Positions 1 through 64,000 of a stretch of DNA of 64,000 nt are shown one piece after another. Made by a program: the position numbers and the translations under genes. The notes beneath the pieces are model-generated. The model saw nothing but the letters and a program-made list of their open reading frames with translations. It had not been told where the DNA came from and searched no databases. The stretch's first letter is position 1. Each line of letters begins with the position of its first letter. The DNA lies in contig NZ_CP012382.1 in assembly GCF_001267885.1 (NCBI RefSeq), positions 4,513,001 through 4,577,000 of the forward strand. The letters run 5' to 3'. The stretch comes from Streptomyces ambofaciens ATCC 23877 (GTDB taxonomy: Bacteria > Actinomycetota > Actinomycetes > Streptomycetales > Streptomycetaceae).

Positions 1-2
1 TG

Positions 3-848
3 GTGGTCAACCTGGTGCCGGGCACGGGCGGCGACGACGGCGGACACCGGGGCACGGCCGGGGCCGCCGCGAGGGCCTCCGTGCCGGAGTCCGCGCCCGC
101 CACCCGGTCGGCGTCCTCCAGCGCGTCCTCCTCGCCGTCCCCCTCCGCCTCCGCGTCTCCGTCCCGGTCCGCCTCCGCCTCCGCCTCCTCCGCCGACTCC
201 GCGCCGGGCGGGAGCACCGCCGGTCCGAGCCGCCGCGCACCCGACGCCGGCCCGCCGCTCACCGTGTCGACCACCCCGTACTACTGGGACACCCCCTGCG
301 AGCACGCGTTCCTCGTGGACCGCAGTCCGAAGAACGTGCTGCCGCCGCCGCCCCAGCAGGACGCGGTCGGCTGGGCCACCGCCTACGGAGCGGTCTCCGC
401 GAACCGGCAGACGGCCGTCCTGACCGTGCAGGGCACCGGCGCGGAGACGGTCGTCCTGACGGGTCTGCACGTGCGCGTGGTGAGCAGCAGGCCACCCCTG
501 GACTGGGACCAGTACGTGATGGGCAACGGCTGCGGCGGCCAGGTGGACCCCAAGGACTTCGACGTCGCGCTCGACCTGGGCAACCCCCTGGCGATGCCGG
601 TCGGGGGGCAGCGGAACTTCCCGTACAAGGTGAGCGAGTCCGATCCCGAGGTCTTCCGCGTCAACGCGCACACCAGCGGCCACGACGTCAGCTGGTACCT
701 GGAGCTGGAGTGGTCGAGCGGCGGCCGGGAGGGCACGGTGCGCGTCGACGACCACGGCCGGCCCTTCCGCACCAGTGCCTCCAAGGACGGCTCGTACTAC
801 GCGTATCCGCTCGGCAGCGACGCCTGGGAGCTGGTCCCGGAGGAGTGA
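3..848 (+). CDS. Hypothetical surface/secreted-domain protein, 5' end cut by window edge
   Basis: The reading frame is open to the first base of the window, so the N-terminus is missing; the GTG at position 3 is only the first possible start inside the window. Visible residues 1-85 are a Ser/Ala/Pro-rich low-complexity linker. Residues 88-281 form a compact domain with two conserved-looking Cys (in DTPCEHAF and GNGCGG) and a Tyr/Trp-rich C-terminus. I have seen this C-terminal domain in Streptomyces proteins that begin with an XRE-type HTH and one membrane helix, so this may be the extracytoplasmic half of such a protein. That is inference, because those parts would lie outside the window. 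Function unknown. Confidence 0.75.
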   Translation: MVNLVPGTGGDDGGHRGTAGAAARASVPESAPATRSASSSASSSPSPSASASPSRSASASASSADSAPGGSTAGPSRRAPDAGPPLTVSTTPYYWDTPCEHAFLVDRSPKNVLPPPPQQDAVGWATAYGAVSANRQTAVLTVQGTGAETVVLTGLHVRVVSSRPPLDWDQYVMGNGCGGQVDPKDFDVALDLGNPLAMPVGGQRNFPYKVSESDPEVFRVNAHTSGHDVSWYLELEWSSGGREGTVRVDDHGRPFRTSASKDGSYYAYPLGSDAWELVPEE

Positions 849-985
849 CGGGGGAGGGCGGGCGGGCTCTGGCGACGCCTTCGGCCAGGGCCCGCGACGA
901 CGGCTGCGTCGGCCGTGCGGTCGCACGGGTGTCCGGATCGCGGAAAGCCGCTTGTAGGCGGCACGTACTTCCCTAGGGTGCGGGC

Positions 986-2215
986 ATGACCGTGACTGAG
1001 AACGCGCCCGCACCGTCCGCCGCCCTGCCGCCGCTCGCCGCACGGGCCCGGTCCATCGGCGGATCGCCGGTACGGGACATCCTGGCCGTCACCGCCCGCC
1101 CCGAGGTGATCAACTTCGCCGGCGGGCTGCCGGCGCCGGAGCTGTTCGACGCGGAGGGCATCGCCGCCGCGTACCGGGACGTCCTCGCCGAGCAGCCCGC
1201 GCGGGCGCTCCAGTACTCGACCACGGAGGGCGAGCCCTCGCTGCGGGCCGCGCTCGCCGCCCGTACCTCGGCCCGCGGCCTGGACACCGGCCCCGACGAC
1301 CTCCTCGTCACCACCGGTTCGCAGCAGGCCCTGTCGCTCCTCGCCACCGCCCTGATCGAGCCCGGCGACACCGTCCTCGTCGAGAGCCCCTGCTACCTGG
1401 CCGCGCTCCAGGCCTTCGGCTTCGCGGGCGCCCGGGTCGTGGCCGTGCCCGGGGACGAGGACGGGATCGACCCCGGGGCGCTGGAGGAGCTGGTGGTGCG
1501 CGAGCGGCCCAAGCTGCTCTACACCGTCCCCACCTTCCAGAACCCCACCGGCCGCACCGTCCCCGCCGCACGCCGTGCCGCCGTGGCCGAGATCGCGGGC
1601 CGGTGCGGACTGTGGATCGTCGAGGACGACCCGTACGGGGAGCTGCGTTTCGAGGGTGAGCGGCTGCCGTGGATCGCCTCCTTCGACGGCGCCCGGGACC
1701 GGACCGTGCTGCTGGGGTCCTTCTCCAAGGTCATGGCGCCCGGTCTGCGCCTCGGCTGGCTGCGGGCGCCCGCCGGACTGCGCCGGGCCTGTGCGGTGGC
1801 CAAGCAGGCCGCCGACCTGCACACCCCGACGGTCAACCAGCTGGCCGCCGCCCGGTACCTGGCCGACCGGGACCTGGACGCCCACGTCGCACGGGTCGCC
1901 GGGGCCTACGGCGCACGCCGGGACGCCATGCTCGCCGGCCTGGCGGACGCGCTCCCGGCGGGTTCGGCGTGGAGCCGTCCCGAGGGCGGCATGTTCCTGT
2001 GGGCGCGGCTGCCGGACGGGTACGACACCACCGCCCTGCTCCCCGAGGTGGTCCGGCACGACGTGGCGTACGTGCCCGGCGCTCCCTTCCACGCCGGGGA
2101 GCCCGACCGCGCGACGCTGCGGCTGTGCTTCGTGACGCAGACGCCGGACGAGATCGCGGAGGGGCTGCGGCGGCTGGGGGCGGGGCTGCGGGGTGCGGTG
2201 GAGCGGGAGGCGTAG
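986..2215 (+). CDS. PLP-dependent aminotransferase (class I/II, MocR/LysN-like)
   Basis: A 409-residue fold-type I aminotransferase. The Schiff-base Lys is K248 in GSFSKVMAPGLRLGW; an Asn in FQNPTGR (about 186) and the Asp/Tyr of EDDPYGEL (about 213-220) are the usual cofactor contacts. It resembles the 2-aminoadipate/MocR-type group but has no N-terminal GntR winged helix, so it is an enzyme, not a regulator. Substrate cannot be told from sequence. The ATG lacks a Shine-Dalgarno sequence and is preceded by TAGGGT about 7 nt upstream, which suggests a leaderless transcript. It stands alone, ahead of the NAT gene, with about 60 bp between them. Confidence 0.9.
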   Translation: MTVTENAPAPSAALPPLAARARSIGGSPVRDILAVTARPEVINFAGGLPAPELFDAEGIAAAYRDVLAEQPARALQYSTTEGEPSLRAALAARTSARGLDTGPDDLLVTTGSQQALSLLATALIEPGDTVLVESPCYLAALQAFGFAGARVVAVPGDEDGIDPGALEELVVRERPKLLYTVPTFQNPTGRTVPAARRAAVAEIAGRCGLWIVEDDPYGELRFEGERLPWIASFDGARDRTVLLGSFSKVMAPGLRLGWLRAPAGLRRACAVAKQAADLHTPTVNQLAAARYLADRDLDAHVARVAGAYGARRDAMLAGLADALPAGSAWSRPEGGMFLWARLPDGYDTTALLPEVVRHDVAYVPGAPFHAGEPDRATLRLCFVTQTPDEIAEGLRRLGAGLRGAVEREA

Positions 2216-2275
2216 GACCGGTCCTAGGACGAAGAGCCGAGGCAGCGGGGCCGGGACCGCGCCTACCGTGAGGGC

Positions 2276-3124
2276 ATGCCTTCGACCGTGCGGACGACGA
2301 CGCCCTTCGACCTCGACGCCTACCTCGACCGGATCGGCTGGGAGGGGGAGCGGCGGCCCGACGCGGCCGTGCTCCGCGGTGTGCACCTCGCCCACCTGAG
2401 GGCCATCCCGTTCGAGAACCTCGACGCCCTCGGCGGCACGGCCCCCTCCCTCGCCCTTTCCGACCTGATGGACAAGCTGGTGCACGGCCGCCGCCGCGGG
2501 GGCTACTGCTACGAGCACAACACGCTGTTCGCGGCGGCCCTGGAGGCGCTGGGGTTCCGGGTGACCCGGCTGACCGCGCGGGTCGTCGTCGGCGCGGAGC
2601 GCTTCGAGGACCGTCCGCGCACCCACATGGCGCTCCTGGCCGAGGTGCCCGGCGACCCGCGGCCGTACCTCGCCGACGTCGGCTTCGGTGCCATCGGCTC
2701 CCTGCTGGAACCGGTGCCGCTCACGGCGGACACCGAGTTCCACGACGCGGGGCGCCGGCACCGGCTGGTGCGCGTGCCGCACCGGGGGCCGCTGGAGATG
2801 TGGGTGCTGGAGGCCTGCCGGCCTGGCGCGGACGGCGGTTGGGAGGCCCAGTACGCCTTCACCCGGGAGCCGTTCGAGGAGTCCGACTACGAGGTCGTCA
2901 ACTGGCACGTCGCCACGAACCCGCGCTCCCCGTTCTCCCGGCGCCCCTACGTCCAGCGCCTCACGCAGGACGGTCACCTGCTCCTCGACGGCGACCGCGT
3001 CACCGCCACCCGGGCCGACGGCACGGTCACCGAGCGGAAGGCGACGGTCGAGGCGGAGATGCGCCGGGTGCTGGCGGAGGAGTTCGGCATCGAAGCGCCC
3101 GAGGGAGCGCGGCTGATCCGCTGA
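2276..3124 (+). CDS. Arylamine N-acetyltransferase (NAT)
   Basis: A 282-residue member of the NAT family, which transfers an acyl group from acyl-CoA to arylamines or hydrazines by a Cys ping-pong mechanism. The catalytic triad is visible: Cys78 in RRGGYCYEHN, His117 in RPRTHMALL and Asp134 in YLADVGFG. Length matches the family (about 270-285). In actinomycetes NAT homologues serve in xenobiotic acetylation or in amide formation in secondary metabolism; nothing nearby points to a cluster. The ATG lies just after a TACCGT hexamer, again suggesting a leaderless start. Confidence 0.93.
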   Translation: MPSTVRTTTPFDLDAYLDRIGWEGERRPDAAVLRGVHLAHLRAIPFENLDALGGTAPSLALSDLMDKLVHGRRRGGYCYEHNTLFAAALEALGFRVTRLTARVVVGAERFEDRPRTHMALLAEVPGDPRPYLADVGFGAIGSLLEPVPLTADTEFHDAGRRHRLVRVPHRGPLEMWVLEACRPGADGGWEAQYAFTREPFEESDYEVVNWHVATNPRSPFSRRPYVQRLTQDGHLLLDGDRVTATRADGTVTERKATVEAEMRRVLAEEFGIEAPEGARLIR

Positions 3125-3267
3125 CGCGACGTGCCGGCGACCGGTCCCGGAGGAACGCGTGGGGTTTCGGTGGTTTATGTGAAGCGTGTGGGGGGAGCCA
3201 ACTGGGCGTTGTGCCACACCAGTTCGGGCGCCCGGGTGGTGCCCGCCACACATAGGGGGAGGCATCC

Positions 3268-4215
3268 GTGCGTACTCGCACCGGATGGCGGCGTGTCCTG
3301 CTCGGCACGCTGGCGAGCCTGACGGCGACGATCGGCCTGACGGCCGGACTGGCCGCGCCCGCCGCGGCGGCGACCGGGACACCGGTGGCCGTCACCAAGT
3401 ACAGCCACACCAGCGCATCCGGCGACTGGGTCGGTCAGGGCGGAAGCGTCGCCTACACGCCGGGGACGGCGGACATCACCGTGTCCGGGGAGAGGGAGGC
3501 GCTGACCGTCCGGATCGAGAACGAGACCGACTGGTGGACCGTCGAACTGGCCGCTCCGCGGGGTGAGAAGCTCCACCCCGGGGTCTACCGCGGCGCGGAA
3601 CGGGCGTCCTCGCGCACCGGACGGGCCCCGGGCCTCGACGTCAGCGGCGACTCACGCGGCTGCAACCAGGTCTACGGGCAGTTCTCGGTCCACCAGATCG
3701 AGGCGGACGCGACCGGTGCGATCACCGTGCTGGACGCGACCTACACGCAGCGGTGCGAGGCGACCGACGCCCCGGTCCTCAAGGGCGTCGTCAAGTACCG
3801 CGCCTACCCGCTCTCCTTCACCTACGCCAGCGAGCCCGGCGACTACCCCGGCCAGGGCAGGAGCGGCACCCACACCGGTGCCACCAGCCTCTTCTCGCTC
3901 CAGGAGTGGGGCGTCGGCGGTCTCCAGTACGACGTGTCCGGCAAGCGCGAGACCTGGTCGGCCCTGCTCGTCCCGCCCGTCGGCGAGCGCTTCGAGGCCG
4001 GACGCACCTACCGGACGGAACGCGGCAACGGACCCGGCGTGGCCGGCCTCGACGTGTCCGGCTTCGGCGGGTGCAACGCCAGTGAGGGGACGCTGACGCT
4101 CACCAGGCTGGCCCGCGGCGAGGACGGCGTGGTCACCGCCTTCGCCGCCACGTTCGTCCAGCACTGCGAGGGCGCCGAGCCGGCACTGCGCGGGACGATC
4201 CACTACTACGCCTGA
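3268..4215 (+). CDS. Secreted protein with two tandem related domains, unknown function
   Basis: A 315-residue protein starting at GTG with a good ribosome-binding site (GGGGGAGG). Residues 1-34 are a Sec signal peptide: basic RTRTGWRR, hydrophobic core, and AAPAAAA cleavage region. The mature part is an internal duplication: residues about 45-175 and 185-315 each contain a W-x-V/ALL-PP/APxGE step, a GxYR/TYRTER element, an xGLDVSG(D/F) motif followed by a Cys-Asn (GCN), and a final QxCEG/QRCEA Cys. Each repeat has two Cys that could form a disulfide. It looks like an all-beta extracellular protein. I do not recognise the family. Confidence 0.8.
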   Translation: MRTRTGWRRVLLGTLASLTATIGLTAGLAAPAAAATGTPVAVTKYSHTSASGDWVGQGGSVAYTPGTADITVSGEREALTVRIENETDWWTVELAAPRGEKLHPGVYRGAERASSRTGRAPGLDVSGDSRGCNQVYGQFSVHQIEADATGAITVLDATYTQRCEATDAPVLKGVVKYRAYPLSFTYASEPGDYPGQGRSGTHTGATSLFSLQEWGVGGLQYDVSGKRETWSALLVPPVGERFEAGRTYRTERGNGPGVAGLDVSGFGGCNASEGTLTLTRLARGEDGVVTAFAATFVQHCEGAEPALRGTIHYYA

Positions 4216-4229
4216 CGTCTGACGCCTGA

Positions 4230-4260
4230 CGGGCGGGCCGGGTGCGTCCCGGCCCGCCCG
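4230..4260. terminator. Bidirectional hairpin between secreted protein gene and argS
   Basis: A perfect 13-bp stem (CGGGCGGGCCGGG and its complement) around a 5-nt loop lies between two convergent genes. It lacks a long T-tract, as is common in Streptomyces terminators. Confidence 0.75.
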
Positions 4261-4261
4261 C

Positions 4262-6022
4262 TCAGAGCCGCTCGGGCGTCCGGATGCCCAGCAGGGCCAT
4301 GCCCCGGTGCAGGGTGCGGGCCGTGAGGTCGCACAGGAACAGGCGGTTCTCCACCTGCTCGGGCGACTCGGCCTTCAGCACCGGGCACTTGTCGTAGAAC
4401 GACGTGTACAGCGACGCCAGCTGGTACAGGTACGCGGCCAGCTTGTGCGGGGCGTACTCCGCGGCCGCCTCGAAGACCGTGTTCCCGAACGCGTCCAGGT
4501 GCAGACCCAGCGCCCGCTCCGCCTCGTGCAGGGCCAGCTCCGGGTGGGCCGCGGGGCGGACCTCGCCGGCCTTGCGCAGGATGGACCGGATACGGGCGTA
4601 GGCGTACTGGAGGTACACGCTGGTGTCGCCGTTGAGCGAGACCATCTGGTCCAGGTCGAACTTGTAGTCCCGGCTCGGCGACGTCGACAGGTCCGCGTAC
4701 TTCACGGCCCCGATGCCGACCTGCGCGGCCCGCTCCTGGATCTCGTCCTCGGTGAGGTCGCGCGCCTTCTCCCGGACGACCTCCGCGGCCCGCTGCACCG
4801 CCTCGTCCAGCAGGTCCTCCAGCCGCACGGTCTCGCCCTCGCGCGTCTTGAACGGCTTGCCGTCCGCGCCGAGCACCGTGCCGTAGCCCATGTTGTGCGC
4901 GGTGACGTCGTCGTTCAGCCAGCCGGCCCGGCGGGCCGTCTCGAAGACCATCCGGAAGTGCAGCGACTGGCGCACGTCGACGACGTACAGCAGCGTGGTC
5001 GCGTGCAGGTCGCCGACGCGGTTGCGGACCGCGGTCAGGTCGGAGGCCGCGTAGCCGAAGCCGCCGTCCGCCTTCTGCACGATCAGCGGGACCGGCTGGT
5101 CGTCCTTGCCGCGGATCTCGTCGAAGAAGACCACGAGCGCGCCCTCGGAGCGCACCGCGACGCCCATCTCCTCCAGGAGGCGGGCGGTCTCGGGCATGCC
5201 CTCGTTGTACGCGGACTCGCCGACGATCTCCTCGTCGCGGATCTCCATGTCGAGCTTCTCGAAGACGGAGTAGAAGTAGACCTTCGACTCGTCCACGAAC
5301 TGCTGCCACAGTTCGAGGGTCTCCTTGTCACCGGACTGGAGGGCGACGACCCGCCTGCGGGCCCGCTCCTTGAACTCCTCGTCGGAGTCGAAGAGCGCAC
5401 GCGACGCCTTGTACACGCGGTTCAGGTTGCTCATGGCCTGCTCGCCGTCGACGTCGGCCGCGGGGGCCAGCTCGCCGGGGTGCTCGAACAGGTACTGGAT
5501 GAGCATGCCGAACTGGGTGCCCCAGTCGCCGATGTGGTGCCGGCCGATCGTCTTCTCGCCGGTGAAGTCGAGCATGCCGCGCAGGGCGTCGCCGATCACC
5601 GCGGAGCGCAGGTGGCCGACGTGCATCTCCTTCGCCACGTTCGGCTGGGCGTAGTCGATCACCGTCGTGCCCGGCCGCTCGGCGTACGGGACGCCCAGGC
5701 GGCCGCTCTCGTCCGCGTACCGCGCGGCGAGGTTCGCGGTGATCGCGCGGTCCCCGAGGGTGATGTTGAGGAAGCCGGGCCCGGAGACCTCGACGTCCTT
5801 GATCAGGTCGCCGGTGGTCAGGTGCGAGACGACCTCGCCGGCCAGCTCCCGCGGGTTCGCCTTGGCCTTCTTGGCCAGGGCGAGGATGCCGTTGGCCTGG
5901 TAGTCCGCCCGGTCGCTTCGTCGCAGCAGCGGGTCGGCGCCGGCGGCCTCGGGCCGGGTGGCCGTGAGGGCGGACGCGAGGTGCTGCTGGACGGAGTCGC
6001 TGAGGGACGTGACCGAGGCCAT
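4262..6022 (-). CDS. argS: Arginyl-tRNA synthetase
   Basis: Class I aminoacyl-tRNA synthetase charging tRNA-Arg; 586 residues from ATG at 6022, the start matching the [16 protein letters not shown]-terminus typical of streptomycete ArgS (the frame runs further upstream to 6094). The N-terminal Add-1 tRNA-binding domain covers about 1-110. The HIGH-like motif is HVGH in [16 protein letters not shown] and a loop with FKTREG replaces KMSKS, as in most ArgRS. The C-terminal DALR anticodon domain ends with [10 protein letters not shown]. It is divergent from lysS with 185 bp between the starts, so the two synthetases probably share a promoter region. Confidence 0.97.
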
Positions 6023-6207
6023 GGAGTGGTTCGCCGTTCTGCTCGGGGTTCCGGGAGTGAGGCTGTCCGTAGGTACGGAACCCGAGTATCCCACGCGGTG
6101 AAAAGCCGTTTTCGCGGATGCGGGCCGGGCTGGGAGAATGGAGCGGTCAGCCGTGCGACCGTGCCGGCTGCTCAGCAGAAGTTTCTGGGAACTCCAGGGA
6201 AGAGGAC

Positions 6208-7950
6208 GTGCCGATCGTGGCTCAGAGCACAGAGACCACCGACTGGGTCTCCCGTTTCGCGGACGAGGTCATCGCCGAGTCGGAGCGCCGTGCACCGGGC
6301 AAACCCGTCGTCGTCGCGTCCGGACTCTCGCCGTCCGGTCCCATCCACCTCGGCAACCTGCGCGAGGTCATGACCCCGCACCTGGTCGCCGACGAGGTGC
6401 GCCGCCGGGGCCACCAGGTCCGGCACCTCATCTCCTGGGACGACTACGACCGCTACCGCAAGGTGCCGGCCGGCATCTCCGGGGTGGACGACTCGTGGGC
6501 CGAGCACATCGGCAAGCCCCTCACCTCCGTCCCGGCCCCCCAGGGCTCCGCCCACCCGAACTGGGCCGAGCACTTCAAGGCCGCGATGGTCGCCTCGCTC
6601 GCCGAGATGGGCGTGGAGTTCGACGGGATCAGCCAGACCGAGCAGTACACCTCCGGGGTCTACCGCGAGCAGGTCCTGCACGCCATGAGGCACCGGCAGG
6701 ACATCGACGCGATCCTCGCCCAGTACCGGACCAAGAAGGCCCCGCCGAAGAAGCAGCAGCAGAAGCCGGTCGACGAGGCCGAGCTGGAGGCCGCCGAGGG
6801 CTCCGGCGCCGCCGCCGAGGACGACGGCAGCTCCGGCTCCGCCGGGTACTTCCCGTACAAGCCGTACTGCGGCAACTGCGAGAAGGACCTGACGACGGTC
6901 ACCGCGTACGACGACGACTCGACCGAGCTGACGTACGCCTGCACCGCGTGCGGGTTCTCCGAGACGGTCCGGCTCAGCGAGTTCAACCGCGGCAAGCTGG
7001 TCTGGAAGGTCGACTGGCCGATGCGCTGGGCCTACGAGGGCGTGATCTTCGAGCCCAGCGGTGTGGACCACTCGTCTCCCGGGTCGTCGTTCCAGGTCGG
7101 CGGGCAGATCGTCGGGATCTTCGGCGGCGAGCAGCCGATCGGGCCGATGTACGCGTTCGTCGGCATCAGCGGCATGGCGAAGATGTCCTCGTCCAAGGGC
7201 GGGGTGCCCACCCCGGCCGACGCGCTCCAGATCATGGAGCCGCAGCTGCTGCGCTGGCTGTACGCCCGCCGCCGGCCCAACCAGTCCTTCAAGATCGCCT
7301 TCGACCAGGAGATCCAGCGCCTCTACGACGAATGGGACCGCCTCGACGCCAAGGTGGCCGACGGCACCGCCCTGCCCGCCGACGTCGCCGCCCACTCGCG
7401 CGCCGTGCGCACGGCCGCCGGTGAACTGCCGCGGACGGCGCGGCCGCTGCCGTACCGCACGCTCGCGTCCGTGGCCGACATCACCGCCGGCCACGAGGAC
7501 CAGGCGCTGCGCATCCTCAGCGACCTCGACCCGGCCGACCCGCTGGGCACGCTCGCGGAGGTCCGCCCCCGGTACGACAAGGCCGAGGCGTGGATCAACA
7601 CGCACGTCCCCGCCGACCAGCGGACCATCGTGCGCGAGGAGCCCGACGCCGAGCTGCTGAAGTCCCTCGACGAACAGGGCCGGCAGTCGCTGCGGCTGCT
7701 GCTCGACGGACTGGCCGGGCACTGGTCGCTGGAGGGGCTCACCCACCTCGTCTACGGCGTGCCCAAGGTCCAGGCCGGCTTCTCCGCCGACGCCACGCCC
7801 AAGGAGCTGCCGCCGGAGATCAAGACCGCCCAGCGGTCCTTCTTCGCGCTGCTGTACCACCTGCTCGTCGGCCGCGACACCGGCCCGCGGCTGCCCACGC
7901 TGCTGCTGGCGGTGGGGCAGGAGCGGGTGCGGACCCTGCTCGGGGAGTAG
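6208..7950 (+). CDS. lysS: Lysyl-tRNA synthetase, class I
   Basis: A 580-residue class I LysRS, the archaeal-type enzyme found in some bacteria including streptomycetes, rather than the usual class II form. HIGH is present as PSGPIHLGN (about 42-50) and KMSKS as MSSSKGG. A zinc-ribbon with CGNC and CTAC pairs sits in the middle, following a poorly conserved Lys/Gln/Ala-rich insertion ([12 protein letters not shown]). GTG at 6208 is chosen because it follows a clear ribosome-binding site (GGGAAGAGG) and gives the [12 protein letters not shown] start I associate with this family. Divergent from argS. Confidence 0.95.
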
Positions 7951-7964
7951 GCGGCGCCACGGCG

Positions 7965-7994
7965 AAGGGGCCCTCCGTCGGCGGAGGGCCCCTT
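7965..7994 (+). terminator. Terminator of lysS
   Basis: A 13-bp perfect stem (AAGGGGCCCTCCG/CGGAGGGCCCCTT) with a 4-nt loop, followed by a T-rich TTTCGTCCTT run. It lies 15 bp after the lysS stop and 20 bp before the stop of the convergent DUF2637 gene. Confidence 0.85.
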
Positions 7995-8014
7995 TCGTCC
8001 TTCGTCCGTGCCGG

Positions 8015-9280
8015 CTACGCGATGTGCTCCTCCTGGAGCTCCCGCATGTGCCGCTCGCTGAACACCTTCACCATCCGGTCGGCCTCCCGCGGAGCCAGCG
8101 GCACCCCGAAGGTGGCCTCCACGTCGTCCCGGAACTGGGCGGCCGTGGGGTAGCTGCCGTCGATCGACTTCCGGAAGACCGTGTAGTAGTCCTCCGCCGT
8201 CGGCGGCGGCTCGGACGTGCCGCCGCCCTCGCCCAGCTCGCGGGTGCGGGTCGGGCCCACCGGGATCGGGAAGCTGCCGGTCTCCTCGGGGGACGGCTCC
8301 TGCGGCGGGGGCTCCTCCTCGAACTGCTCCCGGTACTGCTCGGCCTGCCGCTGCTCCTCCGCCCAGTGGGCGTACTGCTCGGGGTCGAAGTCCGGGTCGT
8401 AGCCGCCGTGGTACTCCACGGTCTGCGGGTCCCGGGCGTGCAGCCACGGGTTCCGGTCCTCGGTGGGCGCGTCCCGTCCGGGCTCCCGCTCCTCCTCCGG
8501 GGCACCGGCCAGCTCGGGACGCTGCTCCGCCGCGGGGGCCGCCTGCGGGCCCGCCTCCTGGGGCCGGGGCGCCGGCGGCAGCAGGGCCGGCTCGATGCCG
8601 GCCGCCGCGAGGCCCGCCGGGGCCGTCTGCGCCAGGGGGACGCCGTAGCGGGCCAGGCGCAGCGGCATCAGCGACTCCACGGGGGCCTTGCGGCGCCAGC
8701 CGCGGCCGAAGCGGGAGCGCAGCCGGGCCTGGTACACCAGGCGCTCCTGCTCCAGCTTGATCACCTGCTCGTAGGAGCGCAGCTCCCACAGCTTCATGCG
8801 GCGCCACAGCAGGAAGGTGGGCCCCGGCGAGAGCAGCCAGCGGGTGAGGCGCACGCCCTCCATGTGCTTGTCGGCGGTGATGTCGGCGATCCGGCCGATC
8901 GCGTGCCGGGCGGCCTCGACGGAGACCACGAACAGGATGGGGATCACGCCGTGCATGCCCACACCCAGCGGGTCCGGCCAGGCCGCCGCGCCGTTGAACG
9001 CGATCGTCGCCGCCGTCAGCAGCCACGCGGTCTGGCGCAGCAGCGGGAACGGGATGCGGATCCAGGTCAGCAGCAGGTCCAGGGCCAGCAGTACGCAGAT
9101 GCCCGCGTCGATGCCGATCGGGAAGACGTAGCTGAAGTTCCCGAAACCCTTCTGCAGGGCCAGTTCCCGCACCGCCGCGTACGAACCGGCGAAGCCGATC
9201 CCGGCGATGATGACGGCGCCGAAGACGACCATGCCGATGAGAACGCGATGCGTCCGGGTCAGCTCTAGTGGCGCGGCCAC
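8015..9280 (-). CDS. DUF2637-domain membrane protein
   Basis: 421 residues from GTG at 9280, which has an AGGGGAG ribosome-binding site 8 nt upstream; an upstream in-frame start at 9316 lacks one. Residues about 8-160 form the DUF2637 domain with four hydrophobic segments (IGMVVFGAVIIAG, FSYVFPIGIDAGICVLLAL, TAWLLTAATIAFNG, GVIPILFVVSVEA). This domain also occurs in streptomycete conjugation (Spd-like) proteins. A basic stretch and a long acidic Pro/Glu/Gln-rich cytoplasmic tail follow (about 220-400). The C-terminal LAPREADRMVKVF stretch may be a helical DNA-binding-like module. No transfer genes lie nearby, so a plasmid origin is not supported. Confidence 0.82.
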   Translation of the reverse strand: MAAPLELTRTHRVLIGMVVFGAVIIAGIGFAGSYAAVRELALQKGFGNFSYVFPIGIDAGICVLLALDLLLTWIRIPFPLLRQTAWLLTAATIAFNGAAAWPDPLGVGMHGVIPILFVVSVEAARHAIGRIADITADKHMEGVRLTRWLLSPGPTFLLWRRMKLWELRSYEQVIKLEQERLVYQARLRSRFGRGWRRKAPVESLMPLRLARYGVPLAQTAPAGLAAAGIEPALLPPAPRPQEAGPQAAPAAEQRPELAGAPEEEREPGRDAPTEDRNPWLHARDPQTVEYHGGYDPDFDPEQYAHWAEEQRQAEQYREQFEEEPPPQEPSPEETGSFPIPVGPTRTRELGEGGGTSEPPPTAEDYYTVFRKSIDGSYPTAAQFRDDVEATFGVPLAPREADRMVKVFSERHMRELQEEHIA

Positions 9281-9369
9281 CCGTACTCCCCTCCCAGTGC
9301 CTGTTGTTGCGCGCAACAGAGTGGCACATGTGTGCGGGGGACGGGTGGCCGGTGGGTCGATACGGCCCG

Positions 9370-10251
9370 TCAGCTCGTCTTCGACGAGGCCTTCGACGAC
9401 GCCTTCGACGACTCCTTCGAAGGCGACTTCGACGTCGACCCGGATGCCGAGGCCGAGCCCGAGGCGGACTGGGAGGGCGACTTGGCGCCGCCCGTTCCAC
9501 CGCCGCCGTTGGCCTTCGTCACCGCCGCGACCGCTTCCTCGGCCGCCTTCCGGGCGTCCTTGACCAGGTCATCGGCGTCCGGGGTCTCGTCGCCGGCCAG
9601 GCCCGCGCCGTTGTAGTCGACGGTCACGACGACGTTCTCGACGCGCGCCACGACCGTCTGCTGCTTGAAGGTGCCTTCCTTCTTCTTCAGGTCGTACCGC
9701 ACGACCGACGCCTCGTCGCCCGTGCCGCTCACCGGGGTGGTCTTCAGGCTCTTGGCGCCCTCGGCGCTCTGGACGTCCTGGAGCTGCTTCGTGTAGTAGT
9801 CGTGCGCCAGGTCGTCGCCCGCACCGCGCGTGGCGTCCGAGTCGAAGCGCAGCATCGACACGCTCAGCCAGCGGAACTGGGAGCCGTCCACGCCGTTGTC
9901 GTCGAGGCTGTCCCAGGAGCAACTGCCGCGCGTCGCCGTGTCGTTGGACGCGCCCTCCTTGCCGGAGTCGGCCTTCGGCACCAAGTCCTTCAGCGTCTTC
10001 TTCGCCAGCACCGCACAGGGCTCGGGCAGCTTCGCGTACGCCGCCGCCTCCACCGTCGGGGTGGGGCTCGCGGACTTGGACGCGGCCGGCTTGTCCGCGG
10101 CCTTGTCCTTGGCGTCACCGGAGCCGGAGTCCGAGGAGCAGCCGGCTGCCACCAGCATCAGGGGGACGGCGGCCGCCGCGCAGACAACACGGGGGAGTCG
10201 CTTCGCTCGCTGGTCACACTGGGCTCGTCGCTGCATGGTTCCTTCACTCAT
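9370..10251 (-). CDS. Putative lipoprotein (DUF3558-like), paralogue of the next gene
   Basis: Up to 293 residues. The N-terminus is a lipoprotein signal: basic residues, a hydrophobic stretch, then the lipobox LVAAGC with SSDSGSG after the Cys. Ala/Lys/Ser-rich linkers flank a central domain (about 75-240) containing LPEPCAVL, CSWDSLDD and VVVTVDYNG. A repetitive SKASSKASSK tail ends the protein. The neighbour at 10369-11229 shares the arrangement: lipobox, LPEPCG, a CRWKVE Cys, VVVTIEY. The pair are probably tandem-duplicated surface lipoproteins. I place them near DUF3558 from the pattern of Cys and the PC motif, without a profile search. Start could be the Met at residue 1 or 6. Confidence 0.8.
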   Translation of the reverse strand: MSEGTMQRRAQCDQRAKRLPRVVCAAAAVPLMLVAAGCSSDSGSGDAKDKAADKPAASKSASPTPTVEAAAYAKLPEPCAVLAKKTLKDLVPKADSGKEGASNDTATRGSCSWDSLDDNGVDGSQFRWLSVSMLRFDSDATRGAGDDLAHDYYTKQLQDVQSAEGAKSLKTTPVSGTGDEASVVRYDLKKKEGTFKQQTVVARVENVVVTVDYNGAGLAGDETPDADDLVKDARKAAEEAVAAVTKANGGGGTGGAKSPSQSASGSASASGSTSKSPSKESSKASSKASSKTS

Positions 10252-10317
10252 GGCACTCGTGGTTCCTGCGGTCGGAACGGGTCCGAGGGGTCACGGTACG
10301 CGGTGGGGAAAGTGTGC

Positions 10318-10358
10318 GGCTCCCCTTCAGGTGCTTCACACACGTGCACCGGGGAGCC
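10318..10358 (-). terminator. Terminator-like hairpin after second lipoprotein gene
   Basis: Arms GGCTCCCC/GGGGAGCC (8 bp) enclose an inner GGTGC/GCACC pairing, just downstream of the stop at 10369 on the minus strand. Confidence 0.5.
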
Positions 10359-10368
10359 CCCGCCGGGC

Positions 10369-11229
10369 TCAACCGCTCAGCGAATCCGCGAGCTGGGAGG
10401 CCAGTTTCCGCGCCATGTCCTGCATTTCCTCGCTGTCGGGGACGACGCCGAGCATCGCCGGCTGCTCCGCGTACTCGATGGTCACCACGACGTTCGACGT
10501 GCGGAACGCCACAGTCACCGTGCGTCGTTTCGCCGTCGAGCCGGAGCTGCTCAGCTCGTCGTCGACCAGCGCCTCGTCGCCCAGGTCGTCGAGGAGCCGG
10601 GGCTGGAGGTCGGCGGGCGTGGCACCGGAGGACGCGCCCGACGAGGGGGCGGTGGGCGACGCGGAGCCGGAGGGCGGGGCGCCGGACGGGCCGGGCGACG
10701 CGGTGTCGGACGGGGACGCGGACGCCGACGCGGACGCCGACGGCGGTTCCGACTCCGACTCCGACTCGGAGGCGACCGGTTCCGGCAGGTCCGCGGCCTC
10801 CACCTGCTTCGCGAAGAGCTGTTCGGCCTGGCTGTCGTCGCTCACGGCGTTGTCGTAGGACACCACCCGCTCGAAGTCGACGAACAGGTGGTTGGTGGCG
10901 TCCGCCGACTCCACCTTCCAACGGCAGCCGACCTTGCGGTCGCTGTCGTACGCGAGCGTCGCCTCACCGGCGTACGCCTTCTCGCGCTGCTCCTCGTCCG
11001 CGATCTCCTGGATGCCGGGCAGGAGCGAGTCGAGCGCCTTGTCGCCCACCGCGCCGCACGGTTCCGGAAGGGTGCGGTACCTGCCGGGCTGGGCGGCCTC
11101 GGTCGCGACGCCGGGCCGGCCCGGATTGGAGTCGTCCGCCGTGGCGCCGTCGCCCGAGCCGCCGGTGCAGCCGGCCAGCAACGCCGCCAGGGCGGCGGCG
11201 ACGCCGGATACATAGGCCTTCCGCTGCAC
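10369..11229 (-). CDS. Putative lipoprotein (DUF3558-like)
   Basis: 286 residues from GTG at 11229, which has a GAGGAG ribosome-binding site about 8 nt upstream. The lipobox is LLAGC (about residue 21) after a short hydrophobic helix, so it should be anchored to the outer face of the membrane. The domain carries LPEPCG, a CRWKVES Cys, and VVVTIEYAEQ near the C-terminus. A Ser/Glu/Ala/Pro low-complexity linker (about 150-205) splits it. It is related to the downstream lipoprotein gene by the same ordered motifs. Role unknown; the long Ser-rich linker fits a wall-spanning spacer. Confidence 0.8.
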   Translation of the reverse strand: MQRKAYVSGVAAALAALLAGCTGGSGDGATADDSNPGRPGVATEAAQPGRYRTLPEPCGAVGDKALDSLLPGIQEIADEEQREKAYAGEATLAYDSDRKVGCRWKVESADATNHLFVDFERVVSYDNAVSDDSQAEQLFAKQVEAADLPEPVASESESESEPPSASASASASPSDTASPGPSGAPPSGSASPTAPSSGASSGATPADLQPRLLDDLGDEALVDDELSSSGSTAKRRTVTVAFRTSNVVVTIEYAEQPAMLGVVPDSEEMQDMARKLASQLADSLSG

Positions 11230-11433
11230 GGTACGGCTCCTCTCGCCGGTGTGGCTGTGGTCGGTACTCCAGTGTCCCCGCTGGTTATTCGCTTGCCGCG
11301 CGGGGGCGTCCCCAGAAGACAATGTGTATCGCACGAGCCGCCGTGAGCGCCGGTCAGTCGTCCTTTTGGCTGCCCTTGGCGCCGGTTGTGCGCTGTGAGA
11401 CTTCTGTATGTTTTCCGGGGGAACGAGGACGAT

Positions 11434-12627
11434 ATGTCGTACGTGGAGATGCCGGGCGCGAAGGTGCCGATCCGGATGTGGGCCGATCCGGCCACGGTCG
11501 AGGACGGGGCGCTCCAGCAACTGCGCAACGTCGCGACACTGCCGTGGATCAAGGGCCTCGCGGTCATGCCGGACGTGCACTACGGCAAGGGTGCGACGGT
11601 CGGTTCCGTGATCGCGATGCAGGGTGCCGTGTGCCCGGCCGCGGTGGGCGTGGACATCGGCTGCGGGATGTCGGCGGTGCGGACGTCCCTGACGGCCAAC
11701 GACCTCCCCGGTGACCTGTCGCGGCTGCGGTCGAAGATCGAGCAGGCGATCCCGGTGGGCCGCGGGATGCACGACAGCCCCGTCGACCCGGGCCGCTTCC
11801 ACGGGCTGGCGACCGGCGGGTGGGACGACTTCTGGGGGCGGTTCGACGGGGTGGCGGAGGCGGTCAGGTTCCGTCACGAGCGGGCCGGAAAGCAGATGGG
11901 AACGCTCGGCTCCGGGAACCATTTCGTCGAAGTCTGCACGGATACGACCGGCTCCGTCTGGCTGATGCTGCACTCCGGTTCCCGGAACATCGGCAAGGAG
12001 CTCGCCGAGCACCACATCGGCGTCGCCCGGAAACTTCCGCACAACCAGGGGCTGGTCGACCGCGACCTCGCGGTGTTCGTCGCGGACACCCCGCAGATGG
12101 CGGCGTACCGCAACGACCTGTTCTGGGCGCAGGAGTACGCGAAGTACAACCGCACCCTCATGATGGCGCTCCTGAAGGACGTGGTCCGCAAGGAGTTCAA
12201 GAAGGCGAAGCCGGCCTTCGAGCGGGAGATCTCCTGCCACCACAACTACGTGGCGGAGGAGCGGTACGACGGCATGGACCTGCTGGTGACCCGCAAGGGC
12301 GCGATCCGTGCGGGCTCGGGGGACTACGGGATCATCCCGGGCTCCATGGGGACGGGTTCGTACATCGTCAAGGGCCTCGGCAACGATAAGTCCTTCAACT
12401 CCGCGTCCCACGGGGCGGGCCGGCGCATGAGCCGCAACGCCGCCAAGCGCCGCTTCTCCACCCGGGACCTGGAGGAGCAGACGCGAGGCGTGGAGTGCCG
12501 CAAGGACTCCGGCGTCGTGGACGAGATCCCGGGCGCCTACAAGTCGATCGACCAGGTCATCGAGCAGCAGCGGGACCTCGTGGAGGTCGTCGCGAAGCTG
12601 AAGCAGGTCGTCTGTGTGAAGGGCTGA
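11434..12627 (+). CDS. rtcB: RtcB-family RNA ligase (RNA-splicing ligase)
   Basis: 397 residues from ATG at 11434 with GGGGGAACGAGG upstream. RtcB joins RNA 2',3'-cyclic phosphate or 3'-phosphate to 5'-OH ends using GTP and Mn2+. Visible family motifs: DVHYGKG (about 47), the metal-binding GVDIGCGM with Asp74/Cys77, GSGNHFVEV, HSGSRNIGKE, and SHGAGRRMSR, whose His is the residue guanylylated in characterised RtcB. It is at the short end of the family (E. coli RtcB is 408). No archease, rtcA, or toxin/RNA-repair partner is adjacent, so it acts as a stand-alone repair ligase here. Convergent with the SDR gene. Confidence 0.93.
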   Translation: MSYVEMPGAKVPIRMWADPATVEDGALQQLRNVATLPWIKGLAVMPDVHYGKGATVGSVIAMQGAVCPAAVGVDIGCGMSAVRTSLTANDLPGDLSRLRSKIEQAIPVGRGMHDSPVDPGRFHGLATGGWDDFWGRFDGVAEAVRFRHERAGKQMGTLGSGNHFVEVCTDTTGSVWLMLHSGSRNIGKELAEHHIGVARKLPHNQGLVDRDLAVFVADTPQMAAYRNDLFWAQEYAKYNRTLMMALLKDVVRKEFKKAKPAFEREISCHHNYVAEERYDGMDLLVTRKGAIRAGSGDYGIIPGSMGTGSYIVKGLGNDKSFNSASHGAGRRMSRNAAKRRFSTRDLEEQTRGVECRKDSGVVDEIPGAYKSIDQVIEQQRDLVEVVAKLKQVVCVKG

Positions 12628-12655
12628 CGCCCGGGGCGCCGTCGGCCGTCAGCCC
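12621..12655. terminator. Hairpin shared by rtcB and SDR gene ends
   Basis: GGGCTGACG and CGTCAGCCC form a perfect 9-bp stem with a 17-nt GC-rich loop. It includes both convergent stop codons or their immediate surroundings. Confidence 0.55.
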
Positions 12656-13449
12656 TCGCGGTGCACCTTCGTGTTCGAGGCCTGGGCGCGGGGGCGGACC
12701 ACCAGGAGGTCGATGTTGACGTGGGCGGGGCGGGTGACCGCCCACGTGATGGTGTCGGCGACGTCGTCGGCGGTCAGGGGTGCGGCCACGCCCTGGTACA
12801 CCTTGGCCGCCTTGTCCTGGTCGCCGGCGAAGCGGGTCAGGGCGAACTCGTCGGTCTTCACCATGCCGGGCGCGATCTCGACGACGCGGACCGGGCGGCC
12901 GACGATCTCCAGGCGGAGGGTCTCGGCCAGGACGTGTTCGGCGTGCTTGGCGGCGACGTAGCCCCCGCCGCCCTCGTAGGTGGCGAACCCCGCGGTGGAG
13001 GAGACGACCACCACCGTGCCGTCGCCGCTCGCCTCCAGCGCGGGGAGCAGGGCCTGGGTGAGGTTGAGGGTGCCGATGACGTTCGTCTCGTACATGCGGC
13101 GCCAGTCGTCCGGGTCACCGGTGGCGACCGGGTCGGCGCCGAGCGCACCGCCCGCGTTGTTGACGAGGACGCCGATGGTCCTGAACGCGGTCGCGAACTC
13201 GTCGACGGCCGCGCGGTCGGTGACGTCCAGGGGGTACGCCGTCGCCTTGTGGCCGGCCGCCTGGATCTCCTCGGCGAGCGCCTCGATGCGGTCCTTGCGG
13301 CGGGCGGTGAGGACGACGCGGTAGCCGGCCGCGGCGAGCTGCCGGGCCGTGGCGGCGCCGATGCCGCTGCTCGCACCGGTGACGACGGCGATGCGCGAGG
13401 CGGCGGACGGGGCGGCTGCGGGGGCCATGGGCTGCTCCTGGTTCGTCAT
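12649..13449 (-). CDS. SDR-family NAD(P)-dependent oxidoreductase
   Basis: 266 residues, classical short-chain dehydrogenase. The TGASSGIG dinucleotide-binding motif is at about 22-29, NNAG at about 100, the catalytic Ser in VVVSSTAG, and the Tyr/Lys pair in GGGYVAAKHAEH. The Arg after the first strand (TARRKDR) favours NADP(H). The sequence resembles YdfG/serine-3-dehydrogenase-type SDRs (PGMVKTDEF); substrate unknown. A YnfA-family gene lies 56 bp upstream on the same strand and could be co-transcribed. Confidence 0.9.
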   Translation of the reverse strand: MTNQEQPMAPAAAPSAASRIAVVTGASSGIGAATARQLAAAGYRVVLTARRKDRIEALAEEIQAAGHKATAYPLDVTDRAAVDEFATAFRTIGVLVNNAGGALGADPVATGDPDDWRRMYETNVIGTLNLTQALLPALEASGDGTVVVVSSTAGFATYEGGGGYVAAKHAEHVLAETLRLEIVGRPVRVVEIAPGMVKTDEFALTRFAGDQDKAAKVYQGVAAPLTADDVADTITWAVTRPAHVNIDLLVVRPRAQASNTKVHREG

Positions 13450-13505
13450 GAGGGCGACGCGGGACGCGTCCTGGATACGGCGCGAACGGACGCCGCCCAG
13501 GGTAG

Positions 13506-13844
13506 TCAGCCGCCGTTGCGCGGCGCCCACATGATCACGGCCATCCCGGCGAGGCAGACCAGCGCGCCCGTCACGTCCCAGCGGTCCGGGCGGTAGCCGT
13601 CCGCGACCATGCCCCACAGGATCGAACCGGCCACGAAGATCCCGCCGTACGCGGCGAGGATGCGGCCGAAGTGGGCGTCCGGCTGGAAGGTGGCGACGAA
13701 GCCGTAGGCGCCGAGGGCGAGGACGCCGCCGGTCGCCCACAGCCAGCCGCGCTGCTCGCGCACGCCCTGCCAGACCAGCCAGGCGCCGCCGATCTCGAAC
13801 AGGGCGGCGACGACGAACAGCGCGGCGGAGCGGAGGACGAGCAT
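13506..13844 (-). CDS. YnfA-family small membrane protein (UPF0060)
   Basis: 112 residues from ATG at 13844; the family is about 108-110. Four hydrophobic helices: [56 protein letters not shown], and [27 protein letters not shown] and RILAAYGG are characteristic YnfA signatures. YnfA relates to small multidrug resistance transporters; E. coli/Shigella homologues have been linked to drug efflux, but the role here is not shown. Followed on the same strand by the SDR gene. Confidence 0.92.
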
Positions 13845-14026
13845 GCGGGCAGCTTCGCACACGGGGGCCGGGCCGGGCCGACGGGGCGCCTGTCACCTGT
13901 TGGAGGGCGCTCGGGACCGGCTTCGCGGGGGATGCATCCGTACGACGCGGTGACCTGCGGGTCCCCGCGCCGGCGTCGGAGCCGGCGGCGGCCTGCGGGC
14001 CGGAGGAACGGGTGGAGGAGGCACGG

Positions 14027-14572
14027 ATGCGCAAGCGGTGGATGCGGGGGCTGGTGGTGTGGGGCGTCGTCGTGGGGGCGGCGGCGGGGGCCGGGGTGGG
14101 CGGTGCGGGGCTGCCCGCGCAGGCGGTGCCGGGCCCGCGGTCTGTGGCGGCGGCCCCGGTTCCGCGCCCCGTGCACGCGGCCCCCGTGCCGGAGGCCGAC
14201 CTGGCCCATCACGGGTCGGCGACCCTGACGGGCGACCGGGTGGACGTCCGGCTCGTCCCGGTCAACCACGGCCCCTCCGCCGTTCCCGACGCCACCGTCC
14301 GCCTGCGCTGGTCGGTGCCGCTCGCGGTACGGCAGGAACTGCCGGACGGGTGCGCGCGGGCCGAGGAGCGGGTGGTGCTGTGCCGGACCGGGGCGCTGGC
14401 GGTCGACGGGGTGGGGGAGCGGATCACGCTGCGGGTACTGCTGGCGGGCGCGCCGCCCGAGGTGGTGCTGGATCTCGACACGGTGTGGAGCGGCGGCGCG
14501 GTGGACCGCCACCGGGAGAACGACCGGCAGCGGGTGCTCGTGCTCGCCACGGGGGACCCGTACGCGTTCTGA
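14027..14572 (+). CDS. Secreted hypothetical protein
   Basis: 181 residues from ATG at 14027, with GGAGGAG seven nt upstream. N-terminal RKRWMRG plus an Ala/Gly/Val-rich core and LPAQA form a signal peptide. The mature domain (about 60-170) reads as a beta-sandwich with VDVRLVPVNHGPSAVPDATVRLRWSVPL, similar to CARDB/DUF11-type surface repeats of bacterial exported proteins. Two Cys (GCARAEERVVLC) could form a disulfide. Codon use matches neighbours. No specific role can be assigned. Confidence 0.75.
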   Translation: MRKRWMRGLVVWGVVVGAAAGAGVGGAGLPAQAVPGPRSVAAAPVPRPVHAAPVPEADLAHHGSATLTGDRVDVRLVPVNHGPSAVPDATVRLRWSVPLAVRQELPDGCARAEERVVLCRTGALAVDGVGERITLRVLLAGAPPEVVLDLDTVWSGGAVDRHRENDRQRVLVLATGDPYAF

Positions 14573-14631
14573 GGGGCGGCGGAGGGCTCCGAGGGGCCTC
14601 GGGGGCGCCACGCCTAGGGCACGCGGGGACG

Positions 14632-14740
14632 CCCGAACCCCCGGGGCCGGAACCCCCGGGGCCCGGAACCCCGGGGCCCGGAACCCCGGGGCCCGAACCC
14701 CGAGGCCGGGACCCTGAGCCCCGAACCCCCGAGGCCGGAA
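14632..14740. repeat. Short tandem GC-rich repeat (about 15-16 bp unit)
   Basis: Four to six imperfect copies of a GGAACCCCGGGGCCC-type unit follow the secreted protein gene. Each unit contains CCCCGGGG, so the stretch can fold into alternative hairpins. It may act as a terminator or simply be slippage-prone sequence. Confidence 0.8.
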
Positions 14741-14772
14741 TAACGTCCGTCGCTCCACCGTTTGGCGGTATA

Positions 14773-14786
14773 GTTGAACCGTCAAC
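14773..14786. promoter_or_regulatory. Palindromic operator-like site before the flavin monooxygenase operon
   Basis: The inverted repeat GTTGA-ACCG-TCAAC lies 21 bp upstream of the ATG at 14807. This TTGA/TCAA type and spacing resemble MarR-family operators, which often control redox flavoenzymes. No marR gene is adjacent, so the regulator would act in trans. Confidence 0.5.
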
Positions 14787-14806
14787 AACTCGGAGGTTGA
14801 GCGACC

Positions 14807-15898
14807 ATGCAGTTCGGCATCTTCACCGTCGGCGACGTCACGCCGGACCCGACCACCGGGCGCACGCCGACCGAACGCGAGCGCATCAAGGCCATGGTCG
14901 CCATCGCGCTGAAGGCCGAGGAGGTCGGCCTCGACGTCTTCGCGACCGGCGAGCACCACAACCCGCCGTTCGTGCCCTCGTCACCGACCACGATGCTCGG
15001 CTACATCGCGGCCCGCACCGAGCGGCTGATCCTCTCCACCTCCACCACCCTCATCACCACCAACGACCCGGTGAAGATCGCCGAGGACTTCGCGATGCTC
15101 CAGCACCTGGCCGACGGCCGGGTGGACCTGATGATGGGCCGCGGCAACACCGGCCCGGTGTACCCCTGGTTCGGCAAGGACATCCGCGAGGGCATCAACC
15201 TCGCCGTCGAGAACTACGCCCTGCTGCACCGCCTGTGGCGCGAGGACGTCGTGAACTGGGAGGGCAAGTTCCGCACGCCGCTCCAGGGCTTCACGTCCAC
15301 GCCCCGGCCGCTGGACGGCGTCGCGCCGTTCGTCTGGCACGGCTCGATCCGTTCCCCGGAGATCGCCGAGCAGGCCGCGTACTACGGTGACGGCTTCTTC
15401 CACAACAACATCTTCTGGCCCGCGGACCACACCAAGCGCATGGTCGAGCTGTACCGGGCCCGCTACGCCCACTACGGGCACGGCACCCCGGAGCAGGCGA
15501 TCGTCGGCCTCGGCGGCCAGGTGTTCATGCGGAGGAACAGCCAGGACGCGGTGCGCGAGTTCCGCCCGTACTTCGACGTCGCGCCCGTCTACGGGCACGG
15601 CCCCTCCCTGGAGGACTTCACCGAGCAGACGCCGCTGACGGTGGGCTCGCCGCAGCAGGTGATCGAGAAGACGCTGGCCTTCCGCGACTACGCGGGCGAC
15701 TACCAGCGCCAGCTCTTCCTGATGGACCACGCCGGCCTGCCCCTGAAGACCGTCCTGGAGCAGCTCGACCTGCTCGGCGAGGAGGTCGTGCCGGTGCTGC
15801 GCAAGGAGTTCGCGAAGGACCGCCCGGCCGACGTGCCGGACGCGCCGAACCACGCGTCCCTGCTGGCCGGCGCCCGCAAGGAAGGAGCACGGGCATGA
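14807..15898 (+). CDS. LLM-class flavin-dependent monooxygenase (CE1758-like)
   Basis: 363 residues, luciferase-like TIM-barrel monooxygenase that would use reduced FMN from the partner reductase. Family signs: MQFGIFTVGDVTPDP start, FATGEHHNPPF, the LSTSTTLITTNDPVKIAEDFAMLQHLADGR block and the MMGRGNTGPVYPWFG segment. The ribosome-binding site is CGGAGG. It overlaps the next gene by an ATGA junction, the usual arrangement of the CE1758/CE1759 pair. Substrate is unknown; homologues are annotated only as alkane/sulfonate-type oxidoreductases. Confidence 0.92.
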   Translation: MQFGIFTVGDVTPDPTTGRTPTERERIKAMVAIALKAEEVGLDVFATGEHHNPPFVPSSPTTMLGYIAARTERLILSTSTTLITTNDPVKIAEDFAMLQHLADGRVDLMMGRGNTGPVYPWFGKDIREGINLAVENYALLHRLWREDVVNWEGKFRTPLQGFTSTPRPLDGVAPFVWHGSIRSPEIAEQAAYYGDGFFHNNIFWPADHTKRMVELYRARYAHYGHGTPEQAIVGLGGQVFMRRNSQDAVREFRPYFDVAPVYGHGPSLEDFTEQTPLTVGSPQQVIEKTLAFRDYAGDYQRQLFLMDHAGLPLKTVLEQLDLLGEEVVPVLRKEFAKDRPADVPDAPNHASLLAGARKEGARA

Positions 15899-16572
15899 GG
15901 CTCGTCGTCGTCTCCGCGGGACTGAGCGTCCCGTCCTCCACCCGGCTGCTGGCCGACCGGCTGGCCGCCGCGACCGCGGGACGGGCGCCCGCGGCGGAGG
16001 TGCAGGTGGTCGAGTTGCGCGACCTCGCCGTGGAGATCGCGCACACCTTCACCAACGGCTTCCCGGGCCGGAACCTGTCCGCCGCCTTCGACGCGGTCGC
16101 GGCGGCGGACGGGCTGATCGTCGTCACGCCGGTGTTCTCGGCCTCGTACAGCGGGCTGTTCAAGTCGTTCTTCGACGCGCTGAGCGTGACCGAGGCGGAC
16201 GCCCTCGCCGCCAAGCCGGTGCTGATCGGCGCGACCGGCGGCACGGCCCGGCACTCGCTGGTCCTGGACCACGCGCTGCGTCCGCTGTTCGCCTACCTCA
16301 AGGCGGTCGTCGTCCCGACCGGGGTGTACGCCGCCTCGGAGGACTGGGGCGCCGAGGGGCTGGACGGGCGGATCGAGCGGGCGGCCGGGGAGCTGGCGGC
16401 CCTGATGGCGGGGCTGTCGACGGCCGGGAAGCCGGCCGGGGAGGCGGCCGGGGAGCCGCTGGGGGAGGCGGCTACGGAGCCGGTCGGGCAGCCCTCCGGG
16501 CGGCCGGTCGCGGAGGCCGACGGGATCGTGCCGTTCGCGGAGCGGCTCGCCGCGCTGCGGCCCGCCGGGTGA
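15895..16572 (+). CDS. NAD(P)H-dependent FMN reductase (CE1759-like partner)
   Basis: 225 residues, flavodoxin-like fold. An N-terminal LVVVSAGLSVPSSTRLLAD phosphate-binding loop, TPVFSASYSGLFKSFFDAL and GATGGTARHSLVLDHALRPLF are typical of this reductase family. The start ATG overlaps the monooxygenase stop (ATGA), implying translational coupling and a fixed enzyme ratio. An odd low-complexity stretch of Gly/Glu/Pro repeats (about 180-205, GKPAGEAAGEPLGEAATEP) precedes the C-terminus and looks like slippage-expanded sequence. Confidence 0.9.
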   Translation: MRLVVVSAGLSVPSSTRLLADRLAAATAGRAPAAEVQVVELRDLAVEIAHTFTNGFPGRNLSAAFDAVAAADGLIVVTPVFSASYSGLFKSFFDALSVTEADALAAKPVLIGATGGTARHSLVLDHALRPLFAYLKAVVVPTGVYAASEDWGAEGLDGRIERAAGELAALMAGLSTAGKPAGEAAGEPLGEAATEPVGQPSGRPVAEADGIVPFAERLAALRPAG

Positions 16573-16633
16573 GATCCCGGTGAGAAGCCCGGCCGCCCGG
16601 TCGCGGGGCGCCCGGTCTTGGCAGACTGGGCGC

Positions 16634-17371
16634 GTGCCCCGGACCGTTCTGCTCGCCGAAGACGACCGCGCGATCCGGCACGCCCTGGAGCGCGCCCTCA
16701 CCCTGGAGGGGTACCGGGTCACCGCGGTCGCGGACGGCGTCGAGGCGCTGGCCCAGGCCCACCGCGCCCGGCCGGACGTCCTGGTGCTGGACGTGATGAT
16801 GCCGGGCGTCGACGGCCTCCAGGTCTGCCGGGAGCTGCGCGCCGAGGGCGACCCCACACCGATCCTGATGCTCACGGCGCTGGTGGAGACCGCCGACCGC
16901 ATCGCGGGCCTCGACGCGGGCGCCGACGACTACGTGGTCAAGCCCTTCGACGTCGAGGAGGTCTTCGCCCGGCTGCGCGCCCTGCTGCGCCGCACGGACC
17001 GCGCGGAGCCCGACGGCGACGGCGCCGAGGACGTACCCGAGCCGGACGGCGACCGGGAGGCGGCGGCCGGCCGGTACCTGGAGGCGGCCGGGCTGCGCAT
17101 GGACCCGGGGGCCCGGCGCGCCTGGCGGGACGGGGACGAGCTGGAACTGACCCGCACCGAGTTCGGGCTGCTGGAGCTGCTGGTCCGCAACGCGGGCATC
17201 GTGCTCGACCACTCCACGATCTACGACCGGATCTGGGGCTACGACTTCGGCCCCGGCTCCAAGAACCTCGCCGTCTACGTCGGCTATCTGCGCCGCAAGC
17301 TCGACCGGCCGGGCGCTCCGCGGCTGATCCAGACCGTGCGCGGGGTGGGTTACGTGCTGCGGGAGGACTGA
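16634..17371 (+). CDS. Two-component response regulator, OmpR/MprA-like
   Basis: 245 residues. The receiver domain (about 1-120) has the acidic pair ED10/D11, phospho-acceptor Asp53 in VLDVMMPG, and Lys in DDYVVKPFD. A 30-residue acidic linker joins a winged-helix OmpR domain (about 150-243; LTRTEFGLLELLVRN, TVRGVGYVLRED). GTG at 16634 gives the expected PRTVLLAEDD start; no Shine-Dalgarno is seen and CAGACT ends 7 nt upstream, so the mRNA may be leaderless. The sensor kinase gene starts at the next base after its stop. Confidence 0.94.
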   Translation: MPRTVLLAEDDRAIRHALERALTLEGYRVTAVADGVEALAQAHRARPDVLVLDVMMPGVDGLQVCRELRAEGDPTPILMLTALVETADRIAGLDAGADDYVVKPFDVEEVFARLRALLRRTDRAEPDGDGAEDVPEPDGDREAAAGRYLEAAGLRMDPGARRAWRDGDELELTRTEFGLLELLVRNAGIVLDHSTIYDRIWGYDFGPGSKNLAVYVGYLRRKLDRPGAPRLIQTVRGVGYVLRED

Positions 17372-18808
17372 GTGGGCCCCTCTCCGCTCGGGCGCCGGCC
17401 CCGGCTGCTGTCCCTGCGGACGACGTTCGCGGTGTCGTTCGCCACGGTCACCGCCGTGGTCACGGTCCTCGTCGGAGTGCTGTCGTACAACGCGGCGGCC
17501 CGGCTGGTCCGGGTGGACCAGGAGTCCGTCTTCGCGCAGGTCGTGCAGGACCTGCGGGCCGAGGTGCGCGAGCGGCCGATGTCGCCCGGTGACTTCTCCT
17601 CCTCCGCGCCCGGCCACGACATCGTGCGCCCGGCCCGCACCGACGTGCAGGTGCTCGGGCCGGACGGCGAGGTGTCCGACCCGGCCGGCCCGCGGCTGCC
17701 GGTCACCGGCGCCGACCGGCGGGCCGCGGGTGCCGCCGAGGCCGGGCGGACGGTGCAGCACGAGGACGTGGGGGTCGGCCGGGACGTCTTCCGGGTGGCG
17801 ACCGTCTCCCTCGGCGGTGGCCGGGGCGCGGTGCAGGTGGCGCAGGAGTTCAGCGGCACCGAGGACCTGCTGCGGGCGCTCCAGCGCCGGACGCTGCTCC
17901 TGATGGCCGCGGTGGTGACCGCCGCGGGCCTGTTCGGCTGGTGGCTGGCCCGGCGCATCACACGGCGCCTGGTGGTCCTCACCTCCGCCGCCGAGAACGT
18001 CGCCCGCACCCGCCGGCTCGGCGTTCCGGTGCCGGTCACCGGCCCCGACGAGGTGGGCCGCCTCGGCCGTGCCTTCGACCTCATGCTGGGCCGCCTCGCC
18101 CAGTCGGAGGAGGACCAGCGGCGTCTGGTCCAGGACGCGGGCCACGAACTGCGGACGCCGCTCACCTCCCTGCGGACCAACATCTCGCTGCTGCGCCGCA
18201 TCGACGAACTCCCGCCCGACGCCCGCGAGGAGCTGGTCGCCGACCTGGGCCAGGAGGCCCGGGAGCTGACCGACCTGGTCAACGAGCTGGTGGAGCTGGC
18301 GGCCGGCCAGTCCGCCGGCGAGCCCCCGCAGCGCGTGGACCTCGCCGGGATCGCGCACGACGTGGCGGCCCAGGCCCGGCGCCGTACCGGGCGGGAGATC
18401 GGCGTACGGGTCTGCGGCGAGACGGTGACCGACGGGCGGCCCGCCATGCTGACCCGGGCGCTCACCAACCTGGTGGAGAACGCCGCCAAGTTCGATCCCG
18501 ACGGCACCGGGCCCATCGAGATCGCCGTCGCCGGACCCGCCCGGCCGGGCACGATCCGCCTCGAGGTCCGCGACCGCGGTCCCGGCATCTCCGACGCCGA
18601 CCTGGCCCGTGTCTTCGACCGCTTCTACCGCGCCGCCGCCGCCCGCTCCCGGCCCGGCTCGGGCCTCGGCCTCTCCATCGTCCGGGAGGTGGCGCTGGCG
18701 CACGGGGGAGCGCCGTTCGCGACCCGGCGTGAGGGGGGCGGGTCGGTGATCGGGTTCACGGTGGGCACGGTGCTCGGGGACGACGGTGGCGCCGGCGGAG
18801 ACGGCTGA
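17372..18808 (+). CDS. Sensor histidine kinase, MprB-like
   Basis: 478 residues. One N-terminal helix (about 17-40), an extracytoplasmic region (about 41-170), a second helix (about 174-192), HAMP (about 193-245), HisKA with phospho-acceptor His258 in DAGHELRTPLT, and a HATPase domain with N-box NLVENAAKF and G-boxes DRGPGIS and GSGLGLSIV. It starts with GTG directly after the regulator's TGA (zero spacing), so it is translationally coupled. The pair resembles MprAB/CseBC-type envelope-stress systems; the signal is unknown. Confidence 0.94.
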   Translation: MGPSPLGRRPRLLSLRTTFAVSFATVTAVVTVLVGVLSYNAAARLVRVDQESVFAQVVQDLRAEVRERPMSPGDFSSSAPGHDIVRPARTDVQVLGPDGEVSDPAGPRLPVTGADRRAAGAAEAGRTVQHEDVGVGRDVFRVATVSLGGGRGAVQVAQEFSGTEDLLRALQRRTLLLMAAVVTAAGLFGWWLARRITRRLVVLTSAAENVARTRRLGVPVPVTGPDEVGRLGRAFDLMLGRLAQSEEDQRRLVQDAGHELRTPLTSLRTNISLLRRIDELPPDAREELVADLGQEARELTDLVNELVELAAGQSAGEPPQRVDLAGIAHDVAAQARRRTGREIGVRVCGETVTDGRPAMLTRALTNLVENAAKFDPDGTGPIEIAVAGPARPGTIRLEVRDRGPGISDADLARVFDRFYRAAAARSRPGSGLGLSIVREVALAHGGAPFATRREGGGSVIGFTVGTVLGDDGGAGGDG

Positions 18809-18826
18809 GACGACGTCCCCCGCATG

Positions 18827-18865
18827 GACCGGCGCACCGGCCCGACCGGCGCCGGTGCGCCGGTC
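18827..18865. terminator. Bidirectional terminator between kinase and DUF4396 genes
   Basis: A 15-bp perfect stem (GACCGGCGCACCGGC and its complement) with a 9-nt loop lies between convergent genes. Confidence 0.75.
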
Positions 18866-18873
18866 AGTGGTCG

Positions 18874-19353
18874 TCAGTGGTGGGCGTGGACCACGGCGTG
18901 GCCCTTGCCCCGGCCGATCATCCACTTGTTGACCGGCGTGGTGATCACGAACGCCACGGCGAACCCGCCGAGCAGTGCCGACCAGAACAGCCCGTCCGAC
19001 AGGTGCGCGTCCATCGCCCCCGGCGTCAGCGCGATGATGGCGTTGTCCACCAGTTCCATCACCGCGATGGAGACGGTGTCGGCGGCCAGTGCCACTTTGA
19101 CCGCCGCCTTCAGGGAGACCCCGGCGCGCACCACCGCGACGAGCGTGAAGGAGTAGCCGAAGACGAAGGCCAGGGTGATCGCGAGGATCATCGTCGGCAC
19201 GTTGCCCCACATCAGGGCGGTGCCGATGACCATGCCGAGGATCTCGCCGACGGCACATCCGGTGAGGCAGTGCAGCGTCGCCCTGACCGCCGTCGCCCAG
19301 GTCGCGCCGGGTGCGTCGTGCGGATGCTGTGCGTGGTGCTTGTCGTGGTCCAT
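18874..19353 (-). CDS. DUF4396 membrane protein with His-rich termini
   Basis: 159 residues. The N-terminus MDHDKHHAQHPHD carries five His and the C-terminus ends HAVVHAHH, which suggests metal binding outside the membrane core. Four hydrophobic helices follow (CLTGCAVGEILGMVIG, MILAITLAFVFGYSFTLVAV, VSIAVMELVDNAIIAL, FWSALLGGFAVAFVIT); HCLTGCAVGEI with two Cys and E, plus MELVDN, are conserved-looking intramembrane polar residues. DUF4396 has been seen fused or adjacent to copper proteins. A CsoR-like palindrome lies 109 bp upstream. A role in copper handling is inference. Confidence 0.85.
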   Translation of the reverse strand: MDHDKHHAQHPHDAPGATWATAVRATLHCLTGCAVGEILGMVIGTALMWGNVPTMILAITLAFVFGYSFTLVAVVRAGVSLKAAVKVALAADTVSIAVMELVDNAIIALTPGAMDAHLSDGLFWSALLGGFAVAFVITTPVNKWMIGRGKGHAVVHAHH

Positions 19354-19384
19354 GTCGTTCCCTTCCTGCCCGGCCGACGGTGCG

Positions 19385-19422
19385 CGCCGATCGCCGATCG
19401 CCGTTCGCCGTTCGCCGTTCGG
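19385..19422. repeat. Tandem 7-mer repeat in DUF4396 leader
   Basis: Copies of CGCCGAT followed by copies of CGCCGTT (about five units) lie just upstream of the DUF4396 ribosome-binding site. Likely slippage sequence in the 5' untranslated region. Confidence 0.7.
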
Positions 19423-19461
19423 TCCGTACGGAGCCCGGCGGCCCACGCGATCCGGAACACC

Positions 19462-19478
19462 ATACCCCCCAGGGGTAT
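19462..19478. promoter_or_regulatory. CsoR-like copper-repressor operator
   Basis: ATACCCC-CCA-GGGGTAT is a perfect 7-bp inverted repeat with a 3-bp centre, the G/C-tract palindrome flanked by TA that is typical of CsoR/RcnR-family sites. It sits in the divergent region between the DUF4396 gene (start at 19353, minus) and the TrmH gene (start at 19548, plus). The His-rich DUF4396 gene is the likelier target. Confidence 0.6.
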
Positions 19479-19547
19479 TCCGGCGATCTCGATCGGTGGC
19501 CGTAGGCTCGCTGGACACAGATCGATGACGGCCTACTTGGAGGACCG

Positions 19548-20381
19548 GTGCCGACACGCCGGCGGATCACCGCACGCAACGCCCGTTTCCAGCAGTGGGA
19601 GGCGCTGCTGGGCAACCGGAACAAGCGCACGCGCGCGAAGGAGTTCCTGGTCCAGGGAGTGCGTCCGATCTCCTTGGCGGTGCGGTACGGATGGCCCGTC
19701 AAGGCGCTGATCCACGACGACCGGCGGGAGCTGTCGCCGTGGGCGCGGGAGCTGCTGCGCGAGGTCGACGCCGAGCAGGTGGCGATGGCGCCCGAGCTCC
19801 TGGCGGAGCTGGGGGAGAAGAACGAGAGCGCGCCGGAGGTCGTCGCCGTCGTCGAGATGCCGGCCGACGACCTGGACCGGCTCCACGTCGACGGCGATTT
19901 CCTGGGCGTCGTGTTCGACCGGCCGACGAGTCCGGGGAACATCGGCAGCATCATCCGGTCCGCGGACGCCTTCGGGGCGGGCGGGCTCATCGTGTCCGGG
20001 CACGCCGCGGACGTCTACGACCCCAAGTCGGTGCGGGCCAGCACCGGCTCCCTGTTCGCCCTGCCGGCCGTGCGGGTGGGGTCGCCCGGCACCGTCATGG
20101 ACTGGGTCGCCGCGCGGCGTGCCGAGGGGCGGCCGATCGTGCTGGTCGGCACGGACGAGAAGGGCGAGTGCGAGGTCTTCGACTTCGACTTCACCCAGCC
20201 GGTGCTGCTGCTGGTCGGCAACGAGACGTCCGGGCTCAGCAGCGCCTGGCGAGACCTGTGCGACCACACCGTCAGCATCCCGATGACCGGGTCCGCGAGC
20301 TCCCTGAACGCCGCCAACGCGGCGACCGCCGTGCTGTACGAGGCGCACCGGCAGCGCCTCGTCGCCGCGAGGCGCGCCTGA
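19548..20381 (+). CDS. TrmH/SpoU-family RNA 2'-O-ribose methyltransferase
   Basis: 277 residues from GTG at 19548, with GGAGGACC upstream. The SPOUT knot motifs are present: motif 1 DRPTSPGNIGSIIRSADAFG (about 125-144), motif 2 LLVGNETSGLS (about 222) and motif 3 IPMTGSASSLNAANAATAV (about 245). The N-terminal L30e-like substrate domain is at 1-110. Substrate may be 23S rRNA; the thiostrepton-resistance methyltransferases belong to the same superfamily, but nothing here shows resistance. Divergent from the DUF4396 gene. Confidence 0.9.
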   Translation: MPTRRRITARNARFQQWEALLGNRNKRTRAKEFLVQGVRPISLAVRYGWPVKALIHDDRRELSPWARELLREVDAEQVAMAPELLAELGEKNESAPEVVAVVEMPADDLDRLHVDGDFLGVVFDRPTSPGNIGSIIRSADAFGAGGLIVSGHAADVYDPKSVRASTGSLFALPAVRVGSPGTVMDWVAARRAEGRPIVLVGTDEKGECEVFDFDFTQPVLLLVGNETSGLSSAWRDLCDHTVSIPMTGSASSLNAANAATAVLYEAHRQRLVAARRA

Positions 20382-20384
20382 CGG

Positions 20385-20804
20385 TCAGAAGGCGGCGAGC
20401 CGTGCCAGGCCCCACAGGATGATCAGGTCGAGTGCCATCACACTGATCGACCACAGCGGGTAGTAGGGGATGAACATGAACTGGGTCACGAGGCTGATCG
20501 CGGCGGTGGTCAGCCCGGCCGCGCGGCCCCAGCTCATGGACCGCAGCATTCCCACGCCCACGACGACCAGGGCGACGCCCACGACCAGGTGGATCCAGCC
20601 CCAGCTGGTGAGGTCGAACCGGTACTCGTAGTGCCGCGGCACCCCGTAGAGACGGTCCTCGGCGATGCCGGTGATGCCCTGGAGGATGCTCAGCACGCCG
20701 CTGACGAGCAGCGGCACGCCGAAGTACCGCAGCGGCCCGGCCGCTCGCCCGTCGTCGCGGTCGGGGCCGGTCTCGTGCCGTGCTCCATGGGGCATGTCCA
20801 CCAT
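20385..20804 (-). CDS. DUF7144-like small membrane protein
   Basis: 139 residues with four hydrophobic helices: GVPLLVSGVLSILQGITGI, WIHLVVGVALVVVGVGML, AAGLTTAAISLVTQFMFI and ISVMALDLIILWGLARL. YEYRFDLTSWGWIHL and the PYYPLWS(I) motif are the conserved core of a family common in streptomycetes. The ATG at 20804 and one at 20795 are both possible. Function unknown. Convergent with the TrmH gene, the stops being only 3 bp apart. Confidence 0.85.
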   Translation of the reverse strand: MVDMPHGARHETGPDRDDGRAAGPLRYFGVPLLVSGVLSILQGITGIAEDRLYGVPRHYEYRFDLTSWGWIHLVVGVALVVVGVGMLRSMSWGRAAGLTTAAISLVTQFMFIPYYPLWSISVMALDLIILWGLARLAAF

Positions 20805-21260
20805 GACCTCTCAACCCTTCGTCTTCGCGCGATGGTCACCGCGCCCCACGGCGCGGGCGGGGGGCGGGCGCGTCCGTCACGGTCACAGCGTCACCCCGGC
20901 GTGGCCGCGCGGCGACCGCACCGGGGCCGTACGGGGGCCGTACGGGTCTGCTCCGGCGTCCGCGCACGATCGGGGCCGTACGGGTCCTCCTCCGGCGCCC
21001 CTGCGCGACCGGCGAGGCCCTTCGCTCCCTCGCTCGGCACCACGCACCGCCTTGCGTGGTGCCACACGGCACCCCATGGCACCCCATGGCACCAAGTGGC
21101 ACCCATCGGCGCCAGCAGGGACGTACGGACATGCCGATTCGGCCTCCCCCTGAGTTCTGCGTCTCGCATTTCCGCAGGTCAGGGCGATGGTGGCAAAACT
21201 TCTCCGATCAGGTGCCATGGCGGCTTGCGTGTGACGCCACGGTGGTGCCATGATGGCGTC
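20805..21260. other. Intergenic region rich in repeats and TGGTGCC-type motifs
   Basis: 455 bp with no convincing gene. It holds an imperfect tandem repeat of about 38 bp (20934-21010; GGGGCCGTACGGG occurs at 20923, 20934 and 20972), a perfect hairpin GGCACCACGCA/TGCGTGGTGCC (21036-21063), two exact copies of ACCCCATGGC (21071-21090), and further GGCACC words up to 21106. The right end carries the operator-like cluster of the RHH gene. Confidence 0.7.
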
Positions 21261-21261
21261 A
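21187..21261. promoter_or_regulatory. Operator-like cluster overlapping the RHH gene promoter and start
   Basis: Contains GGTGCCATGG (21211), an inverted repeat TGACGCCA/TGGCGTCA (21232-21239 and 21254-21261), and TGGTGCCA (21243-21250) between its arms. The right arm ends on the first base of the ATG at 21261, so a bound protein would block transcription or a leaderless start. Similar words recur at 26231-26358. Confidence 0.6.
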
Positions 21262-21782
21262 TGGACCTCACCCCGTATGTCGACACTCTCCGCCGTGAAC
21301 TGGCGGTGGCCGCCGAAGCCGGCGGCGAGGACGCCCGTGAGCTGGCCGAGAGGCTCACCGCGCCGCTGGAATCGGCGACTCGGCTGACCATGCTCCACGT
21401 GCTCTCCGCCGCGATGGACGAGATCACCCGTGAACTCGCTCCCGGCTCGGTCGACGTACGGCTGCGCGGACTGGACCCCGACTTCGTGGTGACGCCGCCG
21501 CCCACCGAAGGCGGCGCCCCCGTGGAGCCGGCCGTGCCCGCGGAACCGCTCAGGGCGCCGGCGGCTCCCGCCGACGGCGACGAGGGCGGCACCGCCCGCG
21601 TGAACCTGCGCCTCCCGGCCCACCTCAAGACGCGCGCCGAGGAGGCCGCGAGCCGCGAAGGACTGTCGGTCAACGCGTGGCTGGTACGCGCCGTGTCGGC
21701 CGCGGTCGAGGGCGGCGCCGGGCCCCGCACGACGGAGAAGGCCCACACCGTCGGGCAGAGCTTCACGGGCTGGGTGCGCTAG
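21261..21782 (+). CDS. Ribbon-helix-helix (HicB/Arc-like) regulator
   Basis: 173 residues. Residues 1-60 are helical and acidic (YVDTLRRELAVAAEAGGEDARELAERL), followed by a Pro/Ala linker; residues about 113-150 form an RHH DNA-binding unit, RVNLRLPAHLKTRAEEAASR then LSVNAWLVRAVSAAVEG, of the kind annotated as HicB-type antitoxin. No HicA toxin is adjacent, so it is more likely a plain repressor. The start ATG overlaps an inverted repeat, which suggests autoregulation. A DUF4097 gene follows 89 bp downstream. Confidence 0.85.
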   Translation: MDLTPYVDTLRRELAVAAEAGGEDARELAERLTAPLESATRLTMLHVLSAAMDEITRELAPGSVDVRLRGLDPDFVVTPPPTEGGAPVEPAVPAEPLRAPAAPADGDEGGTARVNLRLPAHLKTRAEEAASREGLSVNAWLVRAVSAAVEGGAGPRTTEKAHTVGQSFTGWVR

Positions 21783-21871
21783 GGCGCGCGGTCCGCACCT
21801 CGAAGACGCACAGCATCGCACCACGTCCCACCAGCGGGGACGCTCCCAGGACTCACGAGGACGGTACAGCC

Positions 21872-22714
21872 ATGCCTTCGTTCGACACTCCCGAACCGAT
21901 CGCGGTCAACGCCCACGTGGGCGCGGGTTCCATCCGTTTCACCGCGGGCGACCGACTCGACACCGTCGTCGAGGTGCGGCCGGGCGACCCCGGCCGGGAC
22001 AAGGACGTGCGGGCCGCCGAGCAGACCCGGATCGACTTCGCGGGCGGCGTCCTCACGATCAGCACGAAGGACCGCCGGATCATCGGGCCGACCGGCGTCG
22101 TCGACGTGACGGTGGAGCTGCCCGAGGGCTCGGACATCGACACGACCGGCTCCTGGACCCAGGTGCTCGGTGAGGGTCCCCTCGGTGAGGTCCGGGTGAA
22201 GACCTCGGGCGGCGACGTCCGCCTGGACACGACCGGTCCGCTCCGGCTCGCCGCCTCCCACGGCTCGGTCACCGTGGACCGGGTGGAGGGTACCGCCGAG
22301 ATCACCACCAGCTCCGGCAGCGTGCGCGTCGGGCTGGTGGAGGGCTCAGCGGACCTGAAGAACTCGCACGGCTCCACGACCGTCGGCGCCGCGCTGGGCG
22401 ACCTGCGGGTGAGCCACGCCAACGGCGACATCAACATCACCCGCGCCGAGGGCTCGCTCACCGCCACCACCGCCCACGGCACGCTGCGGGTGGGTGAGGT
22501 GGCACGCGGCGAGGTGCGGCTGGAGACCTCCTACGGCGCCATCGAGGTCGGCATCCGCGAGGGCACGGCCGCCTGGCTCGACGCGCACTCGGACGCCGGG
22601 CGGGTGCGCAACACGCTCACCGCGTCCGACAACCCCGGGGAGAGCGAGGACACCGTCAAGATCCGTGCCCGCACGCGGTACGGCAACATCGACGTCCACC
22701 GCGCCAAGGTCTGA
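21872..22714 (+). CDS. DUF4097-family beta-strand repeat protein
   Basis: 280 residues with no signal peptide or membrane helix. From about 100 the sequence is a run of short beta repeats: GEVRVKTSGGDVRLDTTG, LRLAASHGSVTVDRVEG, AEITTSSGSVRVGLVEG, LKNSHGSTTVGAALG, and so on, a parallel beta-helix pattern typical of DUF4097/YvlB-like proteins. Members are often encoded with membrane proteins or ABC transporters; biochemical role is unknown. It lies between the RHH gene and, across the IS110 element, the DrrAB-type transporter. Confidence 0.88.
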   Translation: MPSFDTPEPIAVNAHVGAGSIRFTAGDRLDTVVEVRPGDPGRDKDVRAAEQTRIDFAGGVLTISTKDRRIIGPTGVVDVTVELPEGSDIDTTGSWTQVLGEGPLGEVRVKTSGGDVRLDTTGPLRLAASHGSVTVDRVEGTAEITTSSGSVRVGLVEGSADLKNSHGSTTVGAALGDLRVSHANGDINITRAEGSLTATTAHGTLRVGEVARGEVRLETSYGAIEVGIREGTAAWLDAHSDAGRVRNTLTASDNPGESEDTVKIRARTRYGNIDVHRAKV

Positions 22715-22799
22715 CGGACCCGCCCACGGACCACCCCCCGCTCCCCGCGCTTCACCCCCGTTATCTTTTTCGCGGTCCTGCAAGAGGGCCGCTGGCCTC

Positions 22800-23018
22800 C
22801 GGGCCCGGCATGACTGTTGCCCCCTGTCGATGGGATGACCTGGGGGGTGGTGTCACCGGGTCCGAGGGGTACCGTCGGAGACGCTGATCAGAGGTCCGAC
22901 CACCGTCCGGCCGGGCGCAATGCCAGGCCGCTCGCGGGCGGCAGGTCTGCATAACGTGGATGCGCGAGAACGGCTCCCGACCTTGAGGCCGGCACGCATC
23001 GACACATGTGGGGGCACG
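22800..23018 (+). ncRNA. Candidate IS110 bridge RNA region
   Basis: In IS110-group elements the non-coding stretch before the transposase encodes a structured bridge RNA whose loops pair with target and donor DNA. This 219-bp stretch is the right size and place, has no gene, and contains self-complementary GC-rich segments (for example GGTGTCACC and GGTCCGACC/CGGTCCGG-like words). The RNA ends and loops were not determined; this is inferred from family knowledge. Confidence 0.4.
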
Positions 23019-24221
23019 GTGATCAGCATCGACGGGGTGGGCGTCTTCCTGGGCCTGGACGTCGGCAAGCAGACGCATCACGGCCACGGCCTGACCCCGG
23101 CCGGGAAGAAGGTGTTCGACAAGCAGCTGCCGAACAGCGAACCGAAGCTGCGGGCTGTCTTCGACAAGCTCACGGCCAAGTTCGGCACCGTCCTGGTGAT
23201 CGTGGACCAGCCCGCCTCCATCGGCGCCCTCCCACTGACCGTCGCCCGGGACGCCGGCTGCCAGGTCGCCTACCTGCCCGGACTGGCGATGCGCCGGATC
23301 GCCGACCTCTACCCGGGCGAGGCCAAGACCGACGCGAAGGACGCCGCGGTCATTGCGGACGCTGCCCGCACCATGCCCCACACCCTGCGCACCCTCGACC
23401 TGACCGATGAGGTCACCGCGGAGCTGACCATGCTGGTCGGCTTCGACCAGGACCTCGCAGGCGAGGCCAACCGCACCTCCAACCGCATCCGCGGCCTGCT
23501 CACCCAGTTCCACCCCAGCCTGGAGCGCGTCCTCGGCCCGCGCCTGGACCATCCGGCAGTGACCTGGCTCCTCGAGCGTTACGGATCCCCGCAAGCACTC
23601 CGCAAAGCGGGCCGCCGCAAGCTGGTCGAGGTCGTCCGCCCGAGAGCCCCGCGCATGGCCGAGCGGCTGGTCGACGACACCTTCACCGCACTCGACGAGC
23701 AGACCGTCGTCGTCCCGGGCACCGGCACCCTCGACGTGATCGTCCCGTCGCTGGCGAAGTCGCTGGCCGCCGTTCACGAACAACGCCGGGCCCTGGAAAC
23801 GCGGATTGAGGCACTGCTGGAGGCCCACCCTCTTTCCCAGGTCCTGACCTCGATGCCCGGCATCGGCGTCAGGACCGCCGCAGTCCTCCTGGCCACCGTC
23901 GGCGACGGCAGCAGCTTTCCCACCGCCGCCCACCTGGCCTCCTACGCCGGCCTCGCCCCGGTAACCCGGCAGTCCGGCACGTCGATCCACGGCGAGCACG
24001 CCCCCAGAGGCGGCAACCGGCAGCTGAAACGAGCGATGTTCCTCTCCGCGTTCGCAGCCCTCCACGACCCCGCCTCCCGCACCTACTACGACCGCTGCCG
24101 AGCCCGCGGCAAAACCCACACCCAGGCCCTCCTCCGCCTCGCCCGCCATCGCATCAGCGTCCTGTTCGCCCTGCTCCGCGACGGAACCTTCTACGAGCCG
24201 AGGAGCCCTCGACTCGCTTGA
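23019..24221 (+). CDS. IS110-family transposase (DEDD RuvC-like)
   Basis: 400 residues from GTG at 23019. The N-terminal DEDD_Tnp_IS110 domain begins FLGLDVGKQTHH (catalytic Asp14), with VIVDQPAS and KTDAKDAAVIAD (D-x-x-D) completing the acidic set. A coiled-coil linker follows, then the Transposase_20 domain with MPGIGVRTAAVLLATVGD, YAGLAPVTRQSG and GGNRQLKRAMF; the catalytic Ser of this family lies in this region. No frameshift or stop interrupts it, so it looks intact. Codon use is slightly less GC3-biased than the surrounding genes. Confidence 0.95.
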   Translation: MISIDGVGVFLGLDVGKQTHHGHGLTPAGKKVFDKQLPNSEPKLRAVFDKLTAKFGTVLVIVDQPASIGALPLTVARDAGCQVAYLPGLAMRRIADLYPGEAKTDAKDAAVIADAARTMPHTLRTLDLTDEVTAELTMLVGFDQDLAGEANRTSNRIRGLLTQFHPSLERVLGPRLDHPAVTWLLERYGSPQALRKAGRRKLVEVVRPRAPRMAERLVDDTFTALDEQTVVVPGTGTLDVIVPSLAKSLAAVHEQRRALETRIEALLEAHPLSQVLTSMPGIGVRTAAVLLATVGDGSSFPTAAHLASYAGLAPVTRQSGTSIHGEHAPRGGNRQLKRAMFLSAFAALHDPASRTYYDRCRARGKTHTQALLRLARHRISVLFALLRDGTFYEPRSPRLA

Positions 24222-24316
24222 CGAAGGACATAGAGGCACCCCCCAACGCTCCTCCCGATCACCCGTCCCGGTCTCCCGGTCTCCCGGTCATCCCACTCCT
24301 CGAAGGGGAGGGCTCC

Positions 24317-25312
24317 ATGCCTTCATCTGTCATGCCCACGCCCAGGCAGGGGAACGGTCACCCCCCGTCGCCCGCCGCCGTCTCCGCCGTCGGTCTGCGT
24401 AAGTCGTACGGGGACAAGACCGTCCTCGACGGCATCGACCTGCACATCCCCGCCGGAACCGTCTTCGCGCTGCTCGGCCCGAACGGCGCCGGCAAGACCA
24501 CGGCGGTGAAGATCCTCTCCACCCTCGTCACGGCCGACGGCGGACAGGCCCGGGTCGCGGGCCACGACATCGCCACCGAGCCGCAGGCCGTTCGCGCCGC
24601 GATCGGCGTCACCGGGCAGTTCTCCGCCGTCGACGGCCTGATCACCGGCGAGGAGAACATGCTCCTCATGGCCGACCTGCACCACCTGCCCAGGGCCGAG
24701 GGGCGCCGGGTGACCGCCGGACTGCTGGAGCGGTTCGACCTCGTGGACGCCGCCAAGAGGCCCGCCTCCACCTACTCCGGCGGCATGAAGCGCCGTCTCG
24801 ACATCGCGATGACCCTGGTCGGGGACCCGCGGATCATCTTCCTCGACGAGCCGACCACCGGCCTCGACCCCCGCAGCCGCCACACCATGTGGGGCATCAT
24901 CCGCGAGCTGGTCACGGGCGGGGTGACGGTCTTCCTGACCACGCAGTACCTGGAGGAGGCCGACGAACTCGCCGACCGCATCGCCGTGCTGAACGACGGC
25001 AGGATCGCCGCGGAGGGCAGCGCCGAGGAGCTGAAGCGGCAGATCCCCGGCGGTCACGTGCGACTGCGTTTCTCCGACCCGGCCGCCTACCGGTCCGCCG
25101 CCACCGCGCTGCGCGAGGTCACCCGGGACGACGAGGCGCTCACGCTGCAGATCCCGTCCGGCGGCACCCAGCGCGAACTGCGCTCCCTCCTCGACTGGCT
25201 CGACGCCGCCGGTGTCGAGGCCGACGAGCTGACCGTGCACACCCCCGACCTCGACGACGTGTTCTTCGCCCTGACCGGCCCCACCGACCAGCCCGAGGAG
25301 ACCGTCCGATGA
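24317..25312 (+). CDS. ABC transporter ATPase, DrrA-like
   Basis: 331 residues from ATG at 24317 with a strong GGGGAGG ribosome-binding site; the frame continues upstream into the IS right end without a better start. Walker A GPNGAGKTT (about 54-62), Q-loop VTGQFSAVDGLITGEENM, signature YSGGMKRRLDIAM, Walker B IIFLDEPTTGLD and the H-switch replaced by Q (FLTTQYLEEAD, usual in DrrA). The DUF4162-type C-terminal domain ends with LDDVFFALTG. DrrAB systems export hydrophobic drugs or lipids. It overlaps the permease start by ATGA. IS110 now separates it from the upstream genes. Confidence 0.93.
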   Translation: MPSSVMPTPRQGNGHPPSPAAVSAVGLRKSYGDKTVLDGIDLHIPAGTVFALLGPNGAGKTTAVKILSTLVTADGGQARVAGHDIATEPQAVRAAIGVTGQFSAVDGLITGEENMLLMADLHHLPRAEGRRVTAGLLERFDLVDAAKRPASTYSGGMKRRLDIAMTLVGDPRIIFLDEPTTGLDPRSRHTMWGIIRELVTGGVTVFLTTQYLEEADELADRIAVLNDGRIAAEGSAEELKRQIPGGHVRLRFSDPAAYRSAATALREVTRDDEALTLQIPSGGTQRELRSLLDWLDAAGVEADELTVHTPDLDDVFFALTGPTDQPEETVR

Positions 25313-26127
25313 ACGCCGTCACGGCCGCCGCCCGCCCGAGCAGGCTCTCCCTCGCCGTGCGCGACTCCGGCACGATGCTGCGCCGCAATCTCCTGCACGC
25401 CCGGCGCTACCCGTCCTTGACGCTGAACCTGCTGCTCACGCCGGTCGTACTCCTGCTGCTCTTCGTCTACATCTTCGGCGACGTGATGAGCGCGGGGATC
25501 GGAGACGGCGGCGCCGACCGGTCCGAGTACATCGCCTACCTGGTGCCGGGTCTGCTGCTGATGACCATCGGCTCGACCACCATCGGCACCGCGGTCTCCG
25601 TCGCCATGGACATGAGCGAGGGCATCATCGCCCGGTTCCGCACGATGGCCATCCATCGCGGGTCGGTGCTCATCGGGCACGTCGTCGGCAGCGTCCTGCA
25701 GTCGATGGCGAGCGCGGTCTTCGTCGGCGCCGTCGCCGTGGCCATCGGCTTCCGCTCGACGGACGCCACCGCCCTGGAGTGGCTCGCGGCGCTGGGGCTG
25801 CTGGCGTCCGTCACTCTGGCGCTCACCTGGATCGCGGTCGGCATGGGCCTGGTCAGTCCGAACGCCGAGGCCGCAAGCAACAACGCGATGCCGCTGATCT
25901 TCCTCCCGTTCATCTCCAGCGCCTTCGTGCCGGTGGACGCGATGCCGGGATGGTTCCAGCCGATCGCCGAGTACCAGCCGTTCACCCCGGCCATCGAGAC
26001 CCTGCGCGGACTGCTGCTCGGCACCGAGATCGGCCACAACGGCTGGCTCGCGGCCGCCTGGTGCCTGCTCCTCACCGGCCTCGGCTACCTCTGGGCGAGG
26101 GCGACCTTCGACCGCGACCCGAAGTAA
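25309..26127 (+). CDS. ABC-2 type permease, DrrB-like
   Basis: 272 residues, ATG overlapping the ATPase stop (ATGA). Six hydrophobic segments of the ABC2_membrane fold: LNLLLTPVVLLLLFVYIFG, YLVPGLLLMTIGSTTIGTAV, SVLQSMASAVFVGAVAVAIGF, WLAALGLLASVTLALTWIAVGMGL, MPLIFLPFISSAFVPV and WLAAAWCLLLTGLGYLWA. VDAMPGWFQPIAEYQPFTP is the conserved loop of DrrB/NodJ-type permeases. With the ATPase it forms a complete exporter; substrate unknown. Confidence 0.92.
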   Translation: MNAVTAAARPSRLSLAVRDSGTMLRRNLLHARRYPSLTLNLLLTPVVLLLLFVYIFGDVMSAGIGDGGADRSEYIAYLVPGLLLMTIGSTTIGTAVSVAMDMSEGIIARFRTMAIHRGSVLIGHVVGSVLQSMASAVFVGAVAVAIGFRSTDATALEWLAALGLLASVTLALTWIAVGMGLVSPNAEAASNNAMPLIFLPFISSAFVPVDAMPGWFQPIAEYQPFTPAIETLRGLLLGTEIGHNGWLAAAWCLLLTGLGYLWARATFDRDPK

Positions 26128-26176
26128 CCCGGACCGCCGGCGGGCCTCGTCCGCCCGGCGCCCGCACCCGTCCCAC

Positions 26177-26219
26177 CGGGGCGGCGTACACCGACACCGC
26201 GTCGGTGTACGCCGCCCCG
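26177..26219 (+). terminator. Strong terminator after the DrrAB operon
   Basis: A perfect 19-bp stem (CGGGGCGGCGTACACCGAC and complement) with a 5-nt loop, 50 bp after the permease stop. Confidence 0.85.
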
Positions 26220-26230
26220 TTCGTGTGCCC

Positions 26231-26358
26231 GGTGCCATGGCGCTGACCTGGGAAGAGAAGCCACCGGCCCGGGCTGTGGCGCCACTGTGGTGCATGATGG
26301 CGACGCCTGGCGCCAAAAGGAGTCGTAATGGCGCCATGTGTGTGCCATCATGGTGTCA
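26231..26358. promoter_or_regulatory. Cluster of TGGCGCCA palindromes before the GtrA-like gene
   Basis: TGGCGCCA occurs at 26277-26284, 26308-26315 and within ATGGCGCCAT at 26328-26337, with GGTGCCATGGCGC (26231) and TGCCATCATGGTGTCA (26343-26358) at the ends. These match the words before the RHH gene at 21187-21261, suggesting control by the same protein. The gene start is 70 bp downstream. Confidence 0.55.
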
Positions 26359-26427
26359 GCGCGAAAGCCTGCCGGCCGTGAGGCCGGGGCGCGTTCGCGG
26401 AGGGGACCGAAAACAGGGGGCGGGATC

Positions 26428-27396
26428 ATGGACACAGCGCGGAACCGGCGACAGGCGGCACCCGGCACCTGCACCGCCTTCGCACGCTTCGTGCTCTGCG
26501 GCGGCGGGGTGGGACTCGCCTCCAGCTTCGCCGTGGCGGCCCTCGCCTCCTGGCTGCCGTGGGCCCTGGCCAACGCCCTGGTCACCGCGGGCTCCACGCT
26601 CCTCGCCACCGAGCTGCACGCCCGCTTCACCTTCGGCGCGGGCCGCAGCGCGACCTGGCGCGAGCACGCGCAGTCGGCCGGCTCGGCGGCGGCGGCGTAC
26701 GCGGTCACCTGCGCGGCCGTGTTCGGCCTGCACTGCATGGTGGCGACGTCCGGTCCGGTGCTGGAGCAGGCCGTCTACCTGTCCGCCTCCGCCCTCGCCG
26801 GCGTCGCGCGGTTCGCGCTCCTGCGCCTGGTGGTCTTCGCGCGCACCCGGTCGCGGGCTTCGGGCGCCGAGGACCGCGCACCGGCCGAGGCGGCGGCCCG
26901 GCCCGCGGTGTCCGGCGCCGAGCGCCCGCACGGGGCACGTCGAGGGGCCTTGGTGCCGTACGGCACCAAGGCCCCGAAGGAACTGCAACACCATCTGCCG
27001 GCCCTAGTACTGCGCCGGCCTTCTGTTTCCGCACGGCCGCCCGGTACTGCTGCGGGGGTGCGGGGATCGCGAATGCGTGACCGGAGACCACCTGCCTGTC
27101 GATGTCCTGCGGTACCCGGGCTTCGTGCCTTCCGCCCGGGCGATCCTGATGGCGCTCGATCCTCCGTTCTTCCCTCTGAATCAATTGCCTGCGGGACCGG
27201 GTCCCGCTCGTACCACGGTGCTGCTGGCGGCGGCCCCTCATCACTGCGGGCCACCCGGTCCGGTCGTCAGCCCCGTCGCCGTCCTGCGACAACCCTGGCT
27301 TCGAGACTCCACCACCGGACCGTCATGCGGGTACTGCTGCCCGGCAGTTCGTGTCTGCCGGGCCTCGCTCGATCTCGACTACGAGAGAAACCATAA
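26428..27396 (+). CDS. GtrA-like membrane protein with anomalous C-terminal read-through
   Basis: From ATG at 26428, residues 1-145 form a GtrA-like unit of four hydrophobic helices ([80 protein letters not shown]). GtrA proteins are linked to lipid-linked sugar flipping. The frame continues for another 180 residues of Arg/Pro/Gly-rich sequence with no domain character, passing through a perfect 32-nt palindrome at 26944-26975 that looks like the gene's own terminator. The native stop was probably lost by a small indel near residue 150-175; the real end is uncertain. Confidence 0.65.
26944..26975 (+). terminator. Palindromic terminator inside the extended GtrA-like frame
   Basis: GGGGCCTTGGTGCC-GTAC-GGCACCAAGGCCCC is a perfect 14-bp stem, or one 32-nt palindrome counting the GTAC loop. 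It would normally mark the end of the GtrA-like gene. Confidence 0.7.
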
Positions 27397-27518
27397 CCAC
27401 GACGCCAGCGAATGTCTACTCCAGCGAGTACAGGTTTGGTGCGCTCGTCGATGAGGTATCCCTTGGGTGATCGGGGAGAGTCGTCGGACTGGCGCGGCAC
27501 GCTTCCCGGCGCAACGGC
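26976..27518. other. Stretch without a recognisable gene
   Basis: About 540 bp between the palindromic terminator and the terminator of the CBS/helicase operon. Frames open here give Arg/Pro-rich or otherwise unconvincing proteins. GC content falls locally (27380-27460) relative to neighbours. A perfect 9-bp hairpin GCCCGGCAG/CTGCCGGGC lies at 27339-27363. It could be decayed mobile DNA; I could not match it to an element. Confidence 0.5.
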
Positions 27519-27550
27519 CAGGGCCCCACCGGCGATCCGGTGGGGCCCTG
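27519..27550 (-). terminator. Terminator of the helicase-CBS operon
   Basis: A perfect 14-bp stem (CAGGGCCCCACCGG and complement) with loop CGAT, 16 bp beyond the CBS gene stop on the minus strand. Confidence 0.85.
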
Positions 27551-27565
27551 ACGTTTCCGCTCGGC

Positions 27566-27877
27566 TCAGGCGGCTGTGGCGGCCGGTGGAGCGAGGGGAC
27601 CGATGAGGTCGGCGATGTCCCGCAGGCGGATCCGGTCCGTGTATCCGGAGCTGTCCCGCACGGCCGTGAGACGGACTCCGTGGACCAGGCCGGTGCACAG
27701 GCCGTCCTCGTCGCGAACGACCAGATGCCCCGCACGTGCGGCGGTCATCACGGACAGCGCCACTTCCACGGTCATGTCCTCCCACACCTGGGGTCCGCCC
27801 GCGTCCGCGGGGTCGGCCGCGCTGCCGTGCGCGGGGTGGGTGCGAGCCGTGCGGAACTGCGTCTGGACCAGCGTCAA
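27566..27877 (-). CDS. CBS-domain small protein
   Basis: 103 residues from TTG at 27877, chosen because AGGAGG lies 6 nt upstream; an ATG at 27916 has no such site. The core (about 35-90) reads MTVEVALSVMTAARAGHLVVRDEDGLCTGLVHGVRLTAVRDS, the helix-strand pattern of one CBS motif, with part of a second. CBS pairs bind adenosyl ligands; a single short copy would need to dimerise. It lies 45 bp behind the DEAD-box helicase gene on the same strand, so it is probably co-transcribed with it. Confidence 0.75.
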   Translation of the reverse strand: MTLVQTQFRTARTHPAHGSAADPADAGGPQVWEDMTVEVALSVMTAARAGHLVVRDEDGLCTGLVHGVRLTAVRDSSGYTDRIRLRDIADLIGPLAPPAATAA

Positions 27878-27922
27878 AGGGTGCCTCCTGCGGAGATGGG
27901 CCGGCTTCCTGATCACGAGGGG

Positions 27923-29419
27923 TTATGCCGCCCCACCGAGGGCGGACCGCCCTGCGGCTGCGCGGCGGGTGGCCGAGGCGGGACGGCGCCGGCCGCGTGA
28001 GGTGGAGCCGCGCTTCTTGGGGCGCTCGGCCACGGGTGCGGTGATGACGACGGGGATGCCGGAGGGTGCCTGGGCGCCGGTGATGCGGTGGAGGTCCTCG
28101 GTGCCCGCGCGGACCTGGGTGGTCTGCGGGACGATGCCCGCGGTGGCCATGAGGCGGGTCATGCCGCGGCGCTGGTTGGGGGTGACCAGGGTGACGACGC
28201 TGCCGGACTCGCCGGCGCGGGCGGTGCGGCCGCCGCGGTGGAGGTAGTCCTTGTGGTCGGTGGGCGGGTCGACGTTGACGACGAGGTCGAGGCTGTCGAC
28301 GTGGATGCCGCGGGCCGCGACGTTGGTCGCCACCAGCACGCTCACGTGTCCGTCCTTGAACTGGGTGAGGGTGCGGGTGCGCTGCGGCTGGGACTTGCCT
28401 CCGTGCAGGGCGGCGGCCCGTACCCCGCTGTTGAGGAGGTGCTCGGTGAGGCGGTCGACGGCGTGCTTGGTGTCCAGGAACATCAGCACCCGGCCGTCGC
28501 GTGCGGCGATCTCGGTGGTGGCCGCGTGCTTGTCGGCGCCGTGGACGTGGAGCACGTGGTGCTCCATGGTCGTGACGGCGCCGGCCGAGGGGTCGACGGA
28601 GTGGACGACGGGGTCGCTGAGGTAGCGGCGCACGAGCAGGTCGACGTTGCGGTCCAGGGTGGCGGAGAACAGCATGCGCTGGCCTTCGGGGCGGACCTGG
28701 TCGAGCAGGGCGGTGACCTGCGGCATGAAGCCCATGTCGGCCATCTGGTCGGCCTCGTCCAGGACGGTGACGGCGACCTGGTCCAGGCGGCAGTCGCCGC
28801 GGGTGATGAGGTCCTTGAGACGCCCGGGGGTGGCGACGACGATCTCGGCCCCGCCGCGCAGCGCGCTCGCCTGCCGGCCGATGGGCATCCCGCCCACCAC
28901 GGTGGCCAGGCGCAGCTTCACCGAGCGGGCGTAGGGGGTGAGGGCGTCGGTGACCTGCTGGGCCAGCTCACGGGTGGGTACGAGCACCAGCCCCAGCGGC
29001 TGCCGGGCCTCGGCGCGCCGTCCGGCCGTGCGGGCCAGCAGGGCCAGCCCGAAGGCCAGGGTCTTGCCGGAACCGGTGCGCCCGCGGCCGAGGACGTCGC
29101 GGCCGGCGAGGGAGTTCGGCAGGGTGGCGGACTGGATCGGGAAGGGGACCGCCACGCCCTGCGAGCCGAGCGCGGCCAGCAGTTCCCGGGGCATGTCGAG
29201 ATCGGCGAAGGCCTCCGTGGAGGGCAGCGCGGGGGTGATCGTCTCGGGGAGGGCGAACTCGCCCTGCATCGCGGCGGGCCGGCGGCCGTGACCGGCGGAG
29301 CGGCTCGGTCCGCCGGAGCGGCGCGGGGCGGGCGAGCCGAAGCGGCTGTTGCCCCTGGCGGAGTCGCCGCCGTTGTTACGGGTGCGGGCGAAACGGTCGT
29401 TCGTACGTGTGCGGTTCAT
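27923..29419 (-). CDS. DEAD-box RNA helicase
   Basis: 498 residues. A basic, Gly/Arg/Asn-rich N-terminus (1-50) precedes the helicase core: Q-motif region VPFPIQSATLPNSLAGRD, motif I GRTGSGKT, Ia PTRELAQQ, Ib ATPGRLKD, II DEADQM (Asp-Glu-Ala-Asp), III SATL, IV VLMFLDTK, V ATNVAARGIH and VI HRGGRTARAG. A basic Arg-rich tail (SRGRRRPASATRRAAAGR) can bind RNA. It belongs to the RhlE/CsdA-like group. The cold-shock protein gene upstream on the same strand suggests a role in cold-induced RNA unwinding. Confidence 0.94.
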   Translation of the reverse strand: MNRTRTNDRFARTRNNGGDSARGNSRFGSPAPRRSGGPSRSAGHGRRPAAMQGEFALPETITPALPSTEAFADLDMPRELLAALGSQGVAVPFPIQSATLPNSLAGRDVLGRGRTGSGKTLAFGLALLARTAGRRAEARQPLGLVLVPTRELAQQVTDALTPYARSVKLRLATVVGGMPIGRQASALRGGAEIVVATPGRLKDLITRGDCRLDQVAVTVLDEADQMADMGFMPQVTALLDQVRPEGQRMLFSATLDRNVDLLVRRYLSDPVVHSVDPSAGAVTTMEHHVLHVHGADKHAATTEIAARDGRVLMFLDTKHAVDRLTEHLLNSGVRAAALHGGKSQPQRTRTLTQFKDGHVSVLVATNVAARGIHVDSLDLVVNVDPPTDHKDYLHRGGRTARAGESGSVVTLVTPNQRRGMTRLMATAGIVPQTTQVRAGTEDLHRITGAQAPSGIPVVITAPVAERPKKRGSTSRGRRRPASATRRAAAGRSALGGAA

Positions 29420-29647
29420 GCGGAACCTTCCTCGACGCGGCGCATATCAAGGAATTCCCGCAGCGGAAAGCAGCACGGAGAACTGCAAGAAAGGCCGGTG
29501 GGCGCGACCACGGAACTGGCCGGCGAAAAAAATGGGGCGGGCGCAGACGCTGAATGAGTGGCGCGACGTGGATGCGGTGTCCGGCGTCCACGAGAATGCA
29601 TCGAGGGAGGCGTCTGCCGTGTGAGAAAACCTGCGGAAAAAGCGAGC

Positions 29648-29685
29648 AGCCGGGGCCCGCACCCCGAAGGATGCGGGCCCCGGCT
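29648..29685 (-). terminator. Terminator of the cold-shock gene
   Basis: A perfect 14-bp stem (AGCCGGGGCCCGCA and complement) with a 10-nt loop, directly beyond the csp stop codon at 29704. It separates csp from the helicase gene. Confidence 0.88.
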
Positions 29686-29703
29686 ACGAAGTACGCGTCA
29701 GCG

Positions 29704-29907
29704 TCAGGCGGGAACGATGTTCTCGGCCGTCGGGCCCTTCTGGCCCTGCGCGATGTCGAAGTTCACCTTCTGGCCTTCGAGGAGCTCGCGGAAGCCCTGG
29801 GCGGCGATGTTCGAGTAGTGGGCGAACACGTCGGCGCCGCCACCGTCCTGCTCGATGAAGCCGAAGCCCTTTTCCGCGTTGAACCACTTCACGGTGCCAG
29901 TAGCCAT
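29704..29907 (-). CDS. Cold-shock protein, CspA family
   Basis: 67 residues, one OB-fold cold-shock domain. RNP1 is KGFGFIEQ (about 13-20) and RNP2 is DVFAHYS (about 27-33); ends with [10 protein letters not shown] as streptomycete Csp proteins do. It binds single-stranded RNA/DNA and melts secondary structure. The ribosome-binding site AAGGAGAAAT precedes the ATG. The gene has 350 bp of upstream DNA before the next gene, room for the long untranslated leader often found in csp genes. Confidence 0.96.
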
Positions 29908-30258
29908 GTCATTTCTCCTTCGGGGCAGTGCGTCGGGGCCCGCACTGTGCGGACTCCGTGTCGCTGCGATGATCACCCCGCCCGGAAAAAGACCGGACAT
30001 ACAAAAGCGCTTCCGTCGGCACAGAGGCCGGGCGGAGGGCGCTTGAAGTTCGGGAACCACAACTGCAACTGAGATCGACAGTAGCACGGCGCAGCGGCCC
30101 GTGTGGGCTGAGAAAATCCATTTCGTTTACTGCGGCAGAGAATCTGTCTGCGCGTTCCGTTTGAATCTCGACCCGCGACAACAGGTATTGCTCCAGCCGG
30201 AGCGCAGCGTTTCGGTGGGTACGCGGCGCACATGGCGGGTGTGGCAGGCGGGTGGGGG
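29908..30258. other. Upstream region of the cold-shock gene
   Basis: 350 bp without a gene. It is AT-richer than its surroundings (about 30000-30190), consistent with promoters and a csp 5' leader on the minus strand. I did not find a convincing hairpin or defined promoter hexamers. Confidence 0.5.
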
Positions 30259-30801
30259 TCACTCACCGGTCGTCCTGGCCACCAGCGCGCCGTACGTCAG
30301 CTGAAGGGCGTCCGCGCCGGCCAGCGCGGTGAGCGCCCCCATGGCGGTGCGGGTGGCGCGCGGCCACAGCAGCTGTCCGGCGGTGAGGGTCGAGGCCACC
30401 CAGACGCTCATGCAGAACGGGCACGTCACCAGCTCGCCGACCGTGTCCTTGGCGCCCTCGGAGCGCGCCTCCTCGTGCAGCTCGGCCGGCCCCTGCGGGC
30501 CCTGGAAGGTGGTGAACGGGGCCCTCAGCGGGCTGGTCACCGAGGCCTTGCTCAGCAGCCGGCTCAGCCGGAAGGTGGCCACCGCGGTCAGTGCCACGTC
30601 CCAGGGCACGGGCCGGTCCGGCAGGGGACGGCCGCGCACCTTGACCGCCGTCACCCACCCGGCTGTGTACACGCCGAAAGCGGTCATGGCCGCCAGGTAA
30701 CCGCGTAGCGGACGGGCCTCCCCCGCCGCGTACGTGTGCTCGGTGTGCCGCAGTCGTCGCCGCAGACGCTCCGCGAAACGGCCGTCAGACGCCGCGCTCA
30801 T
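30259..30801 (-). CDS. DUF1360 membrane protein
   Basis: 180 residues. Hydrophobic segments at about 32-52 (GYLAAMTAFGVYTAGWVTAV), 68-85 and 130-175. Conserved DUF1360 features include TFRLSRLLSKASVTSPLRAPFT and the C-P-F-C motif in LVTCPFCMSVWVA, a likely redox or metal-binding pair at the membrane face. Function is unknown; relatives occur in spore-coat and sporulation contexts in Firmicutes. Its ATG overlaps the stop of a small upstream frame (ATGA). Confidence 0.88.
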   Translation of the reverse strand: MSAASDGRFAERLRRRLRHTEHTYAAGEARPLRGYLAAMTAFGVYTAGWVTAVKVRGRPLPDRPVPWDVALTAVATFRLSRLLSKASVTSPLRAPFTTFQGPQGPAELHEEARSEGAKDTVGELVTCPFCMSVWVASTLTAGQLLWPRATRTAMGALTALAGADALQLTYGALVARTTGE

Positions 30802-30962
30802 GACCGTCGTCCCCCTCCGCCCGCCCGGCCCACGGGGAGCGCTCGCCCGTGCCCGGTGAGCATGTCGATCGCCGCGTCCGCCCTGGAATCACGCTCCAGG
30901 GCGTCGAGCGGCCACAGCATCCGGTTCCGCCCCGTACGGCGACGACCTGGCTTTTCGCTCAT
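30798..30962 (-). CDS. Possible 54-residue protein coupled to DUF1360
   Basis: A short frame starting ATG at 30962 with a weak purine-rich site and ending in an ATGA overlap with the DUF1360 start, the arrangement used for translational coupling. The peptide is basic with a helical segment LWPLDALERDSRADAAIDML and a Gly/Arg tail. No family recognised. The overlap is the main reason to list it; it could be chance. Confidence 0.35.
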   Translation of the reverse strand: MSEKPGRRRTGRNRMLWPLDALERDSRADAAIDMLTGHGRALPVGRAGGGGRRS

Positions 30963-31071
30963 GCGCGGTGGGTCCCCCGGGGAGCAGGGGGCAAACGAAC
31001 GGTCCAGGACTCCAGGAAGCCCGGGGTCGTCCTGCCCCGGCCGAATGCCCCGTTGAGGCAGGATTGATGCC

Positions 31072-31452
31072 ATGCGGACCCGACCTGTGCTGGTGTATGA
31101 CGGTGACTGCCGTTTCTGTACGACGTCAGTCACCTTCCTCGAACGCCTGCTGCGACCCGACTGCTCCCTCACCCCGTGGCAGTTCGCGGACCTGGCCTCT
31201 CTCGGTACCGCTCAGCGGCGGGCCGAGTACGAGGCGCTGTGGATCACCCCCACCGGAGCCGTGTACGGCGGTGCGCAGGCCTTCGCGAGGCTGTTGCTGC
31301 GCGCAGGGAAGGGGTGGGCCGTTCTCGGTGCCCTGCTCACTCTGCCGCCGTTTCGCTGGGTCGCGCACGGCGTCTACAGGATCGTCGCGGACCACCGTGA
31401 CCGCCTGCCGGGCGGGACCGCGGCCTGTGCCCTTCCCGCAGGCCGCCGCTGA
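31072..31452 (+). CDS. DCC-family thiol-disulfide oxidoreductase-like protein (DUF393)
   Basis: 126 residues. The signature YDGDCRFCTTSVTFLERL (about 9-26) has the D-x-D-C-x-x-C centre of DCC proteins, a thioredoxin-like fold. The rest (GAVYGGAQAFARLLL, PPFRWVAHGVYRIVADHRDRL) matches the family. In other bacteria DCC domains are found beside or fused to HTTM (vitamin K carboxylase-like) proteins; here an HTTM gene lies next door in convergent orientation, supporting a shared pathway. Confidence 0.9.
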   Translation: MRTRPVLVYDGDCRFCTTSVTFLERLLRPDCSLTPWQFADLASLGTAQRRAEYEALWITPTGAVYGGAQAFARLLLRAGKGWAVLGALLTLPPFRWVAHGVYRIVADHRDRLPGGTAACALPAGRR

Positions 31453-31463
31453 CGGCGGAGCCG

Positions 31464-31493
31464 AGGGCGGGCCGGGGCCACCCGGCCCGCCCT
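31464..31493. terminator. Bidirectional terminator between DCC and HTTM genes
   Basis: A 13-bp perfect stem (AGGGCGGGCCGGG and complement) with a 4-nt loop, between convergent stops. Confidence 0.8.
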
Positions 31494-31504
31494 TCCGCCC
31501 GCCG

Positions 31505-32590
31505 TCACCGTAGCTTCAGACCGGGGGCCTCGGGCCCGGCCTGCGGCAGCACGGGCCCGCCCGCCGCTTCCTCGCGGGGCCGCGGCAGCCGTACGCCGAG
31601 CCGTCGCGCCGTACGTCGTCCCAGGCGGGGCAGCGAGGTGTAGAAGCGGTCGGGCAGGAACACGGCATCCGCGATGATCATGGCGCCGGAGAAGACCGGC
31701 AGTCCCAGCAGGACCGCGATGCCGGCGTGCATGCCCAGCAGGAGTGCGAGGACGGGGTACTTGAGCCGGCCGAACAGCACGAACGGGAAGGCGACCTGAG
31801 TGAGAACGGTCAGGTAGGTGATGGCCGCGATCGCGAGGGGGTACTGGTCCAGGAAGTGGGAGAGCGCGGGCCAGGGCTGGAAGAGCTCCAGGTGCAGGAC
31901 GTAGTGGAGTGCCGTGCCGTCGGCCCAGTACGAGCCCTGGACCTTGTACAGGCCGGCGGACCCGTAGAGGAAGCAGACCTGCGCCGCGATGACGAACACG
32001 CCGCAGTTGTGCACCACGGTGGTCAAGGTGGCGCGGGCGTCCCGGAGTTGCCGTGCGGTCGGGCCGGGGCCCTTCACCCGCATCGTCGTACCGGCCGCGC
32101 GAGCCGCCTTGCGCCGCTCTCGGCGTGCGTCGAGGGACCAGCGCCGGCCGCACGCGGTGAGTACGAGGTAGAGCGACATCAGCAGGACCAGGTTGTCACC
32201 CCCGTCCGTCATGAAGATCGACCGGGCGTGGAACGACGTCACCACGACGGCGAACAGGAGGGACGTGGCCCGGGTCCGCCAGCCGAGCAGGAACAGCGCG
32301 GACGTCACCAGAGCCACCCCGTAGCACAGCTCGAAGTAGGCGCGGCTGTCCGACAGGAGCAGGAAGCTCCACCAGCCCGTCTGGTCGAAGAGCCGCGCGG
32401 CCAGCGCGGGTGTCCACGGGGAGCCGGGCCCCCAGATCTCGTGACGGTGCGGGAACTCGCGGAGCAGGAAGACCAGGTAGAGGAGCCCGTAGCCGATCCG
32501 CAGCACCGCCGTGGCGTACAGGGAGACCGGCCGGCCGGTGACGAGCGCGAGTGCCGCGGCGGGGAGCTCGCGCATCTGCTCACTTCGCAT
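31505..32590 (-). CDS. HTTM-domain membrane protein (vitamin K carboxylase-like)
   Basis: 361 residues, multi-pass. The HTTM domain spans most of the protein: YATAVLRIGYGLLYLVFLL, ELCYGVALVTSALFLLGW, SLLFAVVVTSFHARSIFMTDGGDNLVLLMSLYLVL (the DGGD loop is characteristic), NCGVFVIAAQVCFLYGSAGLYKVQG and a C-terminal set of helices. The SAGLYKVQGSYWADGTALHY motif follows the family. True vitamin K-dependent carboxylation is not expected; bacterial members have unknown reactions. It overlaps the end of the DUF5819 gene by 11 bp, so the two are an operon. Confidence 0.9.
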   Translation of the reverse strand: MRSEQMRELPAAALALVTGRPVSLYATAVLRIGYGLLYLVFLLREFPHRHEIWGPGSPWTPALAARLFDQTGWWSFLLLSDSRAYFELCYGVALVTSALFLLGWRTRATSLLFAVVVTSFHARSIFMTDGGDNLVLLMSLYLVLTACGRRWSLDARRERRKAARAAGTTMRVKGPGPTARQLRDARATLTTVVHNCGVFVIAAQVCFLYGSAGLYKVQGSYWADGTALHYVLHLELFQPWPALSHFLDQYPLAIAAITYLTVLTQVAFPFVLFGRLKYPVLALLLGMHAGIAVLLGLPVFSGAMIIADAVFLPDRFYTSLPRLGRRTARRLGVRLPRPREEAAGGPVLPQAGPEAPGLKLR

Positions 32591-33320
32591 GGGACGTCAC
32601 CTTCCACCAGGGCAGGAGCCGGTTCTCGACGGGTTTCGGCGGGTTGCCGGCGGCGTCGCTGCCGGGTGCCGCGACGGGGAGCGTGACGACGCGGAGCTGG
32701 ACGAAGTCGATGTCGCGGCCGCGGTCGCCGCGGTGCTCGGCGATGCGGCCGGCGGCGATGTTGCTCACGTACTTCTGGATCATCACGGCCCGTTCCGAGC
32801 GTGCCGTGTCGTCCTTCCCGTGTGTCTCGGCGTAGGAGGCCCAGGCCCGGCGCAGCAGGTTCTGTGCCGTGTGGCTGGGAAACGCCTGGTGTTCGACGGC
32901 CTCGCTGTCCACCGCCGACAGGTCGAACCAGGGACTGACCCGCATCGACCCCTGGGGGCCGGCCTGCGCGGTCCTCGCCAGGACCTGCCGGTTGACGGAG
33001 TCGGGATTGGGCGCGAAGAGCCGCCAGTTCTGTTCGAAGAGGGGGTAGACCCATGCGTCGATCTGCTGGCTGTACCGCCTGGAGGCGGGGTTGGGCGGTG
33101 CCACGTGGAGGAAGACGAGGACGATGTGGACCAGCGTCACGGCCAGGCAGAGGAAGACGGTCGTATGCAGGACCGTTTTCAGGAGGCGCACGCCCAAGGA
33201 CCGTGTTCCGGGCGCGCCCGGTGCGCCGTGGCCTTTCCGCGGCGGACCGGAGCCGGACTGCTCGCTTTCCCGTACAACCGCTGATTCGATTCGGCTGGAC
33301 ACCGCCCACCTTGCCTTCAT
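32580..33320 (-). CDS. DUF5819-family membrane-anchored protein
   Basis: 246 residues from ATG at 33320. One transmembrane helix (TVLHTTVFLCLAVTLVHIVLVFLHV, about 50-72) follows a basic, Ser/Gly-rich cytoplasmic start. The outside domain begins PPNPASRRYSQQIDAWVYPLFEQNWRLFAPNP, the DUF5819 signature. Its pairing with an HTTM gene is recurrent in actinomycetes, and both may act on the same exported substrate; that is inference. Confidence 0.85.
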   Translation of the reverse strand: MKARWAVSSRIESAVVRESEQSGSGPPRKGHGAPGAPGTRSLGVRLLKTVLHTTVFLCLAVTLVHIVLVFLHVAPPNPASRRYSQQIDAWVYPLFEQNWRLFAPNPDSVNRQVLARTAQAGPQGSMRVSPWFDLSAVDSEAVEHQAFPSHTAQNLLRRAWASYAETHGKDDTARSERAVMIQKYVSNIAAGRIAEHRGDRGRDIDFVQLRVVTLPVAAPGSDAAGNPPKPVENRLLPWWKVTSHAK

Positions 33321-33363
33321 GTCTGCTGCCCGCGATCGGTATTTCATCTGGAAACGCACCCGA

Positions 33364-33402
33364 CGGCGCGCGGCGGAATCGGTGTGATTCCGCCGCGCGC
33401 CG
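33364..33402 (-). terminator. Terminator of the ice-binding-like gene
   Basis: A perfect 17-bp stem (CGGCGCGCGGCGGAATC and complement) with loop GGTGT, 40 bp beyond the stop at 33442 on the minus strand. Confidence 0.88.
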
Positions 33403-33441
33403 CCATCGGGGAAGGGGACTCGTCGCAGTCCGAAAGGCCGC

Positions 33442-34704
33442 CTAGTCCTTGGCGTCGCCGTGTTCCTCGGTCTTCGGCGCGTCGCCGTAGCCGTAACTGC
33501 CCGGGAACTCGTCGGGTCCCATGCCGTAGCCGTGGTCCGGCTTGCCGGGCCCGCCCTCGTGGCCCTTGCCGGGCTTGCCGCCCTCGTCGTGGCCGTCCCC
33601 GTGGCCGCCCTCGGGCTTGCCGTCGTGACCGTGCCCGTGGCCGGGTCCACCGGGCTTGCCGTCGTGGCCACCGGTGGCGTTGCCGGAGGTGTTGCCCGAG
33701 GTGTTTCCGGCGGTGACGTTGTTCCCACCGGTGTTCCCGGCGGTGTTGCCGGCCGTGTTGCCGGAGGTGTTGCCGGAGGTGGTCCCCACGGTGCCGCCGC
33801 CGGTGACGAGCGGTCCTCCCAGCAGACCGCCGCCGATCAGACCCACGGTGGTGCCGGTCGTCGTACCGGTGGTGGTGCCGACCGTCGTGCCGGTCGTCGT
33901 GCCGGTCGTCGTGCCGGTGGTGGTCCCGGCGGTGGTGCCGGACGTGGCGGCCGAGCAGTTGCCGGGGAAGATCCGGTTGTTGTCGAGCGTCACCGCGGCG
34001 TCGCGTGCGAGAGCCCGGCCCTCGATGTTCGTCCCCGTGTTCACGCTGATCGAGGTCAGAGCCATGAGCGTGCCCACGAACGTGGAGTCGGTTCCCAGGG
34101 TGGCCGAACTCCCGATCTGCCAGTACACGTTGCACGCCGAGGCGCCGTTCGTGAGCAGCACCCTGCTGGACGATGCCGTCGTGAGGGCCTCGGGGATCTG
34201 GAACACCCAGACGGCGTTCGGGTTCCCGCCGGCGTTCAGGACCAGGTCACCGGTGAGTCCGACACCGGACGAGGCGGTGTAGACGCCCGGGAGCAGGGTC
34301 TGGCCGGCACCGATTCCCGCCGCGAGGGCGAAGTCCGTGGCCTGGCCGGCCGCTTGGTTGTAGGCGGTGACGAGGTCGCTCTTGGCGTTGTTCGCCACCT
34401 GGTCCGCCGCGTGAACGGCACCGAGCACCTGGCCCGGCGGGAACCCCGTGATGGCCGTTCCCGGACTGACTCCGAGGTCCTGACTGAGCAGTGAGGGGCC
34501 GGTGTTGGTGACCTCGGAACCTGCCAGGACCGAGAAACTGGCAGCCGTACCCAGGGGTACGGGTGTGGCGATCGCCTGCGCCGGCGTCGGCACGACGGCG
34601 ACCATCACAGCGGCAACCGTCGCGGCGAGGCCCGTGGTCAGCCATCCGGTCGCAGCGCGGTATCTGGCTGCCTTGGGAATTTTCAGCTTCATTCGAGAGG
34701 CCAT
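33442..34704 (-). CDS. Secreted ice-binding-like protein (DUF3494) with repetitive tail
   Basis: 420 residues from ATG at 34704 (or 416 from 34692). A Sec signal peptide covers about 1-45 (TGLAATVAAVMVAVVPTPAQA). The DUF3494 beta-helix domain (about 48-260) shows LGTAASFSVLAGSEVTNTG, SVLGxxPGTAITGFPPG, NPNAVWVFQI, VYWQIGSSATLGTDSTFVGTLMA and EGRALARDAAVTLDNN, all typical. Next come Gly-Thr-Thr repeats, then SGNTAGNT repeats, then a His/Gly/Lys-rich acidic tail. DUF3494 proteins bind ice or act as adhesins; in a soil streptomycete an adhesin role is at least as likely. No sortase motif is visible. Confidence 0.88.
   Translation of the reverse strand: MASRMKLKIPKAARYRAATGWLTTGLAATVAAVMVAVVPTPAQAIATPVPLGTAASFSVLAGSEVTNTGPSLLSQDLGVSPGTAITGFPPGQVLGAVHAADQVANNAKSDLVTAYNQAAGQATDFALAAGIGAGQTLLPGVYTASSGVGLTGDLVLNAGGNPNAVWVFQIPEALTTASSSRVLLTNGASACNVYWQIGSSATLGTDSTFVGTLMALTSISVNTGTNIEGRALARDAAVTLDNNRIFPGNCSAATSGTTAGTTTGTTTGTTTGTTVGTTTGTTTGTTVGLIGGGLLGGPLVTGGGTVGTTSGNTSGNTAGNTAGNTGGNNVTAGNTSGNTSGNATGGHDGKPGGPGHGHGHDGKPEGGHGDGHDEGGKPGKGHEGGPGKPDHGYGMGPDEFPGSYGYGDAPKTEEHGDAKD
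33655..33960. repeat. In-frame coding repeats of the ice-binding-like gene
   Basis: Short units encoding GTT/GTTxG and GNT(S/A)GNT are repeated many times. They are prone to copy-number change between strains. Confidence 0.85.
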
Positions 34705-35091
34705 TTCCTGTGGAGGGGCCGTGGGCTGCCGGGAAATGTCTCTTGCCCGGGGAGCCTTGAGAATGCGTGGAATATTACGCAGAAATGTGCATGGGTGGCA
34801 TTGATTACAGGCGCGTCGTGAGCGGTTGAAGATTCGGCACTCGAATGCACGCAATTTCATGCTCAATTCATACGTACGATGAGATGAGGCGGTCGCCCCG
34901 GCGCTTCACGCCGCGGACCGGCTCGTGGCGGGCCGACGGCGCGGACGGGCGATCGGGCGTCGGCCGATGCCCCGCGCCCGCCACCGGGACGGCTCACGGG
35001 GCCCCGCGTGCCCTCCGATTCGACCAAAAGAGATAAAGGTCTAAAATCGGAACAAAGTGCTGCGTAGGCCTCGTGAGGGAGATACGTCCCG
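34705..35091. other. Divergent intergenic region, ice-binding-like gene / Asp23 gene
   Basis: 386 bp with no gene; relatively AT-rich at 34740-34890. A possible promoter for the Asp23 gene is TTCGAC (35019-35024), 17 bp, TAAAAT (35042-35047). Promoters for the minus-strand gene should lie at the other end, where I see no clear hexamers. Confidence 0.45.
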
Positions 35092-35523
35092 ATGACTGAG
35101 AACACCGACGTACGGCGCGAGGGAGCGCCCGGTTCCCGTGGCCGGACGACCATCGCCGATGTAGTGGTGGCGAAGATCGCCGGAATGGCGGCGCGGGACG
35201 TGCCCGGCGTCCATGCGCTGGGCAGCGGACCCGCCCGCTCGATGGGAACCGTGCGGGAACGGATACCTGGTGCCGGAAGCGGCAGATCCGCCACGCGCGG
35301 GGTCGGTGTCGAGGTCGGAGAGCGGCAGGCGGCCGTCGACCTGGAGATCGTCGTCGACTACGGCGCCCCGATCACGGACGTGGCCGGTGCGGTGCGGGAG
35401 AACGTGATCTCCGCGGTGGAGCGGATGGCGGGCCGGGAAGTCGTGGAGGTCAACATCATGGTCAGCGACGTGAAGCTGCCCGATGAGGAGGACGAAGGGG
35501 ACGAGCCACAGCGGCTCCGGTAG
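35092..35523 (+). CDS. Asp23/Gls24-family envelope stress protein
   Basis: 143 residues with GAGGGAG ribosome-binding site. The family core is present: RGRTTIADVVVAKIAGMAARDVPGV (about 16-40), a variable basic loop, then GVGVEVGERQAAVDLEIVVDYGAPITDVAGAVRENVISAVERMAGREVVEVNIMVSDVKL. Asp23 in staphylococci is a membrane-associated stress protein; actinobacterial members occur in small operons with tiny membrane proteins, as here. Likely a membrane-proximal scaffold. Confidence 0.93.
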   Translation: MTENTDVRREGAPGSRGRTTIADVVVAKIAGMAARDVPGVHALGSGPARSMGTVRERIPGAGSGRSATRGVGVEVGERQAAVDLEIVVDYGAPITDVAGAVRENVISAVERMAGREVVEVNIMVSDVKLPDEEDEGDEPQRLR

Positions 35524-35559
35524 CCGGGCGGAGCCGCCGGCGGTGTGAAGGAGCACGTG

Positions 35560-35787
35560 ATGAGCAGAGCCGCGCTGGGCTTGATCGCGGGAATGGCGCT
35601 GGGCTTCGCCGCCTACTTCGGGGATTTCCGGGCGTTCCTGCTGGTGTTGGGGCTGGGCGTCGCCGGTCTCGTGGTCGGGCGGCTGACGGAAGGTGATCTC
35701 CGGTCGAGCGACTTCGTCCGCCGCCGTGACCGGCAGGAGCGCATCCGTGACGACCGGCGACGGACCCGGGGGGACTGGCGGCGGTAA
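35560..35787 (+). CDS. Small membrane protein (DUF2273-like) with Asp23
   Basis: 75 residues from ATG at 35560 (GAAGGAG upstream). Two short hydrophobic helices, LGLIAGMALGFAAYFGDF and AFLLVLGLGVAGLVVGRLT, then a strongly basic tail (RRRDRQERIRDDRRRTRGDWRR). This is the usual membrane partner for Asp23-type proteins in such operons, 36 bp behind the Asp23 gene. Further operon members normally seen (a second Asp23-like gene) are absent; a reverse-oriented regulator follows at once. Confidence 0.85.
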   Translation: MSRAALGLIAGMALGFAAYFGDFRAFLLVLGLGVAGLVVGRLTEGDLRSSDFVRRRDRQERIRDDRRRTRGDWRR

Positions 35788-35890
35788 CCGGGCCGAGCCG
35801 TCCGGTGTCCGGATGACGCGGGCCGCCGACGGCGGCTCCACCGAGGCCGCGGGTGCCGTCCGGGCCACGGGTGCCCGCGCCGCCACGTCC

Positions 35891-36790
35891 TCAGACGCGG
35901 TGCGCCGCGCCGATGCACTTCTTGGTGAGGTCCGCGCCGATGTACCTCTTGGTGAGGCCGGTGATGAGCTCGCGCGACTTGTCGGGGCTGAGGGCCTGGG
36001 CCTGGAGGTGGTCGTACAGCACGCTGTAGTGCTGCACGTCGGACGGCTTCTCCAGGTAGAGGTCGCTGGTGAACCGGTCCAGGTAGACGACCTCCGACGC
36101 GGGGCCGCCGGTGAACCGCAGGATGGAGAACTGCCCCGACAGGCCCGGGTGGGCGCCCACGTCGTAGGGGAGGACCTGCACCGTGACGTGGGGCTCGGTG
36201 GCGAGGGCGTTCAGGTGATCCAGTTGCTCGCGCATGATGTCGGGACTGCCGACGACGCGGTGCAGCGCTGATTCGTCCAGAACGGCCCACAGGCTCATCG
36301 GGCGGGCCGGGTCGTAGATCCGGTGCTGGCGGCGCAACCGGACCTTGAGGCGCGCGGCGGCCTGTTCGGTGGTGACCAGGGGGATCGTTTCCTGGATGAC
36401 CGTGTGGGCGTAGGCGGGAGTCTGCAGCAGTCCGGGGATGACCAGGGACTCGTAGGTGTGGAGGGAGGTGGCCTCCGTCTCCAGGGCGATGTAGACGCTC
36501 TGGGGGATGTCGCCGTAGGAGTGCCACCAGCCCTGCTGCCCGGATTCCCTGGCCATCTCCATCAGGGAGTCGACGACGTCCGGGTCCGTCACCCCGTAGA
36601 TCGTGCACAGGTCGCGCACGTCACGGGGTCTGATGGCGCGGTTGCCGTTCTCCATGTGGCTGATCTTGGGCTGGGAGACCATGAGCCGCTCCGCCACCTC
36701 GGAGCCCTTCAGACCACTGGCCCGGCGGAGCCGGCGCAGCTCCGCTCCCAGATGACGCCTCCTGACGGTGGGGTTGACGTTCGCTGCCAC
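35891..36790 (-). CDS. XRE-family regulator with DUF5753
   Basis: 299 residues from GTG at 36790 with AGGAGG ten nt upstream. HTH (about 10-65): LGAELRRLRRASGLKGSEVAERLMVSQPKISHMENGNR. DUF5753 (about 100-290): TYESLVIPGLLQTPAYAHTVI, DESALHRVVGSPDIMREQLDHL, VTVQVLPYDVGAHPGLSGQFSIL. These regulators normally act with a small DUF397 protein; none is adjacent here, unlike the copy at 50470. The C-terminus carries a short repeat-like KRYIGADLTKKCIGAAHRV. Confidence 0.9.
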   Translation of the reverse strand: MAANVNPTVRRRHLGAELRRLRRASGLKGSEVAERLMVSQPKISHMENGNRAIRPRDVRDLCTIYGVTDPDVVDSLMEMARESGQQGWWHSYGDIPQSVYIALETEATSLHTYESLVIPGLLQTPAYAHTVIQETIPLVTTEQAAARLKVRLRRQHRIYDPARPMSLWAVLDESALHRVVGSPDIMREQLDHLNALATEPHVTVQVLPYDVGAHPGLSGQFSILRFTGGPASEVVYLDRFTSDLYLEKPSDVQHYSVLYDHLQAQALSPDKSRELITGLTKRYIGADLTKKCIGAAHRV

Positions 36791-37001
36791 GAGCGGTGTG
36801 CCTCCTGCTCCAAATCATCGTGCCGGCCCGCAGATTGCCATGGAACGAGACCTGACGATCGGGTGCCGTGCCGTCCTGTTCGGAGGCGGTGAAAAATGGA
36901 ATCTGCCCTTGTAATGTGCCTCCCCGCAGAAGCCGTCGGGCGTTTCCGGAATCCGGCTTCCTCCGTCGGGCCCGGTCCCCGCCGGCCCCTCCCCGGCACG
37001 G

Positions 37002-37031
37002 AAAAGGGCGAGGCCCGAAGAGACCCCGCCC
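37002..37031 (-). terminator. Terminator of the conserved hypothetical gene
   Basis: On the minus strand a GGGCGGGG/CCTCGCCC stem (7 of 8 pairs) is followed by TTTT, 20 bp beyond the stop at 37051. Confidence 0.65.
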
Positions 37032-37050
37032 ACAACACCCGAAACCCCGG

Positions 37051-37482
37051 CTAGGGCCACACCAGGCAGTACGGCTGATGCCCCGCCTCATGCAGCCGGT
37101 GCGAGAAGTCCTGCCACTCGTGCAGCAGCTGGTACACGTTGAACGCGTCCCGCGGACCGCCCCGGTCCGGGACCGTCGACCAGATGAAGGCCGCCGCGCC
37201 GACGGCCTCCTCGCCGATGCCGCGCAGGGGGTCGACGACGGTCATCGGGAGTTTCACGACCGCGTAGTCGGGATGCAGGACGACCAGTTCCAGCGGGGGG
37301 ACCTTGTGCAGGGGGACGCCCTCGATGCCGGTGAGGACCATGGCGGCCATGGTCTCCGGCTTGATCTTGGTGAACATGCCGTTCATCCCGAGCTCGTCGC
37401 CGCCGAGTTCCTCGGGGCGCATCGAGATCGGGACGCGGGCCGCGGTCGCGCCGTCGGGCGCGCCGAAGTACTTGTAGGTCAC
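37051..37482 (-). CDS. Conserved actinobacterial hypothetical protein
   Basis: 143 residues from GTG at 37482. Soluble, no signal peptide. Notable segments: TYKYFGAPDGATAARVPISMRPEELGGDELGMNGMFTKI, the central LTGIEGVPLHKVPPLELVVLHPDYAVVKLPM and the C-terminal YQLLHEWQDFSHRLHEAGHQPYCLVWP. I recognise this as a widely conserved streptomycete protein, but no function is known to me. A short frame upstream ends in a GTGA overlap with this start, so the gene could be coupled or could begin earlier. Confidence 0.75.
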   Translation of the reverse strand: MTYKYFGAPDGATAARVPISMRPEELGGDELGMNGMFTKIKPETMAAMVLTGIEGVPLHKVPPLELVVLHPDYAVVKLPMTVVDPLRGIGEEAVGAAAFIWSTVPDRGGPRDAFNVYQLLHEWQDFSHRLHEAGHQPYCLVWP

Positions 37483-38005
37483 CCCCACCCGACCACCATT
37501 CCTGCTCCCCGCCCCCAGCCGGTCGGCCCGCCGGTCGAGCCGGTCGGGCTCGCTCGGGCTGCCGTGTGCCTGACGTGCTTCGGTCGCTTCCTCCGCCTCG
37601 CGCCGGTGCCTCCCCCGCCGGGCACGTCGAGGACCCAGGTCGTCGGTCCCCTCGCCCAGTCCGCCACCGCGATGCATATCTCCACCCGACTGCTTTTCTA
37701 GGACGCGTGGCCCCCGCCGCGCAACCCGATCATCGTGTCAGTGACCTCCCCCACGGCCGCTCGCCGAAACGTGCGGTGAAACATATGTCCGTCATATGTC
37801 CGCAGGCCGCCGGCGACCCCGATCCGCGCCGCCCGCGTGAGCTGCGTGGACGAGCTCCAGTCTGGCAGACGGTACGGCGATCGGGGCGGTTGTCTACCCT
37901 GATGAGGTCACCCTGGGCAACCAGCGGTCGTGCGGGGTCCGAGCCGGGCCCGGGCAGCGTCCGATACGTCGGAGAAGGTCGAGAAGGTCGGAGAAGTCGC
38001 AGGTC
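37483..38005. other. Intergenic region upstream of hemL with CATATGTCCG repeats
   Basis: About 520 bp. It contains two direct copies of CATATGTCCG (37782-37791 and 37793-37802), 11 bp apart start to start, one helical turn; the first copy includes the palindrome ACATATGT. A frame of 68 codons (37479-37685, minus, EICIAVADWARGPTTWVLD at its start) may be a real small gene, but support is weak. hemL promoter hexamers could be near 37890 (TACCCT) though this is uncertain. Confidence 0.5.
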
Positions 38006-39322
38006 ATGAGCGAACTGGCATATCCATACGAAGCACCGGCCTCGCAGGCTCTGTTCGACCGCGCGGCGGCGGTCACGCCCGGTGGTGTGAACTCCCCGGT
38101 GCGGGCGTTCCGCGCCGTCGGCGGCACGCCCCGGTTCATGGTGTCCGGCACCGGGCCGTACCTGACCGACGCCGACGGACGGGAGTACGTCGACCTGGTC
38201 TGCTCCTGGGGGCCGATGATCCTGGGGCACGCGCACCCCGAGGTGATCGCCGCCGTCCAGGAGGCGGTCGCGCGCGGCACGTCGTTCGGCACCCCCGCCG
38301 AGGGTGAGGTCGCCCTCGCGGAGGCGATGGTCGAGCGGGTCGCCCCGCTGGAGGAGGTGCGGCTGGTCTCCAGCGGCACCGAGGCCACCATGTCGGCCAT
38401 CCGGCTGGCCCGCGGGTTCACGCAACGCACGAAGGTGGTCAAGTTCGCCGGGTGCTACCACGGCCACGTCGACTCCCTGCTGGCCGCCGCCGGCTCGGGT
38501 CTGGCCACCTTCGCGCTGCCCGACACCCCCGGCGTCACCGGCGCCCAGGCGAGCGACACGATCGTGCTGCCGTACAACGACCTCGAAGCGGTGCACGCGG
38601 CCTTCGCCGCCCACCCCGGCGAGATCGCCTGTGTGATCACCGAGGCCTCGCCCGGCAACATGGGCGTCGTACCGCCGCTGCCCGGGTTCAACCAGGGGCT
38701 GAAGGACGCGTGTGCCGCGAACGGCGCGCTGTTCGTCTCCGACGAGGTCATGACCGGCTTCCGCACCAGCCGTGCCGGGTGGTTCGGCGTCGAGGGCGTG
38801 GTCCCCGACCTGATGACCTTCGGCAAGGTCATGGGCGGTGGGTTCCCCGCCGCCGCGTTCGGCGGGCGCGCGGACGTCATGGCGCACCTCGCACCGGCCG
38901 GGCCCGTCTACCAGGCCGGCACCCTCTCCGGGAACCCGGTCGCCACCGCCGCGGGCCTCGCCCAGCTGCGGCTCCTCGACGACGCCGCGTACGCCAGGGT
39001 CGACGCCGTGTCGGAGCAGATCCAGGGCCTGGTCACCGAGGCGCTGAGCAAGGAGGGTGTCGCGCACACCCTCCAGAACGCCTCCAACATGTTCTCCGTG
39101 TTCTTCACGGACCGGCCGGTCACGAACTACGAGCAGGCCAAGGCGCAGGAGTCCTTCCGCTTCACCGCCTTCTTCCACTCGCTGCTGGCGAACGGCGTCT
39201 ACCTGCCGCCGTCCTCCTTCGAGTCCTGGTTCGTGTCCACCGCCCACGACGAGCGGGCCGTCCAGCGCATCGCCGACGCCCTCCCGGCGGCGGCCCGCGC
39301 GGCGGCGGAGGCGAGCGCATGA
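38006..39322 (+). CDS. hemL: Glutamate-1-semialdehyde 2,1-aminomutase
   Basis: 438 residues. Converts glutamate-1-semialdehyde to 5-aminolevulinate, the last step of the C5 route to tetrapyrroles. PLP Lys274 is in [22 protein letters not shown] (about 27-35), [15 protein letters not shown] and DEVMTGFR are family signatures. Length agrees with the family (about 430). The stop overlaps the next gene's start by ATGA. The cytochrome c maturation genes follow 2 kb downstream. Confidence 0.97.
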
Positions 39323-40008
39323 GCCACGACCGCGACCAGGAACTGACCGTCGTGCACGTCATGCGGCACGGCGAGGTCGAGAACCCGACCGGCGTGCTCT
39401 ACGGCCGCCTGCCCGGTTACCACCTCTCCGATCTGGGCCGGCGCATGGCCGACCGGGTCGCCGAGCACCTCGCCCCGAGGGACGTGACGTACGTCGTCGC
39501 CTCCCCGCTGGAGCGGGCCCAGGAGACGGCGACGCCGATCGCCAAGGCGCACGGTCTCGACCTCGCCACCGACGCGCGGCTCATCGAGGCCGAGAACGTC
39601 TTCCAGGGCAAGACCTTCGGCATCGGCGACGGCGCGCTGCGCCGGCCCGCCAACTGGAAGCACGTGGTCAATCCGTTCAAGCCGTCCTGGGGTGAGCCGT
39701 ACGTCGACCAGGTCGTGCGGATGATGGGCGCGCTGGAGGCGGCCAAGGAGCGGGCGCGCGGGCACGAGGCCGTGATCGTCAGTCACCAGCTGCCGATCTG
39801 GACCCTGCGCTCCTACGTCGAGCGCCGCCGGCTGTGGCACGACCCGCGCAAGCGGCAGTGCACGCTGGCGTCCCTGACGACGTTCACGTACCGGGGCGAC
39901 CGCATCGTGTCCGTCGGCTACACCGAGCCCGCCCGCGACCTCGTCCCGGCCCACCTCCTCGCGGGGGCCAGGCCGGTCAAGGGGCAGGGCAAGGCGTACG
40001 GGGCCTGA
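39319..40008 (+). CDS. Histidine phosphatase (phosphoglycerate mutase-like)
   Basis: 229 residues. The catalytic RHG is in [12 protein letters not shown] (about 14-17), the second Arg in [10 protein letters not shown], and the second His in [14 protein letters not shown]. It is coupled to hemL by an ATGA overlap, a pairing kept in many streptomycetes. Substrate is unknown. The C-terminal [17 protein letters not shown] is basic. Confidence 0.9.
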
Positions 40009-40145
40009 GGGCCCGCGTTCCCGGCCACCGTGCGACCGGCGGTGCGTGACGCTCGTCACGGAATCCGCGCATATTTCCGGAACCCGCCCGTTCGTCCCGT
40101 CCTCTGACTGGGTGACCACCAGAGGACGCGACGAACGAGGTTGCG

Positions 40146-41441
40146 ATGCGCACTTCCACCCGCACTCTCACCCGCAGGGGGATGCTCGGACTCGGCGCGG
40201 GGGCCGCGGCCGCCGCAGGGCTCGCGGGCTGCGGTACCGGCTCCCACACGTCGTCGGACGGCTCGCACCAGGCCGGCGGTTCCGGGGAGCCCTCGCCCTC
40301 CGGCAGCGGCAGGCCCCCCGCGAAGCCCATCGGCGACGGCTCCACGTCGTACACCGGCAAGCAGCCGCACCAGCCGGACGCGCCCGTGCCGCTGGAGCCG
40401 GGGGAGACCCCGCCGCAGTTCGTCGTCTTCTCCTGGGACGGGGCGGGCGAGGTGGGCAACGGGCTCTTCCCGCGCTTCCTCGACCTCGCGAAGGAGCACG
40501 GCGCGCACATGACCTTCTTCCTCTCGGGCCTGTACCTGCTGCCCGAGTCGAAGAAGCGCCTCTATGACCCCCCGAACAACCCGCGCGGCGCCTCCGACAT
40601 CGGCTACCTCACCGACGCCCACATCAAGGACACGCTGAAGAACGTCCACCGGGCCTGGCTCGACGGCCACGAGATCGGCACCCACTTCAACGGCCACTTC
40701 TGCGGCGGGACCGGCACGGTCGGCAACTGGACGCCGGCGCAGTGGCGCAGCGAGATCGACCAGGCGAAGTCCTTCGTGAAGGAGTGGCGGACCAACACCG
40801 GCTGGACCGACCTGCCGTCGCTGCCCTTCGACTACGACAAGGAGCTCGTCGGCGGCCGCACGCCCTGCCTGCTCGGCCAGGACAACCTGCTGGCCACCGC
40901 CCGCGAGCTCGGCTGGCGCTACGACGCCTCCTCGCCCGGCGGCCGTCAGGTGTGGCCGGCGAAGAAGGACGGGATCTGGGACCTGCCGTTGCAGCAGATA
41001 CCTTTCCCCGGCCACTCCTTCGAGGTCCTCTCGATGGACTACAACATCCTCGCCAACCAGTCCGTCAACAGCACCAAGGCGCCCGCCCACCATTACCCGG
41101 GCTGGCGCGTACAGGCCACCAACGCCTACATATCCGGCTTCAAGCGGGCATACGAGACGAACCGGGCGCCCTTCTTCGTCGGCAACCACTTCGAGGAGTG
41201 GAACGGCGGCATCTACATGGACGCCGTCGAGAACGTGATCCAGCACATCGCGCGGGAGAAGGAGAAGGGGGGCGGCCAGGACATCCGGCTCGTCTCCTTC
41301 CGCCAGTTCACCGACTGGCTGGACGTGCAGAGGCCCGAGGTGCTCGCCAGGCTCCGTACCGTCGAGGTGGGACAGCGGCCGGCCGGCGGCTGGAGCACCT
41401 TCCTCAAGGAGGCCCCCACACCCTCGGGGAACGTCGCCTGA
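40146..41441 (+). CDS. Tat-signal lipoprotein with polysaccharide deacetylase-like fold
   Basis: 431 residues. Twin-Arg signal LTRRGMLGLGAGAAAAAGLAGC combines a Tat motif with a lipobox Cys (about residue 28). A Gly/Ser/Pro linker precedes the domain (about 90-410). QFVVFSWDGAGE, MTFFLSGLYLL, GHEIGTHFNGHFCGG and DYNILANQ resemble the NodB-type strand order, with D in SWDGAG and His in EIGTHFNGH as possible metal ligands. Whether it is an active deacetylase is not proven. ATG preceded by GAGG. It sits between the phosphatase and resA genes. Confidence 0.82.
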   Translation: MRTSTRTLTRRGMLGLGAGAAAAAGLAGCGTGSHTSSDGSHQAGGSGEPSPSGSGRPPAKPIGDGSTSYTGKQPHQPDAPVPLEPGETPPQFVVFSWDGAGEVGNGLFPRFLDLAKEHGAHMTFFLSGLYLLPESKKRLYDPPNNPRGASDIGYLTDAHIKDTLKNVHRAWLDGHEIGTHFNGHFCGGTGTVGNWTPAQWRSEIDQAKSFVKEWRTNTGWTDLPSLPFDYDKELVGGRTPCLLGQDNLLATARELGWRYDASSPGGRQVWPAKKDGIWDLPLQQIPFPGHSFEVLSMDYNILANQSVNSTKAPAHHYPGWRVQATNAYISGFKRAYETNRAPFFVGNHFEEWNGGIYMDAVENVIQHIAREKEKGGGQDIRLVSFRQFTDWLDVQRPEVLARLRTVEVGQRPAGGWSTFLKEAPTPSGNVA

Positions 41442-41507
41442 AATGCGGGTTTCCGCCCCTGAGGGGGGTGCGCAAGATCCCCGGAACGGACATGCGAAAC
41501 TTTTCAC

Positions 41508-42200
41508 ATGAGTGCCGCCAGCCGCGCCCCCCTGCGCTCGAACCGCTCGAACCGGTCGAACCGCTCGCACCGCGCCAGCACCACCGCCCGCGCCCGTCGC
41601 CGTGCCGTCCTGACCGCCGGCGCCGCCGCGGTCGCGCTGCTGGCCACCGCCTGCGGCTCCGGCGGCACCTCGGGCGGCGGCGGTGACACCGGCTTCGTCA
41701 CGGGCGCGGACGGCATCTCCACCGCCGACAAGGGCGAGCGGGCCGACGCCCCCGACCTGTCCGGCAAGACGGTCGACGGAGGTCAGCTCGACGTCGCCGA
41801 CTACAAGGGGAAGGTCGTCGTCCTCAACGTCTGGGGCTCCTGGTGCCCGCCCTGCCGCGCCGAGGCCAAGAACTTCGAGAAGGTCTACCAGGACGTCAAG
41901 GACCAGGGAGTCCAGTTCGTCGGCATCAACACCCGCGACACCTCCACCGGACCGGCCCGCGCCTTCGAGAAGGAGTTCGGGGTCAGCTACCCGAGCCTGT
42001 ACGACCCGACCGGCAAGCTGATGCTCCGCTTCGAGAAGGGCACCCTGAACCCCCAGGCGATCCCCTCCACGCTCATCATCGACCGGGAGGGCAGGGTCGC
42101 CGCGCGCACTCTCCAGGCGCTCAGCGAGGAGAAGCTGCGCAAGATGCTGGAGCCGTTCCTCACCGACGGGGCCGGCACGTCCGGCGAGTCGGAGACGTGA
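41508..42200 (+). CDS. resA: Thiol-disulfide oxidoreductase, ResA/TlpA-like lipoprotein
   Basis: 230 residues. Basic Ser/Asn/Arg-rich start, hydrophobic helix and lipobox LLATAC (Cys49). Thioredoxin-like domain from about 80, redox centre WCPPC (Cys113/Cys116) in LNVWGSWCPPCRAEA, and cis-Pro region NPQAIPSTLIIDREG. ResA reduces the haem-binding Cys pair of apocytochrome c outside the cell. First gene of the four-gene System II run; ccdA starts 2 bp after its stop. Confidence 0.93.
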   Translation: MSAASRAPLRSNRSNRSNRSHRASTTARARRRAVLTAGAAAVALLATACGSGGTSGGGGDTGFVTGADGISTADKGERADAPDLSGKTVDGGQLDVADYKGKVVVLNVWGSWCPPCRAEAKNFEKVYQDVKDQGVQFVGINTRDTSTGPARAFEKEFGVSYPSLYDPTGKLMLRFEKGTLNPQAIPSTLIIDREGRVAARTLQALSEEKLRKMLEPFLTDGAGTSGESET

Positions 42201-42201
42201 C

Positions 42202-42972
42202 GTGAGCGCTCTGTCCACGCTCGCCGTGGCGGGCAGCAACGGCACGGTGCTCAACGGCGCCCTGCTGGTGGCCCTGCCCGTCGCGCTGCTCGGCGGCCTC
42301 GTCTCCTTCTTCTCGCCCTGCGTCCTGCCGCTCGTCCCCGGCTACCTCTCCTACGTGACCGGCGTCACCGGCACCGACCTCGAAGAGGCCCGGCGCGGAC
42401 GGATGGCCGTCGGTGCCTCCCTCTTCGTCCTCGGCTTCACCGCCGTGTTCGTCTCCAGCGGCGCGCTGTTCGGCTACTTCGGCCAGACCCTCCAGGAGAA
42501 CCAGGGGGTCCTGAGCAAGGTGCTGGGCGTCTTCATGATCCTCATGGGCGTCTTCTTCATGGGCCTGATGCCCTGGCTCACCCAGCGCGAGTTCCGCTTC
42601 CACCGCAAGCCCGTCAGCGGCCTGGTCGGCGCCCCCCTCCTCGGCGCCCTGTTCGGCATCGGCTGGACGCCCTGCATCGGTCCGACCCTCTCCTCGGTGT
42701 TGATGCTTTCCTCCCAGCAGGGCACCGCCGGGCGCGGCGCCATACTGACCGTCGCGTACTGCGTCGGCCTGGGCGTGCCCTTCGTGCTCGCCGCGGTCGC
42801 CTTCCGCAAGGCGCTCGGCGCCTTCGGCTGGATCAAGCGCCACTACGTGTGGGTGATGCGGGTCGGCGGCGTCATGATGATCGCGACCGGCCTGCTGCTG
42901 CTCACCGGCGTGTGGGACAGCATCGTGCAGGACATGCAGACCTGGTCCAACGGCTTCACTGTAGGGATCTGA
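42202..42972 (+). CDS. ccdA: Cytochrome c biogenesis protein CcdA
   Basis: 256 residues, six-helix DsbD/CcdA membrane protein that passes electrons from cytoplasmic thioredoxin to ResA. The two membrane Cys are in FFSPCVLPLVPGY (about 35) and GWTPCIGPTL (about 156), each followed by Pro as expected. Starts with GTG one base after the resA stop. Followed directly by resB. Confidence 0.96.
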   Translation: MSALSTLAVAGSNGTVLNGALLVALPVALLGGLVSFFSPCVLPLVPGYLSYVTGVTGTDLEEARRGRMAVGASLFVLGFTAVFVSSGALFGYFGQTLQENQGVLSKVLGVFMILMGVFFMGLMPWLTQREFRFHRKPVSGLVGAPLLGALFGIGWTPCIGPTLSSVLMLSSQQGTAGRGAILTVAYCVGLGVPFVLAAVAFRKALGAFGWIKRHYVWVMRVGGVMMIATGLLLLTGVWDSIVQDMQTWSNGFTVGI

Positions 42973-42975
42973 CCG

Positions 42976-44697
42976 ATGAGCGACACCACCACGGGCACGA
43001 CCCCGACGGCCGCCGAGGACCAGGACCTCGGCGCCGCCGGTTCCCAGCTCTCCACCGCCCCCCGGGAGGAGGCCCCGAACCTCCCCTCCCTCGGCCTGGT
43101 CGGCTGGGTCCGCTGGTTCTGGCGGCAGCTCACCTCGATGCGGGTGGCGCTGCTGCTGCTCCTGCTGCTGTCGCTGGGCGCGATCCCCGGCTCGCTGATC
43201 CCGCAGAGCGGCGTCGACGAGATGAAGGTCGCCGAGTTCCGCGACCGGCACGACGTCCTCGGGCCGCTCTACGACAAGCTCGGCCTCTTCCACGTCTACA
43301 GCTCGGTGTGGTTCTCCGCGATCTACATCCTGCTGTTCGTCTCCCTCATCGGCTGCATCGTCCCGCGCACCTGGCAGTTCGTCGGCCAGCTCCGCAGCCG
43401 GCCGCCCGGCGCGCCCCGGCGCCTGGACCGGCTGCCCGCGTACACCACCTGGCGCACCGGTGCCGAGCCCGAGCAGGTCCGCGCGGCCGCGCTCCAGCTG
43501 CTGGGCGGGCGCCGCTTCCGCGCCCACACGGTCGGCGACGCCGTCGCCGCCGAGAAGGGCTACGTGCGCGAGGCCGGCAACCTGCTCTTCCACATCGCGC
43601 TGATCGTGATGCTGATCGCCTTCGGCTGGGGCCAGCTGTTCAAGTACGAGGGCAACAAGCTGATCCTGGAGGGCGACGGCTTCTCCAACACGCTCACCCA
43701 GTACGACGACTTCAAGTCCGGCAACCTCTTCGACCCGGACCACGACCTGACCCCCTTCAGCTTCAGCCTGAAGGACTTCCACGGCACCTACGAGGCGAGC
43801 GGCCCCAACCGCGGCACCCCGCGCGTCTACGAGGCCGAGGTCAGCTACAGCGAAGGCGCCTACGGCAAGGAGCGGACGACCACCATCAAGGTCAACGAGC
43901 CGCTGGAGATCGACGGCTCGAAGGTCTACCTCACCGCCCACGGCTACGCGCCCATCGTCACCATCAAGGACGCCAAGGGCAACGTCGTCATGGACCACGA
44001 GGCGACCGCGCTGCTGCCGCTGGACTCCAACGTCACCTCCTCCGGCGCCGTCATGGTCCGGGACGGCTACCGCAACGCCGAGGGGAAGAAGGAGCAGCTC
44101 GGCTTCAACGCCTTCTTCCTGCCGACCTACGGCGGCGAGGGCAGCACGATGCTGTCGACCTTCCCCGCGCTGATCAACCCGATGCTGGCGCTCTCCGCCT
44201 ACCACGGCGACCTCGGGGTGGACGCGGGCTTCGCCAAGAGCATCTACCAGCTCGACAAGACCAACCTGGAGGAGTTCAAGGACTCCGACGGCAAGCTGTT
44301 CAAGAAGCAGCTCAAGGTCGGCGACACCATGACCCTCCCGAACGGCGCCGGCACGGTCACCTTCGACGGCGTCCAGGAATGGGCCAACTTCCAGGTCACC
44401 GAGCAGCCCGCCAGCGGCTGGGCGCTCGCCGGTTCCGTCGCCGCGATCCTCGGCCTCGCCGGCTCCCTGTTCATCCAGCGCCGCCGCGTCTGGGTGCGGG
44501 CCGTCCAGGGCCCCGACGGGGTGACCGTCGTGGAGATGGCCGGCCTCGGGCGCAGCGAGTCCGCGAAGGTCCCCGAGGAGCTCGGCGACCTCGCCGCGGC
44601 CCTGTACGAGCGGGCGCCCGACGCGCCGAAGAACGACGACGACACCCCCGATTCCCCCGACACCCACGTCGTACCTGCCGAAGGGGCTGAGAAGTGA
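42976..44697 (+). CDS. resB: Cytochrome c biogenesis protein ResB/Ccs1
   Basis: 573 residues. N-terminal acidic cytoplasmic stretch, then helices at about 55-75 (MRVALLLLLLLSLGAIPGSLIPQ), 108-128 (FSAIYILLFVSLIGCIVPR) and 198-214; a large external domain (about 215-485); and a final helix GWALAGSVAAILGLAGSLFIQRR. With CcsB it forms the System II haem exporter/cytochrome c synthase. Overlaps the ccsB start by GTGA. Confidence 0.95.
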   Translation: MSDTTTGTTPTAAEDQDLGAAGSQLSTAPREEAPNLPSLGLVGWVRWFWRQLTSMRVALLLLLLLSLGAIPGSLIPQSGVDEMKVAEFRDRHDVLGPLYDKLGLFHVYSSVWFSAIYILLFVSLIGCIVPRTWQFVGQLRSRPPGAPRRLDRLPAYTTWRTGAEPEQVRAAALQLLGGRRFRAHTVGDAVAAEKGYVREAGNLLFHIALIVMLIAFGWGQLFKYEGNKLILEGDGFSNTLTQYDDFKSGNLFDPDHDLTPFSFSLKDFHGTYEASGPNRGTPRVYEAEVSYSEGAYGKERTTTIKVNEPLEIDGSKVYLTAHGYAPIVTIKDAKGNVVMDHEATALLPLDSNVTSSGAVMVRDGYRNAEGKKEQLGFNAFFLPTYGGEGSTMLSTFPALINPMLALSAYHGDLGVDAGFAKSIYQLDKTNLEEFKDSDGKLFKKQLKVGDTMTLPNGAGTVTFDGVQEWANFQVTEQPASGWALAGSVAAILGLAGSLFIQRRRVWVRAVQGPDGVTVVEMAGLGRSESAKVPEELGDLAAALYERAPDAPKNDDDTPDSPDTHVVPAEGAEK

Positions 44698-45827
44698 CTC
44701 TCGCCGCCGCAACCGATCTGGCCGCCGCGACCAACGAGAACCTCGCGAACATCAGCAACACGCTGATCTACTCCGCGATGGCGGTCTACACCCTGGCGTT
44801 CTTCGCCTACATCGCCGAGTGGCTCTTCGGCAGCCGCAGCAAGGTGGGACGCACCGCCGCCGCGCTCACCGCGACGGGCGAGACCAAGGCGAGGACCGGC
44901 CCGGCGGTCACCGTGCAGAAGGCCGGCGGCACCGCCGTACTGGAGCGGCCGCAGGTCGTCGTGCGCTCGGCGACCGGCTCCCGCGACGTCCCCGACGGCC
45001 CGGGGGCGCACGGTGGCACCGTGCAGGGCGACCTGTACGGACGGATCGCCATCTCCCTCACCGCGCTCGCCTTCGTCATCGAGTTCGGCGGCGTGCTCGC
45101 CCGCGCCCTGTCGGTGAAGCGGGCGCCGTGGGGCAACATGTACGAGTTCAACATCACGTTCACGACGGTCGCCGTCGGCGTGTACCTGGCGCTGCTCGTC
45201 CTGAAGAAGAACGTCCGCTGGCTCGGCCTCCCCCTGACCACCACGGTCCTGCTCGACCTCGGCCTCGCCGTCACGGTCCTGTACACCGCCAGCGACCAGC
45301 TCGTCCCCGCGCTCCACTCGTACTGGCTGTACATCCACGTCTCCACCGCGATCTTCTGCGGAGCGGTGTTCTACGTCGGCGCGGTCGCCACGATCATGTA
45401 CCTCTTCAAGGACAGCTTCGAGAGCAAGCTCGCCTCCGGCGGCACGCCCGGCCGGTTCGCCGCCTCGGTCCTGGACCGGCTGCCCGCCGCGGCCTCCCTC
45501 GACAAGTTCGCCTACCGCGTCAACGCCGCCGTCTTCCCGCTGTGGACGTTCACGATCATCGCGGGTGCGATCTGGGCGGGCGACGCGTGGGGCCGCTACT
45601 GGGGCTGGGACCCCAAGGAGGTCTGGTCCTTCATCACCTGGGTCGCCTACGCCGGCTACCTGCACGCCCGCGCCACCGCCGGCTGGAAGGGCCGCAAGGC
45701 CGCCTACCTGGCCCTGCTCGCCTTCGGCTGCTGGCTGTTCAACTACTACGGCGTCAACATCTTCGTCTCCGGCAAGCACTCCTACGCGGACGTGGGCCTG
45801 GGCGCGTTGCAGTCGGTGGGCTTCTGA
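44694..45827 (+). CDS. ccsB: Cytochrome c biogenesis protein CcsB (CcsA family)
   Basis: 377 residues with about eight helices. The tryptophan-rich haem-handling signature WAGDAWGRYWGWDPKEVWSFITW (about 302-324) identifies the family; external His residues flank it (ALHSYWLYIHVSTAIF, YLHARAT). The N-terminal helix is followed by a 60-residue linker. Partners with ResB to attach haem. GTG start overlaps resB stop. Confidence 0.96.
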   Translation: MTLAAATDLAAATNENLANISNTLIYSAMAVYTLAFFAYIAEWLFGSRSKVGRTAAALTATGETKARTGPAVTVQKAGGTAVLERPQVVVRSATGSRDVPDGPGAHGGTVQGDLYGRIAISLTALAFVIEFGGVLARALSVKRAPWGNMYEFNITFTTVAVGVYLALLVLKKNVRWLGLPLTTTVLLDLGLAVTVLYTASDQLVPALHSYWLYIHVSTAIFCGAVFYVGAVATIMYLFKDSFESKLASGGTPGRFAASVLDRLPAAASLDKFAYRVNAAVFPLWTFTIIAGAIWAGDAWGRYWGWDPKEVWSFITWVAYAGYLHARATAGWKGRKAAYLALLAFGCWLFNYYGVNIFVSGKHSYADVGLGALQSVGF

Positions 45828-45839
45828 GTCCTCCCCGGT

Positions 45840-45881
45840 GAAGGCCGGTTCCGGTGACCGAGGTCACGGGGACCGGCCTTC
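45840..45881. terminator. Hairpin between ccsB and condensation-domain genes
   Basis: Arms GAAGGCCGGT/ACCGGCCTTC (10 bp) enclose a second palindrome GTGACC-GA-GGTCAC. It lies between convergent genes. Confidence 0.65.
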
Positions 45882-45915
45882 GTCGTGCGGACGGCCACGG
45901 CGAGGAGTCCCGCTC

Positions 45916-47316
45916 CTAGGGGCGGGCGCGCGCCACGCCGGTGATGATGTCCCGCAGCCGTTCCACGTACAGGCTCAGGTTCTTGTGCGCGACGTCGGTG
46001 TCCGGGTGGCGGGCGGCGAACCACAGGCCCTCCGGGAGGCGGGTGACCCAGGCGCACACCTGGTCGCCGTAGGAGACGCGCAGCAGGGCGTACGCCGAGA
46101 GGTCCGGCCAGTGGCCGGCGCCGGGGACGCCGCGGGCGTCGACGTAGGACACGATCGAGTACAGGTCCGGTGACACCGGGCGGAAGTCGGTGCCGAGCAG
46201 GCGCAGCACCCGGTCGATGGGCATGCGGGACATCCGCCGGTTGGCCTGGAGCTCGGCCCGCACGGTCCGCAGGGCGGTGGGGAAGTCGTGGGCCCGGGCC
46301 GCCGGGACCTCGATGGGAGCGCCGCCGACGTACCAGCCCACGGACTCCGACCACTGGGACCGGGACCTGGTGTGGAACGGCACGACCGTGCGGTACACCG
46401 GCTCACCGCCGATCTCGTGGACGGCGAGCGCGGTGGCGGCCAGGACGCCGGCCAGGCTGCCTCCGTGGCGTCGGCAGTACGCCTCGAAGGCGGCGGCGTC
46501 GGCCGCGTCCACCAGCGGCTCGCGCAACAGCCGCTGTTCGGGCAGCGGGCCGCCCGGCTCCAGGCCGAGGTCGACCGGGAAGGAGGGCAGCCGCCCGTCG
46601 CACCGCCGGATGAACTCCCGCCAGCGGGCGACGATGTCGTGGTCGCCGTCGATCCGGTCGGCCTCCGCGCGCTCCGCCTCGCAGAAGTCGACGTAGCTGC
46701 CGACCGGCGGCTCCTCCAGGGTGCGGCCCTCGACGCCGGCCCGGTACAGCTCGTGCACCTCGGCGGGGATGCGGTAGAGGGAGTAGGCGTCGACGTTGCT
46801 GTGGTCGAAGGCCATGTAGACGCTGACGCCGTCGTCCCGGACGACCGCCGTGTAGATGAGGTTGGGCCAGCGCAGCGCGTCCGCGACGCCGTCGAAGCGT
46901 GCCTGGAGGTGGCGGGCCAGGTCCGTCGCGTCCGGGAAGTCCCCGACGTCCTCACGGCGCAGGGCCACCGCGTCCGCGTCGAGCGTGAACCGGCGCATGG
47001 TGTCGTCGGCCCCTCCGCTGAAGCGGAAACCGCTGCGCAGCGTCTCGTGGCGCAGGGTCCAGGCGCGCAGCGCCTCCTGGAGCACGTCCAGGTCGACCGG
47101 GCCGGGGAGGTCGAAGGCCGTGCCGAGCCAGGTCGGCACGAACAGGCCGTCGTCGCGGAGCGAGCGCGCCGTGCGGATGTGCGACTCCTGGATGTACGCC
47201 GGTGGCCGCGCGTCCTCGGGCAGGGCCGCCGCGACCTCGACGGTCGCCGGACTGAGCGTCCACTCGACGAGGTGCCCGGGCCGGATCTCGCAGCGGTGGA
47301 TGTCGGTCAGTCGCAC
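45916..47316 (-). CDS. Stand-alone condensation-domain protein
   Basis: 466 residues from GTG at 47316 with GGAG eight nt upstream. The fold is the two-lobed NRPS condensation/acyltransferase superfamily: LDVLQEALRAWTLRHETLRSGF near the N-terminus and a core motif AFDHSNVDAYS in place of HHxxxDG (His172 and Asp176 kept; first His is Asp, Gly is Ala), then VPFHTRSRSQWSESVGWYVGGAPIEVP. There is no carrier or adenylation domain in the gene or nearby. It might transfer an acyl group from a trans carrier, like PapA/WES enzymes. A tandem-MerR regulator gene is upstream on the same strand. Confidence 0.85.
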   Translation of the reverse strand: MRLTDIHRCEIRPGHLVEWTLSPATVEVAAALPEDARPPAYIQESHIRTARSLRDDGLFVPTWLGTAFDLPGPVDLDVLQEALRAWTLRHETLRSGFRFSGGADDTMRRFTLDADAVALRREDVGDFPDATDLARHLQARFDGVADALRWPNLIYTAVVRDDGVSVYMAFDHSNVDAYSLYRIPAEVHELYRAGVEGRTLEEPPVGSYVDFCEAERAEADRIDGDHDIVARWREFIRRCDGRLPSFPVDLGLEPGGPLPEQRLLREPLVDAADAAAFEAYCRRHGGSLAGVLAATALAVHEIGGEPVYRTVVPFHTRSRSQWSESVGWYVGGAPIEVPAARAHDFPTALRTVRAELQANRRMSRMPIDRVLRLLGTDFRPVSPDLYSIVSYVDARGVPGAGHWPDLSAYALLRVSYGDQVCAWVTRLPEGLWFAARHPDTDVAHKNLSLYVERLRDIITGVARARP

Positions 47317-47445
47317 GAGGGGTCTCCGTTCGCAGATGTAACAGACCCGACCAAGGGAATGCCGTGGGCGCGACCGTGTACCCCGAGTGTCGGCACTCTT
47401 CAACGAAACGGATGGCCCCTCGAACGGCGGTACGGTCGCCGCCGT

Positions 47446-48162
47446 TCACTCCGCCCGGTCGTACCCGAGGTAGGCGTCGAGGGCTCCCGCGCCCGCCAGC
47501 ATCGCCCGGGTCCGCGCGGTGAGGGCCCGCCCCCGTGCCCCGAGCGCGGCCCGCAGCGCCTCGCTGCTGCCCTCGCGCCGCAGGCCGTCCAGGACGGGGC
47601 GGATCTGCTCGAACAGGTGGTGGGCGCCGCGCAGGGTGTGGACGAGCCGGGCGTCCCGGACGTCGGCGGGGTCGAACACCCGGTACCCGGTGCCGCGTTC
47701 ACGCCGGGGCGTGAGCAGACCCGCCGCCTCCCACACCCGCAGCGCGGACGTCCGTACGCCGATCAGCGCGGCCACCTCGCCGATGCGCAGTCCGCCGGAG
47801 CGGGGCGGCGGTCCGGGCTCCTCGCGGGCCAGTTCCTCCAGTGCCGCGCTCGCGGCCCGCAGGGAGACCCGCTCCGCGTGCAGGGCCGCGTGTGCGCCGT
47901 CGACGAGCGCGAGCGCGCCCGGTACGTCGCCCTCGTGCACGGTCCGCATGATCCGCGTCGCCGCCACCGGCCCGTACCCCTTCTGCAGCGTCCGGTACGT
48001 CAGGAGCGCCTGCCGGTGCCGTTCGCCGAAGACGCGGTAGCCGGACTCGGTCCGGTCCGCCGGGGGAAGGACGCCGGCGTCCTCGTAGTTGCGGATCTGC
48101 TGCGTCGAGAGGCCGGCCTGGCGAGCCAGGTCGACGGTGCGCAGCCGGCGGTCGTTGGTCAT
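47446..48162 (-). CDS. Tandem MerR regulator (TioE-like)
   Basis: 238 residues with two MerR-type helix-turn-helix units: LRTVDLARQAGLSTQQIRNYEDAGVLPP...GYRVF (about 7-50) and LRIGEVAALIGVRTSALRVWEAAGLLTP...GYRVF (about 124-172). Each is followed by a helical segment; no Cys cluster for metals is present. Two DNA-binding heads on one chain are unusual for MerR and match the TioE family named from the thiocoraline cluster. Its condensation-domain neighbour, 130 bp downstream, is its likely target, as thiocoraline is an NRPS product; that link is inference. Confidence 0.88.
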   Translation of the reverse strand: MTNDRRLRTVDLARQAGLSTQQIRNYEDAGVLPPADRTESGYRVFGERHRQALLTYRTLQKGYGPVAATRIMRTVHEGDVPGALALVDGAHAALHAERVSLRAASAALEELAREEPGPPPRSGGLRIGEVAALIGVRTSALRVWEAAGLLTPRRERGTGYRVFDPADVRDARLVHTLRGAHHLFEQIRPVLDGLRREGSSEALRAALGARGRALTARTRAMLAGAGALDAYLGYDRAE

Positions 48163-48276
48163 CGACGAGAAGGGTAGGCCCGGGCGGAGACTGGTGATTC
48201 ACGCGATGCGGGAAGCGGGGGCGGGCCCCGACACTGCGGGGACCTTGCCACCACCCACTCCCGCACGGAGGTGCCG

Positions 48277-49899
48277 ATGTCCGGCCCGCTCACGAGACGT
48301 ACGCCGAGAAACCACTCCGTATTGTCATGGCCGCGACGGTTAAGGGGGGCGCTGTCGGGCGTCATCCTGCTGTCGGCGGTCGCCCTGACCGCCGTCCCCA
48401 CCGCGCTCGCCACCCCCGCGGCCGCGGCCGACGCGCCGACCGTCACCACCCGCTACGGGCAGGTGCGCGGCGCGACGGGGGAGACCACCCACGACTACCT
48501 GGGCATCCCCTACGCCGCTCCGCCGGTCGGCGACCTGCGCTGGAAGCCGCCCGCGGCGCCCGAGCGCTGGACGGGCGTCCGTGACGCCACGGCCCCCGGC
48601 AACCCCTGCATGCAGGCGAACTCGTCGACCCCCTGGGGCGATCTGGCCGGGCCCGGCACCCCGAGCGAGGACTGCCTCTACCTCAACGTGCACACGCCCA
48701 CCGCGCGTTCCGTGACGAAGCGGCCGGTGATGGTCTGGATCCACGGCGGCGGCTTCACCATCGGCTCCGGCGCCTTCTACGACGGCGGAAACCTGGCCAC
48801 CCGGGGCGACACGGTCGTCGTCACCCTCAACTACCGCCTCGGCGCCTTCGGTTACCTCGCCCACGAGGGTCTGGCCGGGGAGTCGCCGGAGGGCATTTCG
48901 GGCAACTACGGCCTGCTCGACCAGCAGGCGGCCCTGCGCTGGGTGCGGCAGAACATCGCGGCCTTCGGCGGCGACCCCGGCAACGTCACGGTCTTCGGCG
49001 AGTCGGCGGGCGGCGGCAGCGTCTGCCAGCACCTCGTCTCGCCCCGCGCCGCCGGACTCTTCGACCGCGCCATCGCCCAGTCGGGCTGCGGCTTCCCCCT
49101 GCCCACCCAGGAGTCGCAGCAGCGCACGGGCGCCTCCTGGGCCGGCTCCGTGGGCTGCGCCGACGTGGCCTGCCTGCGCGCCAAGCCCGCCGGCGAGCTG
49201 CTCACGGCCTCGACGGCCCCCACCGCCCGCTGGGTCCCCAACGTCGACGGCCGGGTCCTGCCGCTCCAGATCGCGGAAGCGCTGGAGAGCGGCCGCTTCC
49301 ACCGCGTCCCCGTCCTCCAGGGGACCACGGCCGACGAGGGCCGCCTCACCGTGGCGACCACCTACGACCTGGCGGGCCGGCCCCTCACCGCGGCCGGATA
49401 CCCGGTCGCCGTCCGCGCCCTCTACGGCGACCGCGCCGACGCGGTCCTCGCCCGCTACCCGCTGTCCGACCACGGCACCCCCGCCGAGGCCCTGGGCGCG
49501 GTGTTCACCGACTCCCAGTTCGCCTGTCTCCAGTCCCGCACGGCCCGGCTGATGGCCGGCCACACCCGGTCCTACCAGTACGAGTTCGCCGACCGGCACT
49601 CCATGGACCACCTGAACCTGCCGGTCAGTTTCCCGCTCGGCGCCCCGCACGGATCGGAGATCCGGTACGTCTTCGGCGGCGTCTCGGGCACCCCCGCCCA
49701 GAACGCCCTGGCGGCGAAGATGCTCGGCTACTGGACCAACTTCGCCCACACCGGCGTGCCGTACGCGGCGAACGCCCCGCGCTGGAACCAGTACCCGAAG
49801 GTGCAGGTGCTCGCCCCCGAGGCGATCACGGCGTCGACGACCTTCCCGCAGGACCACAAGTGCGACCTGTGGCTCCCGTCGGACCAGGCCCGCTCCTGA
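48277..49899 (+). CDS. Secreted type-B carboxylesterase/lipase
   Basis: 540 residues from ATG at 48277 (GGAGG five nt upstream; GTG at 48271 also open). Signal peptide to about residue 50 (LLSAVALTAVPTALATPAAAA). Esterase/lipase alpha/beta hydrolase: oxyanion WIHGGGF, nucleophile Ser243 in FGESAGGGS, acid in TTADEGR and His in GAPHGSEIRYVF. DCLYLNV is a family signature. Substrate unknown; 3' end overlaps the convergent DUF7848-like gene by about 74 bp. Confidence 0.92.
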   Translation: MSGPLTRRTPRNHSVLSWPRRLRGALSGVILLSAVALTAVPTALATPAAAADAPTVTTRYGQVRGATGETTHDYLGIPYAAPPVGDLRWKPPAAPERWTGVRDATAPGNPCMQANSSTPWGDLAGPGTPSEDCLYLNVHTPTARSVTKRPVMVWIHGGGFTIGSGAFYDGGNLATRGDTVVVTLNYRLGAFGYLAHEGLAGESPEGISGNYGLLDQQAALRWVRQNIAAFGGDPGNVTVFGESAGGGSVCQHLVSPRAAGLFDRAIAQSGCGFPLPTQESQQRTGASWAGSVGCADVACLRAKPAGELLTASTAPTARWVPNVDGRVLPLQIAEALESGRFHRVPVLQGTTADEGRLTVATTYDLAGRPLTAAGYPVAVRALYGDRADAVLARYPLSDHGTPAEALGAVFTDSQFACLQSRTARLMAGHTRSYQYEFADRHSMDHLNLPVSFPLGAPHGSEIRYVFGGVSGTPAQNALAAKMLGYWTNFAHTGVPYAANAPRWNQYPKVQVLAPEAITASTTFPQDHKCDLWLPSDQARS

Positions 49900-50362
49900 C
49901 CGGCTCCAGCACCGCGTAGTCCGTGAAGCAGCGCCGGTAGCGCAGGTGCCGGGTCTCCCGGGTGTGCCCGCGCTGCCACTCCTCCACCTCCTCCGGGCCC
50001 CCACGCGGCCCGGAGGAGGCGCCGCAGTCGGCCTCGTCCCCCGACACGCAGCGCGCCTCGTACTCCGGCCACGCGGACGGGTCCTGGACGACCGTGAACG
50101 GCACGTACCGGAAGACGCGGCGCGGCGCGTGCGCCTGCCGCTGGTGCCGGGCCAGCAGTACGTCGGCGTCGGTCTCCGCGCTGCCGTCCCCGACGGTCCT
50201 GGCGTGGGCGCGCAGGACGGCCAGCTGCGCGCAGAGGGCGCAGCCGGCCACCGGTTCGGGCGGCGGCGGCAACGCGACGAGCGCCCGCGCCGTCGACGCG
50301 TCGCTGAGCGAACGGTCGTTGACCGCCCGCACGGTGGCGCTCAGTCGTCCCTCGTGATCCAT
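49826..50362 (-). CDS. DUF7848-like hypothetical protein
   Basis: 178 residues from ATG at 50362. N-terminal helical part with a CALC Cys pair (AGCALCAQLAVLRAH); a domain from about 85 reads RYVPFTVVQDPSAWPEYEARCVSGDEADCG then EEWQRGHTRETRHLRYRRCFTDYAVLEP, the pattern (Cys-x8-Cys and a histidine-containing tail) of small streptomycete DUF7848 proteins that often neighbour XRE/DUF397 loci. Here it is divergent from the XRE gene at 50470. Its 3' end overlaps the esterase gene tail to tail, so the exact end is less certain. Confidence 0.7.
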   Translation of the reverse strand: MDHEGRLSATVRAVNDRSLSDASTARALVALPPPPEPVAGCALCAQLAVLRAHARTVGDGSAETDADVLLARHQRQAHAPRRVFRYVPFTVVQDPSAWPEYEARCVSGDEADCGASSGPRGGPEEVEEWQRGHTRETRHLRYRRCFTDYAVLEPVRSGPGPTGATGRTCGPAGRSSTP

Positions 50363-50469
50363 CGTGCAACCTCCGTGACTCTCGGTGTACCGAGGGTTGC
50401 TGAGGGGAGTCGTCCGGAGCAATGCTTGGCGCGTGACACTCGTGGACTGTCACGGAGGAGGTCCGCCGC

Positions 50470-51429
50470 GTGGGACGGCGCAACGCCGGGAGTTCGGGAG
50501 CGAGTACGGCCGCCGTGTTCGGCGAGGTGCTGCGGCACTTCCGGGAGGCCGCGGGGCTCACGCAGGAGGGCCTGGCGGCCCGCATCCCCTGCGATCGCTC
50601 GCACGTCGCCCGCGTGGAGGCGGGGTCGCGGGTGCCGCAGGACACGTTCGCCAAGACGTGCGACGAGCTGCTGGGCACGGGTGGGGTGCTGGGGCGGCTG
50701 TGGGGGCGGATCGACTGGTATCCGGAGGTGGAGCATCCGGATTGGTTCGAGCGCAGGGCTCGCATGGACGCCGAGGCGGTGGCCGTCCGCGCCTACCAGA
50801 CACAGGTGATGCCGGGCCTGTTGCAGACGTCCGCTTATGCGACGGCCCTGTTCGGCCGACGCCTCTCGGATGCAGCCGAAGTCGACGAGCGAGTGCGTGC
50901 CCGGTTGAGCCGACAGCAGCGCTTCTACGCAGCGGGCGGCCCGCTCTACGTCGTCGTGCTGGACGAGGGTTGTCTGCGCCATGTGGTGGGTGGCACGGCA
51001 GTCATGCGGGACCAGTGCGCGCACCTGCTGGCCGTCGGCCGCCTCCCCAACGTACGAGTGCAGGTAGCACCCTTGAGCCGCCCGTACCTCGACCGGCCGG
51101 ACACCTCGCTGTCGCTCATCGAACTGCCGGGGGGAGAGCGCTGGGTGTACTCGGAGTCGCTGGACCGTGGGCACTTCAGTGACGATCCGACCGTCTTCAC
51201 CAGGCACAACGCGACCTATGATGTGCTGCGGGCGGATGCGCTGTCAGCCCCTGAGTCCGCCGCTCTGATCAGCGACGTGATGGAAGGGTACGAGTCTCAT
51301 GAGCAGCCACGACCTGAGCGCGACCACCTGGATCAAGAGCAGCCACAGCGGCGCCAACGGCGGGGACTGCATCGAAATAGCCCCCGGAGTCCCCGGCGTC
51401 GTCCCCGTCCGCGACAGCAAGAACCCTGA
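50470..51429 (+). CDS. XRE-family regulator with DUF5753 (whiJ-like)
   Basis: 319 residues from GTG at 50470. HTH (about 17-70): FGEVLRHFREAAGLTQEGLAARIPCDRSHVARVEAGSR. DUF5753 (about 100-270): AYQTQVMPGLLQTSAYATALF, DEGCLRHVVGGTAVMRDQ, LPGGERWVYSESLDRGHF. The family normally stops around ALISDVMEGY; here the frame runs 45 codons further through the DUF397 gene in another frame (Arg/Gln/Pro-rich tail), an overlap of 131 nt. This may be a lost stop. The paired DUF397 genes follow. Confidence 0.88.
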   Translation: MGRRNAGSSGASTAAVFGEVLRHFREAAGLTQEGLAARIPCDRSHVARVEAGSRVPQDTFAKTCDELLGTGGVLGRLWGRIDWYPEVEHPDWFERRARMDAEAVAVRAYQTQVMPGLLQTSAYATALFGRRLSDAAEVDERVRARLSRQQRFYAAGGPLYVVVLDEGCLRHVVGGTAVMRDQCAHLLAVGRLPNVRVQVAPLSRPYLDRPDTSLSLIELPGGERWVYSESLDRGHFSDDPTVFTRHNATYDVLRADALSAPESAALISDVMEGYESHEQPRPERDHLDQEQPQRRQRRGLHRNSPRSPRRRPRPRQQEP

Positions 51430-51502
51430 CGGTCCCGTCCTCCTCGTCGGCCGCGCCGCCTGGTCCGCATTCACCGGAACCCGCTTTCTCGTGCTCCGGT
51501 GA
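51299..51502 (+). CDS. DUF397 protein, copy 1
   Basis: 67 residues: TTWIKSSHSGANGGDCIEIA, VPVRDSKNPDGPVLLVGRAAW and FTGTRFLVLR, the complete DUF397 fold. DUF397 proteins pair with XRE/DUF5753 regulators in streptomycete development loci such as whiJ. Starts inside the extended XRE frame. Confidence 0.92.
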   Translation: MSSHDLSATTWIKSSHSGANGGDCIEIAPGVPGVVPVRDSKNPDGPVLLVGRAAWSAFTGTRFLVLR

Positions 51503-51564
51503 CAGGGGCCCAACTCGCGAGGAAGTCGTCCCCATTGGCGTCGCGATCGAAGGGTACGAAGACC

Positions 51565-51768
51565 ATGGGCAGCCACGAATCCGACGCAACGTTCTGGATC
51601 AAGAGCAGCTACAGCGACGCCAACGGCGGAAACTGCGTCGAAGTGGCCCCCGGATTCCACTCCGTCGTCCCCGTCCGCGACAGCAAGAACCCTGACGGCC
51701 CCGTCCTCCTCGTCGGCCGCGCCGCCTGGTCCGCATTCACCGGAACCCGCTTTCTCGTGCTCCGGTGA
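51565..51768 (+). CDS. DUF397 protein, copy 2
   Basis: 67 residues, from ATG at 51565 with GAAGGG upstream. ATFWIKSSYSDANGGNCVEVA then the same C-terminal 36 residues as copy 1, encoded by nearly identical DNA. Differences are limited to the N-terminal third. The conserved part may interact with the regulator, leaving the divergent part for specificity; inference only. Confidence 0.92.
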   Translation: MGSHESDATFWIKSSYSDANGGNCVEVAPGFHSVVPVRDSKNPDGPVLLVGRAAWSAFTGTRFLVLR

Positions 51769-51926
51769 CAGGGGCGCCTACCCGGAAAGAACCACGGGGA
51801 GAAAGAAACCCAGCCAAGCCCCACCCCTCCCTCCCGCCCACGGCGTCGCCTCACTCGCCTGGGTGAACATCACCGGTTGGGCTGGCTTTCGGGGGCCCCA
51901 ACTCCCTTACTCTCAGCGCATTAACC

Positions 51927-51942
51927 GCTGACATATGTCAGC
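51927..51942. promoter_or_regulatory. Perfect 16-bp palindrome GCTGACATATGTCAGC
   Basis: The palindrome spans the first in-frame ATG (51935) of the following gene, so it is probably an operator and the true start may be downstream (52004). A related CATATGTC word is repeated at 37782-37802. Confidence 0.6.
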
Positions 51943-52867
51943 CCCCGAGGGGACTCGCAATCCCCACGAGGGCCTGGCCAACGAGGAAGAACCGCACTTC
52001 CTGATGGATACTCCCGACCTTAGCGCGCCCCCGCACGCCCCGTCCGCCCCCGGCGGCAAACACCCCCGATCAGGGGTCACGCACGAGCACGTGCGCCACA
52101 CCACCAACTTCACCGTGGTCGGCAACCACCTGGCCCAGCACCCGCACCTCTCGCTGCTGGCGATCGGCCTGGGCCTGTACATCCAGTCGGTGCGCGTCGG
52201 CACCCCGGTGGACATCAAGAGCCTCACCGCCCGCTTCAAGGAGGGCGCGACCCGTATCGGCGCGGCTCTGAACGAGCTGGAGGAGTACGGCTACCTGCGC
52301 CGCGAACGGGAGCGCATCCCGGACGGCCGCATCGTCACGCGGACGGTGTCGTGCAACGACCCGGCAAGCGCGGCCCGGCGTCGCACATCCGGACGCCCGC
52401 ACGCTCCCGCGCGGTCGGAACGCCCTCCGCGTCGCCCGCCTGCGGCGCCACGCCCGCTGCCCGCCGTACCGCAACCCGGCTGCAAGGCCCCCGCACTCCT
52501 GAAACAGGCCACCGATGTCCTCACCGGCCTGCGCCGTCACGACCGCCGCCTGCTGCTCTCGGCCTGCGACACGACCCACCTGGCCCCGGGTGTGGCCGCC
52601 TGGCTGGAGCGCGAGGTCAGCCCCGCAGCCGTACGCGACGCCTTGACCACCGGCCTGCCGGCCGAGGGCGTACGCCGCCCGGCAGCCCTCCTGGCCCACC
52701 GCCTGACGGTCCAGCTGCCGCCCCCACCACCCGTAGGCCCCCGCCCGGCCGCCGCGCCACCACCGGTCCGGCACCCCCTGCGCAACTGCGACCGCTGCGA
52801 CCGGGGCTTCCGCGCCCCCGCACACGAACCCCACTGCCGCGACTGCCGCCCACCGCACCTGACCTAG
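51935..52867 (+). CDS. Winged-helix protein with zinc-finger-like C-terminus
   Basis: 310 residues from ATG at 51935, or 287 from ATG at 52004. Residues about 45-140 form a winged helix-turn-helix: HTTNFTVVGNHLAQHPHLSLLAIGLGLYIQSV, DIKSLTARFKEGATRIGAALNELEEYGYLRRERERIPDGRIVTRT. The rest is Pro/Arg-rich, then a C-terminal Cys cluster C-x2-C...C-x2-C in NCDRCDRGFRAPAHEPHCRDCRP that may bind zinc. Common in streptomycetes as an HTH-domain protein of unknown role. The palindrome at 51927 suggests self-control. Confidence 0.8.
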   Translation: MSAPEGTRNPHEGLANEEEPHFLMDTPDLSAPPHAPSAPGGKHPRSGVTHEHVRHTTNFTVVGNHLAQHPHLSLLAIGLGLYIQSVRVGTPVDIKSLTARFKEGATRIGAALNELEEYGYLRRERERIPDGRIVTRTVSCNDPASAARRRTSGRPHAPARSERPPRRPPAAPRPLPAVPQPGCKAPALLKQATDVLTGLRRHDRRLLLSACDTTHLAPGVAAWLEREVSPAAVRDALTTGLPAEGVRRPAALLAHRLTVQLPPPPPVGPRPAAAPPPVRHPLRNCDRCDRGFRAPAHEPHCRDCRPPHLT

Positions 52868-52878
52868 AACGGAACCCC

Positions 52879-53751
52879 ATGGTCGGCTCGTCTCACGAGG
52901 CGATGCACCGCATCTTCCAACACGACCCGGGACTCTTCAGCCGCGTCTCCCGCTTCCTGGGGGTCGACATCCCCAGACCCGTCGCGGCGACCACCCTGCC
53001 CACCGACCTCACCGAGGCGAGCCCCGTCGAACGCCGGGTCGACACCCTCCTGCGCTTCGAGACTGCCGACCAGGGACCCTTCCTGCTGGCCGTCGAGGCC
53101 CAGGGCAAGAAGGACCCGGACAAACCCGCGAGCTGGGCGTACTACGTCTCGTACCTGTGGACGAAGTACCGCCTGCCCACCGCGCTGCTGGTCGTCTGCC
53201 AGGACTACGCGACGGCCAAGTGGGCCCAGCAGGCGGTGAGCGCCGGACCGTCCCAGCTACCCACTCTCACCTTGCGGCCCGTGGTCGCGGGCCCGCACAA
53301 CATGCCGGTGATCACCGACCCGGAAGAGGCCCGTGCCGACCTGGTGCTGGCCAGCCTGGCGGCCATCACACACGCCGCCGAACCGGTCGTGAATGCGATA
53401 CTGAAGGCCCTGTCCACAGCATTGCGGGACGCGCCGGAAGACGTCGTGGACCCCATCGTCGAATTCACCGCACATGGACTGGGCAACCACCCGGCCAAGC
53501 ACCTCTGGAGGAACCTGGTGGCCGTGGACCTCTCCTTCTACAAGTCCTACATCTCCGAAGAGATCCGTGACGAAGGCCGGGCGAAAAGCCGGGCCGAGGA
53601 CATCGTCCTCGTCCTGGAACAGCGAGGCATCTCCATCTCCGACGACGTCCGCGGACGCATCGCGGCGTGCGGCGACCTCGAAGTCCTCCGCTGCTGGCTC
53701 ACCCGAGCCATCACCGTGTCCACCGCCGAGGCGATCTTCGAGGGCGAGTGA
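52879..53751 (+). CDS. PD-(D/E)XK-like (Rpn/transposase-nuclease type) hypothetical protein
   Basis: 290 residues from ATG at 52879, 11 bp after the winged-helix gene. The core fits a restriction-like nuclease: Asp55 in ERRVDTLLRF, then Glu73-x-Gln75-x-Lys77 in FLLAVEAQGKKD, then SWAYYVSYLWTKYRLPTALLVVCQD. This resembles the Rpn/PDDEXK_family-transposase pattern. The C-terminal half is helical (LASLAAITHAAEPVVNAIL, SRAEDIVLVLEQRGISISDDVRGRI). Active or not, it may cut DNA; evidence is motif-level only. Adjacent genes are of accessory type. Confidence 0.65.
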   Translation: MVGSSHEAMHRIFQHDPGLFSRVSRFLGVDIPRPVAATTLPTDLTEASPVERRVDTLLRFETADQGPFLLAVEAQGKKDPDKPASWAYYVSYLWTKYRLPTALLVVCQDYATAKWAQQAVSAGPSQLPTLTLRPVVAGPHNMPVITDPEEARADLVLASLAAITHAAEPVVNAILKALSTALRDAPEDVVDPIVEFTAHGLGNHPAKHLWRNLVAVDLSFYKSYISEEIRDEGRAKSRAEDIVLVLEQRGISISDDVRGRIAACGDLEVLRCWLTRAITVSTAEAIFEGE

Positions 53752-53767
53752 CCAGGACCCCAGCGGG

Positions 53768-54094
53768 TCAGTCGCCCTTGGGGTCCTCGTCCTTGTCGCG
53801 GTCGCGGTCCTTCTCGTCGTCCTTGTCCAGCGACTTCAGGAAGTCGGGGTTGTCGTCCGGCGCGACCCACTGCCGGCGCCCGCCGCCGCCCTGCCAGGGC
53901 GAGGAGCCGGCCGGCTGCCGCTTCTTGCCGGCGATGATCCACGAGATCGACCCGACCAGCGGGAACAGCAGCACGAGGATCGCCCACAGCGGCTTGGGGA
54001 TGTGCCGGACGTCCTCGTCCTTCGTGCTGATGCAGTCGATGAACGCGTAGACGCTCAACGCCAGGGGGATCAGGAACATCAGCACCCGGAGCAT
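53768..54094 (-). CDS. PLD nuclease N-terminal (PLDc_N) domain protein
   Basis: 108 residues. Two membrane helices, [23 protein letters not shown] and [26 protein letters not shown], make the PLDc_N module. The tail is acidic and basic by turns ([20 protein letters not shown]). There is no phospholipase domain. GGAGAGG precedes the ATG. Function unknown. Located before the menaquinone genes in opposite orientation. Confidence 0.9.
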
Positions 54095-54182
54095 GGGGCC
54101 TCTCCAGCGTTAGCGGTGGGCGGGGACGCGTCACGGCCCCCAGGTACAGGGCCAGGGTAGCGGCTCGGGGATACTGGACCGC

Positions 54183-55640
54183 ATGGCTTACGACGATCTT
54201 CGCTCGCTGCTCCGGGCGCTGGAGCGCGAGGGCGACCTCAAGCGCATCAAGGCCGAGGTGGACCCGTACCTGGAGGTCGGGGAGATCGTCGACCGGGTGA
54301 ACAAGGCCGGCGGCCCCGCCCTGCTCTTCGAGAACGTGAAGGGCTCCGACATGCCCCTCGCGATGAACGTCTTCGGCACCGACCGGCGCCTGCTCAAGGC
54401 CCTCGGCCTGAAGTCGTACTCCGACATCTCGGACAAGATCGGCGGGCTGCTCCGCCCCGAGCTGCCCCAGGGCTTCGTCGGCATGCGCGAGGCCTTCGGG
54501 AAGCTCGGCGCGATGACGCACGTACCGCCGAAGAAGGTGAAGCCGGGCAGCGCGCCCGTGCAGGAGACCGTCCTCACCGGCGACGACGTGGACCTCGACC
54601 GCCTCCCCGCCCTCTTCACCTGGCCCGACGACGGCGGCTCCTTCTTCAACCTGGGCCTCACCCACACCAAGGACCCGGAGACGGGCGTCCGCAACCTGGG
54701 CCTGTACCGGCTCCAGCGCCACGACAAGCGCACCATCGGCATGCACTGGCAGATCCACAAGGACAGCCGCAACCACTACGCGGTGGCCGCCCGGCGCGGC
54801 GAGCGCCTGCCGGTCGCCATCGCCTTCGGCTGCCCGCCCGCCGTGACGTACGCCTCCACCGCCCCGCTCCCCGGCGACATCGACGAGTACCTGTTCGCCG
54901 GGTTCCTCCAGGGCAAGCGGATCGAGATGGTCGACTGCAAGACCGTCCCGCTCCAGGTCCCGGCGCAGGCCGAGGTCGTCATCGAGGGCTGGCTGGAGCC
55001 CGGCGAGATGCTCCCCGAGGGCCCCTTCGGCGACCACACCGGCTTCTACACGCCGCAGGAGCCCTTCCCCGCCCTGAAGATCGACTGCGTGACGATGCGG
55101 AAGCGTCCGCTGCTCCAGTCGATCGTCGTCGGCCGCCCGCCGACGGAGGACGGCCCGCTGGGACGCGCGACGGAGCGTTTCTTCCTCCCGCTCCTCAAGA
55201 TCATCGTGCCGGACATCGTGGACTACCACCTCCCCGAGGCCGGCGGCTTCCACAACTGCGCGATCGTCTCGATCGACAAGAAGTACCCCAAGCACGCCCA
55301 GAAGGTGATGCACGCCATCTGGGGCGCCCACATGATGTCCCTGACCAAGCTGATCGTGGTCGTCGACTCCGACTGCGACGTCCACGACCTGCACGAGGTC
55401 GCCTGGCGGGCGCTCGGCAACACCGACTACGCCCGCGACCTCACGGTCGTCGAAGGCCCGGTCGACCACCTCGACCACGCCTCCTACCAGCAGTTCTGGG
55501 GCGGCAAGGCCGGCATCGACGCGACGAGGAAGCTGCCCGAGGAGGGGTACACGCGGGACGGGGGCTGGCCGGACATGGTGCTGTCCGACCCGGAGACGGC
55601 GGCGAAGGTCGACCGCCGCTGGAAGGAGTACGGACTGTGA
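54183..55640 (+). CDS. mqnL: Menaquinone biosynthesis decarboxylase, UbiD-like (MqnL)
   Basis: 485 residues. UbiD-family prenylated-FMN decarboxylase of the futalosine route. Core motifs include PALLFENVKGSDMPLAMNVFGTDRR, NLGLYRLQRHDKRTIGMHWQIHKD, VAIAFGCPPAVTYASTAPLP and PEGPFGDHTGFYTP. The next two genes, UbiA- and UbiX-like, are coupled to it, GTGA overlap with mqnP. Function assigned by operon and similarity to SCO4490-type genes (from memory). Confidence 0.93.
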   Translation: MAYDDLRSLLRALEREGDLKRIKAEVDPYLEVGEIVDRVNKAGGPALLFENVKGSDMPLAMNVFGTDRRLLKALGLKSYSDISDKIGGLLRPELPQGFVGMREAFGKLGAMTHVPPKKVKPGSAPVQETVLTGDDVDLDRLPALFTWPDDGGSFFNLGLTHTKDPETGVRNLGLYRLQRHDKRTIGMHWQIHKDSRNHYAVAARRGERLPVAIAFGCPPAVTYASTAPLPGDIDEYLFAGFLQGKRIEMVDCKTVPLQVPAQAEVVIEGWLEPGEMLPEGPFGDHTGFYTPQEPFPALKIDCVTMRKRPLLQSIVVGRPPTEDGPLGRATERFFLPLLKIIVPDIVDYHLPEAGGFHNCAIVSIDKKYPKHAQKVMHAIWGAHMMSLTKLIVVVDSDCDVHDLHEVAWRALGNTDYARDLTVVEGPVDHLDHASYQQFWGGKAGIDATRKLPEEGYTRDGGWPDMVLSDPETAAKVDRRWKEYGL

Positions 55641-56542
55641 CGTCGGCTTCCGCCGCGCTGCCGCAGCAGCCGGGGCGCACCAAGGCGTTCCTGCGCCTGG
55701 TGATGATCGAACACTCGGTGTTCGCGCTGCCCTTCGCCTACATCGCCGCGCTGACCGCGATGTACGCGTGGGACGAGAACATCCACTGGGGCCGGCTGCT
55801 CCTGGTCACCGTCGCGATGGTGGGCCTGCGCACCTTCGCGATGGCGGTCAACCGGATCATCGACCGCGAGATCGACGCCCGCAACCCCCGCACCGCCCAC
55901 CGCGAACTGGTCACCGGCGCCATGTCGGTCAAGCACGCCTGGACCGGCGCGCTGATCGCCCTCGTCGTCTTCCTGGGCGCCGCGGCCCTGCTCAACCCGC
56001 TCTGCCTCGCCCTCGCCCCCGTCGCGGTGATCCCGATGGTGGTCTACCCCTACGGCAAGCGGTTCACGAACTTCCCGCAGGCCATCCTCGGTCTCGCCCA
56101 GGCGATGGGCCCGATCGGCGGCTGGCTGGCGATCAGCGGCGAGTGGTCCTGGGAGGCCGTGATCCTCGGCCTCGCGGTCGGCATCTGGATCGGCGGCTTC
56201 GACCTGATCTACGCCTGCCAGGACGTCGAGACCGACCGGGAGGTCGGCGTGAAGTCGGTCCCGGCCCGCTTCGGCATCCCGGCGGCCATCTGGGGCGCCC
56301 GCGCCTGCCACACCGTCACCACCGCCCTGTTCGTCTGGTACGCCCTCGCCACCGACGCCGGATTCTTCTTCTGGCTCGGCCTGCTGATCGTCGCGGGCGC
56401 GTTCCTCTACGAGCACACCATCGTGCGCCCCACCGACCTGACCCGCCTGAACAGGGCGTTCTTCTCGGTCAACGGTTTCATCGGCATCGCCCTGTTCGTG
56501 TGTGCGCTGCTCGATCTGCTCGTGCGGGGCCTCACCGTCTGA
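55637..56542 (+). CDS. mqnP: Menaquinone biosynthesis prenyltransferase, UbiA-like (MqnP)
   Basis: 301 residues, eight or nine helices. UbiA-type Asp-rich motifs NRIIDREIDARNPRT (about 74-88; N-x3-D-x3-D) and YACQDVETDREVGVKS (about 196-211) bind the prenyl diphosphate through Mg2+. It attaches the isoprenoid chain to a naphthoate intermediate. The GTG start overlaps mqnL. Confidence 0.95.
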   Translation: MTSASAALPQQPGRTKAFLRLVMIEHSVFALPFAYIAALTAMYAWDENIHWGRLLLVTVAMVGLRTFAMAVNRIIDREIDARNPRTAHRELVTGAMSVKHAWTGALIALVVFLGAAALLNPLCLALAPVAVIPMVVYPYGKRFTNFPQAILGLAQAMGPIGGWLAISGEWSWEAVILGLAVGIWIGGFDLIYACQDVETDREVGVKSVPARFGIPAAIWGARACHTVTTALFVWYALATDAGFFFWLGLLIVAGAFLYEHTIVRPTDLTRLNRAFFSVNGFIGIALFVCALLDLLVRGLTV

Positions 56543-56573
56543 AAACCCTGAGCCTGCGACTAGGCTCGACACC

Positions 56574-57248
56574 ATGAAGCCAGGACAGACGCAGCGCACG
56601 CCTTGGATCGTGGGGGTGTCAGGGGCGTCCGGTACGCCGTACGCGGCGGCGGTGCTGCGGGCACTGCTCGCGGCGGGCGAGAGCGTCGACCTGGTGGTCA
56701 GCCGGGCCTCGCGGCTCACCCTGCTCGACGAGACCGGCATCTCCTTCCGGGACGCCCACTGGCAGCACGACCTGCGGGAATGGCTCGCGCGCGGCGCCGA
56801 CGGCAAGCCCGAGACCTTCGACGTGGACCTCTCCGGCGTACGGCACTGGAGCGCGGGCGACCTCGCGGCCGGGCCGTCCTCCGGGTCGTACCCCGTCAAG
56901 GGCATGCTGATCGTGCCCGCCTCGACGGCCTGCGTCGCGGGCGTCGCGCTGGGACTGTCGAAGGACCTGCTCCAGCGGTCGGCGAGCGTGACCCTGAAGG
57001 AGCGTCGCAAGCTGGTCGTCGCCGTGCGGGAGACCCCGCTGGACGGCCGGACGCTGCGGCACCTGGTGACCCTGGACGACGCGGGCGCGACCGTGGTGCC
57101 CGCCTCGCCCGCCTTCTACGCGGGGGCGACGCACATCCAGGACCTCGTGGACTTCGTCGCCGGACGCGTCCTGGACGCGGCCGGGGTCGAGCACGACCTG
57201 TACCGCCGCTGGCGCGGCGACCTCGGCGGGGCGCGCCCCACCACCTGA
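56574..57248 (+). CDS. mqnM: UbiX-family flavin prenyltransferase (MqnM)
   Basis: 224 residues from ATG at 56574, 31 bp after mqnP. UbiX makes the prenyl-FMN cofactor needed by UbiD enzymes, here MqnL. GVSGASGTPYAAAVLRAL (about 14) binds FMN; VPASTACVAGVALGLSKDLLQRSASVTLKERRKLVVAVRETP is the family core. The ATG follows TAGGCT by about 8 nt and lacks a ribosome-binding site, suggesting a leaderless mRNA of its own besides operon read-through. Confidence 0.93.
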   Translation: MKPGQTQRTPWIVGVSGASGTPYAAAVLRALLAAGESVDLVVSRASRLTLLDETGISFRDAHWQHDLREWLARGADGKPETFDVDLSGVRHWSAGDLAAGPSSGSYPVKGMLIVPASTACVAGVALGLSKDLLQRSASVTLKERRKLVVAVRETPLDGRTLRHLVTLDDAGATVVPASPAFYAGATHIQDLVDFVAGRVLDAAGVEHDLYRRWRGDLGGARPTT

Positions 57249-57313
57249 GCACCACCTCCCCCCACGTTGGTTACCCACATCTTCAGAACTCTTCAGTGGA
57301 AGGCTTCGATCGC

Positions 57314-57769
57314 ATGGACGCGGTGGACAGGCAGCTCATCCAGGCCCTGAGGGAGAACGGCCGGGCCTCCTACGCGGAGCTGGGGCGCCTCGTCGGACTG
57401 TCGGGGCCCAGCGTCACCGACCGCATCAACCGGCTGGAGGCGGCCGGGGTCATCACCGGCTACCGGGCCACCGTGGACTCCGCCTCGCTCGGCCTCGGCG
57501 TCATCGCGCTGATCGGCATCTCCCTCTCCGACGCGGCCGACCACGAGGACGTGGCCCAGCGGCTGAAGGAGCTGCGGGAGATCGAGGACTGCTGGTTCAT
57601 CGCCGGCGACGACTCCTACATGCTCAAGGTGCGCGCCACCGACGTGGACGGCCTGGAGAGCATCATCAGGCGGCTGTCGGGGACGAAGGGCGTCTCCCGG
57701 ACCCGTACCACCATCGTGCTCTCCACCAAGTGGGAGAACCGGGTGGGCGAGCTGCCGGAAGAGGTCTAG
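57314..57769 (+). CDS. Lrp/AsnC-family regulator
   Basis: 151 residues. HTH at about 1-60 (MDAVDRQLIQALRENGRASYAELGRLVGLSGPSVTDRINRLEAAGVITGY) and a RAM ligand domain from about 65 (ALIGISLSD, YMLKVRATDVDGLESIIRRL). Located between mqnM and mqnE, as in S. coelicolor (SCO4493, from memory). It may control menaquinone genes, but no target site was identified. Confidence 0.93.
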   Translation: MDAVDRQLIQALRENGRASYAELGRLVGLSGPSVTDRINRLEAAGVITGYRATVDSASLGLGVIALIGISLSDAADHEDVAQRLKELREIEDCWFIAGDDSYMLKVRATDVDGLESIIRRLSGTKGVSRTRTTIVLSTKWENRVGELPEEV

Positions 57770-57836
57770 CCCCCGGGGCGTACGGTTTACGGAGTCTGAC
57801 GGACTCGACGGACTCGGTCGGAGAAAGAGGTATCGC

Positions 57837-59000
57837 ATGGACGCCGGGCTCAAGCGCGAGCTGGAGCAGAAGGTCCGCTCCGGTGAGCGGCTGACCCGCG
57901 AGGACGGCATCGCGCTGTACGAGTCGGACGACCTGGCCTGGCTCGGCGGCCTCGCGCACGAGGTGCGGACGCGCAAGAACGGCGACGTCGTCCACTTCAA
58001 CGTCAACCGCCACCTCAACATGACCAACGTGTGCACCGCCTCCTGCGCGTACTGCTCCTTCCAGCGCAAGCCGGGGGAGAAGGACGCGTACACGATGCGC
58101 ATCGAGGAGGCGGTGAAGCTCGCCAAGGCGATGGAGGGCGAGAACCTCACCGAGCTGCACATCGTCAACGGCCTGCACCCGAACCTGCCCTGGCGCTACT
58201 ACCCGCGCTCGCTCCGGGAGCTGAAGGCCGCGCTGCCGGACGTCTCGCTCAAGGCGTTCACCGCCACCGAGATCCACCACTTCGAGACCATCTCGGGGAT
58301 GTCCGCCTCCGACATCCTCGACGAGCTGATCGACGCCGGCCTGGAGTCCCTCACCGGCGGTGGCGCGGAGATCTTCGACTGGGAGGTCCGGCAGCACATC
58401 GTCGACCACCGCACCCACTGGGAGGACTGGTCGCGCATCCACCGCCTGGCGCACGAGAAGGGGCTCAAGACCCCGTGCACCATGCTCTACGGCCACATCG
58501 AGGAGCCCCGCCACCGCGTGGACCACGTGCTGCGCCTGCGTGAGCTCCAGGACGAGACGAACGGCTTCCAGGTCTTCATCCCGCTGCGCTACCAGCACGA
58601 CTTCGTGGACATGAAGGACGGCAAGGTACGCAACCGGCTCCAGGCCCGCACCCAGATGGCGACCGGCGCGGAGGCCCTCAAGACCTTCGCGGTCTCCCGG
58701 CTGCTCTTCGACAACGTCCCGCACGTCAAGGTCTTCTGGGTGATGCACGGCGTCCAGACCGCCCAGCTCGCCCTCCAGCACGGTGCCGACGACATGGACG
58801 GCTCGGTCGTCGAGTACAAGATCACGCACGACGCGGACGACTTCGGCACGCCGAACAAGCTGACGCGCGAGGACCTGCTCGACCTGATCCGCGACGCGGG
58901 GTTCCGGCCGGTGGAGCGGAACACGCGCTACGAGATCATCCGGGAGTTCGAGGGCCCCGACCCGGCGCGCCGGGAGTCGCCGCAGCCGATGCGGGTGTGA
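57837..59000 (+). CDS. mqnE: Aminodeoxyfutalosine synthase (radical SAM)
   Basis: 387 residues. Radical SAM CxxxCxxC cluster with Cys66/70/73 in MTNVCTASCAYCSFQRKPG. MqnE joins 3-[(1-carboxyvinyl)oxy]benzoate with SAM to give aminodeoxyfutalosine, the committed step. Other conserved stretches: ELHIVNGLHPNLPWRYYPRSLRELK, KAFTATEIHHFETI, GGGAEIFDWEVR. AGAAAGAGG ribosome-binding site. The pathway's other genes (mqnA, B, C, D) are not in this window. Confidence 0.96.
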   Translation: MDAGLKRELEQKVRSGERLTREDGIALYESDDLAWLGGLAHEVRTRKNGDVVHFNVNRHLNMTNVCTASCAYCSFQRKPGEKDAYTMRIEEAVKLAKAMEGENLTELHIVNGLHPNLPWRYYPRSLRELKAALPDVSLKAFTATEIHHFETISGMSASDILDELIDAGLESLTGGGAEIFDWEVRQHIVDHRTHWEDWSRIHRLAHEKGLKTPCTMLYGHIEEPRHRVDHVLRLRELQDETNGFQVFIPLRYQHDFVDMKDGKVRNRLQARTQMATGAEALKTFAVSRLLFDNVPHVKVFWVMHGVQTAQLALQHGADDMDGSVVEYKITHDADDFGTPNKLTREDLLDLIRDAGFRPVERNTRYEIIREFEGPDPARRESPQPMRV

Positions 59001-59195
59001 GTCCGCGGTCCTCGTCCGGCTGCCGGCCGGTGGGGGCCGTTCGCCCAGTTCCCCGCGTCCTGAGGGCATGCGCGCACGCCGCCTGACGGGCGCCGGGGAC
59101 TGTCCTGGCTCAGGGGCGCGGGGCACCGCGCGACCAGCCACGGACCACCCGCAGCCGCCACGGGTCCGACTCCCCACGGCGGGTAGTCGGACCAC

Positions 59196-59837
59196 ATGGC
59201 CGGTACCGAGGACGCCTACACCGCCGAACCCTTCGTTCCGAAGCGCGGCGGCCTCCCCGCCCTGCGCCGGGCGGCCGCCGACTGCCGCGGCTGCCCCCTG
59301 CACCGGGACGCCACCCGGACCGTGTTCGGCGCCGGCAGGGCGACCGCCCGCCTGATGCTCGTCGGCGAGCAGCCCGGCGACCAGGAGGACCGGCAGGGCG
59401 AGCCGTTCGTGGGACCCGCCGGGAAGCTCCTCGACCGCGCGCTGGCGGAGGCCGGCATCGACCCGGCGGACACCTACGTCACCAACGCCGTCAAGCACTT
59501 CAAGTTCACGCGGGCCGAGCCCGGCAAGCGCCGTATCCACAAGGCGCCCACCCTGCGCGAGACCACCGCGTGCGGACCCTGGCTGGCCGCCGAACTGGCC
59601 CGCGTGCGACCCGAGCTGATCGTCCTGCTCGGCGCCACGGCCGGCAAGGCGCTGCTCGGTTCGTCGTTCCGGGTCACCCAGGTGCGCGGCACGGTGCTGG
59701 AGGAGGAGATCCACGGCCGCCCGCGGCGGCTGGTGCCGACGGTGCACCCGTCGGCGGTGCTGCGGGCCGAGGACCGGGACGGCGCGTACCGGGGGCTGCT
59801 CGCGGATCTGGACATGGCGGCGCGAGCCCTGGGGTAA
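59196..59837 (+). CDS. UdgX-type family 4-like uracil-DNA glycosylase
   Basis: 213 residues. GEQPGDQEDRQGEPFVGPAG (about 57-76) replaces the family 4 GEAPG motif, and the R-loop KRRIHKAP (about 111-118) carries His115. In mycobacterial UdgX the equivalent His makes a covalent bond to the abasic site after uracil removal. Fe-S ligands are suggested by Cys30/Cys33 (CRGC) and Cys in TTACGPW. It therefore should excise uracil and remain crosslinked. It stands alone between mqnE and a GNAT gene. Confidence 0.93.
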   Translation: MAGTEDAYTAEPFVPKRGGLPALRRAAADCRGCPLHRDATRTVFGAGRATARLMLVGEQPGDQEDRQGEPFVGPAGKLLDRALAEAGIDPADTYVTNAVKHFKFTRAEPGKRRIHKAPTLRETTACGPWLAAELARVRPELIVLLGATAGKALLGSSFRVTQVRGTVLEEEIHGRPRRLVPTVHPSAVLRAEDRDGAYRGLLADLDMAARALG

Positions 59838-59853
59838 TGGTTACCATGGCCAC

Positions 59854-60378
59854 GTGTCCCTTACTTTCACCTTCGATCCGCCCGTCACCCGCGACCTGCG
59901 CGACGGCGTTCTCGACCTGTGGACCGACGTCTCCAACGCGGGCGGCTCCGTGGGCTTCGTGCCGCCGGTGACGCGGGAGGACATCCGCCCCGAGCTGGTC
60001 AGACACCTGGTGGGCATGGCCGAGGGCCGCACCCGCCTCCTCGTCGGCCACGACGAGGAGGGGCGGGTGGCCGCCACCGCGTTCCTCGCCCTCAACGCGC
60101 ACCGGCTGATGACCCACTGGCTGTGGCTCTACACCGTGATGGTCCACCCGCGCCACCAGGGCCGCGGTTACGGCCGCGACCTGATGACCGCCGCCGCGGA
60201 CGCCGCCCGCACCGTCGAGGGCATCGAGGCGATCCGGCTCACCTGCCGGGGCGGCCTCGGCCTGGAGCGGTTCTACGAGTCCTGCGGCTACAAGGAGGTC
60301 GGTCGGGTGCCCGGCGCGATCCGGGTGGCGCCCGGCGACGACCGGGACGACGTCTTCATGCTGCTGCCGCTGACCTGA
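59854..60378 (+). CDS. GNAT-family N-acetyltransferase
   Basis: 174 residues from GTG at 59854. Acetyl-CoA binding region VMVHPRHQGRGYGRDLMTAAADAAR (about 97-121; Q-x-x-G-x-G/A) and later GLGLERFYESCGYKEVGR. The upstream TACCAT hexamer suggests a leaderless transcript. Substrate unknown; it lies 16 bp after the UdgX gene. Confidence 0.9.
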   Translation: MSLTFTFDPPVTRDLRDGVLDLWTDVSNAGGSVGFVPPVTREDIRPELVRHLVGMAEGRTRLLVGHDEEGRVAATAFLALNAHRLMTHWLWLYTVMVHPRHQGRGYGRDLMTAAADAARTVEGIEAIRLTCRGGLGLERFYESCGYKEVGRVPGAIRVAPGDDRDDVFMLLPLT

Positions 60379-60499
60379 GCCCGTCCGGACCCGGCGGGAC
60401 CCGCCTCCCGGCCGGACCCCACCCCGCTGCAAGATCGGCGTCCCGGCATGTTTCACTGGACAGTGCCTCTTTGTGCCAGAAACGGAAGAGTGGATTGAG

Positions 60500-60799
60500 A
60501 TGCTCCGCTACACGCTGATGCGCCTCGGGATCTTCGCGGGCTGCCTCGTGGTCGTCTGGGGGCTCGTCTACGCCGGCGTGTTCCCGCGTGGCCTCGGCGA
60601 CTCCAACGGCATGTGGATCCTCCTGCTCTCCCTGCTGATCTCGGCCCCCATCAGCTACGTCGTGCTGCGCAAGGAGCGGGACCGGGCCTCGGTCCAGGTC
60701 GTGAGCCGCGTGGACCGGATGAAGGCCGGCCTCGAGGCCAACCGCGGCCAGGAGGACCTCGCCGACGACTCGGCCCGCGCGCAGGGCCAGACCTCGTAA
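60500..60799 (+). CDS. DUF4229 membrane protein
   Basis: 99 residues from ATG at 60500. Two helices (GIFAGCLVVVWGLVYAGVF and MWILLLSLLISAPISYVVL) then a charged helical tail with RDRASVQVVSRVDRMKAGL. The MLRYTLMRLGIFAG start and LRKERDRAS region are typical of DUF4229. Unknown function; common in actinomycetes near menaquinone genes. Confidence 0.9.
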   Translation: MLRYTLMRLGIFAGCLVVVWGLVYAGVFPRGLGDSNGMWILLLSLLISAPISYVVLRKERDRASVQVVSRVDRMKAGLEANRGQEDLADDSARAQGQTS

Positions 60800-60820
60800 C
60801 GCTCGTCACGTACGCGTACG

Positions 60821-60851
60821 CCCCGGTTTCCGAAACCCCAGGAAACCGGGG
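60821..60851 (+). terminator. Terminator after DUF4229
   Basis: A perfect 11-bp stem CCCCGGTTTCC/GGAAACCGGGG with 9-nt loop, 21 bp after the stop. Confidence 0.8.
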
Positions 60852-60902
60852 TGATCTGCGTTTTACGGGCACCAGGCCTCCTCTGCCTGTCAAAGCGAGG
60901 CT

Positions 60903-60932
60903 TTGGGGGTCTCAAAGCACAGGTGTTAAAGT
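60903..60932 (+). promoter_or_regulatory. Leaderless promoter of the leader peptide/symporter unit
   Basis: A candidate -35 TTGGGG (60903-60908) and -10 TAAAGT (60927-60932) are 18 bp apart. The ATG at 60940 is 7 nt beyond the -10, so transcription would start at or next to the peptide's first codon. Confidence 0.6.
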
Positions 60933-60939
60933 CGTGTGC

Positions 60940-61041
60940 ATGAAGCACGCAGCCGCGCCCCACACACCCCCGAGCCTCGGGCTCGTGGCGCGCCTGCACG
61001 TGGACCTCTGTCGGTGCGCGTCCGCGAACTGTCGCCCCTGA
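60940..61041 (+). CDS. Cys-containing leader peptide (33 aa)
   Basis: A 33-codon frame MKHAAAPHTP... ending RLHVDLCRCASANCRP with Cys24, Cys26 and Cys31. The LHVDLCR-A-S--CR pattern matches the family of actinobacterial putative leader peptides found before sulfur and amino-acid genes. It is 82 bp upstream of the symporter gene. The three Cys codons near its end could let ribosome speed sense cysteinyl-tRNA and control the downstream gene. No attenuator hairpin was confirmed in the gap. Confidence 0.75.
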   Translation: MKHAAAPHTPPSLGLVARLHVDLCRCASANCRP

Positions 61042-61123
61042 CGTTCCCCCCTCATCCCGTCCGTTCTCCACGTCAGCACTGCGCGTCCGTCCCCGCGTCC
61101 CGTCCCCCTTACGGAGCCCGTCC

Positions 61124-62464
61124 GTGTCTTCCCTCACGAAGTCTTCCGCCGAGAAGACCTCCAAGCTGCCCTTCAAGGTGCCCTTCTGGGCGCAGATCAT
61201 CGCCGGTCTCGTCCTCGGCGTCCTGCTGGGCTGGCTGGCCCGCAGCCAGGACATATCCTGGCTGGTCACCACCCTGGAGAAGGTCGGCGACATCTTCATC
61301 GGCCTGCTGAAGCTGGCCGTCGCCCCGCTCGTCTTCTTCGCGATCCTGGTGTCCATCACCAACCTGCGGAAGGTCAACAACGCGGCCCGCCTCGCGTCCC
61401 GCACCCTCCTCTGGTTCATGATCACGTCGCTGATCGCGGTGGCCATCGGCCTCGTCATCGGCCTGGTCACCAACCCGGGCGCCGGCACCGGCCTGACCCC
61501 GGCCGACGGCGCGAAGCCCGAGAACACCGGCTCCTGGATCGACTTCCTGACCGGCATCGTGCCGACGGACGTCATCACGCCGTTCACCGAGCTGAACGTG
61601 CTCCAGATCGTCTTCATGGCCGCCGTCGCCGGTATCGCCGCCCTCCAGCTCGGCGAGAAGGCCCAGCCGATCCTCAGCCTGAGCGAGTCGATCCTCGAAC
61701 TCCTGCAGAAGGCCCTGTGGTGGGTCATCCGCCTCGCCCCGCTCGGCACCGTCGGCCTCATCGGCCACGCCATCGCCACCTACGGCTGGGACCTGATCGG
61801 CAAGTACGCCACCTTCACCGCCGACATCTACGTCGGTTGCGCCCTGGTGATGTTCGTGGTCTACCCGACGCTGCTCGCCACCGTCGCCAAGGTCAACCCG
61901 ATCCAGTTCTTCAAGGGCGCCTGGCCCGCGATCCAGCTGGCCTTCGTCTCCCGCTCCTCGGTCGGCACCATGCCGCTCACCCAGCGGGTCACCGAGCGCC
62001 TCGGCGTCCCGAAGGAGTACGCCTCCTTCGCCGTGCCCTTCGGCGCGACCACCAAGATGGACGGCTGCGCCGCGATCTACCCGGCGATCGCCGCGATCTT
62101 CGTCGCGCAGATCTTCGACATCCAGCTCGGCGTCGGCGACTACCTGCTCATCGCCTTCGTCTCGGTGGTCGGCTCCGCCGCCACGGCCGGTCTCACCGGC
62201 GCCACCGTCATGCTGACCCTGACCCTCTCCACGCTGGGCCTGCCCATGGAGGGCGTCGGCCTGCTCCTCGCGATCGACCCGATCCTGGACATGATGCGGA
62301 CGGCCACGAACGTCGCCGGCCAGGCGCTGGTCCCGGTCATCGTCTCCGCCCGCGAGGGACTGCTCGACCGCAAGGCCTACGACGAGGCGCACAGCTCGCC
62401 GATCGACGAGCCGGAGCCCGAGCCGCGGAAGCAGGCTTCGGAGCCGGTCCCGGCCGCGGCCTGA
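61124..62464 (+). CDS. DAACS-family dicarboxylate/amino-acid:cation symporter
   Basis: 446 residues from GTG at 61124 with GGAG seven nt upstream. Eight helices and two re-entrant loops of the GltPh fold: the HP1 loop SRSSVGTMPLT and the segment FGATTKMDGCAAIYPAI where glutamate/aspartate carriers have NMDGTA. The KMDGCA-IYP change recalls cystine carriers of the family (TcyP has NGCAGIYPA, from memory). With the Cys leader peptide this supports cystine or another sulfur amino acid as substrate, but it is not proven. Acidic, Pro/Glu-rich C-terminal tail. Confidence 0.9.
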   Translation: MSSLTKSSAEKTSKLPFKVPFWAQIIAGLVLGVLLGWLARSQDISWLVTTLEKVGDIFIGLLKLAVAPLVFFAILVSITNLRKVNNAARLASRTLLWFMITSLIAVAIGLVIGLVTNPGAGTGLTPADGAKPENTGSWIDFLTGIVPTDVITPFTELNVLQIVFMAAVAGIAALQLGEKAQPILSLSESILELLQKALWWVIRLAPLGTVGLIGHAIATYGWDLIGKYATFTADIYVGCALVMFVVYPTLLATVAKVNPIQFFKGAWPAIQLAFVSRSSVGTMPLTQRVTERLGVPKEYASFAVPFGATTKMDGCAAIYPAIAAIFVAQIFDIQLGVGDYLLIAFVSVVGSAATAGLTGATVMLTLTLSTLGLPMEGVGLLLAIDPILDMMRTATNVAGQALVPVIVSAREGLLDRKAYDEAHSSPIDEPEPEPRKQASEPVPAAA

Positions 62465-62481
62465 CCGCACTCGGACCATCG

Positions 62482-62517
62482 CGACGCCCCGCACCGGACC
62501 CCCGGCGCGGGGCGTCG
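62482..62517 (+). terminator. Terminator of the symporter gene
   Basis: A perfect 11-bp stem CGACGCCCCGC/GCGGGGCGTCG with 14-nt loop, 17 bp after the stop. Confidence 0.75.
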
Positions 62518-62618
62518 GCGTGTGCGCGCCGGGAGCCGGTGTCCCGGCCCGGGGGAGCGCGCGGGGTGGGCCGTCCCGGGCGCGACGGCCTGATCACCAC
62601 CGCGCGGACCGTACGCTG

Positions 62619-63356
62619 ATGCGCATGGGTGCTGGGAAGACCAAGCGGATGCCGCGTGCGGTGCGTGAGCAGCAGATGCTGGACGCCGCCGTGCGCATCT
62701 TCGGGCAGCGGGGATACATGGCGGCGTCGATGGACGAGATCGCCGAACTGGCGGGCGTCTCCAAGCCGCTGGTGTACCTGTACCTGAACTCGAAGGACGA
62801 CCTCTTCACCGCCTGCATCCGCCGCGAGGCCCGCGCCCTCACCGAGGCGGTCCGGGCCGGTGTGCTGCCGGGACTGTCCGCCGACGGGCAACTCTGGTCG
62901 GGACTGCGGGCGTTCTTCGACCACACCGCGCGCAACCCGGACGCCTGGCGGGTGCTGCACCTGCACGCCCGCACCCACGGCGAGCTGTTCGCGGCCGAGG
63001 TGGCGGTGATGCGCGCGGAGATCGTCGCCTTCGTGACGCACCTGATCGCCGCCGCGGCGCGGGACGCGCACCGGGACCCGCACCTGCCCGAGGGCGAGGT
63101 CGCCGGACTGGCCGAGGCGCTGGTCGGCGCCGCCGAGGCGCTCGCGGACTGGGCGGGCGCCACCGAGGGCGTCACCGCGAAGCAGGCGGCGGCGACCCTG
63201 ATGAACTTCGCCTGGGCGGGCCTGGGCGACCTGATGACGGGCCGGCGCTGGTCACCGCCCGAGGAGCCGGAGGCCGCGCCCGCGCCGGAGACCGCGCCCG
63301 AGGCCACGACCGCGCCGGAGCCGGTGGCGCGGGCGGCCTCCGCTCAGGCCGGGTAG
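62619..63356 (+). CDS. TetR-family regulator
   Basis: 245 residues from ATG at 62619 (or ATG at 62625), with TACGCT just upstream suggesting a leaderless start. HTH in about 13-60: REQQMLDAAVRIFGQRGYMAASMDEIAELAGVSKPLVYLYLNSKDDLF. Helical ligand domain to about 205, then an acidic/Pro-rich tail (EEPEAAPAPETAPEA). Its 3' end overlaps the convergent MaoC-type gene by 13 bp. It may regulate that lipid gene, as related TetR proteins do; inference. Confidence 0.92.
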   Translation: MRMGAGKTKRMPRAVREQQMLDAAVRIFGQRGYMAASMDEIAELAGVSKPLVYLYLNSKDDLFTACIRREARALTEAVRAGVLPGLSADGQLWSGLRAFFDHTARNPDAWRVLHLHARTHGELFAAEVAVMRAEIVAFVTHLIAAAARDAHRDPHLPEGEVAGLAEALVGAAEALADWAGATEGVTAKQAAATLMNFAWAGLGDLMTGRRWSPPEEPEAAPAPETAPEATTAPEPVARAASAQAG

Positions 63357-64000
63357 GGCCCGACCTCGCCGGACAGGTGCAGCCGGTCCCCGGCGCCGCG
63401 CAGCTCGAACCGGCCGCCCTCGGCCCCGTAGGTCACCGTCCCCGGCAGCGGTACCGGCGCCCGGAACCGGGCCCGCACCACCGTCGCGTCGGGTGTCCCG
63501 TGTGCGGCGAGGCACCGGGCCACGGTCCACATGCCGTGCGCGATGGGCCGGGGGAAGCCGAAGAGGCGGGCGGTGAGCGGGTGCAGGTGGATCGGGTTGC
63601 GGTCGCCGGACGCGGCGCCGTAGCGCCGCCCGACGTCACCGGCGAGGCGCCACTCGGCGCGGGCGGGCAGGGGCCCGGCGAGTTCCTCCGGGGGCGCGGC
63701 GGAGCCCTCCGAGGGCGCCGTGTGCGTGTGCCCGGAGGTCCGGTGCCGGGCCAGGTAGGTACTGCGTGACTCCCACACCAGGTCGGTGCCGGACCGCAGT
63801 CGCGTCACGACGGCCGCCTCGGTGCCGCGCCGGTGCGGGGCGAGCCCCTCGACGTAGGCGGTGAGTTCGTACGCGGCCGTCGTGGGCAGGACGGCGCGGC
63901 GGGTGATGTCGATCGAGGTGTGGACGAGCCCGAGCAGCGGCAGCGGGAAGCGCCGGTCGCTCATCAGGCGCATGACGGCGGGGAAGCCCAGCACGTGCGG
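63344..64000 (-). CDS. MaoC-type enoyl-CoA dehydratase, 5' end beyond window
   Basis: The frame is open to base 64000, so the N-terminus is cut; 218 codons are visible, with PHVLGFP at the window edge. Two hot-dog units: an N-terminal one with LLGLVHTSIDITRRA and a C-terminal MaoC domain with the hydratase signature GDVGRRYGAASGDRNPIHLHPLTARLFGFPRPIAHGMW (Asp/His of SGDRNPIHLH catalytic). Likely hydrates or dehydrates a 3-hydroxyacyl-CoA. Convergent with the TetR gene. Confidence 0.9.
   Translation of the reverse strand, partial: PHVLGFPAVMRLMSDRRFPLPLLGLVHTSIDITRRAVLPTTAAYELTAYVEGLAPHRRGTEAAVVTRLRSGTDLVWESRSTYLARHRTSGHTHTAPSEGSAAPPEELAGPLPARAEWRLAGDVGRRYGAASGDRNPIHLHPLTARLFGFPRPIAHGMWTVARCLAAHGTPDATVVRARFRAPVPLPGTVTYGAEGGRFELRGAGDRLHLSGEVGPYPA

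Follow-up and report, generated by a model that had tools for sequence, protein, structure and literature searches.

A triple-box operator shared by the genes of a ribbon-helix-helix regulator and a GtrA-like membrane protein in Streptomyces ambofaciens, with predicted autorepression and control in trans

In a 64-kb stretch of Streptomyces ambofaciens ATCC 23877 DNA (the whole stretch analyzed, hereafter the window), we found that a gene for a ribbon-helix-helix (RHH)/HicB-type protein and a separate gene for a GtrA-like membrane protein are preceded by the same kind of operator, three palindromic 8-bp boxes placed one helical turn apart (Table 1). The RHH protein is very probably an autorepressor that acts on such triple boxes and also controls other transcription units in trans; it is the spacing, conservation, and placement of the boxes that point to binding and repression. 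Autoregulation in particular is suggested by the position of an operator directly at the RHH gene itself, which is its usual sign.

Table 1. Operators, promoter elements, and genes of the region (positions in the window)
Feature	Position	Strand	Details
Distal box array	21035..21114	.	TGRYRYCA-like 8-mers at 21035, 21057, 21077, 21087, 21097, 21107; steps of 22, 20, 10, 10, 10
Two weaker boxes	21188..21217	.	21188 TGGTGGCA, 21210 AGGTGCCA; 22 bp apart, 22 bp before box 1
Predicted -35 element	21225..21230	+	TTGCGT
Proximal operator	21232..21261	+	30 bp; palindromic 8-bp boxes TGRYRYCA in exact 11-bp steps: 21232 TGACGCCA, 21243 TGGTGCCA, 21254 TGGCGTCA
Predicted -10 element	21249..21254		CATGAT; within the proximal operator
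RHH/HicB-type regulator gene	21261..21782	+	173 aa; predicted leaderless; Pfam HicB 21.6 bits (cut-off 21)
DUF4097 (Toastrack) protein	21872..22714	+	280 aa; PF13349 E = 2.8e-12, 47 bits (gathering score 22.9)
IS110-family insertion sequence	22755..24244	+	Transposase ORF 22920-24221
DrrA-type ABC ATPase	24317..25312	+	Start codon by homology; TIGR01188 316.9 bits (cut-off 312.45) for the ORF read from 24218
ABC-2 (DrrB-like) permease	25309..26127	+	PF01061 88.7 bits
Upstream boxes, GtrA array	26230..26328	.	26230 CGGTGCCA, 26277 TGGCGCCA, 26308 TGGCGCCA
GtrA operator	26329..26358	+	26329 TGGCGCCA, 26340 GTGTGCCA, 26351 TGGTGTCA; 11-bp period; 33.3 bits
GtrA-like membrane protein ORF	26428..27396	+	True 3' end uncertain

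Comparison of 104 distinct regions upstream of RHH genes, the window's own included, showed that all three boxes stand at -29, -18, and -7 in 93 of them, and that each of these places, taken singly, holds a box with at least seven of eight matching letters in 99/104. The last base of the third box is the A of the RHH start codon, an ATG kept in 104/104 regions. TTGC, as in the predicted -35 element, lies at -36 to -33 in 92/104, and none of the four Shine-Dalgarno-like tetramers tested occurs between -20 and -4 in any of the 104; we predict that the promoter is leaderless. The arrangement extends to 13 further RHH loci, each with its best site at -29 (one of them weak). Eleven of these come from two other actinobacterial families, where the RHH protein is 55 to 65% identical and the boxes at -29, -18, and -7 are kept in 10, 11, and 8 loci, respectively. 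An exception is the RHH promoter of genome G039 (locus L274), which gives no matrix match of at least 12 and whose MMPL gene has one. Distal boxes like those of the window are general as well: the segments from -250 to -46 of the 104 regions hold 295 exact boxes, against a mean of 9.7 and a maximum of 19 in 50 rounds of resampling. An Rfam scan over 20380-28100 returned nothing at the gathering score.

Before the GtrA-like gene, the word TGGCGCCA occurs exactly three times, at 26277, 26308, and 26329, just as an earlier preliminary description of the region had reported; partial boxes at 26288 and 26298 were judged by eye. The encoded protein scores 23.9 bits against PF04138 over 26428-26910 (20.5 to 24.3 bits in three orthologues; gathering cut-off, 26.1), and the homology search, made with residues 1 to 161 only, gave matches ending at about residues 141 to 160. 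The triple box precedes 19 of the 34 GtrA loci tested, at 39 to 86 bp from the presumed ATG, with one identical pair among the 19. Its middle box reads RTGTGCCA in 17/19 and ATGCGCCA in 2/19, and CTCG replaces CTTGC in 10/19. The main GtrA clade has 6 of 25 rows without the operator, four of them from genomes that have the RHH gene, so that the expectation of finding the motif before orthologous genes held for the RHH genes of the genus and of two other families and for many GtrA genes but not for these six.

The view that regulator, exporter, and GtrA-like gene form one unit proved an overstatement. GtrA forms a transcription unit of its own, usually located elsewhere: only 4 of the 80 named loci have it close to the RHH gene, and among the 15 genomes with an operator-bearing GtrA in a draw of 101 from the genus, it is away from the RHH gene in 10 (at least 170 kb off on the same contig in six, on another contig in four). 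The operator also stands before MMPL transporters and P450s in other strains; genes of all three types occur in cis with the RHH gene in some genomes and away from it, under the same operator, in others. Lack of an operator of their own is the rule among the relatives, at 22 of 24 for MMPL and 21 of 24 for P450.

These distributions bear on who reads the boxes. It is improbable, in our judgment, that a different DNA-binding protein does so and that the RHH gene is just one of its targets, a reading suggested by genome G081, in which a P450 has a 30.5-bit operator and the RHH gene was not detected, and by other upstream words shared among some operator-less GtrA and P450 relatives, families that may thus answer to other regulators. 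Against it, the triple box adjoins the RHH start in the great majority of the upstream regions as well as at loci from two further families, and the RHH gene, found in 66/101 genomes of the genus draw, is present in 15/15 of those with an operator-bearing GtrA versus 51/86 of the others (Fisher 0.0009, uncorrected for phylogeny). Within the operator GtrA clade, the association of operator with RHH presence is not significant (15/15 versus 4/6; P = 0.07). Furthermore, palindromic boxes set one turn apart are compatible with RHH dimers: Arc half-sites lie about one turn apart, and MetJ reads tandem 8-bp palindromes. We give still less credence to the idea that the GtrA operator is a functionless leftover copy of the RHH promoter. 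The two operators do lie within 5.2 kb of each other in the S. ambofaciens genome, but the operator of GtrA orthologues is a variant of its own (the middle box and CTCG), and these genes are mostly remote from the RHH gene, at the distances given above.

The RHH gene of the window opens a run that also encodes a Toastrack protein, an ABC ATPase, and a permease, i.e., an RHH-Toastrack-ABC operon, broken here by an IS110 copy between DUF4097 and drrA. The preliminary description gave correct coordinates but missed both this insertion and the box array at 21035-21114. Three other near-identical copies of the element are present in the genome; its left end was judged from two of them, and the third matches 19 bp further left. 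No IS110 match was found in the 80 named RHH loci. Downstream of the RHH gene, these loci have DUF4097 in 79, DrrA in 73, and DrrB in 60, some contigs ending early, which makes DUF4097 its most constant partner. The permease is called only DrrB-like because it scores 69.3 bits against TIGR01247 (cut-off, 223.05) and is recognized by the general ABC2_membrane model.

RHH-Toastrack-ABC operons of Actinobacteria were mentioned in 2024 (PMC11237479), in terms that fit the operon of the window; the passages concerned do not give the operator, the promoter architecture, or the GtrA, MMPL, and P450 targets. An ABC exporter likewise adjoins its regulator in S. coelicolor SCO4358-4360, a TetR-ABC set with an effect on secondary metabolism (PMC11272600) whose DrrAB-type exporter SclAB is listed as conferring acyl depsipeptide resistance (PMC3924187). 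Its regulator is TetR-type rather than RHH, and the relevant passages of the two papers mention no Toastrack or GtrA gene; since they show a TetR-SclAB set, we no longer regard SCO4358-4360 as the counterpart of the RHH operon in S. coelicolor. In the lunaemycin cluster, lun1 to lun3 encode, in a row, a 177-aa function-unknown (TmcL-like) protein, a DUF4097 protein, and a P450, and the other end of the cluster has a DrrA gene, Lun26, with a further DUF4097 gene, Lun27, behind it (PMC9866976). By size and neighbors, Lun1 may be an RHH homologue.

In the RHH protein, a predicted strand (residues 112-118, pLDDT around 50) is followed by helices at 120-132 and 137-151 (pLDDT about 67 to 78), the strand-helix-helix order of HicB/Arc-type RHH proteins, and the segment matches Pfam HicB; as a whole, the AlphaFold model is of low quality (pLDDT 54, pTM 0.35). 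R113, N115, and R117 are invariant in 34 aligned rows. Among 21 listed rows of divergent relatives, in which three pairs represent the same gene, 17 carry R-[VI]-N-[LF]-R on the strand, two have another residue, and two leave the position uncovered. Loci L212 and L214 have RIGLR and RITFR on this strand, which counts against our preferred explanation. The strand of phage P22 Arc reads FNLRWP and resembles VNLRLP of the RHH protein. Foldseek with the model gave no match at E < 0.001, and in its list of 32 entries RHH proteins stood beside unrelated folds; the Arc chains 1bdv_B and 1par_A superpose at 1.2 to 1.4 A over 38 columns, with nonsignificant E values of 4.8 and 9.2. No significant match came from a phmmer search with the RHH segment by itself (best E = 0.94). 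TAL-effector repeats returned by a sequence-profile structure search were sums of many subthreshold stretches, none of which passes alone, and were rejected as spurious. In Arc and MetJ, RHH dimers sit on palindromic or paired subsites, an anatomy like the one that we envisage here; unlike them, the RHH protein includes a conserved stretch of some 80 residues at its N terminus, and its boxes, at 11-bp steps, number three or more.

Among the 120 matches listed of 7969, most relatives of the RHH protein bear the name of a hypothetical protein or a HicB-family antitoxin. Many of those names read "toxin-antitoxin system HicB family antitoxin," and the Pfam HicB score lies just above its cut-off, yet it is highly unlikely that the gene is the antitoxin of a HicAB-like module. 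Its constant neighbor is DUF4097 and not a toxin, no HicA match was found among the seven neighboring proteins scanned, small ORFs being left out (for DrrA, among the 25 NCBIfam families listed), and, unlike the case of HicB antitoxins, its operator is common to other membrane-protein genes.

The exact 8-mer TGGYGCCA has six places (nine strand matches) in the window, a count that is not above shuffles of the whole window (mean, 6.09; nine reached in 19/100). The earlier observation that such words are dense in two places was borne out: all six lie in the two promoter regions, those at 21057 and 21087 within the distal array, a little upstream of the first stretch that the preliminary description delimited. 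The longer word TGRYGCCATNATGGYGYCA has six matches with up to three mismatches, where 0.43 would be expected, and every one of them falls at the two triple boxes; relaxed boxes (TGRYRYCA, at least 7/8) are densest of all in the 200-bp bins at 21001 (seven), 26201 (six), and 21201 (four), against a mean of 0.59. A 30-position operator matrix trained on 103 upstream regions, leaving out that of the genome itself, scored 44.4 bits at 21232 and 33.3 at 26329, confirming matched operators at both promoters. Nor is the motif spread over random regions, as a pattern search of the genome found the operator core at zero or one mismatch at these two loci only; the genome-wide model search, which evaluated 73 to 150 candidates in each genome and failed to pick up the site at 26329, is lossy and was not used to establish absence. 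The reading of the boxes as a product of chance or of base composition in GC-rich intergenic DNA is refuted, despite the unremarkable 8-mer count, by their phasing, their conservation in many genomes, and triple-box scores of 33 to 44, where 2 Mb of first-order random sequence gave 12.65 at best, and has next to no probability. The idea of a shared operator is therefore supported, and regulation by the RHH protein keeps the status of an inference from sequence that the preliminary description gave it.

Under the autorepressor reading, RHH dimers of Arc/MetJ-like design would bind TGRYRYCA boxes 11 bp apart, so that three side-by-side boxes would cover the -35/-10 spacer, the -10 element, and the start of the predicted leaderless promoter. 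Their occupancy would shut off the protein's own operon (RHH, Toastrack protein, and DrrAB-type exporter), and the same triple box would place under RHH control the GtrA-like gene here and MMPL transporters and P450s in other strains, with the distal array probably stabilizing or looping the complex. More speculatively, the trigger of derepression would probably be a membrane-active or lipophilic compound or envelope stress, and the Toastrack protein, as the most constant partner, would be a likely signal relay or antirepressor. A further-reaching proposal, which we advance tentatively and think more doubtful than probable, is that RHH and Toastrack constitute a sensing pair widespread in actinobacteria, to which the spread of operators has connected different sets for detoxification and export (DrrAB, GtrA-like, MMPL, and P450) in different species. 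Toastrack would then sense a membrane disturbance or lipophilic drug and pull the RHH repressor off leaderless promoters, where occupancy of an operator that takes in the start codon's first base would block the promoter together with the extreme 5' end of the message.

In the literature searched, outside which most subscription journals lie, we did not find the operator, the predicted leaderless promoter, or the trans regulon; the operon itself is already in print (PMC11237479). Searches for HicB with DUF4097 and for HicB-regulated ABC transporter operators in Streptomyces had no match, those for TGGCGCCA in Streptomyces gave unrelated papers (judged by title and start of abstract), and those for tandem RHH operators at leaderless promoters gave, by title, toxin-antitoxin systems only. 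An RHH regulator found in about two-thirds of the genomes of the genus draw gains a precise operator code and a predicted regulon. Through this code, P450, MMPL, and GtrA genes are connected with a DrrAB-type exporter and a Toastrack protein, so that coregulated genes may be found by sequence, and some of these gene types also occur in the lunaemycin cluster (PMC9866976). The operators would provide a clean case for tandem RHH repressors on predicted leaderless promoters.

The putative ribbon-helix-helix (RHH) regulator gene lies in a window at 4.513 to 4.577 Mb of the 8.39-Mb genome and is followed, in order, by genes encoding a DUF4097 (Toastrack) protein, an IS110 transposase, an ATPase of the DrrA type, a permease of the ABC-2 type, and a protein with weak similarity to GtrA. 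The preliminary description had placed TGGYGCCA-type words over the RHH start and before the GtrA-like gene, and every TGGYGCCA copy in the window falls inside the two promoter regions; taken alone, the word is not enriched (9 strand matches versus 6.09 expected). At the RHH start, the words resolve into a precise structure of three 8-mer boxes (the predicted operator, or triple box), each fitting the palindromic word TGRYRYCA. The last A of the third box is the A of the RHH ATG. A matrix for the triple box, built from 103 upstream regions with that of the own genome left out, scored 44.4 at 21232 and 33.3 at 26329; in first-order random sequence (2 Mb), the highest score was 12.65.

Predicted operator boxes and associated features of the window
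Feature	Position	Details
Distal box array	21035-21114	Steps of 22, 20, 10, 10, and 10 bp
Two weaker upstream boxes	21188, 21210	22-bp steps
Proximal operator boxes	21232, 21243, 21254	TGACGCCA, TGGTGCCA, TGGCGTCA; exact 11-bp steps
RHH gene	21261 (start ATG)	173 aa
IS110-family element	~22755-24244	Between DUF4097 and drrA; ends judged from near-identical copies
Extra boxes ahead of the GtrA triple box	26308, 26277, 26230	
GtrA triple box	26329, 26340, 26351	TGGCGCCA, GTGTGCCA, TGGTGTCA; 11-bp steps

A genome-wide count found the operator core TGTGCCATSATGGYGYCA, at 0 to 1 mismatches, confined to these same two places (26341 and 21244); at up to 3 mismatches, the count (10 + 6) was near that of the reversed control (8 + 4). 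With an earlier pattern, the RHH operator was the sole exact match in the genome, up to 2 mismatches gave 51 matches versus 40 in the control, and seven other loci so obtained had matrix scores of at most 4.6. A lossy model search of the genome at E values up to 1 returned two sites, 21232 and 26277.

We then compared 104 distinct upstream regions, obtained after dropping duplicates from 110 loci (the best 80 of 327 encoding a relative, 74 of these 80 being titled Streptomyces, and 30 others, including our own). The ATG is conserved in all 104, and boxes matching at least 7/8 positions occur at -29, -18, and -7 relative to the start codon in 99, 99, and 99 of them, respectively (all three jointly in 93). 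TTGC is present at -36 in 92 regions, and the A and T of a -10-like element are present at -11 and -7 in 102, while none of four Shine-Dalgarno-like tetramers sought at -20 to -4 was found in any of the 104. Because the ATG lies about 7 nt past the -10-like element and such tetramers are lacking there, the RHH transcript is predicted to be leaderless. The 11 regions failing the strict three-box test comprise L032, in which one box is apparently gone, three with a middle box starting GTGTGCCA- or ATGTGCCA-like (L030, L036, and L038), and seven with a degenerate or shifted box (L108, L039, L073, L098, L101, L105, and L035). The two boxes of L032 still touch the ATG, with a TTG word 11 bp nearer than usual; this is either a deletion or a naturally occurring variant with two boxes. 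Distal boxes are general: 295 exact copies lie at -250 to -46 in 102 of the 104 regions (resampled mean, 9.7; maximum, 19 in 50 rounds). Between the distal and proximal boxes, an element like TTTCCGCAGGTCAG (about -94 to -80) is moderately conserved in many relatives.

In a class-wide draw, 76 of 246 genomes matched the RHH protein at an E value of 1e-15, and 13 of the 24 listed loci were tested, 11 from two other families (protein 55 to 65% identical) and 2 from the genus. All 13 had their best site within 200 bp at -29 and DUF4097 inside the flank; matrix scores were 19.7 to 40.4 in 12, with L303, whose first box is one base off, reaching only 3.6. Boxes of at least 7/8 at -29, -18, and -7 were found in 10, 11, and 8, respectively, of the 11 other-family loci.

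Both Pfam and the predicted model place an RHH domain at the C terminus of the regulator, the model itself being poor (pLDDT of about 50 on the strand and 67 to 78 on the two helices). Foldseek searches with it recovered Arc chains (1.2 to 1.4 Å, 38 columns) and other RHH proteins amid unrelated ones, none with a significant E value. The strand R-V-N-L-R-L-P and the turn G-L-S-V-N are close to those of Arc. Residues 1 to 80 are strongly conserved and, on the sole basis of the constant neighborhood, we infer that they are a natural candidate contact for the Toastrack protein.

The GtrA-like gene, which had been described as apparently forming one unit with the RHH gene, is not a fixed neighbor: a homolog lies near RHH in 4 of the best 80 of 327 loci (divergent upstream in L043 and L049, downstream in L052 and L081), two further loci having a short 3' match only. 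All four carry their own triple box upstream of GtrA. GtrA matches at an E value of 0.001 occur in 76 of 101 genomes of the genus; among the 30 loci listed, 15 have a triple box of 22 to 37 bits within 400 bp, and the remaining 15 score below zero. The boxes widely precede orthologous RHH genes, and a triple box precedes 19 of the 34 pooled GtrA loci (L049 and L122 being an identical pair) and is lacking at the other 15. In the GtrA tree, the operator is absent from all nine rows on one side and present in 19 of the 25 rows of the other clade. The RHH gene is present in 66 of the 101 genomes and in all 15 with an operator-bearing GtrA gene (Fisher, 0.0009, ignoring phylogeny), at about 5 kb or less in 5, on the same contig but at least 170 kb away in 6, and on separate contigs in 4. 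Four of the six operator-clade members without an operator are in genomes having the RHH gene, and operator and RHH gene are not significantly associated inside this clade (P = 0.07).

The operator also precedes P450 genes in 3 of 24 loci tested (G060, 41.8; G035, 36.4, with the third box right at the start, like that of RHH; and G081, 30.5) and MMPL transporter genes in 2 of 24 (G042, 40.1; G039, 32.8). Streptomyces albidochromogenes L098 likewise has one before an MMPL gene (23.0) whose product shares 75% identity with the MMPL of G042. A strict operator-RHH link is contradicted by genome G081, where the operator-bearing P450 gene (contig C176; L273, 8314-8343) occurs with no RHH gene detected among candidates (88 of 91 scored). 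Regions picked for RHH neighbors had the same gene types in cis with divergent RHH genes: RHH-DUF4097-GtrA-MMPL-DrrA-DrrB (L275), RHH-DUF4097-DrrA-DrrB-P450 (L276 to L279), RHH-DUF4097-DrrAB-MMPL (L274), RHH-P450-MMPL (L209), and RHH-MMPL (L212 and L213, the latter's RHH protein matched over its first half only). By eye, several GtrA and P450 relatives without a TGRYRYCA operator (L128, L131, L261, L264, and L266 to L270) have other common upstream words, such as GTGAAGGCAACGTAG and CATTGCATCAATTT. From their upstream sequences, both families look as though they also belong to another regulon.

Three long, near-identical copies of the IS110 element lie elsewhere in the genome (G000:C1 566049, 4441894, and 7371743), together with a partial one (240542), and the best 80 of 327 relatives' loci gave no IS110 hit. 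Since the element separates DUF4097 from drrA, coupling of drrAB to the RHH promoter may be lost in S. ambofaciens ATCC 23877. Farther downstream, a block of about 250 bp (26938-27187), through which the GtrA reading frame passes, has a perfect 14-bp hairpin (26944-26975), is 80% identical to L094 15509-15756 and L051 18736-18973, and had no match in Rfam; all three copies lie 3' of a DEAD-box helicase gene.

Toastrack has been proposed as an intracellular platform for sub-membrane signaling, and operons of the Toastrack-ABC ATPase-permease-GntR-like type with an RHH regulator instead are noted in Actinobacteria in the same account (PMC11237479). The literature searched yielded no published account of the operator, the predicted leaderless promoter, or further targets. 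We rate the system as a putative RHH autorepressor with a small regulon, a known kind; the fusion of its operator with the start codon is unusual, and conservation is wide.
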